A program made the position numbers and the translations under genes. From the NCBI GenBank assembly GCA_017412715.1, contig JAFPWU010000023.1:1-49042 (forward strand): a stretch of 49,042 nt of DNA, written 5' to 3'. Source of the DNA: Clostridia bacterium (GTDB lineage Bacteria > Bacillota > Clostridia > Christensenellales > Aristaeellaceae). Shown one piece after another: positions 1-49,042 of this stretch; position 1 is the stretch's first letter; every line of letters starts with the position of its first letter. The notes under the pieces were generated by a model, which saw nothing but the letters and a program-made list of their open reading frames with translations, had not been told where the DNA came from and did no database searches.

Positions 1-16
1 GATGAAATACAAGACT

Positions 17-45
17 ATTATACCACATATTGCGGAAACGCACAA
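17..45 (-). promoter_or_regulatory. Probable extended -10 promoter reading off the left edge
   Basis: On the minus strand a perfect TATAAT (17-22) is preceded by TGG, giving the TGnTATAAT extended -10 form. Seventeen bases upstream lies a weak -35, TTGTGC (40-45). It would drive a gene lying beyond base 1, which cannot be seen. No coding region is visible in bases 1-78. Confidence 0.45.
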
Positions 46-78
46 CACCGCACAACAATAAAACAAAGAAAATTTTGC

Positions 79-104
79 AAAAAAATAAAGCCCCATAAGG
101 CTTT
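79..104 (-). terminator. Rho-independent terminator, minus strand
   Basis: On the minus strand a stem AAAGCC/GGCTTT (87-92 with 99-104) and a 6-base loop are followed by ATTTTTTT (79-86). It lies only about 35 bases beyond the start predicted for the promoter at 146-174, so the two would make an RNA of roughly 60 bases or act as an attenuator for a gene off the left edge. Confidence 0.55.
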
Positions 105-145
105 GCGGTAATTCTCCGTCTCTCAACTGTAAAACTCCCGGCCTT

Positions 146-174
146 ATTGTAACATTTTCTTAATCGTTTTGCAA
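146..174 (-). promoter_or_regulatory. Sigma-A promoter, minus strand
   Basis: TTGCAA (-35, 169-174), a 17-base spacer and TACAAT (-10, 146-151) read on the minus strand. Transcription would start near 139 and meet the terminator at 79-104. No open reading frame lies between them. Confidence 0.5.
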
Positions 175-235
175 GATTTTCGTTTATTTTGCAGAGCTCT
201 TTCCCGAAGGAGGACCAAAGGCGCAGATCATGCTC

Positions 236-263
236 TTGACAGAATCCCCGAATTGCTTATAAT
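236..263 (+). promoter_or_regulatory. Consensus promoter of small RNA copy 1
   Basis: Perfect TTGACA (236-241), a 16-base spacer and perfect TATAAT (258-263). The same promoter with the same spacing stands before small RNA copy 2 on the other strand (19240-19267), so it is part of the repeated element. Confidence 0.8.
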
Positions 264-269
264 AAAAAA

Positions 270-376
270 CGAAGAGCAGCGCACCAGCGGCTGTTCCTCA
301 GCTACGGAATTAGATCGTCAGTGGTTATTAGGCCACGAACAGTCGTCACTCCTCGCACGAGTGGCGATTGTTTTTT
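270..376 (+). ncRNA. Antisense-type small RNA, copy 1
   Basis: A transcript of about 107 bases is predicted between a consensus promoter and a strong terminator. The terminator stem is AACAGTCGTCACTC paired, with G-U pairs, to GAGTGGCGATTGTT and followed by a T run ending at 376. The first ~35 bases (from ACGAAGAGCAGCG) and the terminator closely match copy 2 at 19126-19233, while the middle differs. On the opposite strand the terminator overlaps the end of a frame (stop at 346-348) ending KNNRHSCEE, matching the tail KNNRHSVQE of the small ORF at copy 2. Here that frame has no ATG, GTG or TTG after its upstream stop, so the sense gene looks decayed. The RNA is inferred, not observed; the antitoxin role rests on comparison with copy 2. 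Confidence 0.6.
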
Positions 377-463
377 ACTTCACGGGCCTTTTTCCGCCTG
401 GTTTCACGAATGACAATATCGTTGAAGATTTCAAGGTCAGGCTTTCTTCTCCTTGGCCCACGC

Positions 464-2851
464 TCATTCCGCGCTCAGTTCCTCCAGGATCGCCCCAAAC
501 AGCGTTTCCGGAAGGTCCATGGCATGCAGCTCCGCCAGCAGGGCTTCCGGATGATCCCCTCCGCCCGCCGTCCTTCTCACGGCCCGCATGATGCTTTCCT
601 TCAGATCAAAATCAATCTGTGCAGGCCTCAGCAGCTTTTCCAGCCGCGCGGTCCGGTCAGGCTTCGGCACTTCCGGCATGCGGCTCCACCGCAGGCACGC
701 GCCCTCCGCGGCCCCCGCCTCCAGCGTCAGCCGCACCGTCCGCCGCTCGGGGTCCGACTCCATGGCATATCCGCAGGAGCATTCTTCCGGCGCCGTACCG
801 GCCGCCCCGTTCACCTCGACGATGTACCGTCTTCCGGCCGGAATCAGGCCGCCCTCCCCTTCCGGCGGGAGAATTTCTATTCTCAGCCCTTCGCCGCATT
901 CCATGCGGATCCTGGTCACCGTCCTGCGATACCGCGGATCCCGGGGCAGGAGCCCGTTGTCTTCGATGAGCTCCGTTTCCCCATTCCTTCCCGGGAAAAA
1001 GCGAATCAGCACGGTTTCCGGCAGGGGCACGCCGTTTTCGGGAATGTCCCTTCCGTCCATCGGCACGATGCCGCCGGCCTTCACCAGCACCGGAATGCTC
1101 TCCAGCCCCCGGTACATGCGCAGTCTCCGCCCGCCGGCATACCGCATCCCCGTGAAGAAATCCGTCCACAGGCCCTCCGGAAGCCACACCTCCGAGGCCG
1201 TCAGCTGCGCCTCCGGATCCATGGGCGCCGCCGAGGGGCTCACCGTCATGCAGTCCCCCAGCATGTATTGGCTGCGGCTGGCTCCCAGGGCCTCCCAGGC
1301 CTCCGGCGCGTCGTAATACACCGGCCTGATCAGCGTCTCTCCCGTCTCGCTGCCCTTCAGGCCCTGGCTGTACAGCCACGGAACCAGCTGATGCCGCAGC
1401 CGCAGAAACCGCCGCATCACCTCCGCGTATTCCGCCGGAAAGTTCCAGGGCTCCTTTTCCATGAAAACGCTGTTGGAGGAATGCAGCCGCAGGATCGGAG
1501 AAAATACGCCGAACTGAACCCACCGGGTCGTCAGCTCCGGATCCCGTCTCCCGTGCATGTGGCCCCCGATATCATGGCTCCACCAGCCGTACCCGATGTT
1601 CGCGGCCGCCGCGGTAAAGAAGGGCTGAAACGCCAGCGAAGCCCAGGTGGCATAGGTGTCTCCGGAAAATCCCAGCGGATACCGGTGACTGCCCGGCCCG
1701 CCATATCGGGACAGGATCATGGCCGGCAGCCCGCGGCGCACCGCGTGAAGGTATCTGGCATGATTCAGGGTGAACAGCGGATCCTTGCCCGGGTCGCTGC
1801 TTCCCCCCTGCTGCTGCCAGTCGATCCACCAGAAATCGACGCCCATATCCTCCAGCGGCTCCAGCACCGTTTTCTCAAAAGCTTCCTCATATTTCGGATC
1901 CGCCGCGTCATAGGGATAGCTCTTTCCCGCCTCCGGATCGTCCCCCATGGCTTCCGCCATGGCCGGCCAGGCCTCCTCGCAGGGCCGGATGCCGTCCGCC
2001 GGATGATCGTTCAGCGTCACCCGCAGGCCCTGCCCATGCAGCCAGGCCAGCAGCTTCTCCGGCTCCGGTATTTTTTCCCGGTCCCAGGTGTATCCGGTCC
2101 ACCCCGAGCCGTATTTCGGATCGATCTCCGTCACATGCCAGTTCATGTCCAGCACGGAAACCGCCAGGGGGATTCCCTCCTCCTGAAACCGCTTCATCAG
2201 CGCCATGTACCCGTCCTGGGTATACGGATAGTACCGGCTCCACCAGTTGCCCAGCGCAAACCGGGGCACCGCCGGCGCCGGTCCGGCCAGGCGGAAATAA
2301 TCCCGCAGGCAGCCCCGGTAATCCCGGCCGTAGGCAAACAGATACAGGTCAGTCCTGCCGGAGCGCGCCGGCGTCAGCCTTCCTTCCTCATCCATGCCCA
2401 TGGTCCGGCTGTCGTCCAGCACCGCGTATCCCTTCCGGGACATCAGTCCCTCCTCCAGCGGGATCTCCCCGTCCGCCTCGTCCAGCGTCCGGGCCGTTCC
2501 GCCGAAGGTTCCGCCCCGGTCGCCGTACCGCCACACGCTGCCATACACGGCATAGTCGCCCTTCAGCGCAACCGTCAGGCCCTCGGCCGAAAACGGCCGG
2601 CGGTCATAGCGCAGCGTCAGCGCCTCCGTCTCCAGGGTCAGCTGCCGCTCCCCCTCCGTCACCGAAAAGGCGGGCACGGGAAACCGGCGGCACAGCACGG
2701 TCTGCGTCGCCGTGTCGCGAAAGCGTTCCTCCCGGTCGTATTCCAGCCGCAGCAGCCGTTCCGTCAGCACGGTGATGCGAAAGCCTTCGCCCCGGATCAC
2801 CGCTTTTTCCTCCGCCAGGGGACTGATATTCCAAATTTCGCCAGCCTTCAT
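464..2851 (-). CDS. Glycoside hydrolase family 31 (alpha-glycosidase)
   Basis: A 795-residue cytoplasmic enzyme (no signal peptide) predicted to cut alpha-linked sugars from non-reducing ends by a retaining mechanism. An N-terminal beta-sandwich (about 1-190) is followed by the (beta/alpha)8 barrel from GNWWSRYYPYT. The nucleophile is probably D344 in WWIDWQQQGG and the acid/base D398 in GFSGDTYATWASL; HDIGGHMHG (about 426) is also typical. C-terminal beta domains follow from about residue 540. The WIDWQQ form of the nucleophile motif differs from the WxDMNE form of classical alpha-glucosidases, so the substrate may be something other than a maltose-type glucoside. It is the last gene of the LacI-importer cluster and lies 127 bases after the binding-protein gene, beyond a partial terminator. 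The start is supported by GAGGTGCGGC just upstream. Family assignment is firm; the substrate is unknown. Confidence 0.9.
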   Translation of the reverse strand: MKAGEIWNISPLAEEKAVIRGEGFRITVLTERLLRLEYDREERFRDTATQTVLCRRFPVPAFSVTEGERQLTLETEALTLRYDRRPFSAEGLTVALKGDYAVYGSVWRYGDRGGTFGGTARTLDEADGEIPLEEGLMSRKGYAVLDDSRTMGMDEEGRLTPARSGRTDLYLFAYGRDYRGCLRDYFRLAGPAPAVPRFALGNWWSRYYPYTQDGYMALMKRFQEEGIPLAVSVLDMNWHVTEIDPKYGSGWTGYTWDREKIPEPEKLLAWLHGQGLRVTLNDHPADGIRPCEEAWPAMAEAMGDDPEAGKSYPYDAADPKYEEAFEKTVLEPLEDMGVDFWWIDWQQQGGSSDPGKDPLFTLNHARYLHAVRRGLPAMILSRYGGPGSHRYPLGFSGDTYATWASLAFQPFFTAAAANIGYGWWSHDIGGHMHGRRDPELTTRWVQFGVFSPILRLHSSNSVFMEKEPWNFPAEYAEVMRRFLRLRHQLVPWLYSQGLKGSETGETLIRPVYYDAPEAWEALGASRSQYMLGDCMTVSPSAAPMDPEAQLTASEVWLPEGLWTDFFTGMRYAGGRRLRMYRGLESIPVLVKAGGIVPMDGRDIPENGVPLPETVLIRFFPGRNGETELIEDNGLLPRDPRYRRTVTRIRMECGEGLRIEILPPEGEGGLIPAGRRYIVEVNGAAGTAPEECSCGYAMESDPERRTVRLTLEAGAAEGACLRWSRMPEVPKPDRTARLEKLLRPAQIDFDLKESIMRAVRRTAGGGDHPEALLAELHAMDLPETLFGAILEELSAE

Positions 2852-2907
2852 GCCGCACCTCTTTCCGATCGGACCCGTTTTTGGTACCCACCCTCATTTT
2901 ACCATAT

Positions 2908-2946
2908 TTTTTCTGAAAAGGGGCTGCCGCGCCCTGCGGCAGCCCC
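2908..2946 (-). terminator. Hairpin between binding-protein gene and GH31 gene
   Basis: On the minus strand GGGGCTGCCGC pairs perfectly with GCGGCAGCCCC (arms 2936-2946 and 2920-2930, 5-base loop), followed by TTTT. The short T run suggests partial termination or mRNA protection, so binding protein would be made in excess over the downstream hydrolase. Confidence 0.6.
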
Positions 2947-2978
2947 GAAAATCCGAGTCTCTGTTCCGTTTTCAGCCC

Positions 2979-4517
2979 TTATTCGCCGATGTACCGGGCA
3001 TAGGCGTCCAGATGAATCTGGATCAGGTCCTGAACGCTCATCTGATTCAGCTTCGCGATGTAGGCGTCCCATTCCTCGTCCACGCCGCCCTCGGTCACCC
3101 AGTGGGCATACTGCTGGTTGCAGTAGCTGGTGATATCGGGGCTCAGGAAGGCGATCTGGTCCAGTTCATCGCTGGTGTAGGCCACCACCGGGAAGGTATC
3201 CCGGGCATACTGGGCGTTCACCGCGTCGTCCGCCAGCTTGATGCCGTCGCCCTCGGTCGTCGGCAGGATCACCTTGCTCTCGAATTCCTCGTTCATGTAC
3301 TTGGGGCCATGATCGCGGAAGGAGAAGGTCCAGCAGGAGGTATCCAGGTTGATGCCGGAATCCGCGGCGGGCAGCAGCACCTCGTAGGTTCCGTCCTCAT
3401 GCTTCGCGATCTTTCCGTCGCCGATGGAGCCGTAATAGGTCTGCAGGGAAGCCTCATCCGTATAGAACTGGTCCGCCCAGGTCAGCAGCTTTCCGGGGTC
3501 AGAGCAGTTCTTGGTGATCACCAGTTCGTTCTTGCCGTAGTTCAGGAAGGTCGGATCGGATTCCACATAGCGCTTTCCGTCCGGACCGGCCACAGCTTCC
3601 ACCACCGTGTAGTCCTTCGCGTTGCCCAGCAGCTCGGCGTCCGCGGTCCAGGCGAAGACGATGCCCGTGCGGGGGCCGGCTTCGGTATCCTGCACCTTGG
3701 CGCGGACCATGTCGGAGGTCTGGGTGAAGTGCTCCGGATCCAGCGCGCCGCGCACATACAGGTCACGCGCCCACTTCACGGCTTCCTTGTAGTTCTCGGT
3801 CATCGGCATGAAAACCGGCTTTCCTTCCGCGTCCATGCCCATGAAGTTGCCGGCCCGGCTCACCTGCACGCCGAAGGGCAGCAGCAGGTTGTTCAGGTCA
3901 AACTGCAGGGAGGAGGAGGCGATATAGCCGTAACGGCCTTCGCCGGACTGGGAGAACGCCACCAGGGTGTCCGCCAGCTCGGTGTAGGTGGTGGGCATCG
4001 GCAGTCCCAGTTCCTCCAGCCAGACCTTGTTGATATACATCTCGTTCGCCGTGATGGGCCGCATGGGCAGCTTCTTCGGCAGGCTCCAGATTTTGCCTTC
4101 CGCGTCGGTGCACAGGGCCTTCATGGACGGATCCTTTTCAAAGATCGCGGTCAGGTTGGGCATGTACTGCGGAATCAGTTCGCTCAGTTCCACAAAGTAG
4201 TCCGTGTTGGGCACGATGTCCGCGTCCGTCAGGGAGATGGAGCCGAAGAAGGCGTCCGGCAGCGCGCTCAGGCCGCTGGCCAGCATCAGGGACTTCTGAT
4301 CGCCCCAGGATCCGTTCCAGTAGGGCTGCCATTCAATGTTAACGCCGGTTTTCTCGCTGATTTCCTTCAGCAGAGCAGTCTCGGTAAAATCGGTTCCCCA
4401 GGTCTCCGTCCAGCGTACGACGGCCACCTTAAAGGTGGGGTTCTCCTCCGCCGCGGCGGTTGCGCACACGCCCAGCAGCATGCACAGGGCGAGAGCCAGT
4501 GACAGCAGTTTCTTCAT
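2979..4517 (-). CDS. Sugar ABC importer binding protein (LipO-like)
   Basis: A 512-residue extracellular solute-binding protein. It opens with a signal peptide, MKKLLSLALALCMLLG, ending near ATAAA/EE. The one cysteine there (GVC) lacks a good lipobox, so anchoring as a lipoprotein is uncertain. The mature part has the two-lobed family 1 pattern, including ALPDAFFG, a long stretch with YINKVWLEELGLPMPTT, and a tail of VQDLIQIHLDAYARY. It is the third gene of the LacI cluster, after the two permeases and before GH31, and so probably captures the oligosaccharide that GH31 cuts. The ribosome binding site ACGGAGG lies 8 bases before the ATG. Confidence 0.88.
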   Translation of the reverse strand: MKKLLSLALALCMLLGVCATAAAEENPTFKVAVVRWTETWGTDFTETALLKEISEKTGVNIEWQPYWNGSWGDQKSLMLASGLSALPDAFFGSISLTDADIVPNTDYFVELSELIPQYMPNLTAIFEKDPSMKALCTDAEGKIWSLPKKLPMRPITANEMYINKVWLEELGLPMPTTYTELADTLVAFSQSGEGRYGYIASSSLQFDLNNLLLPFGVQVSRAGNFMGMDAEGKPVFMPMTENYKEAVKWARDLYVRGALDPEHFTQTSDMVRAKVQDTEAGPRTGIVFAWTADAELLGNAKDYTVVEAVAGPDGKRYVESDPTFLNYGKNELVITKNCSDPGKLLTWADQFYTDEASLQTYYGSIGDGKIAKHEDGTYEVLLPAADSGINLDTSCWTFSFRDHGPKYMNEEFESKVILPTTEGDGIKLADDAVNAQYARDTFPVVAYTSDELDQIAFLSPDITSYCNQQYAHWVTEGGVDEEWDAYIAKLNQMSVQDLIQIHLDAYARYIGE

Positions 4518-4605
4518 GATTGTTTCCTCCGTTCTATTTTATGTTCAGGCGTTATCCGCCCTGAAACCGTTCCTTTTTGCCCGCGCCGCCGCAGGCCGCG
4601 TTTCC

Positions 4606-5520
4606 TTATCCCTTCAGCGCGCCGATCATGACGCCCTGGTTGAAGTATTTCTGCACAAAGGGGTACATCGTCATAATCGGCAGGGACGACACCACGATCG
4701 CGCCGTATTTGATCAGGTTCGCCTTGCGGTTGATGTCCGCCGCGGCGGAGCCGGTCATGGCGGACGCCGCCATCTCGTTGTTGATCAGGATATTGCGCAT
4801 CACCAGCTGCAGCGGGTATTTTTCCGGCGAGCGCAGATAGATCATCGCGTTGAAGTAGCTGTTCCAGTGGCCCACCGCCGCCCACAGGGCAATCACCGCC
4901 AGAATCGCCTTGCTCAGCGGCAGCACGACCTGGAAGAAATACCGCAGGTTGCCGCACCCGTCAATCTGGGCCGCGTCCCACAGCTCGCCGGGCAGACTGG
5001 TCTGGAAAAAGGTTCTGGCCACCACGATGTAGTAGGAGATCACCGAAAAGGGCAGGACCATCACCCGGAAGGTATCCACCATGTTGAAGGTGTTGTTCAG
5101 GATGATGAAGGTGGGAATCAGTCCGCCACCGAAAAACATCGGGAAGATGAAGAAGAAGGTGAAGAAGCCCCGCCCCACCAGGTCCTTCCGGCTCAGGGAG
5201 TAGGCCACCGGAATGTTGACCGCCAGCATGATCAGCGTCCCAGCCAGCGTATACAGCACCGTGTTTCCGTATCCGCGCCACAGGTTGCCCATGGAAAACA
5301 GATACTGGTATCCCTCCAGGCTGAACCGTTTCGGCCACAGCAGCACGTCGCCCCTGGCCACCAGGTTCGGGTCGCTGATGGAGGCGATCACGATAAAGTA
5401 CATCGGATACAGGGCAATCAGCGTCATCAGCGCCGCAACGGTGTAGATGATGATATCGAAGGTCCGGTCCGCGCTGGTTTTCCGGATATGGTTGCCATGC
5501 TTTGCCGCAGCGGTGCTCAT
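4606..5520 (-). CDS. Sugar ABC importer permease, LplC/MalG type
   Basis: An inner-membrane permease of about 304 residues with six predicted helices, the first at about IIIYTVAALMTLIALYPMYF. The EAA-type cytoplasmic loop is DAAQIDGCGNLRYFF, which docks the ATPase. The ending GALKG is typical of this permease class. An upstream in-frame ATG (5541) exists, but the ATG at 5520 has AGGAGG nine bases before it, so 5520 is chosen. It pairs with the LplB-type permease at 5689-6618, from which it is separated by an unusual block of hairpins. Confidence 0.88.
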   Translation of the reverse strand: MSTAAAKHGNHIRKTSADRTFDIIIYTVAALMTLIALYPMYFIVIASISDPNLVARGDVLLWPKRFSLEGYQYLFSMGNLWRGYGNTVLYTLAGTLIMLAVNIPVAYSLSRKDLVGRGFFTFFFIFPMFFGGGLIPTFIILNNTFNMVDTFRVMVLPFSVISYYIVVARTFFQTSLPGELWDAAQIDGCGNLRYFFQVVLPLSKAILAVIALWAAVGHWNSYFNAMIYLRSPEKYPLQLVMRNILINNEMAASAMTGSAAADINRKANLIKYGAIVVSSLPIMTMYPFVQKYFNQGVMIGALKG

Positions 5521-5543
5521 GCCCTCATCCCTCCTTCTCATAC

Positions 5544-5684
5544 GATTCTCAAATAAGAATGCTTATTTGAGAATCCGCCTGCTTCGCAGGCTGGTTTCGC
5601 GCCAAAGCGCGAAACCCCGTCTCATGCAATCTTCGACGCGCCTTCGGTGCTATAAAACCGCATTTAGCGGTTTTATCGAAGATT
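5544..5684. repeat. Block of four intergenic inverted repeats between permease genes
   Basis: Four stems follow each other: a 14-base arm pair GATTCTCAAATAAG/CTTATTTGAGAATC (5544-5575); GCCTG/CAGGC (5577-5591); GGTTTCGCGC/GCGCGAAACC (5593-5616); and ATAAAACCGC/GCGGTTTTAT (5652-5676). The last is nested in an outer pair AATCTTCGA/TCGAAGATT (5628-5684). The block sits inside an operon between two genes needed in equal amounts and has no clear T run, so it is more likely an RNA-processing or palindromic repeat element than a terminator. Confidence 0.7.
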
Positions 5685-5688
5685 AGTA

Positions 5689-6618
5689 TCAGAACAGCGA
5701 AGTGTCGCTGATTTTTTTCGAGATCCCGTTCACCAGGATCAGAATCACAAAGTTCACCACGTTATTGAACAGGCCGATGGCCGCGCTGTAGCTGTACTGA
5801 TTGCTTTTCAGGCCCATCTTGTACAGGTAGGTGGAGATGATCTCGCTCCGGGCGATGTTCAGGTCGTTCTGCAGCAGATACACCTTTTCGAATCCGACCC
5901 CCAGCAGGCTGCCGCACCGCAGGATGAAGAGCGTCACCATCGTGGGCACCAGCATCGGAATGTCGATGGCCCCGATCTTCTGCCACTTGTTGGCTCCGTC
6001 CACCTCCGCCGCCTCATACAGCTGGGGATCGATGGCGGACAGCGCCGCGATGTACATGATGGAATCCCATCCCACGTGCTGCCAGACCTCCGTCCACACA
6101 TAGATGCTGGAGAAGGCTCCGGCGTTGCCCATCAGATCCCCGGTCTGGATCCCGGCCAGGCTCAGCAGCTTCGGAATCATCCCGGAGGAGGGGGAAAGGA
6201 ACATGATGATCATGCCGCACATGACCACCGTGGAGATGAAGTGGGGCAGATAGGTGGACACCTGGAAGAACTTTTTGAACCTGCGGGCGTACATCTGATT
6301 GCACATCAGCGCCAGCAGAATCGGCAGGGGGAAGGTGGCCGCCAGCGTATACAGGCTGATCACCAGGGTGTTCACAATCGTATTGGTGAACATGTAGGAA
6401 TTGAAATACCGCTCAAAGTATTTCAGCCCCGCCCAGGCGCTGCCCCAGATGCCCCGGGCCGGCTTGAAGTCCTTAAAGGCGATGATGACTCCGTACATCG
6501 GCAGATAGGTAAAGCAAATGAAAATCGCCATGGCCGGCAGCATCAGCAGGTACAGCCCCCAGTTCCGCCGGATATGCTCCCATGTGAACCTGCCGCTCCG
6601 CAATGCTCTGCGCTCCAT
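5689..6618 (-). CDS. Sugar ABC importer permease, LplB type
   Basis: A 309-residue inner-membrane permease. Signature regions are the first helix with MLPAMAIFICFTYLPMYGV, the sequence IIAFKDFKPARGIWGS after it, and the EAA loop YEAAEVDGANKWQKI at about residue 201, which contacts the ATPase. The C-terminal ISKKISDTSLF is typical of LplB proteins. It is the first gene after the LacI-controlled promoter at 6685-6713. No ATPase gene is in this cluster; the MsmK-type protein at 30197 is the only candidate partner in the window. A modest GAGG site precedes the ATG. Confidence 0.88.
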   Translation of the reverse strand: MERRALRSGRFTWEHIRRNWGLYLLMLPAMAIFICFTYLPMYGVIIAFKDFKPARGIWGSAWAGLKYFERYFNSYMFTNTIVNTLVISLYTLAATFPLPILLALMCNQMYARRFKKFFQVSTYLPHFISTVVMCGMIIMFLSPSSGMIPKLLSLAGIQTGDLMGNAGAFSSIYVWTEVWQHVGWDSIMYIAALSAIDPQLYEAAEVDGANKWQKIGAIDIPMLVPTMVTLFILRCGSLLGVGFEKVYLLQNDLNIARSEIISTYLYKMGLKSNQYSYSAAIGLFNNVVNFVILILVNGISKKISDTSLF

Positions 6619-6653
6619 TCTTCCAACCTCTTTCCGGGCCCGCCCGTCCTGTA

Positions 6654-6667
6654 GTGTATCGGTAAAC
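6654..6667. promoter_or_regulatory. LacI operator 2 (downstream of importer promoter)
   Basis: GTGTATCGGTAAAC differs at two positions from the operator overlapping the -10 box (6686-6699). It lies about 20 bases into the transcript, 32 bases from the first site, or about three helical turns, which suits cooperative binding. Confidence 0.6.
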
Positions 6668-6684
6668 CTCTTCGCTTGTCATGC

Positions 6685-6713
6685 AGTATACCGGTAAACG
6701 ATGTCCTTGTCAA
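6685..6713 (-). promoter_or_regulatory. Promoter of the GH31/importer operon with LacI operator 1
   Basis: On the minus strand TTGACA (6708-6713), 17 bases, then TATACT (6685-6690). The near-palindrome GTATACCGGTAAAC (6686-6699, centre ACCGGT) overlaps the -10 box. The same word stands at the promoter of the neighbouring LacI gene, which supports repression of both units by that regulator. Confidence 0.75.
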
Positions 6714-6841
6714 CCCCTTTTTGCAAACTTTTTTCCATTTTTTCTGCCGGCGCTCTCTCCGTGGCGCGCGCAGGCGCATTTCAGATTCCTCCGGCCTCCC
6801 GCTGCCCCCGCAGGCGCGGCCGGAGCCCCCTGCCGGCGCAC

Positions 6842-6866
6842 AAAAAAAGCAGGCGCAAGCGCCTGC
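6842..6866 (-). terminator. Terminator of the first LacI gene
   Basis: On the minus strand GCAGGCGC-TT-GCGCCTGC (6849-6866) is followed by seven T residues (6842-6848). It separates the LacI gene from the importer operon, which therefore needs its own promoter. Confidence 0.85.
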
Positions 6867-6913
6867 CCTGTATGCCCTGTTCCCTATCGGCCCAGTTCCT
6901 CCGGCCGATCTTC

Positions 6914-7933
6914 TCATGCCAGCCTGGCCACCGATTCCCGCTTCACCAGATCCACGTCCAGCGTTTTCCGGTCATTCCGGTATTCCGGATCCGTGATCGC
7001 CCTCAGCATCATCTCCACCGCGGTCTCCGCCTTCTTCCGGATAAACTGGTTCACCGTGGTCAGCATGGGCGTCACCACCCGGGAGGGTTCCGAGTTGTCA
7101 AATCCCACCAGGGAGATATCCTGCGGCACGTTCAGCCCCCGTTCCTGGTACCGTTTCATGATGCCGCAGGCGATCAGATCCTCCGTGCACACCATGGCCG
7201 TCGGCCTTTCCCTCATCCCCAGCAGCTGCTCCGCCACCCGGATTCCCCCCGCGTGCCGGTCCGTTCCGTCGAAGATCCATTCCTTCCGGGGTTCCAGCCC
7301 ATATTCCGCCAGAGCCTCCGCGTATCCCTCATACCTCTCCCGGATCAGCTGGGAGCTTTCGATGGAGGAAGCCGCGATTCCGATCTGCCGGTGCCCCTCC
7401 TCCAGCAGATGCCTGGCGGCCAGATAGCCGCCCTTCCGATCCTCGATGCCGACCGACAGCATCTGAAGATCGTCAAAATGCCGGTCCATCACCACCAGCG
7501 GGCATTCGCTCCGCTCCACCAGCTCATGGTTGATCGGATCGTCGTGGGGAAACATCTCGATCATGCCGTCCGTGTGCCAGGTCCGCTGAATCATCACCGC
7601 ATCCTCCGCCTTCGCAAAGGAGCACAGCATCACATAGTATCCCTTCGCCCGCAGCAGCTCCTCAAAATAGGCCACCACGTAGGCCGCGTAAGGCGTCAGC
7701 AGCATGCTGTTCGGATTGCCCGCCCATTGCGGCAGCAGGATCCCGATAATATGCGAGGATTTGGAGATCAGGCTTCTGGCCGCCATGCTGGGCACATAGT
7801 GATGCTTTTCCATGATCTCCCGGATCCGTTTCTCCGTCTCCGGGGAGACCTTGCCCTTCACGTTGTTGATCACATTGGATACGGTCATCCGGCTGACGCC
7901 GGCTTCCTCCGCGATCTCCCTGATCGTCGCCAT
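6914..7933 (-). CDS. LacI-family transcriptional repressor of the GH31 locus
   Basis: A 339-residue regulator. Residues 1-60 form the LacI helix-turn-helix and hinge (ATIREIAEEAGVSRMTVSNV, then YVPSMAARSL). Residues 61-339 form a periplasmic-binding-protein-like sugar sensor. It stands upstream of the importer operon. The three matching operators (6654, 6686, 7960) lie at its own promoter and at the importer promoter, so it probably represses itself and the importer until the sugar arrives. The inducer is unknown. Confidence 0.9.
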   Translation of the reverse strand: MATIREIAEEAGVSRMTVSNVINNVKGKVSPETEKRIREIMEKHHYVPSMAARSLISKSSHIIGILLPQWAGNPNSMLLTPYAAYVVAYFEELLRAKGYYVMLCSFAKAEDAVMIQRTWHTDGMIEMFPHDDPINHELVERSECPLVVMDRHFDDLQMLSVGIEDRKGGYLAARHLLEEGHRQIGIAASSIESSQLIRERYEGYAEALAEYGLEPRKEWIFDGTDRHAGGIRVAEQLLGMRERPTAMVCTEDLIACGIMKRYQERGLNVPQDISLVGFDNSEPSRVVTPMLTTVNQFIRKKAETAVEMMLRAITDPEYRNDRKTLDVDLVKRESVARLA

Positions 7934-7959
7934 GACCCTGTCCCCTCTCCGTCTTTGAA

Positions 7960-8006
7960 GTTTATCGGTATACTGCCATCTTATCGAAGAACCCGCGTTC
8001 TGTCAA
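7960..8006 (-). promoter_or_regulatory. Promoter and operator of the first LacI gene
   Basis: On the minus strand TTGACA (8001-8006), 17 bases, TAAGAT (7978-7983). Directly downstream is GTTTATCGGTATAC (7960-7973), the third copy of the operator, here at the transcription start. This is an autoregulatory arrangement. Confidence 0.75.
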
Positions 8007-8025
8007 GCTGCCCGTCCTCCCTGTT

Positions 8026-8056
8026 AAAAAGCTCCGGGAGCGAATGCTCCCGGAGC
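8026..8056 (-). terminator. Terminator of the B-repeat protein gene
   Basis: On the minus strand an 11-base perfect stem GCTCCGGGAGC/GCTCCCGGAGC with loop ATTC is followed by TTTTTAA. It ends the transcript of the gene at 8069-11845. Confidence 0.88.
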
Positions 8057-8068
8057 GGTGTTTCCTCT

Positions 8069-11000
8069 TCAGGGATTCTGTTCGTAGGCCCTGGACCAGT
8101 CCATGGTATCCCGCTCCCCGTATCCCGCCGGATAGACGCCGGGATTCCGGAGCACATAGCCCAGGTCGATATTGAAGTCCGTGCTGTCGCTGGCCACGGC
8201 GAAAGTTTCCGTATAGGCGGTCTGATCCTCCGTCTCCAGCAGGGAGGACACGATGAGGTAGATATCCGTCCGCTTCTGGGTCGGCTTCACCTCGCCGGGA
8301 GCGGTCACCTTCAGGGTGTACACCGCGGGATAGACCTCCCGGAAGAAGTACAGACCCCACTGGTCGGTCTCCGTCTCGGCCACCGTCTCCCCGTTGCGAA
8401 CCAGCTCCACCTTCACGTGGGGAATGCCGTACTCCCCGCCGTCCTGCCAGCCGTTTCCGTTTTCATCCAGCCAGCAGTAGTCGCCGATGGTGCCGGGCAG
8501 CACGCTGCCGATATCCAGGCGCAGCTGATCCTGGCCCATCTTCAGCTCAATGTCCTCCGTCACGCCGCCGCGGCCTTCCACCTGGGACAGCACGGAGATG
8601 AGCCCGGACTGGAGCCGCTCGTCGTCCGGCTCCGCCGCCACGGTGCCCTCGGGCAGGGTGGCGGAAATCCGATAGGTGCCGGGCATGAGGCCGCTGAAGC
8701 CCCATTCGCCGGTTTCATCGGTGGTCTGGGTCCTGAGGGTATTCCCTTCCCCGTCCGTCAGCCGCACCTCGGCCGCCGCCAGGGGTTCCGCGCCGCTGCC
8801 CCGGTCGATCCATACCCGGCCGCCCATGGCCGTAAACCGGACCAGGCCCAGGGTCAGGTTCTCCCGGGTCTCCCCCTCCTGCAGGGCGATGCCGGTCATG
8901 ATCATCCGGCCGCCCTCCTTCCGGAAGGTATTGTCCCCCGTCAGGGGCGCGTCCATGGTTTCATCCATTTGGAGGCTGACGGAATAGCTGCCCGGAATCA
9001 TGCCCTCGTACCCGAAGGCGCCGTCGGAGCCCGTCAGTAGCGTATCGAAGACCTCGCCGGAGGCCTCGTCCGTCACCGTCAGAGTCAGGCCCGCCGGGGT
9101 CTGTTCGCCCTCGTCCCACAGGCCGTTATTGTTCTCATCCAGCCAGGCTGCGCCCCGCAGCACCGCGGGCCGCACGCCGCCGATCATCTGATCCTCCCAG
9201 GTCTGGCCCATGGCCAGGGGAAGGCTCAGCTCCTGGGCATTCCTGCCCGATCTCAGCGGCAGCTCCAGCCCATTGGTCCGGGCCGTCACCATCCCCTCCG
9301 GCAGCTCCGCCTTCAGGGTCCAGGTATCCGGATGCAGCTCCGTCAGGAGGAAGCTTCCATCCGCTCCCGCGGTGACCCGCACCGCCTCCAGGTCGGACCG
9401 GGAGGGCTCCAGGGTAATCGTCAGCCCCGCCAGGGGCGCGTCGGTTCCTTCCAGGGTGCCGGAGCCGTCGGCGTCATGGAAGAAGGTGCCGGAAATCCGG
9501 CCCAGGGTCAGCCCGCCGCACAGGGGCGCGGTCCTCTCCTGACCCGTCTTCAGCTCGAACCATTCTCCCCGGCCCAGGCGGCCCTCGCCCTGAATCTGAT
9601 TATCCCCGCCCTCCAGGGCGAAAATCGCCCCTTCCGGCAGCTCGTATTCCAGATAATACCGTCCCGGCATCACCGCGTCGAAGAGGAAGCCGCCATCCGA
9701 GGGAATCAGGGCGGAGAATTCCTCGCCGTTTTCGCTCATCAGCCGGACCGCGGTGCCGGCCAGGCCGTCCTCGCCCGCATCCCGCTTTCCGTTATCGTTC
9801 CGGTCCGCAAACACCTCGCCCTTCACGGTGGCCGGCAGGATCATTCCCGCGTCCATTCCGGAAACAGCTTCGCCCAGAGGCACCTGGAAGGGTTCGGAAT
9901 ATCCTTCCCCGCCGTTCAGGTTCAGCATCACGTTGCCCTCCCCCAGCCGGGTGAAGGCATAGCCGGATTTGGCGGTCATCCGCAGGCTGTACAGGCCCGG
10001 GGTCAGGTCGGTAAAGGTATAGTTCCCCTTGGCCCCGGTCTTCTTCGTATCCACCGTTGCGCCCCGGGAGTCCAGCAGCGTCACGCTGATTCCCTGGGAG
10101 GCCTTCTCCTTCCCGGTGCGGGATCCGGAGAAGTCGTCATCCATGTACAGGGTGCCGGAGACGGAGCCGTAGTAGATGGCGCCGACGTTCACCGTGCGCT
10201 TTTCCCCGTCCGCCAGCACGAAATCATTCCAGAAATTCTCCCGCCGGCCGCTGCGGGCCGCAAAATGGTTCCCCTCCAGGTCCTCCACCGCCAGGGTGAA
10301 ATTGCTGCCGTCATCCGGAAGCACCGCCCGGATCTTATAGGTATTTCCCCGGAGGCCGGACAGGGTGTACCGGCCTTCCTCATCCGTCCGGGTCACGGCC
10401 ACTTCGTCATCCTTCGTCTGCTTGATGGCCGTCACCTTGACCCCCGGCAGGGGCAGTTCGCCCTCGTCGTACAGGCCGTTATAGTTGGCGTCCAGGAAGG
10501 CGATGCCGCTGACAACGGCGGACCAGGCGAAGCCCACGTTCTGGTTGGGCTCGTCCTCCCCGTCGTTCAGGTCCACGGTTTTGGTGGCCTTCGTCCTGCC
10601 CTCGGCGGTCAGGATGGAGCGCCGGCTTCCGCCGGTCTTGCTGTAGCGGGTAAACATCATGCCCTCCGGCGCGTAGGCCGTCAGGTCATAGAAGCCCGGC
10701 CGCAGGCGGTAGATCCGCCAGTACCCGGTATCATCCGACCAGGTCTCGTAGGAGAGGCCGTTCTTCTGGCCGTTCATGGTAATATGGACGTCGCTGAGCC
10801 GGGGCTCGCCGTCCTCCATGATGCCGTTTCCGTTCTCATCATGCCAGCAGACGCCGTCCGCCACGACGGCCTTCAGCACGCCCACGCCCCGCTCCGCAAT
10901 TTCTCCGGCCGCGATGGTAATCTCGTCGGAATCCTGGGTTCCCTCAGAGGAGAAATTCATGACGGATTTCCCCAGTTCGGGTTCCTTCGCCTTGCGGCTG

Positions 11001-11845
11001 AAGCCGTATTCCTCCGGCAGGGTGACCCGGATCCGGTAGGTGCCAGGGGCGATGCCCGGCAGGGTGATTTCCCCGTCCGAACCCGTATTGCCGCCGGTCA
11101 CGATCTCCCCAGCCGTGGAAAGGATATAGACCGGGATTCCGGCCACGCCTCGCTCGTTCAGGCCGAAGTCCCCATTGGTATTGCTGTCCAGAAATACCAG
11201 GATATGGAAGGCGCCCGTACCGGCGGAAGCCTGCAGGGCAGGCACCTCCGGCACCGGGGTGGAGGCTTCCTCCGCCGTCGGAATCCTGGTGGGCGCGGGC
11301 GTGATGGCCGGCGCCTGGGTCTCCGGAGCCGCCGTGGGCTCCGGCTCAGCCGTAGGAACCGCCGTGGGTTCCGGCGTGGCCGTGGGCTCCTCCGTGGGTT
11401 CCGGGGTGGGCGCGGGTTCCGCCGTCGCAGGGGCTTCCGTCTTCTTCGCCGCGGCGGTCGCGCTCTCCGCCTGGGCCGCCAGGGGCCGGACCAGGATGGG
11501 CACCGTCTGGTTTCCACCGCCGATCAGATTCACGGTCACGGTGGCCCCGCTCAGATCCCATCCTTCCGGGATGGTTTCCGCCATGGGCATAATCGTCACC
11601 GAGCCGCTGCCGTCCAGGGTCAGCGTGGTTTCCCCCGCCTGGATCACGCCCCGCTCCAGTCCTCCCTGCATCACCCGGAAGGAGCCGGACAGAGCCACCT
11701 GGGTCTCCGTCCCGTCCCCCCGCGCCGCAAGGCCGCGGAAATAAATCCCCAGGGTGGTCACTTCCGCCCCCGCGGATCCCGTCAGCGTCATCCCCAGCGC
11801 CAGTATAAGCAGCAGCGCCACCGCGCGGGTGCATCCCTTCCTCAT
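8069..11845 (-). CDS. Large secreted protein of SdrD-like B repeats
   Basis: A 1258-residue exported protein. A signal peptide (MRKGCTRAVALLLILALGM, cleavage near GSAGA) is followed by a small beta domain. A Pro/Thr/Glu/Ala-rich linker comes next (about 135-200, repeats of PTPEPTEEP type), then about nine tandem SdrD/Cna-B-like domains. Each domain opens with a calcium-loop-like motif such as FLDSNTNGDFGLNERG, WHDENGNGIMEDGE, FLDANYNGLYDEGE, FADRNDNGKRDAGE, WLDENNNGLWDEGE or WLDENGNGWQDGGE, and ends with a PGTYRIRV-type strand. There is no LPXTG motif, C-terminal hydrophobic helix or dockerin, so how it stays on the cell, if it does, is unclear. The neighbouring lipoprotein (11913) ends 67 bases upstream and could be a partner. 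Function is unknown; an adhesive or structural surface role is an inference from the domain type. Confidence 0.82.
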   Translation of the reverse strand: MRKGCTRAVALLLILALGMTLTGSAGAEVTTLGIYFRGLAARGDGTETQVALSGSFRVMQGGLERGVIQAGETTLTLDGSGSVTIMPMAETIPEGWDLSGATVTVNLIGGGNQTVPILVRPLAAQAESATAAAKKTEAPATAEPAPTPEPTEEPTATPEPTAVPTAEPEPTAAPETQAPAITPAPTRIPTAEEASTPVPEVPALQASAGTGAFHILVFLDSNTNGDFGLNERGVAGIPVYILSTAGEIVTGGNTGSDGEITLPGIAPGTYRIRVTLPEEYGFSRKAKEPELGKSVMNFSSEGTQDSDEITIAAGEIAERGVGVLKAVVADGVCWHDENGNGIMEDGEPRLSDVHITMNGQKNGLSYETWSDDTGYWRIYRLRPGFYDLTAYAPEGMMFTRYSKTGGSRRSILTAEGRTKATKTVDLNDGEDEPNQNVGFAWSAVVSGIAFLDANYNGLYDEGELPLPGVKVTAIKQTKDDEVAVTRTDEEGRYTLSGLRGNTYKIRAVLPDDGSNFTLAVEDLEGNHFAARSGRRENFWNDFVLADGEKRTVNVGAIYYGSVSGTLYMDDDFSGSRTGKEKASQGISVTLLDSRGATVDTKKTGAKGNYTFTDLTPGLYSLRMTAKSGYAFTRLGEGNVMLNLNGGEGYSEPFQVPLGEAVSGMDAGMILPATVKGEVFADRNDNGKRDAGEDGLAGTAVRLMSENGEEFSALIPSDGGFLFDAVMPGRYYLEYELPEGAIFALEGGDNQIQGEGRLGRGEWFELKTGQERTAPLCGGLTLGRISGTFFHDADGSGTLEGTDAPLAGLTITLEPSRSDLEAVRVTAGADGSFLLTELHPDTWTLKAELPEGMVTARTNGLELPLRSGRNAQELSLPLAMGQTWEDQMIGGVRPAVLRGAAWLDENNNGLWDEGEQTPAGLTLTVTDEASGEVFDTLLTGSDGAFGYEGMIPGSYSVSLQMDETMDAPLTGDNTFRKEGGRMIMTGIALQEGETRENLTLGLVRFTAMGGRVWIDRGSGAEPLAAAEVRLTDGEGNTLRTQTTDETGEWGFSGLMPGTYRISATLPEGTVAAEPDDERLQSGLISVLSQVEGRGGVTEDIELKMGQDQLRLDIGSVLPGTIGDYCWLDENGNGWQDGGEYGIPHVKVELVRNGETVAETETDQWGLYFFREVYPAVYTLKVTAPGEVKPTQKRTDIYLIVSSLLETEDQTAYTETFAVASDSTDFNIDLGYVLRNPGVYPAGYGERDTMDWSRAYEQNP

Positions 11846-11912
11846 GACCGGTCTGTTCCTTTCAAGCTCAGTTGTTTCTTTCTCGCATCGCTCTCTGGAC
11901 TGAATCCCGCGA

Positions 11913-12734
11913 TCAGTTCAGTTTCACCGAATGACGGAATTTATCAAACACGTTGTCCACATAGAAGTCCCTGTATCCCCGGGGATAGGACACGTGCAGG
12001 CTGTAGAGTGTCCGATCCACGCAGGCCACGATGATCCGGCCCGCGATCTGCGCCCCGGTCTCCTTCATCTCCGCCGTATAGTTGGCGTACACTCCCGTGG
12101 TTCCCAGGAAGGTCCTGTCCGCCGTGTTGGAGGGAGAGAAACCGGTCAGATCCCCGCTGCCGGCGAGGGTATCCAGCATGCCCTTGACCTCTTTCGTCAG
12201 CTCGTTCTTGCTGTAGGTCTTGTTCACCGGCACCGCCCTCACGGTCAGCTGGGCAGGATAGTCCATGGAGGTATCCGGATTCGTCAGGACGTAGGTGTCC
12301 GAAACGCTGTCGTCCACGATCCAGCCGCTGGGCCCTTCGAAGGACATATGCAGGGCCGCCGCCTCGTAGGTCACGTAGCTGAAGGAGAGGGTGGGCAGGG
12401 GCGTGGGGGTGGGCTTGTCGATGGGATCGATGATCACCGGCGTCGCGCCCGCGTAGTCGCTCTGAATCACCGGAGCCAGCGTGCTTTCCGCCGCGGCCTC
12501 CGACACTTCCTCCCAGTCTCCTCCCTCCTCCGAGGCAGGATCGTAGCTTCCGTCGTCATAATCCGTAGGACCCACCACCGTCTCGCCGAACAGATTCTGG
12601 GCCGGCTCTTCCGTGGGCGCCTCCGTAGCCCGGTTCGCGGGCAGCGTCGTGTCGAAAACCTCCCGTTCCTGGCAGGCGGTCAGCACCAGACAGCACATAA
12701 CCAGCAGCAGGCACAGCATTCCCTTCTTACTCAT
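11913..12734 (-). CDS. Lipoprotein of unknown function
   Basis: A 273-residue exported protein with a clear lipobox, LTAC, after a hydrophobic segment (MLCLLLVMCCLVLTAC); the cysteine is about residue 21. An acidic and Pro/Thr-rich spacer (about 25-120) leads to a folded C-terminal domain with a pattern like surface lipoproteins that test stress or user-defined fluctuations (GPSGWIVDDSVSDTYVLTNP, then YSLHVSYPRGYRDFYVDNVF). No enzyme motif is seen. It lies between yhaM and the B-repeat gene on the same strand. The linker resembles that of the B-repeat protein, which suggests a shared envelope location. Confidence 0.75.
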   Translation of the reverse strand: MSKKGMLCLLLVMCCLVLTACQEREVFDTTLPANRATEAPTEEPAQNLFGETVVGPTDYDDGSYDPASEEGGDWEEVSEAAAESTLAPVIQSDYAGATPVIIDPIDKPTPTPLPTLSFSYVTYEAAALHMSFEGPSGWIVDDSVSDTYVLTNPDTSMDYPAQLTVRAVPVNKTYSKNELTKEVKGMLDTLAGSGDLTGFSPSNTADRTFLGTTGVYANYTAEMKETGAQIAGRIIVACVDRTLYSLHVSYPRGYRDFYVDNVFDKFRHSVKLN

Positions 12735-12870
12735 GACTGTACTCCCTTTCCGGCCCTTTCAGGCCTTTCCGCGAAAGCGCGGCGGGCTTCCTCCCCGGGG
12801 CCCCCGCATGGAGGGCGTCCCCGGACCGGGCCCGGATTCCGCGCATTTCCCTTTTCCCGAAGTCCCCTTA

Positions 12871-13824
12871 TTATTCCTCCGTGTACAGCGGGTGGTAGAC
12901 CCGCCGCTCCAGGCTGAATATCTTTTCGCTGAAGGCCCCCTCCGGGGTCTTCTCCCAGGCCGCCTTCATCGTATTCATCCGGGCGTCCATCATGTCGATC
13001 CAGTGCAGCGCCTCCGCCTCCGGAAACATGGGCGGCCGGGGGCTGCCGAATTCCGCCTCCCCGTGATGGCTCAGCAGCATATGCTCCAGCAGCACCAGGA
13101 TCTCCCCGCGGACGCCGGTCTTCTCCGCCGCCCGGTTCAGCAGCGTAATGCCCCTCACCAGGTGCCCCAGCAGCTGCCCGTCCCGGGTATAGTCCGTCAC
13201 ATTGCCGCTCTCGTCGCTCTTCAGCTCCTCGATCTTCCCCAGATCGTGGAGGATGACCCCCGCGTACAGCAGATCCTGATTCAGCCAGGGATAAACCTGC
13301 ACCGCCGCCTTCGCCAGGCGCAGCATGTCGGTCGTATGATGCAGCAGGCCGCTGCGCTCCGCGTGATGCATCCGCTGGGCCGCCGGGAACCAAAGCAGCT
13401 TCTCGCCGGCCATGGCCAGCATCTCCTCCGTCAGGGCCCTCAGGCCGGCGCTCTTAAAGCCGGCCACCGTTTCCCGGATCTCCGCCATCATGTCCTCCCC
13501 GGTCCGGGGAGCGGCGGGCACCAGGTCCGCCAGGACCGCTCCGTCCTCCGGCGTCGCGCGGCGCCATTTTTCAATCCGCATCTGAAGCCGGCCGTTGTAT
13601 TCCTGCACCAGGCCCCGGATCAGAACCGGCTTTCCCGCCTCCGGCAGCTCCTGATTTCCGTCCCAGTTCCAGATCTTGGCGTTCATCTCCCCGGTCCGGT
13701 CCCCCAGGTTCAGATCCACATAGTCCCGGCCGTTCTTATCCGTCTTCCTCTCGGCGCTCCTGACCATCAGGAAGCCTTCGAACCGGGCATCCTTCCCCAG
13801 CTGACAAATCCTGTTTCCTTCCAT
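12871..13824 (-). CDS. yhaM: 3'-5' exoribonuclease of the YhaM family
   Basis: A 317-residue cytoplasmic nuclease. An N-terminal OB-fold nucleic-acid-binding domain (about 10-95, containing VDLNLGDRTGEMNAKIWN) is joined to an HD phosphohydrolase domain with metal-binding residues in HHAERSGLLHHTTDM and HDLGKIEEL. The order and length match YhaM of Bacillus, a manganese-dependent enzyme that trims RNA and can digest single-stranded DNA. It follows dnaB on the same strand with a dispersed repeat between them. Confidence 0.88.
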   Translation of the reverse strand: MEGNRICQLGKDARFEGFLMVRSAERKTDKNGRDYVDLNLGDRTGEMNAKIWNWDGNQELPEAGKPVLIRGLVQEYNGRLQMRIEKWRRATPEDGAVLADLVPAAPRTGEDMMAEIRETVAGFKSAGLRALTEEMLAMAGEKLLWFPAAQRMHHAERSGLLHHTTDMLRLAKAAVQVYPWLNQDLLYAGVILHDLGKIEELKSDESGNVTDYTRDGQLLGHLVRGITLLNRAAEKTGVRGEILVLLEHMLLSHHGEAEFGSPRPPMFPEAEALHWIDMMDARMNTMKAAWEKTPEGAFSEKIFSLERRVYHPLYTEE

Positions 13825-13877
13825 ATCCTCTCCTGTATCTCAGGGAAATGCTTTCTTAGTAGGGCGCGTCTTTCCCA

Positions 13878-13943
13878 GGGCTTCCGCCCGTTTTTCACTG
13901 AAAACTGTCCACTGGACAGTTTTCCAGGCGCTCAAAACCCCCG
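13878..13943. repeat. Dispersed palindromic repeat, copy A
   Basis: A 66-base block starts with GGGCTTCCGCCC, has the 23-base palindrome AAAACTGTCC-ACT-GGACAGTTTT (13901-13923) in the middle, and ends CCCCCG. It matches copy B (21815-21879) with only a few differences. Its end overlaps the last codons and stop of dnaB (QRGF, stop 13932-13934), so the dnaB terminus is encoded by the repeat. Confidence 0.75.
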
Positions 13944-15293
13944 CTGATCCTCCCGGGCCAGATTCGCGAAGGTGGTGATCTCGCTGAGCCAGGCCAGCTT
14001 CACCGTCCTGAGGGGACCGCTCCGCTGCTTGGATACGATCACCTCCGCGATATTCTTGTCCTCCGTATCGGGATTATAGTATTCCTCCCGGTGGAGGAAC
14101 ATGACCACGTCCGCATCCTGCTCGATGGATCCGGAATCCCGCAGGTCCGACAGCATGGGGCGCTTGTCGATCCGGTCCTTGTTCGCCCGGCTCAGCTGGG
14201 CGCAGGCGATGATGGGCACCTTCAGCTCCAGGGCGATGGACTTCAGCTGGCGGCTGATCTCCGAAACCTCCAGATTCCGGCTCTCCGTCCGGCCGTCCCC
14301 GTGCATCAGCCCCAGATAGTCCACCAGCACCAGGTCCAGCCCGTGGTCCATCATCAGCCTCCGGCACCGGCTCCGCAGCTGGCTGGGGGTCAGGCTGGAG
14401 GTATCATCCAGATAGAGGGGCGCGTTGGAGATGGGCCCCAGGGCCTTGGCCAGCTTGGTCCACTCCCCGTCCTCCAGGATTCCCTTCCGCACCTTCTGCA
14501 TGTTCACCCGGGCCTCGCTGCACAGCAAGCGCATGACGATCTGCTCCCGGGGCATCTCCAGGCTGAACACCGCCACCGTCTTTCCCTTGACGACGCTGGC
14601 ATAGCCCGCGATGTTCATGGCGAAGGAGGTCTTTCCCATGGCGGGACGGGCCCCGATGATAATCAGTTCGCCGGGATGCAGCCCCGTCAGGGTGCTGTCC
14701 AGGTCGATGAACCCCGTGGGCACGCCGGAAATCTCCCCGTGCAGGCGGGCCAGCTCCTCGATCTCCTGGAAGGTGTTTACCAGCACCTCCCGGACGGGCT
14801 TCAGGGTTCCCCCGTCCGCCCGGTTCATCACCAGGTCAAAGATGGCCTTCTCCGCCCCAGCCAGCACCTCCTGGACCGGGCTCTGCTGGGCGTAGGCTTC
14901 CTTCTCGATCCCCTGGCCGGCGGCGATCAGCTTCCGGAGGGTGCTCTTCTCCAGCACGATCTCCAGATAGGTGCCCGCGTTGGCCGTGGTGGGGACGGAG
15001 CCCATAAGCCGGGTCAGGTACTGGATGCCGCCGACTCCTTCCAGGGAGCCCCGGTTCCGCATCTCCGTCACCAGGGTGGTCAGATCCACGGGCTTGTGGG
15101 CCCGCGCCAGATCCGCCATGGCCCGGAAGATCTCCTGATGCTCCGCCAGGAAAAAATCCTCCGCCTTCAGGGATTCCATGGCCCGGAGCACCACCGTCGC
15201 ATCCTGCATCATGGCGCCCAGGACGCTGATCTCCGCTTCCAGGCTGCTGGGCTGCGCGAGCCCCCGCAGGCTCTGCTCCGTGTTCTCCGGCAT
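13932..15293 (-). CDS. dnaB: Replicative DNA helicase DnaB
   Basis: A 453-residue hexameric helicase of the replication fork (called DnaC in Bacillus). The N-terminal primase-interacting domain (about 15-115: PSSLEAEISVLGAMM) is joined by a linker to the RecA-like domain. Walker A is GARPAMGKTSF near residue 207; motifs H1a and H2 are visible (AVFSLEMPREQ; DLVLVDYLGLM), and DLRDSGSIEQDAD is the conserved later motif. No intein is present. It follows rplI by 10 bases in the usual Bacillota order. The last four residues come from the dispersed repeat described at 13878. Confidence 0.96.
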   Translation of the reverse strand: MPENTEQSLRGLAQPSSLEAEISVLGAMMQDATVVLRAMESLKAEDFFLAEHQEIFRAMADLARAHKPVDLTTLVTEMRNRGSLEGVGGIQYLTRLMGSVPTTANAGTYLEIVLEKSTLRKLIAAGQGIEKEAYAQQSPVQEVLAGAEKAIFDLVMNRADGGTLKPVREVLVNTFQEIEELARLHGEISGVPTGFIDLDSTLTGLHPGELIIIGARPAMGKTSFAMNIAGYASVVKGKTVAVFSLEMPREQIVMRLLCSEARVNMQKVRKGILEDGEWTKLAKALGPISNAPLYLDDTSSLTPSQLRSRCRRLMMDHGLDLVLVDYLGLMHGDGRTESRNLEVSEISRQLKSIALELKVPIIACAQLSRANKDRIDKRPMLSDLRDSGSIEQDADVVMFLHREEYYNPDTEDKNIAEVIVSKQRSGPLRTVKLAWLSEITTFANLAREDQRGF

Positions 15294-15303
15294 CTCCGTC
15301 TCC

Positions 15304-15756
15304 TTACTTTTCCAGCGGGCTGACCCGCAGCTTCATGGAGGTGGTTACGCCCGAATACAGCCGGATGCTGAAATCCCGGACCCCCACTTCCCGGATGGGA
15401 TCCCCCAGGTCGATCTTGCGCTTGTCCACGGGATATCCGTACTGCTTCTCCAGCGCCTCGGCCACCTCCGCCGCCGTCACGCTGCCGTACAGCCGGCCCT
15501 GGGAGCCGCACTTGATCTTCAGCTCCACGACCTTCCCCTTCAGCAGCTCGGCCTTGGCCTGGGCCTCCGCCAGGGCTTCCGCCTCCCGAGCGTCCTGGGC
15601 GGCCCGCTTCTTTTCAATCTCCTTCAGCGTCCCCGCCTTCGCCTCCACGGCCAGCCGCTGGGGGAACAGGAAATTCCGGGCGTATCCGTCGCTGACGTTC
15701 AGGATCTCGTCCCGCTTTCCGATATTCTTGACATCCTTCAGCAATACTACCTTCAT
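15304..15756 (-). CDS. rplI: 50S ribosomal protein L9
   Basis: A 150-residue protein that binds 23S rRNA. The N-terminal RNA-binding domain [20 protein letters not shown] and [13 protein letters not shown] is followed by a long charged connecting helix (about 45-75) and the C-terminal domain ([20 protein letters not shown]). The frame remains open 26 codons further upstream, but the ATG at 15756 has GGAGAGGG before it and aligns with the universal L9 start. It is transcribed with dnaB from the promoter at 15890-15918. Confidence 0.96.
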
Positions 15757-15889
15757 GCTGTCCCTCTCCTTCCCTCCCGCGGGAGGCGCCGGGGCCGGGG
15801 CTGTCTCCGCCCCTCCGGTCTTCCTTTTTTCCATCCCTTTCTCCCGGAAAGGGTACAGAAAACAGACCTCCGCAAAGGAATTCGATGCT

Positions 15890-15918
15890 ATTCTATCCTA
15901 TCAACCGCCAAATTGCAA
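15890..15918 (-). promoter_or_regulatory. Promoter of rplI-dnaB
   Basis: On the minus strand TTGCAA (15913-15918), 17 bases, TAGAAT (15890-15895). The leader to rplI is about 125 bases. The stretch 15919-16103 holds no gene; the only structure is CGAATATT (15953-15960) facing AATATTCG (15979-15986). Confidence 0.6.
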
Positions 15919-16103
15919 GCCCTGTCCCCCTCCAAAGGGCCTCCGCCGTTTCCGAATATTAGTTCCTGTTTTTGCGGGAATATTCGTCTCTTTCTTCCGC
16001 GGGATCCCCGGGGAAAAGCTGGCGGGAGCCCTTCCCATTCCGCTTCCCGGGCCTGAATTTTCCGGTTTTTTCTGTGTTTTTTCGGCCGGTCTCCTCCTTT
16101 CTC

Positions 16104-16132
16104 TTGACAAAAGGTTTCGCTACGCTTACAAT
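16104..16132 (+). promoter_or_regulatory. Promoter of purC
   Basis: TTGACA (16104-16109), a 17-base spacer and TACAAT (16127-16132). The predicted start near 16139 leaves a leader of about 60 bases, too short for a purine riboswitch, and none is recognisable. Confidence 0.75.
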
Positions 16133-16197
16133 GACGGAACGTTCGGATTCGACGGCCGGGCGGAGTGAATGAATCGGTGCAGGAGGAGTATTTCCCA

Positions 16198-16908
<711 letters not shown>

Positions 16909-16914
16909 TCATAC

Positions 16915-16945
16915 AAAAACCGGATGAGCGTCATCCGGTTTTTTG
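16915..16945 (+). terminator. Terminator of purC
   Basis: ACCGGATGA/TCATCCGGT stem with a GCG loop, flanked by AAAA and followed by TTTTTT. It lies 10 bases after the purC stop and inside the unit bounded by the duplicated purC end. Confidence 0.9.
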
Positions 16946-17040
16946 TTGCGCATTTTTCGCGCCCTTCATTTATACTCGATGTTTTTTCCTTTTATAACAC
17001 TTTATGTTCGATAAAAATTATAAAATTTATCCTTCCATAC

Positions 17041-17069
17041 TCGACAAATATCGTTTTTGGGGCTATAAT
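17041..17069 (+). promoter_or_regulatory. Promoter of the DUF4143-type ATPase gene
   Basis: TCGACA (17041-17046), 17-base spacer, TATAAT (17064-17069), inside an AT-rich stretch quite unlike the GC-rich surroundings. The ATG follows 22 bases later with GGAGG seven bases before it. Confidence 0.7.
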
Positions 17070-17090
17070 CCTTTCCGTGGAGGCGATCTC

Positions 17091-18362
17091 ATGAAGCATG
17101 AAGTACTCAAACAGGTTATTCTGGATCAGCATGAAGTAATCCGCAGGGCGGAGATCATCCCCAGAGCAATTACGCTGCATCCGGAAATAAATCAGGTTGT
17201 AACAGGATTACGCCGTGCTGGCAAATCCACTCTGCTCTATGGTCTGGCCCGGAAGCTTGTTGCCAGCGGTGTTGACTGGAACCGCATCATCTTCATTAAT
17301 TTTGAAGATGAACGACTCGCTGAAATGACTGCAGCGGATCTGAACGATATTCTGGCTGTTCAAAGCGAAATGAGCGATCAGCGGGGTTACTTCTTCCTCG
17401 ACGAGATTCAGATCATCCCCGAGTGGGAAAAATTTGCCAGGAGAATGGCAGACCGAAAGGAATCCGTACAGATTACAGGGAGCAATGCCAGGATGCTCTC
17501 CCGTGAAATAGGTTCAACCCTGGGCGGTCGATATCTGGAAAAAAACATCTGGCCCTATTCATTTGATGAATATCTGAATGCCATTGGAACCCCTCACGGC
17601 GAAAATGAGCTGATTGAGACCGTCGCCCACGGGAGAGTGCTGGCAGGTTGTAATTCCTATCTTAAAGAAGGCGGCCTCCCTGAAACGCTTCGATACCCAT
17701 CCAAACGCGACTATATCAGCAGTGTTTATCAGAAGATCCTCCTCGGAGATATCGTTACAAGAAACAGTCTTCGCAACAGCCATGCTGTCGCTCTGCTCAT
17801 AAAGAAGATCGCTGAAACTGTCATGCGCGAGGTATCCTATGCCAATTTGTACGGCAATCTGAAGGCGGCTGGCCTCAGGATCAGTAAAGATACGATCATA
17901 GATTATGTTGACTTTATTACAGATACCTACCTGGTTTTCAAGATATACAACCACTTTTCCACGTTTTCTGAACGTGAGACCACACCAAAATATTACTTTG
18001 CGGACAACGGTTTATTGAGCCTTTTCCTGACCGACAAAAAAAGCGCCCTGCTCGAAAATGCCGCCGCAATTTATCTGAAACAGCATTACGGAGAAGAAGT
18101 CTGCTATATCAAATCCTCTGTGTCCGGCCTGGATATTGATTTCTATATTCCTTCAGAACAGACTGCGATTCAGGTCTGCCTTGATTTAAACGATCAGTCT
18201 TCTGATCGCGAAATCAGCAATTTGCTGAAAGCATCTTCCCTGATGCATGACCTGGATCGGCTGATCATCGTCACATCAGAAGGAACGCCGTCCAAACACC
18301 CGGACTATCCGGAGATCGATCTGATTCCAATCGATATATTCCTGCTGAAAGGGTTCGCATAA
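17091..18362 (+). CDS. AAA-type ATPase with C-terminal DUF4143 domain
   Basis: A 423-residue protein of a large, poorly understood ATPase group often found as single mobile genes. An N-terminal P-loop domain has Walker A GLRRAGKS (39-46), Walker B YFFLDEIQ and the sensor-like ITGSNARML. The C-terminal half (about 210-423) has the DUF4143 pattern: [12 protein letters not shown], then [13 protein letters not shown] and the nuclease-like [10 protein letters not shown]. Base composition is visibly more AT-rich than its neighbours. It has its own promoter and sits between two copies of the purC 3' end, which points to horizontal arrival. Function is unknown; proposals for the family include DNA or nucleoprotein remodelling. 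Confidence 0.88.
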
Positions 18363-18398
18363 TCTCACGGCTAAAAGCATTTCTTCCGAGCCCCTCCC

Positions 18399-18520
18399 AT
18401 ACCTGCCGCTTCCGGGATCACGAAACCCACGAGAAGCTGGACAAGGACCGGTTCCGCCGGGATCTGGGCGGCGTGGAGGAAGCCTATCAGGAAATGCGCA
18501 GAAGGCTAGGTTTCTGATCG
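18399..18520 (+). repeat. Direct repeat 2: duplicated 3' end of purC (fragment)
   Basis: The copy encodes the last 39 residues of PurC in frame up to the stop, with a W-to-R change ([12 protein letters not shown] versus [12 protein letters not shown]). It has no start and is not expected to be translated. A weak hairpin CGCC-GAAAAA-GGCG follows, not the terminator of the first copy. Confidence 0.9.
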
Positions 18521-18541
18521 CCGAAAAAGGCGCAACAGATC

Positions 18542-18631
18542 TCATATTGCTGTTTTCATGCTGTCAATTCTGCTCTGCTGTTCTCTTTCCCTCTCTCTGT
18601 ATTCCGTCGGTGTAATGCCGCGCGCTTTCTT
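18542..18631 (-). pseudogene. C-terminal remnant of an AraC-family regulator
   Basis: The minus strand reads KKARGITPTEYRERERE and 12 more residues to a stop (18542-18544). KKARGITPTEYR is the end of the second AraC helix-turn-helix motif. Upstream the frame runs into the inverted repeat at 18637-18676 and nothing else of the gene is present. It is a 29-codon tail left by a deletion or rearrangement beside the ATPase cassette. Confidence 0.65.
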
Positions 18632-18636
18632 ACTTC

Positions 18637-18676
18637 AGCGGGAATTATCTGTCAATTCTTCGAGATAATTCCCGCT
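18637..18676. repeat. Perfect 14-base inverted repeat, with a third half-copy
   Basis: AGCGGGAATTATCT (18637-18650) and its exact complement AGATAATTCCCGCT (18663-18676) are separated by 12 bases. A third GGGAATTATCT occurs at 18701-18711 in the same orientation as the first. It could be a protein-binding site or the end of a lost mobile element. Confidence 0.7.
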
Positions 18677-18889
18677 TACTCGCATTTTTTAGCATCTGTA
18701 GGGAATTATCTCAAAGTTTTTCAAATAATCAAGCCAGTCCACAGTTTGAGTCGCGGACGGAAAACATTCTTCCGACCCGGGAGGGCTATCGCGGGACCGT
18801 TCGCCTGCGGATCAACCCCCCGGAGAAAGTCGCCGCCCGGCGGGCCGAGCATGATCTCACCGCGAAAAAGCAGTAACAGAGCCCAATGG

Positions 18890-18917
18890 AAAACTCCGGC
18901 GCGCGCGCCGGAGTTTT
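18890..18917. terminator. Strong bidirectional hairpin terminator
   Basis: The 28-base palindrome of AAAACTCCGGCGCG and its complement is followed by T residues in both directions. It ends an open stretch (about 18727-18873, reading ...INPPEKVAARRAEHDLTAKKQ) that resembles a decayed C-terminus but was not identified. It insulates the toxin-antitoxin-like element that follows. Confidence 0.75.
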
Positions 18918-18937
18918 CTTTGAACCTCAGTTGGCAA

Positions 18938-18966
18938 TTGACAGCAGTCATACGGGCTGATAAAAG
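18938..18966 (+). promoter_or_regulatory. Possible promoter of the small basic ORF
   Basis: A perfect TTGACA (18938-18943) is followed after 17 bases by TAAAAG (18961-18966), a four-of-six match to the -10 box. If used, the leader before the small ORF at 19049 is about 75 bases, as is common for type I toxin messages. Confidence 0.4.
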
Positions 18967-19048
18967 TCTTTCTGCCCCGCAAGGGGTACGAAGATGCATT
19001 GTGGCTGGCGGCTGTTCCTACTCCCTGAACCGAAAGGGGGTGCAGGAC

Positions 19049-19156
19049 GTGCGGATCACCTTTCACGTCTGGAAGTACACGGGAACGATTGTTATCCGCG
19101 AAACCAAGCGTAAGGCCCAAAACGTAAAAAACAACCGCCACTCGGTGCAGGAGTGA
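19049..19156 (+). CDS. Small basic protein, candidate type I toxin
   Basis: A 35-residue protein starting at GTG: MRITFHVWKYTGTIVIRET, then KRKAQNVKNNRHSVQE. The first half is mostly beta-branched and aromatic and the second half strongly basic, which fits a membrane- or nucleic-acid-active peptide. The ribosome binding site AAAGGGGG (19033-19040) lies 8 bases before the GTG. The last ten codons and stop are antisense to a predicted RNA made from the other strand (19126-19233), the usual layout of TxpA/RatA-like pairs. A tail with the same KNNRHS ending occurs in the decayed copy at 346-465. The family was not recognised with certainty; the toxin role is inferred from architecture. Confidence 0.55.
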   Translation: MRITFHVWKYTGTIVIRETKRKAQNVKNNRHSVQE

Positions 19157-19233
19157 CGATTGTTTCGCGGCTTTACGCCAGCAAGCATTCTTAAACCCTA
19201 ACTGAGGAACAGCCGTTGGTTCGCTGCTCTTCG
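19126..19233 (-). ncRNA. Antisense-type small RNA, copy 2 (candidate antitoxin)
   Basis: About 108 bases are predicted from the promoter at 19240-19267 to a terminator whose stem is AACAATCGTCACTC with GAGTGGCGGTTGTT, followed by TTTTTT (19126-19131). Its 3' third is fully complementary to the last 31 bases of the small ORF at 19049-19156 and the rest to that message's 3' untranslated region. Its 5' part (ACGAAGAGCAGCG, then CGGCTGTTCCTCAG) is conserved with copy 1 at 270-376. It would act by base pairing with the toxin message. Confidence 0.65.
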
Positions 19234-19239
19234 TTTTAT

Positions 19240-19267
19240 ATTATAAGCATTTCTGGAATTATGTCAA
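19240..19267 (-). promoter_or_regulatory. Consensus promoter of small RNA copy 2
   Basis: On the minus strand TTGACA (19262-19267), 16 bases, TATAAT (19240-19245). The -35 box overlaps the last codons of the fructokinase gene (stop 19259-19261). Both hexamers are perfect, as expected of an antitoxin RNA made in excess. Confidence 0.8.
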
Positions 19268-20212
19268 GCGCATGAGCACATCCGCCTCCGCGGGCACGCT
19301 GCTGATGCCCCCGTGGTGCTGGGTGGACAGGCTGGCGGCGGTGCAGGCGAAGCGGACGATCTGCCGCAGCTCCTCCTCCGTCAGGTCCTCCGGCGCCTTT
19401 CCGGTCTTCAGGAACCGGCTCATGGCGCTGCCGCCGAAGATATCCCCGGCGCCGGTGGTATCCACCACATGGATTCCCCGGGGGCTTTCCACCAGAACCC
19501 GATGGTTTCGGGTCGCCGCGTAGCACCCCTTCGGGCCCAGGGTCACATAGACCAGGGATACGCCGTATTCGGAGAGCAGCTTCTCCGCCCCCTGCTCCGG
19601 GGAGAGACCCCAGAGGAACTCGATTTCCTCATCGCTGATTTTGACGATATCCGCCTGGTGCAGGCTCCATTCCATGGCGGTCTTCGCGTCCTCCTCCCGC
19701 TTCCACAGGGGCTTGCGCAGATTGGGATCCAGACTGACGGTCATCCCGGCGGCTTTGGCCGCCTCCACGGCCCTGCGGGTGGCGGAGGCCGCGGGCTCAT
19801 CCGTCAGGGACAGGGTGCCGAAATGGAATACCCGGCCCTCCTTCAGCAGGCTCACGTCCACCTCCTCCGGCTTCAGGCAGGTATCCGCCCCCGGTTTGCG
19901 GGCGAAGCTGAAGTCCCGGTTTCCGCTTTCGTCCAGGGCCACGAAGGCCAGGGTGGTAAACACCTCCGGATCCCGAAGGATCCCCCGGGTGTCGATGCCC
20001 GCCCCGGACAGGGTGTCCGCCAGCAGGCGGCCGAACATGTCGTCCCCCACCTTGCCGATCATGGCGGTCCGGCAGCCGTATCTGTTCAGCGCCGCCAGGA
20101 AATTTCCCGGGGCGCCGCCGGGCTGGGCGGAAAGGATCGGATATCCCGCCTCGTTATTTCCCTTCGGGGCAAAATCGATCAGTATTTCTCCCAGTGCGAT
20201 GACATCGTACAT
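19259..20212 (-). CDS. scrK: Fructokinase, PfkB family
   Basis: A 317-residue cytoplasmic kinase that phosphorylates fructose with ATP. Visible are the N-terminal sugar-binding region (ALGEILIDFAP; QPGGAPGNFLAALNRYG) and the C-terminal catalytic and anion-hole motif DTTGAGDIFGGSAMSRFL near residue 250, with the catalytic Asp in GAGD. It is the last gene on the minus-strand arm of the fructan locus. Across the divergent promoter region lie GH32 enzymes that release fructose, which favours fructose over other sugars as substrate. The final codons are shared with the small RNA promoter. Confidence 0.88.
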   Translation of the reverse strand: MYDVIALGEILIDFAPKGNNEAGYPILSAQPGGAPGNFLAALNRYGCRTAMIGKVGDDMFGRLLADTLSGAGIDTRGILRDPEVFTTLAFVALDESGNRDFSFARKPGADTCLKPEEVDVSLLKEGRVFHFGTLSLTDEPAASATRRAVEAAKAAGMTVSLDPNLRKPLWKREEDAKTAMEWSLHQADIVKISDEEIEFLWGLSPEQGAEKLLSEYGVSLVYVTLGPKGCYAATRNHRVLVESPRGIHVVDTTGAGDIFGGSAMSRFLKTGKAPEDLTEEELRQIVRFACTAASLSTQHHGGISSVPAEADVLMRLT

Positions 20213-20287
20213 TTCCCGCTTCCTCCTTCTTTATTCCAGGTTATTCATGTCGCTCCGCTATTGAATCTGAACAATCATTTCATTTCT

Positions 20288-20824
20288 TTATAACAGCTCC
20301 TGCAGGGCTTTCTCCTCCTGCTTCGCCCGTTCCTCGGCCTGCAGCACCGCGTCCCAGCTGCCCTTTTCGAAGCCGTCCTTGGCCAGCAGCACCCCCCGGT
20401 GCCCGCTGCACAGCAGCAGATACAGCCGGGGCGTTTCCCTGGTTTCCCGGATCTCCGTATATTCGATGCGGGCCGGCTCGCCCTGTCCGGCGTCCACAGT
20501 CATCCCCGTCCGGTCAAAGGTAACCGTCCTCAGGGCCTGATCCCCGCTCTTTCCCTGGAAGGCCCGCCATTTTCTGCTCAGGTCGCTTTTCTTCAGCGTG
20601 GCTGCCCACAGGATCACCACCCCGCCCGTCAGCAGCAGGGGAAGATACAGCCCCTGGGCCGCCGGGGCCCTGGACTGGAGGGCCAGCAGCACCAGCCCGA
20701 AGGCCGCGAAGATGATCCCGCACCACAGCAGGGTTTTCTGCCTCCGGTGGGAAAAGACCGCCTCATGGCTTTCCCCGAAAAGATCCCGGGTGACGGTGAT
20801 CCGGTTCACCGCGATGGGTTCCAT
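20288..20824 (-). CDS. YcxB-like membrane protein
   Basis: A 178-residue protein with two adjacent membrane segments (LLWCGIIFAAFGLVLLAL and LYLPLLLTGGVVILWAAT) and a C-terminal cytoplasmic domain of the YcxB type (TVTFDRTGMTVDAGQGEPARIEYTEI split over two strands), ending in a charged helix. The start at 20824 overlaps the stop of the upstream gene (TGATG), with AGGAGG nine bases before; a 28-codon upstream extension lacks such a site. It is translationally coupled to the DUF624-like gene. Function is unknown. Confidence 0.72.
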   Translation of the reverse strand: MEPIAVNRITVTRDLFGESHEAVFSHRRQKTLLWCGIIFAAFGLVLLALQSRAPAAQGLYLPLLLTGGVVILWAATLKKSDLSRKWRAFQGKSGDQALRTVTFDRTGMTVDAGQGEPARIEYTEIRETRETPRLYLLLCSGHRGVLLAKDGFEKGSWDAVLQAEERAKQEEKALQELL

Positions 20825-21732
20825 CAGGCATTTCCCTCCTTTTCCTCCCGGGCCTTCTCCGGAGCCGGGGCGGATTTCTCCCCGGTTTCCTTCAGCAGCC
20901 GCTGCCACACGGCGATATTGGGATCCACGTAGGGATCCAGGGCCCCCTCCTCATTTTCCTTCTCGAAATTGTCCTTCGCCCAGGGATCCCCTTCCACCTG
21001 GATAAACTGCTCCTCGATCTTCAGATCCGCGTTCAGATCCGGATAGAGCCGGTACAGGGCCAGAAAAATCGGAAACCAGAAGCCCAGGAAGGGGATGACC
21101 ACAAGGGTCCAGGGGGCAAAGAGAATCATCGCCAGAATCCACACCAGCTGGATCAGCACCGCCCCGAACACCTTCACGGAATGCTTCACGGTGAACAGCA
21201 GCAGATTCCGCACCCGGAGGGCCCAGGTCTGCTGAAAGAGCACCAGCTGGGGCCAGTACAGGGTGTTGAACCAGATCACGGCGGAGAACCCCGCCGCCAG
21301 GAGCGCCAGGGTGCTCAGAGAGGGAGCAATCTCCGCGCTGTACAGCACGAAAACCGCAAAGGCGAACAGCCCGATGGCCAGCCCCAGCAGTCCCCCGGGC
21401 AGCAGGCTGCAGGTTCCGTTCTGCCGCCAGCTTTTCTGATAATTTTTCCACCAGTTGTTCGGCGCGTCCCGCAGGCCCCGCATGATGCCGTCCACCTGCC
21501 CCGCCAGGAAGGGCCCCCAGATCATGCCGCCCAGAAAGGACAGGGGCAGCAGCACCAGCAGGCTGGAGGTCAGCATGGCCCAGGCGATGCCCGCCGCCAG
21601 GGGCAGCACTCCCAGGGTGGTCAGCAGGTTGATCCGTAGCCAGTGGAAGGCATAGAAGGACATGAGCTGCCTGTATCTGGCAAAGCCCGTCTGCCGATGG
21701 GTATAATCCGTATCATCCCGAAAGATTCCCAC
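20824..21732 (-). CDS. DUF624/YesL-like membrane protein
   Basis: A 302-residue protein with five to six predicted membrane helices. The first half shows the pattern of YesL/DUF624 proteins (WLRINLLTTLGVLPLAAG, then FLAGQVDGIMRGLRD), and a hydrophilic C-terminal tail of about 75 residues is rich in Glu and Lys. Members of this group often sit in sugar-importer loci of Bacillota, as here beside the fructan system, but have no established biochemical role. It overlaps the following YcxB-like gene by one base pair. Confidence 0.7.
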   Translation of the reverse strand: MGIFRDDTDYTHRQTGFARYRQLMSFYAFHWLRINLLTTLGVLPLAAGIAWAMLTSSLLVLLPLSFLGGMIWGPFLAGQVDGIMRGLRDAPNNWWKNYQKSWRQNGTCSLLPGGLLGLAIGLFAFAVFVLYSAEIAPSLSTLALLAAGFSAVIWFNTLYWPQLVLFQQTWALRVRNLLLFTVKHSVKVFGAVLIQLVWILAMILFAPWTLVVIPFLGFWFPIFLALYRLYPDLNADLKIEEQFIQVEGDPWAKDNFEKENEEGALDPYVDPNIAVWQRLLKETGEKSAPAPEKAREEKEGNA

Positions 21733-21814
21733 GGGTGTCTCCTTTCTGTTCCCGTATCTATAAGTCGCTCCGCTCTCTGCGGTACTCCTCTCCGGGGGAC
21801 GGCTCTCCTCCCCG

Positions 21815-21879
21815 GGGCTTCCGCCCGTTTCTCACTGAAAACTGTCCACTGGACAGTTTTCCGGACGCTCGAAACCCCC
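21815..21879. repeat. Dispersed palindromic repeat, copy B
   Basis: This matches copy A at 13878-13943: GGGCTTCCGCCC, then the palindrome AAAACTGTCC-ACT-GGACAGTTTT (21838-21860), then CGCTCGAAACCCCCG. Just beyond, CGGTTCTAAGC (21894-21904) faces GCTAAGAACCG (21933-21943), a second imperfect hairpin. The whole interval 21733-22003 has no coding content. Confidence 0.75.
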
Positions 21880-22003
21880 GTTCACTTACGCAACGGTTCT
21901 AAGCTCTGTCTGCGCCTTACGGCTTGCCATTCGCTAAGAACCGGCGAGAATCAAGGCCCCCGGAAGAGGAGCACCTCAGCGCTCCGCTTTCGGGAATAAA
22001 TAC

Positions 22004-22672
22004 TTACTGCCCCTCCGCCGGCTTTTTCAGGTTCTCCGACCCATAGTGGCATCCGTCCAGGAATTCTCCCAGCTGCGCCGCCGCGTCCCCTTCGTAATCC
22101 TCCGTGCAGGTCAGCTCCGCGATCACCACATAGTTTCCGAAAACGCCGAAGGCGGAGGCCCCGCGCTCATAGGGATTCGTCTCGGAGCCGCAGGCATAGA
22201 TCAGCACCTGAAAGTCCTGGCCATTATGGGTTTCGCTCCTTTTCTCCTCCACCCGGTAGGTGTTTTCCTCCCGGGCCATCCATTCCGCCCGGGCTTCCTC
22301 CGCCTGTTCCCGATCCCCGCAGCCGTAGAGCAGCAGATAGATCTGCGCCGGATAAAGGTCCACGTGCTTCCCGTCGGCGTTGGTATAGTCCCGGGCCTCC
22401 CCGGCCACCCAGGAGGCGTAGAAGGTATCATTGCCCGCCAGGGCCGTATCATTATTCAGCAGGGTGAAGCCGTTTCCCGGGGCTTCCACGCCCATCACGG
22501 TTCCCATCATTTCCCATTCCGGGTTCCAGGCGGTTCCGTCGTCCGCCGCGGTGGGCACCCGGGAAAACAGGGGGATCACCAGCGCCACCGCCGCGAAGAT
22601 CAGGACGATGATGGGGATGATCAGCCATTTCTGCATGATGAACAGCCAGAGATGGCGCAGCTTTCGTATCAT
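22004..22672 (-). CDS. Membrane-anchored protein of unknown function
   Basis: A 222-residue protein with one N-terminal membrane anchor (IIPIIVLIFAAVALVIPLF, about 15-33) and an outside domain of about 180 residues containing cysteines (YGCGD, YACGS, LTCTED, DGCHYG). The start overlaps the end of the upstream gene as ATGA, with GAGGA before it, so the two are probably translated together. The order anchor plus alpha/beta-like outer domain mirrors its upstream neighbour. No family was recognised. Confidence 0.7.
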   Translation of the reverse strand: MIRKLRHLWLFIMQKWLIIPIIVLIFAAVALVIPLFSRVPTAADDGTAWNPEWEMMGTVMGVEAPGNGFTLLNNDTALAGNDTFYASWVAGEARDYTNADGKHVDLYPAQIYLLLYGCGDREQAEEARAEWMAREENTYRVEEKRSETHNGQDFQVLIYACGSETNPYERGASAFGVFGNYVVIAELTCTEDYEGDAAAQLGEFLDGCHYGSENLKKPAEGQ

Positions 22673-23334
22673 GGTTCGGCTTCCTCCGTCAGTTTGTCCC
22701 ACAGGGCGTCGCATTTTTCACGGTATTTGCAGGTTCTGTCCTCCCAGAAGCCCCGCCGGGCCAGAAAGATGCCCGGCAGCGCCGGGCCTTCCCCTGGGGC
22801 CAGCTCCTCCCAGGCAGCGGTCCAGGGCGACCCTCCCTCGGCGGTCAGCTCCCCGTCCTCTCCCGCCAGAATCTGATAGTCCGCCTGCACTTTTTCCGGA
22901 TCCTCGCAGAGGAAAAAATAGCTTTCGCAATCCTCCAGATCCGCCATCAGGCGGACCTGAGCCGCTGCCGCGTAATTCGCGGAGTCCGAATCCCCGAGGA
23001 TCGCCATATTCACATAGCTGTTCACCTGGACCAGGACCCGGCCGTCCCCGTTGCAATCCTCCCCCAGGGCCGCCAGCGCGGCCTCCAGCCGGCTGACCGT
23101 CTCCTCCTCCAGGGGGGCGGAAGCGATATAGGCCGCCTGATAATCCGGCTCCGTAATCCCCACCCCCAGGGCCTTCAGCAGGATATCCCCCAGCGCGATC
23201 GCCAGCAGCACCCCCGCCAGTACGCCCCATCTATGGTAGTGCCACCAGTTTTTCCGTTTTTCCTGTTTTGTGTAGGTCTTCTTTTCCTCCGGCTTCACGT
23301 CCCGGTATTTCCACTGGAGGTATTCACTGGCCAC
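22669..23334 (-). CDS. Membrane-anchored protein of unknown function
   Basis: A 221-residue protein: a basic cytoplasmic start with KKTYTKQEKRKNWWHYHRW, one membrane helix (GVLAGVLLAIALGDILLKAL, about 38-57), then an outer domain with paired cysteines (EDCNGDG, EDCESYFFLCED) and a C-terminal CKYREKC motif. Its start lies inside the end of the LacI gene (11-base overlap), so it is in that operon. A similar anchor-plus-domain protein follows. No family was recognised. Confidence 0.7.
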   Translation of the reverse strand: MASEYLQWKYRDVKPEEKKTYTKQEKRKNWWHYHRWGVLAGVLLAIALGDILLKALGVGITEPDYQAAYIASAPLEEETVSRLEAALAALGEDCNGDGRVLVQVNSYVNMAILGDSDSANYAAAAQVRLMADLEDCESYFFLCEDPEKVQADYQILAGEDGELTAEGGSPWTAAWEELAPGEGPALPGIFLARRGFWEDRTCKYREKCDALWDKLTEEAEP

Positions 23335-24337
23335 CCGTGACCGCCTCCTCCTTCGTGGTGCCGCCGGCCGCGTAATACACGGGAAGGCAGACCAGGGCGG
23401 AATGCTGGGTCTGACGCCGGTCCAACAGGAGCTCCACGGCGGTCTCGGCGATCTGCTTCACCGGCTGCACGATGGTGGAGCAGACATACTCCTCCGAATG
23501 GAAGAGGCGGGTTCCGTCAAACCCGATCATCTGCACGTCCTCCGGCACCCGGATCCCCCGGCGCCGCAGGAAGGTCTCCACCTGATGCAGCAGCAGGTCC
23601 GTGGAGCAGAAGATGCCGTCATAGGCGAGGCGCCCCTCCGCGTCCGTGTTTTCCTTCAGGAACCGGAACATGGGCTCCAGCCCCTCCTCGTCGTTAAAGC
23701 GCTTCATGGTGAAGTCCACCCCATGCTGCCCGCAGGCGGAGGCAAAGCCTCCTCCCCGCTTGTCCGTCTCCCCGGTCAGGGCGGATCCGTGCCGCAGGAA
23801 GAGCAGCCGCCTGCAGCCCAGGGAGATCAGCTTTTCCGCCGCCAGGACGCCTCCCCCGTAATTATCGGAGGATACGCAGGGCACGGTAGGGCTGATAATC
23901 CGGTCGATGCTGACATAGGGCATGCCTTCAACTTCCATCTGGACGGTGGAATAGGTCAGCCCGATAATCCCGTCCACCATGTTCTGCCGAAGCATCTGGA
24001 TGCAGCGGATCTCCGCCTGGGAATCATATTCCGTGGTCGCCAGCAGCATCCGGTACCCCCGGCTGTTCAGGGCCTGGCAGATGAAGTCAGCCAGCCGGGA
24101 GAAATACATGTGGGCCAGGCCGGGAAGAATCACGGCCACCGTATTGGTCTTTTCCGCCCGGAGGCCCCGGGCATAGCTGTTGACGGAATATCCCAGCCGC
24201 TCGGCGGCTTCCAGCACCCGGACCTTGTATTCCCGCCCGACGGGGACATTGTTGAACACGTTGGAGACCGTCCCCAGCGCGACCCCCGCCTCCCTGGCCA
24301 CATCCTTCATGGTGGGCTTTCTATCTGAAGACTGCAT
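23324..24337 (-). CDS. LacI-family regulator of the sucrose/fructan locus
   Basis: A 337-residue repressor. The helix-turn-helix (TMKDVAREAGVALGTVSNVF) and hinge (YSVNSYARGLRAEKT) are followed by a sugar-binding core (for example GIIGLTYSTVQMEVEG; SSDNYGGGVLAAEKL; MIGFDGTRLFHSEEY). It is read away from the importer and GH32 genes. Palindromes with the core TGAAACGTTTCA lie at both promoters, so it probably controls both arms in response to sucrose, a fructan or a phosphorylated product. The inducer is not determined. Confidence 0.9.
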   Translation of the reverse strand: MQSSDRKPTMKDVAREAGVALGTVSNVFNNVPVGREYKVRVLEAAERLGYSVNSYARGLRAEKTNTVAVILPGLAHMYFSRLADFICQALNSRGYRMLLATTEYDSQAEIRCIQMLRQNMVDGIIGLTYSTVQMEVEGMPYVSIDRIISPTVPCVSSDNYGGGVLAAEKLISLGCRRLLFLRHGSALTGETDKRGGGFASACGQHGVDFTMKRFNDEEGLEPMFRFLKENTDAEGRLAYDGIFCSTDLLLHQVETFLRRRGIRVPEDVQMIGFDGTRLFHSEEYVCSTIVQPVKQIAETAVELLLDRRQTQHSALVCLPVYYAAGGTTKEEAVTGGQ

Positions 24338-24353
24338 GTTGCCCCCTTTTTTG

Positions 24354-24407
24354 TATAACGTTTCACGACTTCCGGATCATTATAGCAATCCAGACCCTGT
24401 TTGTAAA
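24354..24407 (-). promoter_or_regulatory. Promoter and operator of the second LacI gene
   Basis: On the minus strand TTTACA (24402-24407), 17 bases, TATAAT (24379-24384). Just past the start is TATAACGTTTCA (24354-24365), matching 10 of 12 bases of the perfect palindrome at 24587-24598. Confidence 0.7.
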
Positions 24408-24488
24408 GGAGGGATTTGCTTTTTCGCATCATCATTTTCTTTCCGGAAGAAAAAAAGTCAGAAAACCCATATTTTTGAAAAATAAGTG

Positions 24489-24518
24489 TTGACAAGCTCC
24501 GGACCGGTCTGCTATTTT
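24489..24518 (+). promoter_or_regulatory. Promoter of the sucrose/fructan importer operon
   Basis: Perfect TTGACA (24489-24494), an 18-base spacer and TATTTT (24513-24518). The long leader of about 235 bases to the first gene contains the operators at 24587-24693. Confidence 0.6.
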
Positions 24519-24586
24519 AGAATCAGATCAGGCAGCGTTCGAATAAACAGATGGGCTCGAAAGCTGCCTTATTCTGTGAAACATCG

Positions 24587-24693
24587 TGAAACGTTTCATG
24601 AACAAGATGTTTCATTCATGAAAGGAGGGAAGCCTGAAGGGACGTTTTCTGTTGGAAAATGGAGCTGAATTCCGTTTCATGATGTGATGAAAC
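24587..24693. promoter_or_regulatory. Cluster of LacI-type operators
   Basis: Three arrangements of the same half-site occur: the perfect palindrome TGAAACGTTTCA (24587-24598), TTTCATTCATGAAA (24610-24623) and GTTTCAT-6-ATGAAAC (24674-24693). The first has the central CG of LacI/GalR operators. All lie downstream of the promoter, suggesting a roadblock or multi-site looping. Confidence 0.65.
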
Positions 24694-24761
24694 AGCCCCG
24701 CGGCTGATCACCGCGAAGCCGTTTCGTCACCTCAGGATGGGAAAAGCTCCCGGGAAAAACT

Positions 24762-25712
24762 ATGCAGAAAGAAGTGAACAGAATGCAGGCAACCAACGTC
24801 AAGGCGCCGAGCCTTCGGCGGAAATCCATTGGCCAGCGGATCATGGACAACTGGCAGCTTTATCTGCTGCTGCTGATCCCTGTGGTGCTGACCTTCATCT
24901 ACAAGTACATTCCCATGTACGGCATTCAGATCGCTTTCAGGGACTACAAGGCCTCCCGGGGCATCACCGGCAGCAAGTGGGTCGGCCTGGAGTGGTTCGA
25001 GCGGTTCTTCACGGCGCCTACCTGCGGCCGCATGATCCGCAACACCGTCCTCCTGAGCCTCTACAGCCTCCTGTGGAGCTTCCCGGTGCCCATCATCCTG
25101 TCCCTGTGCATCAATCAGCTGCGCTTCCCGCGCTACAAACGGGTGGTGCAGACCGTGCTGTACGCGCCGCACTTCATCTCCATCATGGTGGTCTGCGGTA
25201 TGATCCGGATCTTCCTGAGCCCCTCCGGCGGCCTGATCAACCTGCTATTGGGGACGCAGATAGACTTTTTAACCGAGTCCAGCGCATTCCGGACGATATA
25301 TATCGCCTCCGGCATCTGGCAGGACGCGGGCTGGGGCTGCATCATCTACCTGGCGACCCTCTCCAATGTGGACACCAGCCTTTATGAAGCGGCCAAGGTG
25401 GACGGCGCCTCCATGTTCCAGCGGATTATGAACGTGGACGTGCCCGCCCTGCTGCCCATGGCCATCCTGAACCTGATCATGAGCGCCGGCTCCCTGATGA
25501 ACGTAGGCTTTGAAAAGGTCTGGCTGCTGCAGACGGACCTGAACAAGGCGACTTCCGACGTCATCGCCGTGTATGTGTATCAGCAGGGTATTGAAAACGC
25601 CAAGTACAGCTATTCCACGGCTGTGGGCCTGTTCAATACGGCGGTCAACCTGATCCTGCTGTTCATCGTGAACACGATTGCCAGCAAGACGTCCGAAGTC
25701 AACTTCGTGTAA
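24762..25712 (+). CDS. Sucrose/fructan ABC importer permease, LplB type
   Basis: A 316-residue inner-membrane permease. Characteristic segments are YLLLLIPVVLTFIYKYIPMYG, IAFRDYKASRGITGSKWVGL, the EAA loop YEAAKVDGASMFQRI and the ending IASKTSEVNFV. The start is uncertain: ATG 24762 and ATG 24783 are both possible and neither has a strong ribosome site. It is first in the plus-strand arm and is followed 15 bases later by its partner. Confidence 0.88.
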   Translation: MQKEVNRMQATNVKAPSLRRKSIGQRIMDNWQLYLLLLIPVVLTFIYKYIPMYGIQIAFRDYKASRGITGSKWVGLEWFERFFTAPTCGRMIRNTVLLSLYSLLWSFPVPIILSLCINQLRFPRYKRVVQTVLYAPHFISIMVVCGMIRIFLSPSGGLINLLLGTQIDFLTESSAFRTIYIASGIWQDAGWGCIIYLATLSNVDTSLYEAAKVDGASMFQRIMNVDVPALLPMAILNLIMSAGSLMNVGFEKVWLLQTDLNKATSDVIAVYVYQQGIENAKYSYSTAVGLFNTAVNLILLFIVNTIASKTSEVNFV

Positions 25713-25727
25713 GGAGGTGCAGACAGA

Positions 25728-26627
25728 ATGGCTAAGAACAAGGTTTCCCACGGTCTGTCTGACAAGACCAGCGACATCATTCTGGTGATTATTACAGCGG
25801 TCGTCCTCTTCCTCGTGGCCTATCCGCTGTACTACGTGCTGATCGCCTCCTTCTCCAACCCCTATGATGTGTACGCCGGAAAGACCTTCCTGCTGCCAAG
25901 CCAGCCCACGCTGGACGGGTACAAGGCGGTGTTCGCGGATTCCAACATTTTTACCGGCTACATGAACTCCATCAAGTACACCGTCATCGGAACCATCTTC
26001 TCCGTCACCCTGCTGTACATCACGGCTTACCCCCTGGCCCAGAAGGATCTGCCGGGGCGCAAGCTCTTCTCCATGTTTTTTATCATCACGATGTACTTCG
26101 GCGGCGGACTGGTTCCTACGTACCTGATCGTCAAGCAGACGGGCCTGATCAATAATATGTGGGCCCTGTTCCTGCCCGGCGGCGTAGGTGTCGGCAACAT
26201 GATCATCGTGCGGAACTACTTCCAGAACAGCATTCCCCACGAGCTGATCGAGGCCTCCGAAATCGACGGATGCTCCAAGCTGCGGACCTTCCTGCGGATC
26301 GTGATTCCGCTGTCCATGCCCATCATGGCCGTGATGGTGGTCTTCAGCATGGTGGCTTACTGGAACGACTGGTTCACCGCTCTGATCTATCTGACCGGCG
26401 CGGAGAAGGCTCCCCTGCCCCTGGTGCTGCGCAACGTGCTGATTCGTTCCAGCGTATCGGCGGCGCAGGCTTCCACCATCTCCGGCGGCTATGCGGAACT
26501 GAACAAGGTCACTGAAATGATCAAGTTCTCCTCCATCATCGTGGCCGCGGCTCCGATGCTGATCGTCTACCCCTTCGTCCAGAAGTACTTCGAAAAAGGC
26601 TTCATGGCCGGAGCTGTCAAAGGGTAA
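25728..26627 (+). CDS. Sucrose/fructan ABC importer permease, LplC type
   Basis: A 299-residue inner-membrane permease with six predicted helices. Visible are the first helix (IILVIITAVVLFLVAYPLYY), FGGGLVPTYLIVKQTGL, the EAA loop IEASEIDGCSKLRTFL and the typical C-terminus FMAGAVKG. The ribosome site AAGGAGGT is placed 8 bases before the ATG and overlaps the stop of the upstream permease gene. Confidence 0.9.
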   Translation: MAKNKVSHGLSDKTSDIILVIITAVVLFLVAYPLYYVLIASFSNPYDVYAGKTFLLPSQPTLDGYKAVFADSNIFTGYMNSIKYTVIGTIFSVTLLYITAYPLAQKDLPGRKLFSMFFIITMYFGGGLVPTYLIVKQTGLINNMWALFLPGGVGVGNMIIVRNYFQNSIPHELIEASEIDGCSKLRTFLRIVIPLSMPIMAVMVVFSMVAYWNDWFTALIYLTGAEKAPLPLVLRNVLIRSSVSAAQASTISGGYAELNKVTEMIKFSSIIVAAAPMLIVYPFVQKYFEKGFMAGAVKG

Positions 26628-26762
26628 GAATTCTGCGCCCGTCTTCGGCGGGAAACTGTTCTTACCGAGCCTGAAGGGAGATGCTCCGCCGTGCGGAGTT
26701 CCGCCCTTCCCGATGATCGGACAAGCAACCACATAAACCTCACACAGAAAGGAAAGAAAATC

Positions 26763-28379
26763 ATGAAACGCATTCTTTCTATCGCGCTGGCGCTCGCCCT
26801 GCTGCTGAGCCTGGTTTCCGTTTCCGCGCTGGCGGAGCAGACCGAATACACCATCATCGGCGGTCAGTCCGCCCTGTCCCCCGGCTATCAGAACAACGTG
26901 ATTCTGAACCAGCTGCAGGAAGAAACCGGCATCAAAATCAACTGGAATACCATGAGCGACTCCCTGTCTGAACAGGTGAACATCCACATCGCCGGCGGCG
27001 ATCTGCCTGACGCATTCCTGGGCGTCGGCTTCAACAACTACAACCTGGCCACCTACGGCGAGGACGGCACCTTCATCGACCTGACTCCCTACATCAATGC
27101 GGACGTCATGCCGAACCTGACCGCCATCCTGGAAGCGCATCCTGAATTCCGCGCCGCCATCACCCAGGCGGACGGATGCATCTACGGCCTGCCCTCCGGC
27201 GACCAGATGACCACCGCCGGTATCGGCAAGGAAGGCGATTACAACATCGGCGCCATCCCGCAGTTCTCCATGATCAACAAGAAGTGGCTGGATGATCTGG
27301 GACTGGCCGTGCCCACCACCCTGGACGAGCTGCACGACGTGCTGGTCGCCTTTAAGGAAAATGACATGGCTGCCAAGATCTACGGCGCTGCGCCCGGATC
27401 CACCATCCCCATGTCCACCGGTTTCGACCAGTGGTGCTGGGGCCAGAATATCTTCTATGCCGGCTTCGGCTTCACCAACTATCCCACCGATGTGGGCATC
27501 GCGGACCTGGTGCTCAATCCCGGCGGAACCGCCAACTTCGTCTGCGACGATGACAACTATCGCGCAGCTGTAACCTATTTCCATGACTGGTATGCCGAAG
27601 GCCTGATGGATATCGAAATGTTCTCTCAGGATACCACGCAGCTGATGGCCAAGTGCCAGCAGGGCTGGGTCGGCGTTTCCACCTGGTGGTACATCGAAGA
27701 GCTGATGGGCGACTACGCGCAGGATTACGTGTTCCTGCCCGTGCTGGACGGCCCCAACGGCGATCACTATGTGAACATCCGTACCGGCGGCGCCATCACC
27801 TCCGGCCAGCTCTCCATCACCGAAGCCTGCCAGGATCCCACCAATCTGCTGAAGTTCTTCGACAAGTGGTATGACGGCAAGATCGTCATGCAGCTGCAGT
27901 ACGGCCCCTACGGCGTATACTTCATCGGCGAGGATGAGAACGGCGCCTGGATCGCTCTGAGCGAAGAGCAGGGCCGCGAAATGTTCGGCAAGTCCCCCGG
28001 AGAACTGAAGGGCGAAAACGAAGTCTGGGGTCCGAAGCTGATCCTGGCCGAGTATTACAGAGACATCGCCAAGATGGAGCCCCGCGCTGTCGAGCGTCTG
28101 GAAGACCTGTATGACTACTGGATGCCCTTCGTCACCGACGATACCGCCTTCCCCTGCGACTGCACCTACACCCTGGACGAGCTGGAGACCATCGACCGCT
28201 ACCGTGCCGATTTCGAAAGCGCCGTATCCGAGCAGGAAGGCCTGTGGATCAAGAACGGCGGCCCGACGGATGCCGAGTGGGAAGCCTACAAGAACATGCT
28301 GAACAACAACTGCGGCATGGAAAAGCTGCTGAAGGTGTATCAGGATGCCTATGACCGGTATGCCTCCGCGGAGAAATAA
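26763..28379 (+). CDS. Sucrose/fructan ABC importer binding protein
   Basis: A 538-residue exported binding protein. The signal peptide MKRILSIALALALLLSLVSV ends near ALA/EQ; there is no lipobox cysteine, so it may be held by another means or released. The mature domain starts YTIIGGQSALSPGYQNNVIL and has the PDAFLGVG and MINKKWLDDLGLAVPTT patterns of LipO-like proteins. The frame is open 24 codons upstream, but ATG 26763 has AAAGGAAAG before it and begins the signal peptide. Gene order with GH32 indicates a sucrose or fructo-oligosaccharide ligand. Confidence 0.88.
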   Translation: MKRILSIALALALLLSLVSVSALAEQTEYTIIGGQSALSPGYQNNVILNQLQEETGIKINWNTMSDSLSEQVNIHIAGGDLPDAFLGVGFNNYNLATYGEDGTFIDLTPYINADVMPNLTAILEAHPEFRAAITQADGCIYGLPSGDQMTTAGIGKEGDYNIGAIPQFSMINKKWLDDLGLAVPTTLDELHDVLVAFKENDMAAKIYGAAPGSTIPMSTGFDQWCWGQNIFYAGFGFTNYPTDVGIADLVLNPGGTANFVCDDDNYRAAVTYFHDWYAEGLMDIEMFSQDTTQLMAKCQQGWVGVSTWWYIEELMGDYAQDYVFLPVLDGPNGDHYVNIRTGGAITSGQLSITEACQDPTNLLKFFDKWYDGKIVMQLQYGPYGVYFIGEDENGAWIALSEEQGREMFGKSPGELKGENEVWGPKLILAEYYRDIAKMEPRAVERLEDLYDYWMPFVTDDTAFPCDCTYTLDELETIDRYRADFESAVSEQEGLWIKNGGPTDAEWEAYKNMLNNNCGMEKLLKVYQDAYDRYASAEK

Positions 28380-28414
28380 TCGCTGAGCCGTCAACCGGAA
28401 TCAAAACCAAACTC

Positions 28415-28451
28415 CCCATTCCCATCCGGCTTTCCGCCGGATGGGAATGGG
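28415..28451 (+). repeat. Intergenic 15-base-pair hairpin after binding-protein gene
   Basis: CCCATTCCCATCCGG (28415-28429) pairs perfectly with 28437-28451 around a 7-base loop. No T run follows. Such hairpins after binding-protein genes commonly protect the upstream message. An ATG inside the second arm (28441) is in frame with the GH32 gene but would be buried, supporting the later start. Confidence 0.75.
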
Positions 28452-28476
28452 TAAAGAACAGGAGCGGATAAACCCT

Positions 28477-29994
28477 ATGGTGAGTGAAAAGCTGCGGAAG
28501 GCACGGGACTTTGAAGATCAGTACAGCCCTTTCGTGCCTGAAGAGGAGCGGCCGGCATTCCATGTAACGGGAGGCATTGGCTGGATCAACGATCCGAACG
28601 GATTTTCCGTTTACAAGGGCGAGTACCACCTGTTTTTTCAGTACCATCCCTACCGTCCCATCTGGGGCCCCATGCACTGGGGTCACGTGAAGACCAGGGA
28701 TTTCATCCGCTGGGAGCGGCTGCCGGTGGCCCTGGCCCCGGATCAGCCCTACGACAAGGACGGATGCTTTTCCGGCAGCGCCATTGAGCTGGAGGACGGC
28801 CGCCAGCTGCTGATGTATACCGGCGTCCGGGCGGAGCGGCAGGAGGACGGAACCCTCAAAAACTATCAGACCCAGTGCATCGCCATCGGCGACGGCATCA
28901 ATTATGAGAAATATGAGGGCAACCCCGTACTGACCGCCGCGGACCTGCCCAAGGGCGGCAGCGATATCGACTTCCGGGATCCCAAGATCTGGAAGGAGGA
29001 GGACGGCTTCTGGGCCGTGGCCGGCAACCGGCCCTCGGACGGAAGCGGATCCATCCTGCTGTTCCACAGCGAGGACGGGCTTCACTGGCAGTACAAAGGC
29101 CGGGTGGCCTCCTGCCATTGCCAGTACGGCAAGATGTGGGAGTGTCCGGATTTCTTCCCGCTGGACGGCATGGACGTGCTGCTGGTGAGCCCCCAGGAAA
29201 TGATGCCCACCGGGCTGGAGTTCCACGCAGGCAACGGCACCGTCTGCATCATCGGAAAGGCCAACGAAAAGAAGCATCTGATCCGGGAAAACGTGCAGGC
29301 GATCGATTACGGCATCGACTTCTACGCCCCCCAGACCCTGCTGGCGCAGGACGGGCGGCGGATCATGATCGCCTGGATGCAGAACTGGGATACCGCCCGC
29401 AGTCAGCTGATGACTACCCGGCTGGTGGGCCAGATGACGGTTCCCCGGGAGCTGAGCATCCGGGACGGCCGGCTGATTCAGCAGCCGGTGCGGGAGCTGG
29501 AAAACTATCGGGGGCCGAGAATCGCCTATCGGAACGTGCCCCTGTCCACGGAAACCCATCTGATGGGCATCCGGGGCCGGATCATCGACCTGACGGTAAA
29601 CGTACGGCCCGCAAACGGGAATCTGATGTACCGCTGGTTCAAGCTGCATCTGGCCAAGGACGGGGAATACGAAACCACCATCCGGTTCAAGCCGGATTCG
29701 GGGATCGTCCGGGTGGATCGCACCCGGGGCGGCTTCCCCTTCGACATCGTGAACATGCGGGAGTTTCCGGTGTATTCCAAGAACGGAAGCATCAAGCTCC
29801 GCTGCATCCTGGACAAGAAGAGCCTGGAGCTGTTCGTCAACGACGGCGAACAGGCCGCCTCCTTCGTCCTGCACACCCCCCTCAGCGCGGACGTCATCAG
29901 CTTTGAGGCGGACGGCGAGGTGCTGATCGACGTGGAAAAGTATGACCTGTTTTTTGACGCGGGAGAGGATGAATTCTCCGACACCGCGCAGTAA
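28477..29994 (+). CDS. GH32 sucrose/fructan hydrolase (beta-fructosidase)
   Basis: A 505-residue cytoplasmic enzyme releasing fructose from sucrose, sucrose-6-phosphate or short fructans. The five-bladed propeller carries the nucleophile D39 in WINDPNG, the transition-state stabiliser D168 in FRDPK and the acid/base E222 in WECPDFF; a C-terminal beta-sandwich follows from about residue 340 (ending CILDKKSLELFVNDGE). AGGAG precedes the chosen start by 12 bases. It directly follows the importer genes; because import is by ABC rather than PTS, unphosphorylated sugars are the likelier substrate. Confidence 0.92.
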   Translation: MVSEKLRKARDFEDQYSPFVPEEERPAFHVTGGIGWINDPNGFSVYKGEYHLFFQYHPYRPIWGPMHWGHVKTRDFIRWERLPVALAPDQPYDKDGCFSGSAIELEDGRQLLMYTGVRAERQEDGTLKNYQTQCIAIGDGINYEKYEGNPVLTAADLPKGGSDIDFRDPKIWKEEDGFWAVAGNRPSDGSGSILLFHSEDGLHWQYKGRVASCHCQYGKMWECPDFFPLDGMDVLLVSPQEMMPTGLEFHAGNGTVCIIGKANEKKHLIRENVQAIDYGIDFYAPQTLLAQDGRRIMIAWMQNWDTARSQLMTTRLVGQMTVPRELSIRDGRLIQQPVRELENYRGPRIAYRNVPLSTETHLMGIRGRIIDLTVNVRPANGNLMYRWFKLHLAKDGEYETTIRFKPDSGIVRVDRTRGGFPFDIVNMREFPVYSKNGSIKLRCILDKKSLELFVNDGEQAASFVLHTPLSADVISFEADGEVLIDVEKYDLFFDAGEDEFSDTAQ

Positions 29995-30087
29995 AGCATT
30001 CAAGCATGGTTTTTTACCCCTGAATTTTAATGGCGAAGGTTCACTCCACTTTTCTGTCCCTTCGCTCATGTAAAAAAGGAGGAAAAC

Positions 30088-30190
30088 AGTCCGCGGGCTC
30101 GCGGTGCGGCAGTGTGGAGACCTGCCGTAATGCGGTGCCATCTTCGGGATGGCCGCGAGGCATGAGGCGATAAGCCGGCAGCCAGAGCCA
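30088..30190 (+). ncRNA. Structured leader of the msmK-type gene (possible malK-type motif RNA)
   Basis: Between GH32 and the ATPase gene lies a GC-rich block that folds into consecutive stems: CCGCG/CGCGG (30091-30104), CGGCAG/CTGCCG (30107-30127) and GCGG/CCGC enclosing CCATC-TTCG-GATGG with a UUCG loop (30132-30156). It ends shortly before the ATG at 30197 and encodes no ORF. Structured malK RNA motifs have been described upstream of ATPase genes of this family; whether this is one of those classes cannot be decided by eye. A role in tuning ATPase synthesis separately from the importer genes is inferred. Confidence 0.5.
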
Positions 30191-30196
30191 TGAGAT

Positions 30197-31351
30197 ATGT
30201 CAAAGGTTACACTGAAGGGCATTAAGAAGATCTATGACAACAGCGTCACCGCGGTGCATGACGTTAATCTGGAAATCGAGGACAAGGAATTCATCGTGCT
30301 GGTCGGGCCTTCCGGCTGCGGAAAATCCACCACCCTGCGGATGGTCGCCGGCCTGGAGGAGATTTCCGAAGGCGAGCTGACCATCGACGGCAAGGTCTGC
30401 AACGACGTGGCCCCCAAGGATCGGGACATCGCCATGGTTTTCCAGAGCTATGCCCTGTACCCCCATATGACCGTGTATCAGAACATGGCCTTCGCCCTGA
30501 AGCTGAAGAAGACCCCCAAGGACGAGATCGACAAGAAGGTCCGGGAAGTGGCCGAGATTCTGGACATCACCCAGTACCTGGAGCGGAAGCCCAAGGCTCT
30601 GTCCGGCGGTCAGCGTCAGCGCGTCGCCATCGGCCGTGCCATGGTGCGTGACCCCAAGGTCTTCCTGATGGACGAGCCCCTGTCCAACCTGGACGCCAAG
30701 CTGCGGAACCAGATGCGCGCCGAGATCATCAAGCTGCGGAAGCGCATCAATACCACCTTCATGTACGTGACCCACGATCAGACCGAGGCCATGACCCTGG
30801 GCGACCGGATCGTGATCATGAAGGACGGCTATGTAAACCAGATCGGCACCCCGGTGGAAGTATTCAACAAGCCCGTAAACCTGTTTGTCGCCGGCTTCAT
30901 CGGCATGCCGGTCATGAACTTCTTTGACGGCTGCAAGCTGCTGCTGGAGAATGATACCTACTACGCGGAAATCCGCGGTGTCCGCTTCCAGCTGGATCCC
31001 TTCCAGCAGAAAGCCCTGAAGCAGAATGGCCAGAAGCCCTGCGACATCGTGGCGGGCATCCGGCCCCAGCACATCTCCGTGGGCAAGGGTGAGCTGAGCG
31101 CGCTGATCGAGGTTTCCGAAATGCTGGGTACCGAGGTGAACCTGCATACCCGCAGCAATGAGGATGAAGTCGTCATGGTAATCCCCACTGTGGATCTGGA
31201 TACGGACGTGAGCATGGGCAAGACCATCAGCTTCACCACCCAGCCCCGGCTGATTCAGCTCTTCGACAAGGCGACCGGCAACAACCTGATCTGGTTCGAT
31301 GAGAAGTCATCGGCTGCCAACGCGCCGGTGTGCAAAAATTACAACTTCTGA
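30197..31351 (+). CDS. msmK: Multi-sugar ABC importer ATPase, MsmK/UgpC type
   Basis: A 384-residue cytoplasmic ATPase. Walker A GPSGCGKST (37-45), Q-loop VFQSYALYPHM, signature LSGGQRQR, Walker B VFLMDEP and the switch His in YVTHDQTEAM are all intact. The C-terminal MalK-like regulatory domain (about 240-384) contains ADKIxxG-like GIRPQHISVG. It is the only ATPase of this class in the window, while three importers (4606-6618, 24762-26627, 37458-39235) lack one, so it probably serves all three, as MsmK does in streptococci. No good ribosome site is seen directly before the ATG, consistent with control through the structured leader. Confidence 0.92.
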   Translation: MSKVTLKGIKKIYDNSVTAVHDVNLEIEDKEFIVLVGPSGCGKSTTLRMVAGLEEISEGELTIDGKVCNDVAPKDRDIAMVFQSYALYPHMTVYQNMAFALKLKKTPKDEIDKKVREVAEILDITQYLERKPKALSGGQRQRVAIGRAMVRDPKVFLMDEPLSNLDAKLRNQMRAEIIKLRKRINTTFMYVTHDQTEAMTLGDRIVIMKDGYVNQIGTPVEVFNKPVNLFVAGFIGMPVMNFFDGCKLLLENDTYYAEIRGVRFQLDPFQQKALKQNGQKPCDIVAGIRPQHISVGKGELSALIEVSEMLGTEVNLHTRSNEDEVVMVIPTVDLDTDVSMGKTISFTTQPRLIQLFDKATGNNLIWFDEKSSAANAPVCKNYNF

Positions 31352-31369
31352 TATCTGATCTCTTGGACG

Positions 31370-31412
31370 GAGGCAGGGAGGCCCGCTGCAGGCGAATTCT
31401 CCCTGCCTCTTT
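31370..31412 (+). terminator. Weak terminator after msmK
   Basis: An 11-base perfect stem GAGGCAGGGAG/CTCCCTGCCTC with an 18-base loop is followed by only TTT. It probably reduces but does not stop reading into the next GH32 gene. Confidence 0.5.
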
Positions 31413-31511
31413 GCATAGCCGGAAATCCCCCGGAAGCAGGGCAGTATGACGGCAGGCGGCGGCAGAAGCATCGCCAGGCAGGCGGAAAAAAGAATCGGAG
31501 GAATGGAATCC

Positions 31512-33788
31512 GTGGAACAGAAGCAAACGGAAATGCTTTACCTGAAATTTCAGGAAGGCCGGGGACACCTGGTTCATGACGCGAGCGGGCACCTGCCGGC
31601 GGCGGAAATCCGGTACCGTTTCCGGAACGCGAAATATATCCCCTCCCGGGATCCTTCCTGGCGGGCCTGCGGCATTCAGGGCTCCGCGCTGCTTTTTGAC
31701 GGCAATTCCACATGCATCTGCTATCCGCCGGAAATCTGCCTCCGCGGTCCGTCCCTGACCCTGTCCGCCTGGATCGCGCCCCGGTCCTTCCCCTGCGGCG
31801 ATCCGGAGGCATCGGAGGGGGATCTGAAGGGCATCACGGCCGTTCTGGGGCAGGTGGATCCGGACGCGCCGAGGGGCATTCTGCTGGGATACGAAGCCTT
31901 TGGGCGCCCCTGCCTTCAGATCGGCACGGGGGACCGCCGCCACACGCTTCGGGCGGAAACGGCCCGCCTCGTCAGCGGCAGGTGGAATCATCTGGCAGGT
32001 ATCTGGGATGAGGCGCAGGCCGCGATGGCCCTGTATGTCAACGGAAACCCGGCCGGCACTCTGGTGCTTCCCCGGGGCGCCCGTTTCATCCCGGCGGAGG
32101 GGCATCCTCTGATGATCGGGAAAAATGAGGGGGGAAAGGTCATTTCCGCGGGCATGATGGATATGTTCTGCGGACTCATGGGCGAAATCCGGGTCGAAGC
32201 CGCCGCGCTGTCTCCGGAGGAAATCGCGGCCCGGGCTTCCCTCCCCCGCCCGGAGATTCCCTGGGAGGACATCGGGCCGGAGGACATCCTGCGGGCGGAT
32301 CCGCACCGGACGCGGTTCCACGGTCAGCCCCGGCAGCACTGGATGAACGAACCCCATGCCCCGCTGTACTTCCGGGGACATTATCATCTCTTCTTCCAGA
32401 GCAACAATATCGGCTCCTACTGGGGCAATATCGCCTGGGGTCATCTGGTCAGCGAGGACACTGTCCGCTGGCGGCAGGTCCAGGATGCCATCGTCCCCGC
32501 GGAGAACTCCGTTACACCGGATGGCGTCTGGACCGGCGGCGCCACGCTGGACGCCAACGGCATTCCGGTACTTTTTTTCACCGCCGCGGATCTGACCTAT
32601 GCCGCCCATGGACTGATTTCCAATCAAAACATCGGTGCGGCCTGGCCGAAGGATCCGAATGATCCGGAGCTGCGGGAGTGGCATGTGCTGGACCGCCTGG
32701 CCGCCACCCAGCAGGCAGGCCGGGGCCGCCCGGGAGAATTCCGGGATCCCCACGTCTGGCGGGAGGCGGACGGCTGGTACATGGCCGTCTGCGGCGGTAG
32801 TCCCCGGACCGGGGGCGGCGCGGTGCTGCTGTTCCGGACGGAACGGCTGGAGGTTCTCCCGGAGGGAAAAATCGATATGGACTGGCGATATCTGGGCATC
32901 GCCTTCGATATGGACGATCAGCCGCCCGTCTACGGCACCAGCTGGGAGCTGCCCGTGCTGATGCCGGTGGAAAACAGAGCGGGCAGCATCCGGAAGCACT
33001 TCCTCTTCCTGATGCCTGCCCCGCCGGACCGGGCGGACAACAAGGTATATTACTATGTTGGAGCCTTCGACAGACAGGCGGGAAAATTCATCCCCGATCC
33101 GGGTTTCGGCAAGGAACCCCGTCTGCTGGATTACGGAGACAATATCTTTACCGGCCCCAGCGTGCTGAAGGATCCCGTCACGGGCCGGCTCTGCCTCTTC
33201 TCCATCATGCAGGACAAGCGCCGCCCGGCGGAAGAAGCGGAAGCAGGGTGGGCCCACTGCGCGGGGCTGACCCGGAATCTGTATCTGAACGATGCGGGCA
33301 CGGATCTGTGCGTGGAAGCGGATCCAAGGCTGGAGTCGCTCTTCAGCCGTAAGCTGGCGGACCTGTCGGAGGTCTCCGTGGAAGAAGCGAATCAGGCGCT
33401 GGCAGAAATTCGGGAGGATCTGTACTGCCTTCGGGCCGAAGTGGACGCGGGAGAGAATGTCTCCCTGTATCTGCGGACATCGGATGCGGGTTCCGGCATG
33501 ATCTTCCGCTATGATCCCTCCGCAAAAACGCTGTCCGGGGGGACGGATTATCCCGGCGCCTTTGGCAAGAAGGAATTCATGCGGGGAACGCTTTCCGCCA
33601 CGGATACAGCCCTGACCATGGATCTTTATGTGGATCACTCCCTGACGGAGGGCTTCTTCAACGGAGAAAAAGCGCTGAGCATCCGCTCCTATCCCCCGGA
33701 GGATTCCCGGGGAATCCGCTTTGCGGGCGGCGGGACAACGCGGATCCGCCGTCTGCAGCTCTGGCAGATGCGTCCCTCATGGGACTGA
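31512..33788 (+). CDS. GH32-type enzyme with N-terminal LamG-like domain
   Basis: About 758 residues. A concanavalin/LamG-like domain (about 5-215, with SLTLSAWIAPRSF and GRWNHLAGIWDEAQAAMALYV) precedes a GH32 propeller. The nucleophile motif is unusual: WMNEPHAP replaces WxNDPNG, so Asp is replaced by Glu in the alignment. The stabiliser motif FRDPHVW and the acid/base Glu in SWELPVLMP are kept, and a C-terminal sandwich ends the protein. No signal peptide is seen. The start is ambiguous: GTG 31512 has GGAGG ten bases before it; ATG 31503 is too close to that site; ATG 31446 has a poor one. It is likely a fructan-active enzyme of a divergent subgroup, though altered activity is possible. Confidence 0.82.
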   Translation: MEQKQTEMLYLKFQEGRGHLVHDASGHLPAAEIRYRFRNAKYIPSRDPSWRACGIQGSALLFDGNSTCICYPPEICLRGPSLTLSAWIAPRSFPCGDPEASEGDLKGITAVLGQVDPDAPRGILLGYEAFGRPCLQIGTGDRRHTLRAETARLVSGRWNHLAGIWDEAQAAMALYVNGNPAGTLVLPRGARFIPAEGHPLMIGKNEGGKVISAGMMDMFCGLMGEIRVEAAALSPEEIAARASLPRPEIPWEDIGPEDILRADPHRTRFHGQPRQHWMNEPHAPLYFRGHYHLFFQSNNIGSYWGNIAWGHLVSEDTVRWRQVQDAIVPAENSVTPDGVWTGGATLDANGIPVLFFTAADLTYAAHGLISNQNIGAAWPKDPNDPELREWHVLDRLAATQQAGRGRPGEFRDPHVWREADGWYMAVCGGSPRTGGGAVLLFRTERLEVLPEGKIDMDWRYLGIAFDMDDQPPVYGTSWELPVLMPVENRAGSIRKHFLFLMPAPPDRADNKVYYYVGAFDRQAGKFIPDPGFGKEPRLLDYGDNIFTGPSVLKDPVTGRLCLFSIMQDKRRPAEEAEAGWAHCAGLTRNLYLNDAGTDLCVEADPRLESLFSRKLADLSEVSVEEANQALAEIREDLYCLRAEVDAGENVSLYLRTSDAGSGMIFRYDPSAKTLSGGTDYPGAFGKKEFMRGTLSATDTALTMDLYVDHSLTEGFFNGEKALSIRSYPPEDSRGIRFAGGGTTRIRRLQLWQMRPSWD

Positions 33789-33816
33789 GCCCTTTCTGTC
33801 ATGCACAAGGAGGGCA

Positions 33817-33861
33817 ATGATCATGACATGCAGGGTTATCAGGGATGCAGCCGAATATTAA
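33817..33861 (+). other. Mini-ORF with ribosome binding site ahead of the third GH32-type gene
   Basis: AAGGAGG (33807-33813) stands 9 bases before ATG 33823 and 3 before ATG 33817, which open a frame of 12 or 14 codons (MIMTCRVIRDAAEY, stop 33859). A small hairpin CTCTG/CAGAG follows. It could be a leader peptide or chance; no regulatory codon run is present. The rest of 33862-33956 shows nothing. Confidence 0.3.
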
Positions 33862-33956
33862 GCATCGGAAGGTTCTCTGTTTTGCAGAGATGCCGGCTGA
33901 GTCGGATCAGGGCGATGGCATCCGCCCGTCAGAAATCCAGGACCGGGGAGGTTATC

Positions 33957-35348
33957 ATGAACATTTTTTATCATCCGGAAAACGGAAGAATGGGAGATAT
34001 CATTCCCTTCTATGATGAGGGGATGTTTCACCTCTATTATCTGGGAAGAGGGTGGAAGCGGATCGATACCCGGGACCAGCTGCATTTTTCCGCGCCGCTG
34101 GAAACGGGCATCCGCGGAGGAACGGGATCCGTCATCAGGGCCGGAGAAATGTACCATCTTTTCTATTGTACATTCGCTTCCGAGCCGGAAAGCAGGCAGT
34201 TTGTATGCCACGCCGTCAGCAGGGACATGGAAAAGTGGGAAACGCTTCCGGAGGATACCTTTCAGCCGGATGACCGGATCTATGAAATGACGGACTGGCG
34301 GGATCCGCATGTCGTCTGGAACGAACAGGAAGGATGCTGGTGGATGCTGATCGCCGCCCGGGCCAAGGAACCGACGGGGCGGAACGGTTGTGTCGGCCTG
34401 TGCAAGTCAAAGGATCTGCATCACTGGACCCTATGCCCTCCGCTGTACGCACCCCATACGCATCCCTCCGCCCACGAGTGCCCGGATCTGTTCCATTGGG
34501 GGGACTGGTGGTATCTGGTTTACTCCGTCTATACGGACCGCTTCCAGACCCTGTACCGCATGGCCCGTTCGCCGGAGGGACCCTGGATCACGCCGCCTGT
34601 GGATACCTTCGATACCCGCTGTTTTTATGCCGCGAAGCACGGAACGGACGGAACGTCCCACTTCCTCTACGGATGGAATCCCGACCGGGCGGAAAACATC
34701 TGGTCCTTCAATCCCCAGAAGGATTACGGAAAGGATTACAATACCTGGGACTGGGGCGGAACCATGATTGTTCATCAGCTGACCCAGAACCCGGACGGAA
34801 CGCTGGGCGTACAGCCTCCTTCCGCGGTGGATCATGCCTTTTCCAGGGAGCTTCCGGTAGAGATGCATCCGCTGAGTGAAGGCTGGCAGGTTCGAGACCA
34901 TCGGGCCTCCGTCCGCAGCCCCGCAGGATATGCCTGCCTGCTGATGAATCCGGTTCCCGCATCCTGCAGACTGGAGATGGACGTCTCCTTTGATGAAACG
35001 CCCCGGGAATTCGGCATTGCGCTGCAGGTGGAAAAGGATTTTACCCAGGGGTATTATCTGCTTTTTGAGCCCCGCCGGCACCGGATTCAGTATAAAACGG
35101 GGCTCCGGATGTATGAAGACGGCGGAAAGATGTTCCCCTATGAGGTCGAAATGGAGCGTCCCTTCGAATGGCGGCCGAATCGGACAACCCATATCCGGGT
35201 CTTTGTTCAGGATACCATTCTGCTCCTGTATGGGGATAACCAGGTTGCCCTCGGAACCCGCATGTTCAATCGCAAAGGGGCCCGGCTTGGCCTGTTCGTT
35301 TCGGACGGCTCCGCGGCTTTCGATCACATCCGGCTGTTCACGGAATAA
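33957..35348 (+). CDS. GH32/GH43-like five-bladed propeller glycosidase
   Basis: A 463-residue cytoplasmic protein. The N-terminal catalytic Asp is probably in MGDIIPFYDEGMFHLYYL, a form seen in a GH32-related clade rather than classical invertases. WRDPHVVWN gives the stabilising Asp and HECPDLFHW the acid/base Glu. A C-terminal beta-sandwich (about 310-463, LEMDVSFDETPREFGIALQ) is of the fructosidase type. The start at 33957 has GGGGAGG five bases before it; the open frame upstream is not likely coding. It is third of three fructosidase-like genes and so probably acts on another fructan linkage or a modified sucrose. Confidence 0.82.
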   Translation: MNIFYHPENGRMGDIIPFYDEGMFHLYYLGRGWKRIDTRDQLHFSAPLETGIRGGTGSVIRAGEMYHLFYCTFASEPESRQFVCHAVSRDMEKWETLPEDTFQPDDRIYEMTDWRDPHVVWNEQEGCWWMLIAARAKEPTGRNGCVGLCKSKDLHHWTLCPPLYAPHTHPSAHECPDLFHWGDWWYLVYSVYTDRFQTLYRMARSPEGPWITPPVDTFDTRCFYAAKHGTDGTSHFLYGWNPDRAENIWSFNPQKDYGKDYNTWDWGGTMIVHQLTQNPDGTLGVQPPSAVDHAFSRELPVEMHPLSEGWQVRDHRASVRSPAGYACLLMNPVPASCRLEMDVSFDETPREFGIALQVEKDFTQGYYLLFEPRRHRIQYKTGLRMYEDGGKMFPYEVEMERPFEWRPNRTTHIRVFVQDTILLLYGDNQVALGTRMFNRKGARLGLFVSDGSAAFDHIRLFTE

Positions 35349-35427
35349 TGCGGAGAATCCGCTGAAGCGGACAGGTCCGTCTTCTGATTTCTTCAAATTA
35401 GACTGCCTGCGGGCCGGGTTTTCATGC

Positions 35428-35433
35428 TATAAT
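35428..35433 (+). promoter_or_regulatory. Extended -10 promoter of the GH78-like gene
   Basis: TGCTATAAT gives an extended -10 box (TATAAT at 35428-35433); no good -35 is present at 17 bases. The GH78-like ATG follows 55 bases later. Confidence 0.45.
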
Positions 35434-35488
35434 GCGCCTATCAGAAATCATTCACGCACGCGTCAAGCTGCGCAGCTGAGGAGGAGCC

Positions 35489-36961
35489 ATGTTCGAAGAG
35501 AAGAAAGCAGCCTGGTTGGAAAAAGCGGAGTCCTGCAGGCCCGCCCTGCACACGGAAACGGTCCGCCCGGTCTCGGGGATGCCTCAGAAGGCTCTCCGGG
35601 AAAACGACAGCATCGTACTGGATTTCGGCAATCACTTTGTAGGAAAACTGACCCTCAGGCTGCGCAGCAAAGGAAGCCATCCGGACGCCCCGGCCTGGCT
35701 GCAGTTCAAGTTCTGCGAGAACAGCCGGGAGCTGAACGAAACGCTGGAGGGATACCGGGGCTGGATCAGCAGGGGCTGGGTGCAGCAGGAGCAGGTGCAC
35801 GTGGATGTGCTGCCGGCCATGCTCTCCCTGCCCAGGCGCTATGCCTTCCGCTATGTCCGGATCGACGTGCTGGCGCTCTCCTCCAAGTACAGCCTGGTGA
35901 TCGAGGACGCCTTTGCCGAAACGACGACCTCCGCCGATGACAGCAGGGTAGAATCGCTCCCGGGCGAGGAGTGGGAGAAGGCCATTGACCGTACAGCCCT
36001 TCGCACCCTGCGCAGCTGCATGCAGGACGTTTTCGAGGACGGTCCCAAGCGGGACCGCCGCCTCTGGCTGGGTGACCTGCGCCTGCAGGCGCTGGCCAAC
36101 AGCGTAACCTATCGCAGCTTCGGGCTGGTGAAGCGCTGCCTGTATCTCTTCGCCTGCGCAGCGGACAGCGAAGGCCGCATCCCTGCCTGCCTTTTCACCG
36201 AACCGCAGGTGGAAGGCGATGATACCTACATGTTTGATTATTCCCTGTTCTTTATCCCCACGCTGCTGCAGTATGCCCAGGCCACCGGCGACCGGGAAAC
36301 GGCGGAAGACCTGCTGCCGCTGGCGCTTCATCAGCTGACGCTGGCGGAAAAGCAGTTTGATCCTGCAACCCAGCTCATCCAGGACAGCGATCGGATGGGC
36401 TGGTGCTTCGTGGACTGGAAGCTGGGGCTGAACAAGCAGTGCTGTGCTCAGGCCATCTGGATTTACTGCGCCCAGGCGGCGCTGCGTCTACGGGAGGATC
36501 CGGCGCTGGCCGCGCTGATTGAAGCCAGAAAGGCCGCAATGCTGGCCCATTGGTACGACAGGGAGCGCCATCTGTTTGTCAGCGGCAGGGACCGGCAGAT
36601 TTCCCATGCCTCCCAGATATGGGCCATCCTGGCTGGCGTCGTGACCGGCGAAGAGGCCTGCGCCTGCCTGGACGCCGCCGCGGCCTGCCCCGACGCCCTG
36701 GGGATGGTGACACCCTACATGATGCACCACTACGTAGAGGCGCTGTGCCTTTCCGGACGAAGGGAAGCAGCGCGTCAGGTCATCCGGGACTACTGGGGCG
36801 CGATGGTCCGCAGCGGGGCCGATACCTTCTGGGAGCTGTTCAATCCCGCCGACCCGAATGAATCCCCTTACGGATCCCCGATCGTCAACAGCTACTGCCA
36901 CGCATGGAGCTGCACGCCCACCTGGTTCCTGCGCAGCGGGGTGCTGGAGAAAAACGCATAA
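35489..36961 (+). CDS. GH78-like alpha-L-rhamnosidase family protein
   Basis: A 490-residue cytoplasmic protein, shorter than typical GH78 enzymes (700-1000) because the extra N-terminal binding domains are missing. It has a beta-sandwich (about 35-150: SIVLDFGNHFVGKLTLRLR) and an (alpha/alpha)6 barrel. The signature EDGPKRDRRLWLGDLRLQA corresponds to the DCPxRxExxxWxGD catalytic region, with D202-E-type acids nearby, and later GWCFVDWKLG and DTFWELFNP match family positions. GAGGAGGAG lies just before the ATG. It may cut rhamnosides or a related deoxy-sugar; the substrate is not settled. Confidence 0.78.
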   Translation: MFEEKKAAWLEKAESCRPALHTETVRPVSGMPQKALRENDSIVLDFGNHFVGKLTLRLRSKGSHPDAPAWLQFKFCENSRELNETLEGYRGWISRGWVQQEQVHVDVLPAMLSLPRRYAFRYVRIDVLALSSKYSLVIEDAFAETTTSADDSRVESLPGEEWEKAIDRTALRTLRSCMQDVFEDGPKRDRRLWLGDLRLQALANSVTYRSFGLVKRCLYLFACAADSEGRIPACLFTEPQVEGDDTYMFDYSLFFIPTLLQYAQATGDRETAEDLLPLALHQLTLAEKQFDPATQLIQDSDRMGWCFVDWKLGLNKQCCAQAIWIYCAQAALRLREDPALAALIEARKAAMLAHWYDRERHLFVSGRDRQISHASQIWAILAGVVTGEEACACLDAAAACPDALGMVTPYMMHHYVEALCLSGRREAARQVIRDYWGAMVRSGADTFWELFNPADPNESPYGSPIVNSYCHAWSCTPTWFLRSGVLEKNA

Positions 36962-36996
36962 CGATTCGGAATGGCCCGAGGGGATAAAGCTGGCGC

Positions 36997-37212
36997 GAGA
37001 ATGACGGTCTGGTCAATACCGTGTCCGCAATGTTTCTCCTTGGCGCGCCTTCAAAACCGCTGGAGGAGGGGAACCTGATCCCGGGCGTCAGGAATGTCTT
37101 CCCCACTGTAAACGGCGATCATATGTAGCTGCAGGGCGGCCTCATGCACAGGCATGATATCCGGGATTTCTATCTGAATATGCTCAGGATGATCGACCGG
37201 CTGCAGATCTAA
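36997..37212 (+). pseudogene. Remnant of a lipase-like alpha/beta hydrolase
   Basis: The plus strand reads ENDGLVNTVSAMFLLG and later NVFPTVNGDHM, a stop (TAG 37126-37128), then LQGGLMHRHDIRDFYLNML to a final stop at 37210. NDGLVN with the catalytic Asp and GDHM with the catalytic His are the C-terminal pattern of bacterial triacylglycerol-lipase-like proteins. No N-terminal part is present, so this is a decayed tail. The rest of 37213-37315 shows no gene. Confidence 0.45.
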
Positions 37213-37315
37213 AACCCCATTGAAAACACCTCCCCGAGAGAATGGATTCATTCTGATCCATTCTACTCAGGAAAGCGGTCCAATCATAGACCCGGATTAT
37301 TATACGGTTACATCC

Positions 37316-37349
37316 AAAAACGTCAGCGCTGAAACATCAGTGCTGACGT
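37316..37349 (-). terminator. Terminator of the third importer operon
   Basis: On the minus strand ACGTCAGCACTGA/TCAGCGCTGACGT with loop TGTT is followed by TTTTT (37316-37320). It ends transcription from the permease gene at 37458. Confidence 0.85.
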
Positions 37350-37457
37350 CTATGTAATTCTATTTCCGTTTTTAAAAAGAAATCATGATCAGTTCCCTCC
37401 TCTGCTCAGGTATTCCTGCTCAAAGGGTCAGGGCACCGGAGCCTTTGATCCGCCGCT

Positions 37458-38300
37458 TTACCCCTTGACGCTTCCGGCCATGATGCCGGAGATAAAGGCG
37501 TTCTGGTTGCACAGGAACAGAATCATCAGCGGGATCACGGAAATCACCGCTCCGGCAAAGAGCATATTATAGTTGTTCCCATAGGGGCTCAGGTATGTCT
37601 GCAGTCCAACGGTCAGGGTGAAGTTCTCGTTGGTGGACATGACAATCAGCGGCCACAGGAAGTCGTTCCAGGCAGTCATGGCCTGCAGGATCCCCATGCT
37701 GCCGAAGGCCGGAATCATCAGCGGCCCCATGATCTTCAGGAAGATAGCAAACTCCCCGCAGCCGTCGACCCGGGCCGCGTCCACCAGTTCCCGGGGCAGC
37801 GAAGCCGCATACTGCATGAAGAAATAGATCGCAAAGGAGGAGTCCGCAAAGGGCAGCACCACGCCCAGATACGTGTTCAGAAGTCTGAAGCTGAGCATCT
37901 CCCGGTACAGCGGCAGCATCAGGATTTCCACCGGGATCATCATGGTGCTCATGATCATAATGATATAAATCTTCCGTCCCCTGAACCGGTACACGCTGAC
38001 CGCGTAGCCGACCATGGAGCTGGTCGCCAGGGAGAGCACCGTAAACATCGCTGTTACGACCACGCTGTTCCAGAACCACCGGAAGAAGACCCCGTGCTGC
38101 TCCGTAACCAGCATCCGGTAGTTGCCGGTTCCCAGCATGTCCGGCGTAATATCCAGCGCCAGACCGTTCTTGAACACCTGGCTCATGTCCTCCACCAGAG
38201 AGGCCACCACCAGGTACACGAAAGGCATCAGGGCCATCAGTGCGAAAACCGCCAGCAGGACGATGATAAAAATCCGGTAAGAGCGTTTCTGCCTTTTCAT
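37458..38300 (-). CDS. Third ABC importer permease, MalG/AraQ type
   Basis: A 280-residue inner-membrane permease. Its first helix is IFIIVLLAVFALMALMPFVY; the EAA loop is VDAARVDGCGEFAIFLK; the C-terminus ISGIMAGSVKG is typical. AAGGAGG before the ATG lies in the end of the upstream permease gene (5-base gap), so the two are coupled. Sequence type (MalG-like rather than LplC-like) separates it from the other two importers of the window. Confidence 0.9.
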   Translation of the reverse strand: MKRQKRSYRIFIIVLLAVFALMALMPFVYLVVASLVEDMSQVFKNGLALDITPDMLGTGNYRMLVTEQHGVFFRWFWNSVVVTAMFTVLSLATSSMVGYAVSVYRFRGRKIYIIMIMSTMMIPVEILMLPLYREMLSFRLLNTYLGVVLPFADSSFAIYFFMQYAASLPRELVDAARVDGCGEFAIFLKIMGPLMIPAFGSMGILQAMTAWNDFLWPLIVMSTNENFTLTVGLQTYLSPYGNNYNMLFAGAVISVIPLMILFLCNQNAFISGIMAGSVKG

Positions 38301-38305
38301 GTCCC

Positions 38306-39235
38306 TCAGCCCTCCTTTCCGATCTTCAGGAACCGGATATAAAGCAGGTTGATGAAGAACAGCACCACGAACAGCAGGGTGGACATGGCCGCCGCATACC
38401 CGGTCTGATACCGGGCAAAGGCGGTCTTATAGATATACAGAACAATCGTAATCCCAATATTGTTGGGCGTATTGCCATTCGTCCAGAGCACGTAGCTCTC
38501 GCCAAACATCCGCAGTCCCCCGTAGGTCAGCACCGTGACCACAAAGACGATCATGGGCCTGAGACCCGGGATCGTTACATAGATCAGCCGCTGCAGCGGC
38601 CCGGCACCATCGATCTCCGCGGCTTCATACAGTTCCTGGGGGATACTTTGCAGCCCGCAGAGGAAGTAGATCAGATTCGTGCCCAGCCACCTCCAGGTCG
38701 AGGTGATCACCAGCGCAAACACACCGGTGTACACAGTATCGAACAGCCAGGCCTTTGGCCCGAAGCCCAGGAAGGACATCACCGAGTTCAGCGGCGTCCT
38801 GTCTCCGCTGCCAAAGAACAGACGGAAGTAGATGCCCGCGACGATAATAGAGGTCAGCGCCGGCAGGTACAATGCGGAGCGGAACATGTTGCGCAGCGGA
38901 GTCTGCCGATTGTTCAGCACCACCGCCAGCAGCAGCGCAAGCACCACGTTCAGCACCAGGATTCCCGCCGTAAACATCACGCTGTTCCTTACTGCGTTCA
39001 TCACCCGGGCATCCCCAAAGAGCCGGACATAGTTCTTCATCCCGACAAACGTCACGCTGCTGATACCCTCAATATTCTCCAGGCTCATCATCACCATATA
39101 GCCCAGGGGATAGGCGAAAAAGAGGCAGAAGGAGATCACGAACGGCAGCGTGAACAGATACGGCGCAATCCGCATCGTATTGATCCCATGCCTTTCCGCG
39201 GCCCCGCGTTTACGGCCGGTCAGCATCAAACTCAC
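38306..39235 (-). CDS. Third ABC importer permease, MalF/UgpA type
   Basis: A 309-residue inner-membrane permease. Signature segments: IAPYLFTLPFVISFCLFFAYP, the loop SLENIEGISSVTFVGMKNYV and the EAA motif YEAAEIDGAGPLQRLIYV. The open frame has an ATG at 39250, but GGAGG there lies 7 bases before GTG 39235, which is taken as the start. It follows the binding-protein gene after a long imperfect hairpin. Confidence 0.88.
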   Translation of the reverse strand: MSLMLTGRKRGAAERHGINTMRIAPYLFTLPFVISFCLFFAYPLGYMVMMSLENIEGISSVTFVGMKNYVRLFGDARVMNAVRNSVMFTAGILVLNVVLALLLAVVLNNRQTPLRNMFRSALYLPALTSIIVAGIYFRLFFGSGDRTPLNSVMSFLGFGPKAWLFDTVYTGVFALVITSTWRWLGTNLIYFLCGLQSIPQELYEAAEIDGAGPLQRLIYVTIPGLRPMIVFVVTVLTYGGLRMFGESYVLWTNGNTPNNIGITIVLYIYKTAFARYQTGYAAAMSTLLFVVLFFINLLYIRFLKIGKEG

Positions 39236-39297
39236 GCCCACACCTCCCATCTTGCAATCCTATTCCATTCCGTTTCACCGGACGCAATGCGAAACTT

Positions 39298-39344
39298 GGG
39301 GACGGCCCCTTCGCTTTTGCTTTTACAAAACGAACGAACCGTCC
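39298..39344 (-). repeat. Long hairpin between binding-protein and permease genes
   Basis: On the minus strand GCGGGGACGG and CCGTCCCC enclose a second stem TTCGTTTTG/CAAAAGCGAA. There is no T run. It probably stabilises the binding-protein message or lowers permease expression, like the hairpin at 28415. Confidence 0.6.
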
Positions 39345-39392
39345 CCGCATTTCATCCAGGATTATACCTCCGCATCGGAGAATGTACGGCGA

Positions 39393-40676
39393 TTAGTAGC
39401 TTCTCAGCTCATCCGCCGCTTCCTTCAGGATCTCCTCCGGCGTCTGGTTCCGCTCAGCCAGCGCCTTGAAAAGCACCTCGTTCGCCACCAGCGTATTGGC
39501 TGCCGGGAACAGCGGATCCGTCACATTCGTCGGATAGAAGTCGTCCTTCATGCCGGTTATAATATCAAAGATTTCCTTGCCATAATAGTCGGTGAACACA
39601 TTGTCCGCCTTGAAGATGCTGTCATCATCCCAGATATCCATCCGCAGCGGATCAAATCCCAGCACGGTCCAGATGTTTCCGGAGCCGGTCTTGCTGATCT
39701 TGGCCTCGTACAGGAAGCGCTTCGCCAGATCCTGAGCCTTGCACTGGGTGGTGATGCAGGTGCCGGTGCCACCGAACACGGGGGCCACGCTCTCGTCATC
39801 CCACTTCGGGATCGGCGCGATCTGGATCTTGCCCTTCAGCTCCGGCATAAAGTTGGTAAACCGGTCCATATACCACAGGGGCAGCAGCATCGAGGCCGCG
39901 CCTCCCTGGCCCATGAATCCGTAATATTCCTCAGTATGGAAGCCGCCCCCGGGCGTCGTGATGGCCGTGCCGGCGTCAATCATGTCCAGCATGAAATGCA
40001 GCACGTCGGCATTGGCCTGGTTATCCATGATCACATTGCCGTCCCGATCCATCCAGTCGGACTTCTTCTCGCCGCACATGATGTAATAGCACCAGGAGTC
40101 GGCGATCTCGAAGGTGATGATGGGCTTACCGGTGGCCTCGAGAACCTTCTTGCCGGCTTCCGCCACATCAGACCAGTACACCAGATCCTCCACCTTGACC
40201 CCCGCTGCGTCCAGGATCTCCGTATTGTAGAAGATGACCGGCGCGCCCACGTGATACTCAATGGCATAATAGATGTCATTCTTCTTGTAGATATCCAGCA
40301 CCGCCTCCAGGAAGGCGTCTTTCTCGGGCTCGATAATATCATTCAGCGGGATAAAGCCGATATCCTCGCCGCGGACAAAATTGCTGAATTTCGCCACATT
40401 CACGTCAACGATATCCGGCGCTCCCTGGCCGGACTGCAGCGTAATCAGCAGCTTGCTGTGCATGTCGTCCACCGTCGGATAAGACTCACATTTCAGGTTG
40501 ATGGGTTCGTCCGGATGCATCTCATTCCACCGGGCGGCCGCATCCTCGAAAAACTCGCTGTGCAGCTCCACATAGGTCCAGAAGGTCAGATCCGTGGGCT
40601 CCGCGGCCACGCTCATCGCGGGAATCAGCGCCGAAAGCATACAGACCGTAAGCAGAATCACCAGAAACCTCTTCAT
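39393..40676 (-). CDS. Third ABC importer binding protein
   Basis: A 427-residue exported sugar-binding protein. The signal peptide MKRFLVILLTVCMLSALIPA ends near SVAA/EP, without a lipobox. The mature part starts TDLTFWTYVELHSEFFEDAA and carries the family 1 pattern (GAPDIVDVNVAKF; IFYNTEILDAAGV). AAAGGAGG precedes the ATG by 8 bases. It follows the response-regulator gene, so the YesM/YesN pair probably controls it. The sugar is unknown; the adjacent esterase hints at acylated plant glycans. Confidence 0.88.
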   Translation of the reverse strand: MKRFLVILLTVCMLSALIPAMSVAAEPTDLTFWTYVELHSEFFEDAAARWNEMHPDEPINLKCESYPTVDDMHSKLLITLQSGQGAPDIVDVNVAKFSNFVRGEDIGFIPLNDIIEPEKDAFLEAVLDIYKKNDIYYAIEYHVGAPVIFYNTEILDAAGVKVEDLVYWSDVAEAGKKVLEATGKPIITFEIADSWCYYIMCGEKKSDWMDRDGNVIMDNQANADVLHFMLDMIDAGTAITTPGGGFHTEEYYGFMGQGGAASMLLPLWYMDRFTNFMPELKGKIQIAPIPKWDDESVAPVFGGTGTCITTQCKAQDLAKRFLYEAKISKTGSGNIWTVLGFDPLRMDIWDDDSIFKADNVFTDYYGKEIFDIITGMKDDFYPTNVTDPLFPAANTLVANEVLFKALAERNQTPEEILKEAADELRSY

Positions 40677-40808
40677 TGTCGTTTCCTCCTTTTTCAGTTT
40701 TGAACTCTTCTCGCGGAATCCTCACCGTCCGCGTTATCATGTCAAAAAAATATCTGATTTTGTCCAGAAAAGCAATGAAGCATTTTGCGCAATTACTACA
40801 GCATTTTG

Positions 40809-42071
40809 TCATCCCTTGTTCCCGTCCCGGTATGCTCTGGGGGTACGCCCCTTCCGTTCCCGGAAAAGATGAAAAAAGCGGTTGTAATTTTCGATCCCGA
40901 CCCGGTCCGCAATCTCCCTGATGGGCAGGTCGGTCTGCCGGAGCATCCGCGCCGCCTCATCCAGCCGAAAGTCGTTGATATATGTGACGATATTGACACC
41001 GGTCTCGTTCTTGAAAAACCTCGACACATAGCTTTCGCTGAGTCCCACGGCCACCGAGATATCCTTCAGGGAGATCCGCTCGGAATAATGCCCGCGGACA
41101 TAGTCGATAATCTGCCGAACGTATTCGCTGACCCCGCTCCCGTCCGTGATGAATCCCGTACTGCCCAGAGAACGCATCGTATCGTACTGTTCCCGAAGCC
41201 GCGCCGCCTCCGCCGTCAGTTCCTGCAGGTTCCGGCAGTTTTTCCCCGCGCAGAAGGAAAGTCCCGTCCCGAAAAAACGTTCCACCGTCACCGCCGCGGC
41301 CTTCAGCAATTCCGACAGCGCGTCCGCCGAATCGCCCAGCGTCTGCCCGGCCCAGGTCCCCGGAAGCAGAAGAAGCATCAAGTCCTCCTTCAGGAGAAGA
41401 TATTCCCAGATTCGCCGGTTCAGGCATTCCTGCAGCAGCTGGATCATGGGCTCCGTGAATTCTTCTCCTCCTTCCTCCCGGGGATCTATCCCCGTCAGCA
41501 TCGGTACGCACCCGTCCGCCGGAAAGGAGATCCTCAGCTTCTGCATGCGCTGGGCGGCTTCTTCCGGATCCGCATACCATCCGCTGAGCGCCAGGGCAAA
41601 GAACTCCCGCCGGCCTTCCGACGAATCCCCGGCATTAGCTCCGCTCTCTGCCCCGGATCCGTCTTCAGTCCCCGCTCCGATCCCGTCCTCGTTTCCCGAA
41701 GTCTTCCGCACCGCCTCCCGGATCAGCTCCGTCAGCTGTCCCACGTCCAGCCTGTGCTTCAGGATATAATCGCAGGCGCCATTCCGCAGGCTCCCGCGCA
41801 CATAGTCAAAATCATCATAGGCGCTGAGCGCGATGACGGGAATCTTCGGATGCCGGGCCCGCACATACTCGATCAGCCCGATGCCGTCCATCACCGGCAT
41901 GCTGATGTCTGTCAGGATAACGTCCGGCGGGTTCCGTTCCAGGCGCTCGATGGCAATTTTCCCATTCCCGGCCTCATCCAGGATTACGATGCCCTGATCC
42001 TCCCATCGGGTCAGGCCTCTGAACTTCGCGCGGAACAGCGGACTGTCGTCCACCAGCATCAGGCGGATCAT
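40809..42071 (-). CDS. Response regulator with AraC-type DNA-binding domain (YesN-like)
   Basis: A 420-residue regulator. The receiver domain (1-120) has the acidic pocket in LMLVDDS, the phosphorylated Asp D55 in ILTDISMPVMDG and the Lys in YILKHRLD. A linker with an acidic low-complexity segment (about 120-170) and a middle domain lead to two AraC helix-turn-helix motifs at about 320-420 (KDISVAVGLSESYVSRFF; PIREIADRVGIENYNRFFHLF). Its start overlaps the end of the histidine kinase gene (ATGA). It probably activates the importer genes directly downstream. Confidence 0.93.
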   Translation of the reverse strand: MIRLMLVDDSPLFRAKFRGLTRWEDQGIVILDEAGNGKIAIERLERNPPDVILTDISMPVMDGIGLIEYVRARHPKIPVIALSAYDDFDYVRGSLRNGACDYILKHRLDVGQLTELIREAVRKTSGNEDGIGAGTEDGSGAESGANAGDSSEGRREFFALALSGWYADPEEAAQRMQKLRISFPADGCVPMLTGIDPREEGGEEFTEPMIQLLQECLNRRIWEYLLLKEDLMLLLLPGTWAGQTLGDSADALSELLKAAAVTVERFFGTGLSFCAGKNCRNLQELTAEAARLREQYDTMRSLGSTGFITDGSGVSEYVRQIIDYVRGHYSERISLKDISVAVGLSESYVSRFFKNETGVNIVTYINDFRLDEAARMLRQTDLPIREIADRVGIENYNRFFHLFRERKGRTPRAYRDGNKG

Positions 42072-43969
42072 GCTTTCTTCCCCTCCTTTGTCTCCCGAGG
42101 CAGCTGGGCGATCCCTCCGGCAGGGTCATCCTGCTCCGTCCCATCTTCCGCCGGCAGAAAGATATCCACCGTCGTATATTCATTTTCCGCGCTGGAAATA
42201 CGGATTCCGCCGTCCTCCCCGTACATCAGCCGTAGCCTCCGCTGGACGTTGGGCAGCCCAATCCCGGTCATATGGCGGCCCGAATCCGCCCCCTTCTCCA
42301 GCACAGCGGCAATCTGCTCCTCCGACAGCCCAACCCCGTCGTCCGTTACTGAAAAATGAAGTCTTTTCCCCTCCCGGACGCCCTTCAGCGTGATATGCCC
42401 GATCCGGCCGCTGGGGGCAATCCCGTGAATCAGGGCGTTCTCCACAATGGGCTGCAGGATGAAACGAGGAATCAGACAGTTCAGGATTCCGTCTTCCACC
42501 TCATAGGTCAGCGTGAACTTGCCCAGCATCCGATAGGACTGGATCAGCACATAGCTTCGAAGAAAGTCCAGGGACTCCCGCACCGTAGCCACCGAGGTGC
42601 CGTTCTGTTTGCAGTTATTCAGGATATTGACGATGGCCAGCAGCACCTCCTCGATATTCTTCTCCTTTTTGATCTGTGCCATATAGACCACCGTATCCAG
42701 CATGTTCGCCAGAAAATGCGGATTGATCTGCGCCTGCAGGGCCATGGTTTCCAACTCGTGCTTTTCCCGCTCGTGCCTGGATACATTCTGGATCAGCGTG
42801 TTGATTTCTTTCGTCATGTCGTTAAACCGCCTCGTCAGATCCGTCAGCTCATCCCGGCCCTCCTCGGGCACCGGCGGCGCATCCGGACTCCGGCTGAATG
42901 CCTCCATGCCCTGCCGCAGAGCGCCGGCCGGCCGCAGGATCGACAGCGACAGCAGCCGGAACAGCCCGAATCCCACCGCCGCGCAGATAAATACCGCCAG
43001 CATCGTGACACGAAGCAGCTCCAGCGGTTCCGCTTTCAGATAGGACATTGGAATAAGAACAACAATATACCATCCAGCCTGGGGAACCTGGCTGTAAGCG
43101 GTCAGATACCGCTGCTCAGGCCTGCTGTAGAAGAAAGGCTGCCCGGTTCCCTCCTCCATTCGGCTCAGCAGTTCTCCGTCCGGTAAGGCCTTCGCCGCCG
43201 TGAAGCTTCCGTCCGAGGTGATCACAACATTCTCCTGATCCAGCAGAAACGCCCGCGCATCGTCATCCAGATTGATATCTTTGATCATTTCCGAGAATTC
43301 CTTCTCGTCGACCCGAATCATCAGATATCCGATGATGGAGCCGGTGCTTATGGATTTGATGGCTCGGGTCAGCAGCAGGCTGTTCCGGTCGAAATGCACC
43401 TGGGTGGCGTCGTGCTGCTCCCAGGTTTCATCCACCATCTTCCAAAGCGGCTTCCCGTACAGTTCCGTCGCCCGGTCCAGCAGCTCCCCCGTCCGATCCG
43501 GGGATAGGTTGAAGCGGAAGTACAGCGGTCCGTAAGCATAGATTTCGCTCCGGGCCAGGGTATAAAGCATGATCTCGCAGTCGTAGCCGTTGTAGATGTA
43601 CCGGCGGTTGATACTCTCGGAAAGGGTCTGCTCCAGCCTCCTCTTCTCGAGGGCTGTCATCCCGTCGTAGCGAATCAGCCCATCCTGTACAAGATCGGAA
43701 TAGGCGATGTCCACCCCGTCGTTGATAATCATCTGCAGCTTGCTGCCAACCATATCCGCCGTCTGGCTGACCGTCTGGCCGATCATCTGCTCCGCCATAT
43801 CCGTAATGCTGTTCCGGCCCGCAAAGTATCCACAGATCCCGACGATCAGCAGAGGAAGGATCCCAACCAGAATTCCCGCCGCGTACAGTCTTTTCGAAAG
43901 CGGCACCCGCCGGATAGCCGTAATCATCCTGTGAAGCGGAGGAACCTTCCTTTTCATTTCATTTTTCAT
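42068..43969 (-). CDS. Sensor histidine kinase, YesM family
   Basis: A 633-residue membrane sensor. Two membrane helices (ILVGILPLLIVGICGYF near 25-45 and MLAVFICAAVGFGLFRLL near 320) flank a large outside sensing domain. A HAMP region follows, then the family-specific His in QAQINPHFLANMLDTV, and the ATP-binding domain with ENALIHGI, DDGVGLSEEQ and GIGLPNVQRRL. AAGGAG precedes the ATG. With the regulator gene it forms a two-component unit for the importer at 37458-40676; the signal is probably a sugar or a ligand-bound binding protein. Confidence 0.93.
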   Translation of the reverse strand: MKNEMKRKVPPLHRMITAIRRVPLSKRLYAAGILVGILPLLIVGICGYFAGRNSITDMAEQMIGQTVSQTADMVGSKLQMIINDGVDIAYSDLVQDGLIRYDGMTALEKRRLEQTLSESINRRYIYNGYDCEIMLYTLARSEIYAYGPLYFRFNLSPDRTGELLDRATELYGKPLWKMVDETWEQHDATQVHFDRNSLLLTRAIKSISTGSIIGYLMIRVDEKEFSEMIKDINLDDDARAFLLDQENVVITSDGSFTAAKALPDGELLSRMEEGTGQPFFYSRPEQRYLTAYSQVPQAGWYIVVLIPMSYLKAEPLELLRVTMLAVFICAAVGFGLFRLLSLSILRPAGALRQGMEAFSRSPDAPPVPEEGRDELTDLTRRFNDMTKEINTLIQNVSRHEREKHELETMALQAQINPHFLANMLDTVVYMAQIKKEKNIEEVLLAIVNILNNCKQNGTSVATVRESLDFLRSYVLIQSYRMLGKFTLTYEVEDGILNCLIPRFILQPIVENALIHGIAPSGRIGHITLKGVREGKRLHFSVTDDGVGLSEEQIAAVLEKGADSGRHMTGIGLPNVQRRLRLMYGEDGGIRISSAENEYTTVDIFLPAEDGTEQDDPAGGIAQLPRETKEGKKA

Positions 43970-44023
43970 GGCTTCTCCTTCCCCGTAAAACGGAAGGGCC
44001 TTCCTTTTCGTTTCACAGCCTTC

Positions 44024-45007
44024 TCATCCCAGCGCCGCGGCCCATTTCGCCGCCCTTTCCGTCCAGCCAGCCATACACATCCCCGTACCGTCTGCAAACC
44101 CGTGACCGCCCGTCGGGCCGATCTCCAGCCTGCAGGGAATTTTCAGCGCATCCAGCGCTCTCGCCAGCATCCTCGAGTTTTCCGGATTCACCAGCTCGTC
44201 CTCCGCCGCCAGGAAAATCGCGGTCGGCGGGAAGCCCTCCGCGTGTTCCGGAATCTCATAATCCATCCTCCGCGCTTCCTCCGCGGAGCATCCGTAGAGG
44301 CGCAGCGAGGTTTCCGGATCATCCGTTCCGTACCGAACCTCCTTCTTCAGCGTCACCACCGGATAAACGGGAATACATCCCTGGGGCTTCGGCAGCCCGA
44401 AATGCCCATATCCCATCCCCGTATTCCAGAGGCAGACCAGATATCCCCCTGCGGAAAACCCGCAGGTCACATACCGGTCCCCGCGGACATGGAAATGATC
44501 TTCCTTTTCCCTGATCAGCCGCAGCGCCCTGGCCATATCTTCCATGTTTTTCGCCAGCAGCCCCCGCTCTCCGTCCACCTGATACGTCAGGACAAAGACA
44601 TGAAACCCGTACCGGTTGTATTGATCTGCAATGGGCCATCCCTCCGTCAGGCTCCATACGTTCACGAAGCCCCCGCCCGGAACCAGGAGAATGAACGGCC
44701 TGTCATCCGCCTCAGGTGCGTCCGAAGGAAGCCAGACGATATTCACGCCCCGCCGCGCTTCATCCTCCGCGCATTCCGCTCCGCTGTACAGCGGATAATA
44801 CCAGTCCCCCGTCTCTGCCGCCCGATACAGTCTCCGGAACCCTCCGGCGATCTCCCCGGTGAAAAAAGCCTCCTTTCTCAGCTGCTCCAGCGTAAGGTTC
44901 CACGCCGGCTCCGCGCGCAGATCCCTGTTTCGGATTGCGTCTCCCGCAATGGGCCTGATTCGGGGATCGCTCAACAGCTCCCCCAGCGTCCGATTCTCAT
45001 ATGTCAT
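44024..45007 (-). CDS. Alpha/beta-hydrolase esterase
   Basis: A 327-residue cytoplasmic esterase. The oxyanion-hole motif LVPGGGFVNVWS, the nucleophile Ser in CGFSAGGYLV, the Asp in AAEDELVNPENS and the His in GGHGFADGTGM form a complete catalytic set of the kind seen in carbohydrate and acetyl esterases. ATG 45007 has GGAGG seven bases upstream; an earlier in-frame ATG (45022) does not. It is first in the run of minus-strand genes for the third importer and may remove acyl groups from the imported oligosaccharide. Confidence 0.87.
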   Translation of the reverse strand: MTYENRTLGELLSDPRIRPIAGDAIRNRDLRAEPAWNLTLEQLRKEAFFTGEIAGGFRRLYRAAETGDWYYPLYSGAECAEDEARRGVNIVWLPSDAPEADDRPFILLVPGGGFVNVWSLTEGWPIADQYNRYGFHVFVLTYQVDGERGLLAKNMEDMARALRLIREKEDHFHVRGDRYVTCGFSAGGYLVCLWNTGMGYGHFGLPKPQGCIPVYPVVTLKKEVRYGTDDPETSLRLYGCSAEEARRMDYEIPEHAEGFPPTAIFLAAEDELVNPENSRMLARALDALKIPCRLEIGPTGGHGFADGTGMCMAGWTERAAKWAAALG

Positions 45008-45051
45008 TTTTACGCCTCCCAAAGTATTTATGGAAGAATTCTGCTGCGCCC

Positions 45052-45081
45052 ATCATAGTTTATCGGCGCTCTATCCGTCAA
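45052..45081 (-). promoter_or_regulatory. Promoter of the esterase gene
   Basis: On the minus strand TTGACG (45076-45081), 18 bases, TATGAT (45052-45057), leaving a leader of about 40 bases. Confidence 0.6.
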
Positions 45082-45212
45082 GACAAAACATGCGGGAAGC
45101 TTTTGTGAATAGAAAAAAACTATCCGCTCCGGTCTCCCTCCTTCCTTTGGGCATATATTTTCAGCTCTAAGTTAATATTTTATAATATTACCGCTGAGAT
45201 TGACTGTTCATT

Positions 45213-45455
45213 TCCGCAGTAACATCAATATCAATTGTCCTTAGCACTGAAAATGCACGGATTTTCGCATCCCGGATTGTCTGCGGTGAATGCGGTGAGC
45301 GCTACGATGAACTGGCCACCCGGTACGATGGCGTCAAAGCTGAGCATGATAGTTCGGTCGAACCCTTTCGCTCCTGTCGTTCTGAAAGGAGTTTTTCCGT
45401 TTGCGGCGAAAATAACAAGGGTGGGTTTGAGAACAAGCTCATGCTCAGCATATAA
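45213..45455 (+). pseudogene. Remnant of a large serine recombinase
   Basis: One frame reads ENARIFASRIVCGECGERYD, joined directly to ELATRYDGVKAEHD. IxCGxCG is the zinc-ribbon start of TnpX-type recombinases, and RYDELATRYDGVK resembles their later coiled-coil segment, so most of the zinc ribbon and the part between has been lost. The frame then becomes unrelated and stops at 45453. Further short pieces up to 45578 (ending KLADIIKANE) are not identified. It marks an old mobile element upstream of the dehydratase gene. Confidence 0.5.
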
Positions 45456-45456
45456 T
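45427..45456 (+). promoter_or_regulatory. Possible promoter of the dehydratase gene
   Basis: TTGAGA (45427-45432), 18 bases, TATAAT (45451-45456), inside the recombinase remnant and about 160 bases before the dehydratase start. Confidence 0.45.
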
Positions 45457-45615
45457 GGGATTCATGGAAGATGTCGAACTGCCCCAGGCACGCAATCCAC
45501 CTTCCGATGGAGGCAGGAACAACGCAGTTCCGCAATGAGCATGTGAAGCTTGCGGATATCATCAAAGCGAATGAATAGCGATACGGAACAAATACTTGAT
45601 CACGGAGGAATCAGC

Positions 45616-47364
45616 ATGCTGATCAGCCAGAAAATGCGCCGTTTAGCGCCGGAAATGGATCCGCTGCGTCTGGGAACAGGCTGGAAACCGGAGGATCTCG
45701 CCAAACCGCAGATTATCATTGAAAGCACCTTCGGGGACAGCCATCCGGGCTCCGGCCATCTGGACAAACTGGTTGCCGCAGCCAGGGAAGGCATTGCAAA
45801 AGCCGGCGGCTATGGGGCCCGGTATTTCTGTACGGACATGTGCGACGGGGAAAGCCAGGGAACGGACGGAATCAATTATTCCCTGGCCAGCCGCGAAATG
45901 ATTGCCAATATCATTGAGATTCAGGCAAACGCCACGCCCTTTGACGGGGGTGTTTTCATCGCGTCCTGCGATAAGGGAATGCCAGGAAACCTGATGGGGC
46001 TGGCCCGGGTCAACATTCCCTCCGTGGTGGTTCCCGGAGGCACGATGGCGGCCGGGCCGGAGCTACTGACCCTGGAGCAGCTGGGCATGTACAGCGCGAA
46101 GGCCGAGCGCGGGGAAATCAGCGAGGAGAAACTGAACTGGGCCAAGCGGAATGCCTGCCCGGGCTGCGGCGCCTGCTCCTTTATCGGCACCGCCTCCACC
46201 ATGCAGATTATGGCCGAGGCCCTCGGCCTGGCGCTGCCGGGAAGCGCTCTGCTTCCGGCGGACAGCCCGGACCTGGTCAGTTATGCCCGTCAGGCCGGGG
46301 AGCTGGCGGTCCGGATCGCCCGGATGGAAGGCATGAGGCCTTCCGATCTCGTCACCAGAGACAGCTTTGAAAATGCCATCATGGTCCACGCGGCCATCTC
46401 CGGCTCTACCAATACGCTGCTGCACCTGCCGGCCATCGCCCATGAATTCGGCATAGAAATCGACGGGGACACCTTCGACCGTCTTCATCGGGGCGCCCAT
46501 TACCTGCTGGACATCCGGCCCGCAGGCAGATGGCCCGCGGAATTCTTCTACTACGCCGGCGGAGTGCCGGCCGTCATGGAGGAAATCCGGAGCATGCTGC
46601 ATCTGGATGTCAGAACCGTGACGGGGAAAACGCTGGGGGAAAATCTGGAGGAACTGAAACAAAACGGTTTTTACGAACGCTGTCAGAAATGGCTGGACGA
46701 GGCGAACCGGAAGCACGGCCTGCATTTAACGCGGGAGGATATCATCCGCCCCTTCGATCGCGCCATCGGCACCGATGGATCGATTGCCGTGCTGAAGGGA
46801 AATCTGGCCCCGGAAGGCGCGGTCATCAAGCATACCGCCTGTCCCCGGGAAATGTTTTCCGCCGTGCTGCGAGCGCGGCCCTTTGACAGCGAAGAGGAAT
46901 GCATTCATGCCGTGCTGCATCATCAGGTTCAGCCTGGGGATGCCGTGTTTATCCGCTACGAGGGACCGAAGGGCAGCGGGATGCCCGAAATGTTCTATAC
47001 CTCCGAAGCGATTTCCTCGGACCGGGAGCTGGGAAAGACCATCGCGCTCATCACGGACGGCCGGTTTTCCGGGGCATCCACCGGCCCGGTCATCGGGCAT
47101 TGCAGTCCGGAAGCTCAGGACGGCGGGCCCATCGCGCTGGTGGAGGAGGGCGATCTGATCCAGCTGGATGTGGAAAACCGGATTCTCGCGATCGTGGGGA
47201 TTCACGGAGAAAGAAAGACGCCGGAGGAAATCACCGCCGTCCTGGCCGAGCGGAAAAAGGCGTGGAAGCCCCGGCCGGTCCGTTATGCCCGAGGCACATT
47301 GCGCCTGTTTGCGGAGCTGGCAGTCTCCCCGATGAAGGGCGCGTATTTATCCTTTGACCGGTAA
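45616..47364 (+). CDS. IlvD/Edd-family sugar-acid dehydratase
   Basis: A 582-residue iron-sulfur dehydratase. The three cluster cysteines lie in FCTDMCDG, ASCDKGMPGNLMG and NACPGCGACSF; the C-terminal half has AISGSTNTLLHLPAIAHE and TDGRFSGASTGPVIGH. Sequence and lack of ilv neighbours suggest a sugar-acid dehydratase (for example of pentonates) rather than dihydroxyacid dehydratase for branched-chain amino acids, but this cannot be decided here. ATG 45616 is chosen for GGAGG seven bases upstream; the frame is open further. Confidence 0.85.
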   Translation: MLISQKMRRLAPEMDPLRLGTGWKPEDLAKPQIIIESTFGDSHPGSGHLDKLVAAAREGIAKAGGYGARYFCTDMCDGESQGTDGINYSLASREMIANIIEIQANATPFDGGVFIASCDKGMPGNLMGLARVNIPSVVVPGGTMAAGPELLTLEQLGMYSAKAERGEISEEKLNWAKRNACPGCGACSFIGTASTMQIMAEALGLALPGSALLPADSPDLVSYARQAGELAVRIARMEGMRPSDLVTRDSFENAIMVHAAISGSTNTLLHLPAIAHEFGIEIDGDTFDRLHRGAHYLLDIRPAGRWPAEFFYYAGGVPAVMEEIRSMLHLDVRTVTGKTLGENLEELKQNGFYERCQKWLDEANRKHGLHLTREDIIRPFDRAIGTDGSIAVLKGNLAPEGAVIKHTACPREMFSAVLRARPFDSEEECIHAVLHHQVQPGDAVFIRYEGPKGSGMPEMFYTSEAISSDRELGKTIALITDGRFSGASTGPVIGHCSPEAQDGGPIALVEEGDLIQLDVENRILAIVGIHGERKTPEEITAVLAERKKAWKPRPVRYARGTLRLFAELAVSPMKGAYLSFDR

Positions 47365-47412
47365 AGCGTGAAAACTTTGCGGTACGGAAACATATAACAG
47401 GAGGAAAAAATC

Positions 47413-47550
47413 ATGAACGATCCCAGGACGGAACAGAAGGCGGAAGCATGGACGGATGATATTCCGGACCAGGAAGACGAAGGTCCGGAGCCCTACGAAG
47501 AAACATATCGGGACGGGAGCGCCAAAAACGAGTGCTGGTCGGACGAATGA
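47413..47550 (+). CDS. Small acidic protein, 45 residues, unknown function
   Basis: AGGAGG lies 8 bases before ATG 47413, one of the best ribosome sites in the window. The protein begins MNDPRTEQKAEAWTDDIPDQ and ends KNECWSDE. About 14 of 45 residues are Asp or Glu, there is no signal or membrane segment, and one Cys is near the end. It lies between the dehydratase and an exported prephenate dehydratase-like protein. Being hydrophilic and probably disordered, it could be a binding partner or a regulator. No family was recognised. Confidence 0.6.
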   Translation: MNDPRTEQKAEAWTDDIPDQEDEGPEPYEETYRDGSAKNECWSDE

Positions 47551-47597
47551 GATGTATTCCGAAAAGCACCCGTTCAGCGAACACTCGGAGGATTGTC

Positions 47598-48506
47598 ATG
47601 AAAAAATATTGTGGAACCCTGCTGCTCACCCTGCTGCTCATCTTCGGCTCCGCGGCCGAAGGCACGGAAAGCGTCAGCTATCTCGGGCCTGAAGGAACCT
47701 ACACGGAAGAAGCGGCTCAGTTCTGGTTCGGCACGGAACAGACCCTGATCCCCGCAGGCACCGTTGACGAGGCCATCGGGGAGATGCTCTCCGGCCGGAC
47801 GGACTATGCCGTCATTCCCCAGGAAAATACGCTGGGCGGCCCCGTGGTCAGCTATGTGGACGCGCTGATCGCCGCGGAGGAAGCCTATGTGGTCGGCGAA
47901 GTTGTGCTGCCCATCCGGCAGACCCTGATGGGCGTACCCGGGGCTTCCCTTGCCGGAATCCGGACCGTCTGCTCCCATGTCCAGGGCCTCACCCAGAGCG
48001 CGGCCTGGCGGGCGGAGCACCTGAAGGAGGCGGAAGCGGTGGAAATGGCCAGCACGGCCGCCGCCGCCGCATATGTGGCGCAGCAGCAGGATCCCTCCGT
48101 CGCCGCCGTCGCGGCCCCCGGAGCCGCTTCGCTCTACGGCCTTCAGGTGCTGGCGGAGAACGTGCAGATCAGCGAAGCCAACAAAACCCGCTTCTATGTG
48201 CTGGCCAGGCAGCCCCTTGAGGAGGAAGGCCTGACACGGGCCGTGTTCACGGCCGCCTGCCGCGCGGACCGAATCGACGATATCATCCTCGCGCTGCGCG
48301 GCGCGGGCCTGGAGCTGGTCGCCCTGCACGACCGGCCGGAGGGCAGCGAGCTGGGCCGGTATCATTATGTGCTGGAAGCCGAGAACCAGGAAGGCATTTC
48401 CCAGGAAGTAATCTCCTCCCTCTGCGAGGCGGAGGGCCTCCGGTTCGCGGGATGCTTCCAGGCGAAGGAAAAAGGCCTGAGCGCCGCTTCCTCCCCGATC
48501 CCCTGA
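47598..48506 (+). CDS. Prephenate dehydratase-like protein with export signal
   Basis: A 302-residue protein. A signal peptide (MKKYCGTLLLTLLLIFGSAA, cleavage near AEG) precedes a prephenate dehydratase domain (about 26-205: VSYLGPEGTYTEEAA; DYAVIPQENTLGGPV; the catalytic Thr in NKTRFYVLA) and an ACT domain (about 215-290: LRGAGLELVALHDRP). The usual enzyme is cytoplasmic and makes phenylpyruvate for phenylalanine synthesis. The start is well fixed: GGAGG six bases before ATG 47598, while the upstream open frame has none. It is therefore either an exported aromatic-acid enzyme or a binding protein derived from one. It follows the 45-residue acidic protein by 47 bases. Confidence 0.82.
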   Translation: MKKYCGTLLLTLLLIFGSAAEGTESVSYLGPEGTYTEEAAQFWFGTEQTLIPAGTVDEAIGEMLSGRTDYAVIPQENTLGGPVVSYVDALIAAEEAYVVGEVVLPIRQTLMGVPGASLAGIRTVCSHVQGLTQSAAWRAEHLKEAEAVEMASTAAAAAYVAQQQDPSVAAVAAPGAASLYGLQVLAENVQISEANKTRFYVLARQPLEEEGLTRAVFTAACRADRIDDIILALRGAGLELVALHDRPEGSELGRYHYVLEAENQEGISQEVISSLCEAEGLRFAGCFQAKEKGLSAASSPIP

Positions 48507-48820
48507 TGGCCGCCGACCAGGCTGTGTCGGGTTCATGACCGCGATTGCTCAACCGCTCTCATAAAGCGGCAGGCCGCCCGGATCCGCAGTCTGGCCTGGC
48601 CTCTTTCCATGCGCGGCCCCTATGTAATTGACCTGGTCCGGTACGCGCCCTGGGCAGGATGAAGAGAGGCACCCCAAATTACATCCGGCCTTGATGTCAT
48701 GGGTCCAACTATGACAGATCCTTCCCGAGCGATAAAGTCGCTGTGTTGCCACAAACTCAGAACAAGCTATATCAAATTCACGAAAAACGAAAAAAAAATG
48801 AAAAAAACTTTTTTAAATTA
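48507..48820. other. Intergenic region without a recognised gene
   Basis: No convincing gene is seen. TATGTAATTG (near 48621-48630) faces AAATTACAT (near 48676-48684), a loose inverted repeat. A 67-codon minus-strand frame here has no supporting ribosome site or family match. From 48770 on the sequence becomes very AT-rich before the Hsp20 promoter. Confidence 0.4.
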
Positions 48821-48849
48821 TTGACTTTCTTTGATCTTTGATATATAAT
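48821..48849 (+). promoter_or_regulatory. Promoter of the Hsp20 gene
   Basis: TTGACT (48821-48826), 17 bases, perfect TATAAT (48844-48849), preceded by an AT-rich UP-element-like tract. No CIRCE repeat (TTAGCACTC/GAGTGCTAA) is present in the 110-base leader. Confidence 0.75.
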
Positions 48850-48966
48850 ACAGGCACCATCAAGGGAGGGGATCGAAAGAGAGCCCGAACAAGATGGAAT
48901 AAATGCGACCCTGCAAGCGTGGCAATGAACCAAGCGTACAAGGCCAATGAATTGGAGGTTTGCATT

Positions 48967-49042
48967 ATGAGTACTTATCTTCCTACCGTGTTTGGTGAAA
49001 ACCTGTTTGACGTCTTTGATGACTTTGACCGTGACTTCTTCC
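48967..49042 (+). CDS. Hsp20 small heat-shock protein, 5' part
   Basis: Only the first 25 codons are in the window: MSTYLPTVFGENLFDVFDDF and DRDFF. FGENLFDxFxDF is the typical start of clostridial Hsp18-type holdase chaperones, before the alpha-crystallin domain, which lies past the right edge. GGAGG is 8 bases before the ATG. Confidence 0.75.
   Translation, partial: MSTYLPTVFGENLFDVFDDFDRDFF

Follow-up and report, generated by a model that had tools for sequence, protein, structure and literature searches.

A probable type I-like toxin–antitoxin cassette in Clostridia that pairs a short cationic peptide with a facing antisense RNA

Introduction

In a 49,042-nucleotide contig of a Clostridia bacterium of the family Aristaeellaceae (JAFPWU010000023.1, assembly GCA_017412715.1), hereafter the window, a short reading frame next to a fructokinase gene faces a strong promoter on the opposite strand. 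A first-pass annotation had proposed a type I toxin–antitoxin pair at this place, which raises the question of whether the arrangement recurs elsewhere and whether a toxin with its antisense RNA is the best account of it. We consider it probable that the element is a self-contained type I-like toxin–antitoxin cassette. On our best reading it represents a new family, type I in manner, with a cationic, strand-prone peptide that has no transmembrane helix.

The cassette and its second copy in the window

Positions 18938-19267 of the window were found to be one copy of a conserved cassette, bounded by one -35 box and the facing -35 box, with the following features:

18938..18966, plus strand: toxin-side promoter, TTGACA-17-TAAAAG (10/12)
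18974..18987, plus strand: predicted 5' terminal hairpin of the peptide mRNA, with a GCAA loop (folding)
18988..19021, plus strand: leader motif similar to the 5' region of the antisense RNA; predicted pairing partner of the 3' end of the same mRNA
19020..19041, plus strand: predicted hairpin sequestering the Shine-Dalgarno sequence (folding)
19049-19156, plus strand: candidate toxin peptide ORF, 35 codons, GTG start, sequence VRITFHVWKYTGTIVIRETKRKAQNVKNNRHSVQE
19126..19233, minus strand: candidate antitoxin antisense RNA (RNAII), about 108 nt, ends predicted
19128..19166, minus strand: terminator hairpin of the antisense RNA, overlapping the C-terminal codons of the ORF
19204..19239, plus strand: counterpart of the antisense RNA 5' hairpin with a T-rich run behind it; the peptide mRNA is predicted to terminate here and to pair with its leader through this stretch
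19267-19240, minus strand: antisense RNA promoter, TTGACA-16-TATAAT (12/12), from a sequence scan

The 35-residue, GTG-started frame and its strong ribosome site (AAAGGGGG, ending 8 nt upstream of the GTG) were located as the first-pass annotation had described them, as was the perfect promoter facing the frame; its -35 box coincides with the two final codons of fructokinase. The plus-strand promoter had been missed, and its first base is the very position, 18938, at which that annotation had begun the locus. The proposed minus-strand RNA of about 108 bases with a strong terminator is likewise predicted here: its 3' end is a 16-pair hairpin followed by TTTTTT, and its fold was better than 200/200 shuffles (z -3.5). 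It had been described as complementary to the end of the ORF and the region 3' of it; the overlap of about 31 nt with the ORF stands but the restriction to the ORF end does not, because transcription from the plus-strand promoter is predicted to continue through the entire RNA region up to the hairpin and T-rich run, so that the whole small RNA would be antisense to the peptide mRNA. Folding of the window peptide mRNA gave z = -4.3.

Sites of the form TTGACA-16-TATAAT with at most one mismatch occurred twice in the window, both of them perfect, against 0.01 expected in shuffles, and two perfect promoters of the facing type indicate that one element is present twice. Its other copy, at 236-423, shows 77% identity over 236-417 and retains these parts:

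236..263, plus strand: perfect antisense RNA promoter
269..381, plus strand: antisense RNA (RNA profile match, 63.1 bits)
349..423, minus strand: ORF remnant, C-terminal part only, N-terminal core absent

Promoters and limits of the conserved unit

We collected 136 distinct copies of the cassette, and in 98 of them both promoters scored at least 10/12. Among 85 copies scored for the antisense promoter, 58 reached 12/12, 18 reached 11/12 and five reached 10/12, with four scoring lower, while the best score in 425 letter shuffles was 10/12 (2/425). The toxin promoter, usually about 80 bases upstream of the start codon, scored 12/12 in three, 11/12 in 46 and 10/12 in 16 of 84 copies, with its 425 letter shuffles again reaching 10/12 at best (three shuffles); in a larger set it scored at least 10/12 in 101/135 copies. 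In that larger set the -10 box was TATAAT in 104/127 antisense promoters but in only 14/101 toxin promoters, which suggests that the antisense side is the stronger. Beyond the -35 boxes, positions in 59 non-redundant copies carried at most 0.24 bits each, apart from a C adjoining the antisense -35 box (1.18 bits); these copies were chosen with promoters of at least 10/12, so that their boxes are conserved by choice. The conserved unit is the transcribed part.

Distribution and genomic context

A DNA search of 100 relatives gave matches in six genomes, one of them (G027) at 89% identity and another (G041) in a tandem array. A profile built from three peptides matched 48/308 genomes of the family Aristaeellaceae at E 0.01 or better (17/120 among good genomes), and one made from 55 copies of the facing RNA matched 53/308 (19/120 among good genomes). 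The two lists share 45 genomes, an agreement that is only partly independent because the peptide served to gather the RNA copies and the RNA extends over the last part of the ORF. The element is a multicopy family, which the first-pass annotation had missed. A species-level genome collection contains 97 places that code for a relative of the peptide; the best 80 of these fall in metagenome-assembled genomes labelled Clostridiales, Christensenellaceae, Oscillospiraceae, Ruminococcaceae and Lachnospiraceae, labels that binning errors can blur, and many of these genomes come from ruminants. Wide spread across the class was rejected, as 391 evenly drawn genomes of the class returned only the window's own genome. 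The cassette was also found on eight viral contigs; deposited phage and plasmid records, searched with one peptide each, gave no match.

The location beside fructokinase, which had been part of the original description, proved incidental. In all seven other genomes of the same genus that hold the cassette or a remnant of it, the fructokinase match (strong in six, weak in G030) lies on a separate contig, and on this ground an operon with fructokinase was rejected. Nor was a conserved partner gene or mobile element found: the 135 neighbouring proteins of 68 loci were diverse, with any Pfam family occurring in at most four and any PHROG family in at most three of them among the 25 commonest listed of 102 Pfam and 112 PHROG families. 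In a prophage of G041, one RNA-only and two full copies are placed between genes for the tail sheath, a virion structural protein and the tail chaperone, while on two viral contigs the cassette lies between the major tail and tape measure genes (L049) and near an integrase (L047). Self-contained cassettes with their own promoters often sit in this way among phage genes. At locus L012 (3646-5340), tandem cassettes with 787-base spacing lie between repeated copies of a virion structural gene, the cassette being duplicated along with the phage gene.

The surroundings of the window copy have repeats of their own. Directly upstream of the cassette is a perfect 30-base palindrome, GAAAACTCCGGCGCGCGCGCCGGAGTTTTC (18889-18918), likely a bidirectional terminator, and to the left of the cassette nested inverted repeats of 14 and 16 bases surround GGGAATTATCT in intergenic sequence at 18637-18716. 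Two stretches matching the 3' end of purC, the SAICAR synthetase gene, form a direct repeat of 122 bases (98%) at 16787-16908 and 18399-18520. Between them lies an AAA_14/DUF4143 ATPase gene (17004-18362), which looks as though it had arrived at the 3' end of purC together with a duplicated end.

The peptide

Forty-one representative peptides of 25-40 residues aligned as M-R-I-T-F-H-I-G-K/R/P-Y/F-T-V-T-I-x-I/V ahead of a variable, basic tail; the core is thus MRITFH and then T alternating with hydrophobic residues. On 68 non-redundant cores pN/pS was 0.27, compared with 0.92 +- 0.25 in column permutations, 0/500 of which were as low, and with 1.47 and 1.78 in frames +1 and +2, in a test whose copies were gathered by protein similarity and are therefore biased towards conserved proteins. 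Variability at codon positions 1, 2 and 3 of the core was 0.28, 0.14 and 0.60. At the level of sequence, then, the peptide core evolves as a protein, and the start codon and ribosome site are kept.

The KNNRHS tail, by contrast, fails as a signature of the peptide. The same DNA, CCGCCACT, encodes the terminator of the RNA on the other strand. Among the 108 copies that have it inside the ORF, 96 read it in the usual frame, and nine and three read it in the other two; the motif is absent from 14 more copies, and two more ORFs stop before reaching it. Being read in all three frames, the tail is set by the opposite RNA, and the signature of the peptide is its N-terminal core. In the window copy this core carries a glycine where 52/53 aligned relatives have V or I. 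With its GTG start and 10/12 toxin promoter as well, the window copy looks weakened and may perhaps be past its prime, and intact copies are present in relatives.

The 55 peptides analysed for composition carry a net charge of +4 to +8. Their maximum 19-residue hydropathy was 0.91, which is no transmembrane-helix signature, hydrophobicity alternated, and the strand propensity exceeded the helix propensity in 55/55; from this composition we infer a two-stranded, amphipathic peptide. Searches of Pfam and NCBIfam with three peptides at E up to 10 returned no family, PHROG gave one weak match (phrog_7298, E 0.083), and neither a match of the window peptide in the PADLOC defence library nor a solved relative among the PDB sequences was found. 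Four peptide strings did not occur in the mostly open-access literature searched, and titles and abstracts on type I modules in the rumen and in Clostridia mentioned no such peptide; it may be present, unnamed, in small-protein catalogues of microbiomes. The earlier impression that the peptide differs from single-helix holin-like toxins and may belong to an undescribed family agrees with the absence of a curated match in these libraries and of a transmembrane-helix signature.

Structure of the two RNAs

In an alignment of 55 antisense RNAs the terminator comprises 12 consensus pairs, and in five of these both partners vary. One U-G pair, present in 54/55 RNAs, would be an A-C mismatch in the plus strand; the hairpin is therefore kept for the minus strand, and its use by the plus strand was rejected. 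An RNAalifold consensus of the 55 sequences revealed nothing beyond the terminator, and in single-sequence folds of 36 antisense RNAs 5' and middle hairpins recurred in many, not all. Membership of a known RNA family was rejected, the only match in the window at Rfam gathering score lying away from the cassettes, and a search of 12 loci at E up to 1 gave no recognised family at cassettes. That one match, a malK-I RNA (RF03069) at 30026-30202 (120 bits, E 3.7e-22), is an observation in its own right.

On the mRNA side, folding predicts a silenced message. The ribosome site is predicted to be paired in 58/58 leaders with a recognised site, of 59 leaders; its hairpin bears a GNRA loop in 46/59, and 44/59 leaders begin with a 5' hairpin of at least four pairs. 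When presumed full mRNAs were folded, with their ends placed by assumption at the T-rich run that follows the plus-strand hairpin (at least five T in eight bases in 87/92 copies, an uncontrolled count), the leader paired with the last 45 bases in 59/59 copies. Leaders folded with their own 3' ends paired over a mean of 27.9 leader bases at -18.7 kcal/mol, as against 13.1 bases and -7.8 kcal/mol with shuffled 3' ends and 13.0 bases and -5.7 kcal/mol with swapped ones, at least 20 bases still being paired in 11/59 and 21/59 copies, respectively. Similarity between the leader and the antisense 5' part is also higher within a cassette than between cassettes (mean score 24.5 versus 16.0; 0/5000 permutations); the own RNA was the best match in 19/47 cassettes, and the RNA of another cassette scored higher in 28/47.

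Loss of the peptide, loss of the RNA and competing readings

At E 1e-8 or better we counted 115 RNA sites, of which 89 had the N-terminal peptide core, six a C-terminal remnant and 20 no peptide match. The automatic count of 26/115 sites without the core fell to 23/115 after sites were read (17 of the 20 without a peptide match and two of the six remnants), one diverged peptide, one frame-shifted core and one site at a contig end being deducted. A recognisable RNA promoter was present at 10/20 inspected sites, which include the site of the diverged peptide and one extra site. Conversely, 6/99 peptide matches had no strong RNA match. Three of these were weak: one is a remnant in G003, and two fall in long open frames and are probably due to chance. 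The other three are real cores with a damaged RNA side. In G199:C9 the ORF and toxin promoter are intact and the RNA promoter is lost (RNA match E 3.8e-6), in G281:C112 the RNA match is E 2.2e-7 with a 12/12 promoter, and in G325:C399 the core is present with no RNA match. The peptide is thus lost more often than the RNA, as would be expected if it were harmful on its own, with these exceptions. At one locus (L239, G325:C376:8700-10400) several RNA-only copies stand in a row, each with a promoter and an altered terminator loop, and the peptide core is missing at both sites read.

These patterns bear on three other readings. We think it rather unlikely that peptide and antisense RNA form a regulatory pair without toxicity, with the RNA setting the dose of a small phage or host peptide (a moron acting on the physiology of the host or of a rival phage, for example, or an immunity RNA). 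The tight double control, with its strong antisense promoter, hidden ribosome site and predicted 5'-3' pairing, matches descriptions of toxic mRNAs, and copies that keep the peptide but have lost the RNA side (3/99) are rarer than the reverse; yet the peptide is unlike known membrane-helix toxins, copies lie between tail genes of a prophage and of one viral contig, a second viral contig has one near an integrase, and the RNA persists at the 23/115 sites where the peptide has been lost, half of 20 read having an intact promoter, so that it may have a use of its own. Taken further, that persistence, which includes the window copy at 236-423, would make RNAII a conserved stand-alone small RNA and the facing ORF a decaying or accessory passenger. 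This is very unlikely given that the N-terminal core is at its expected place in 89/115 RNA sites and that its third codon position is the most variable and its second the least.

A small non-autonomous mobile element of the MITE kind, with inverted TTGACA ends and an ORF that is only a by-product, would account for the multiple copies, the tandem arrays of G041 with their 787-base spacing, the inverted similarity of the ends and the unrelated flanks. It would leave the coding selection on the core and the retention of start codon and ribosome site unexplained, and there is no conserved terminal repeat past the -35 boxes; we regard it as very unlikely. Against the type I-like reading itself we count the missing transmembrane helix, the lack of a fixed neighbour or mobile element and the three copies with damaged RNA, as well as the consensus fold limited to the terminator, the cross-matches of leaders with RNAs and 3' ends of other cassettes, the bias of the coding test and the weakened state of the window copy.

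Comparison with known type I systems and proposed mode of action

As in type I pairs, the predicted RNA lies opposite the candidate toxin mRNA and is complementary to it, the peptide is genuinely encoded and shorter than 60 residues, and the mRNA is predicted by folding to be silenced by structure; the transmembrane helix and the curated-family match expected of a membrane-acting type I toxin are both absent. The convergent layout that had suggested such a pair is present at the sequence level, with a conserved small ORF set against a strongly promoted antisense RNA. Among Firmicutes, txpA/RatA is a convergent overlapping pair, often carried in prophages, with a longer, hydrophobic transmembrane toxin, and neither it nor CD2517.1-RCd8 matches the cassette in sequence; SymE and RalR are both larger than the cassette peptide.

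A close likeness in RNA architecture is set out in PMC6733600 for AapA/IsoA of Helicobacter and Campylobacter, which has several chromosomal copies with a cis-overlapping antisense RNA and an mRNA kept silent through 5'-3' pairing, hairpins hiding the Shine-Dalgarno sequence. All of these traits are seen or predicted in the cassette, the hosts of which are Clostridia instead, and AapA1 has an amphipathic transmembrane helix (PMC8309996), whereas the cassette peptide has neither a helix signature nor a family match. The par/Fst locus of pAD1 and the Fst/Ldr group, as portrayed in PMC7472228, resemble it in having convergent promoters, a peptide some 30 residues long and a hairpin at the 5' end that sequesters the Shine-Dalgarno sequence, and in occurring on mobile elements. 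The par RNAs, however, share a bidirectional terminator and direct repeats, whereas the cassette RNAs have inverted-repeat 5' ends and two separate terminator hairpins, and Fst is a transmembrane helix, which the cassette peptide is not. Pairs of the CD2517.1-RCd8 type in C. difficile are also convergent, overlapping and often located in prophages, but the toxins of three named pairs are hydrophobic, transmembrane and, at 50-53 residues, longer than the cassette peptide (PMC6563280). SymE and RalR are type I toxins that, like the cassette peptide, have no transmembrane helix; they are nucleases (PMC8309996), and the cassette core of about 16 residues would be too short for a catalytic fold.

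For the type I-like cassette that we favour, we propose that a cationic, amphipathic, strand-prone peptide of about 30 residues would be read from an mRNA of about 270 nt. This mRNA would be silent as made, its ribosome site held in a local hairpin and its 5' and 3' ends paired, and translation would need 3' processing or refolding. The strong facing promoter would supply the antisense RNA of about 108 nt, complementary to the mRNA 3' end, and neutralisation would proceed through an RNA duplex and decay by a double-strand RNase that removes the mRNA. If the cassette were lost or its transcription stopped, the structured mRNA would outlive the antisense RNA and the peptide, presumed toxic, would be released, which would give the cassette a role in maintenance. 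Sequence comparison supplies the conserved unit, its two promoters, the selection on the coding core, the antisense terminator and the complementarity, while the ribosome-site hairpin, the 5'-3' pairing and the mRNA ends come from folding predictions, and toxicity, neutralisation, decay and maintenance are inferred. A bolder version, which we put forward tentatively and hold to be somewhat improbable, is that this is the first type I-like family with a short cationic beta-hairpin toxin, carried by a promoter-to-promoter cassette that moves among Clostridia and their phages, in which promoted RNAs without a peptide serve as trans antidotes against incoming copies (anti-addiction).

Implications

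For annotation, the peptide and RNA profiles cover about 100 places per 308 genomes that have no entry in the libraries used. With cassettes that have lost the peptide, the anti-addiction idea could be put to the test for RNA antitoxins. Should the peptide prove toxic, a structural class invisible to searches for transmembrane helices would be added to the known type I toxins, and it would come from rumen and gut Clostridia, in which no described type I module was found in the titles and abstracts searched.
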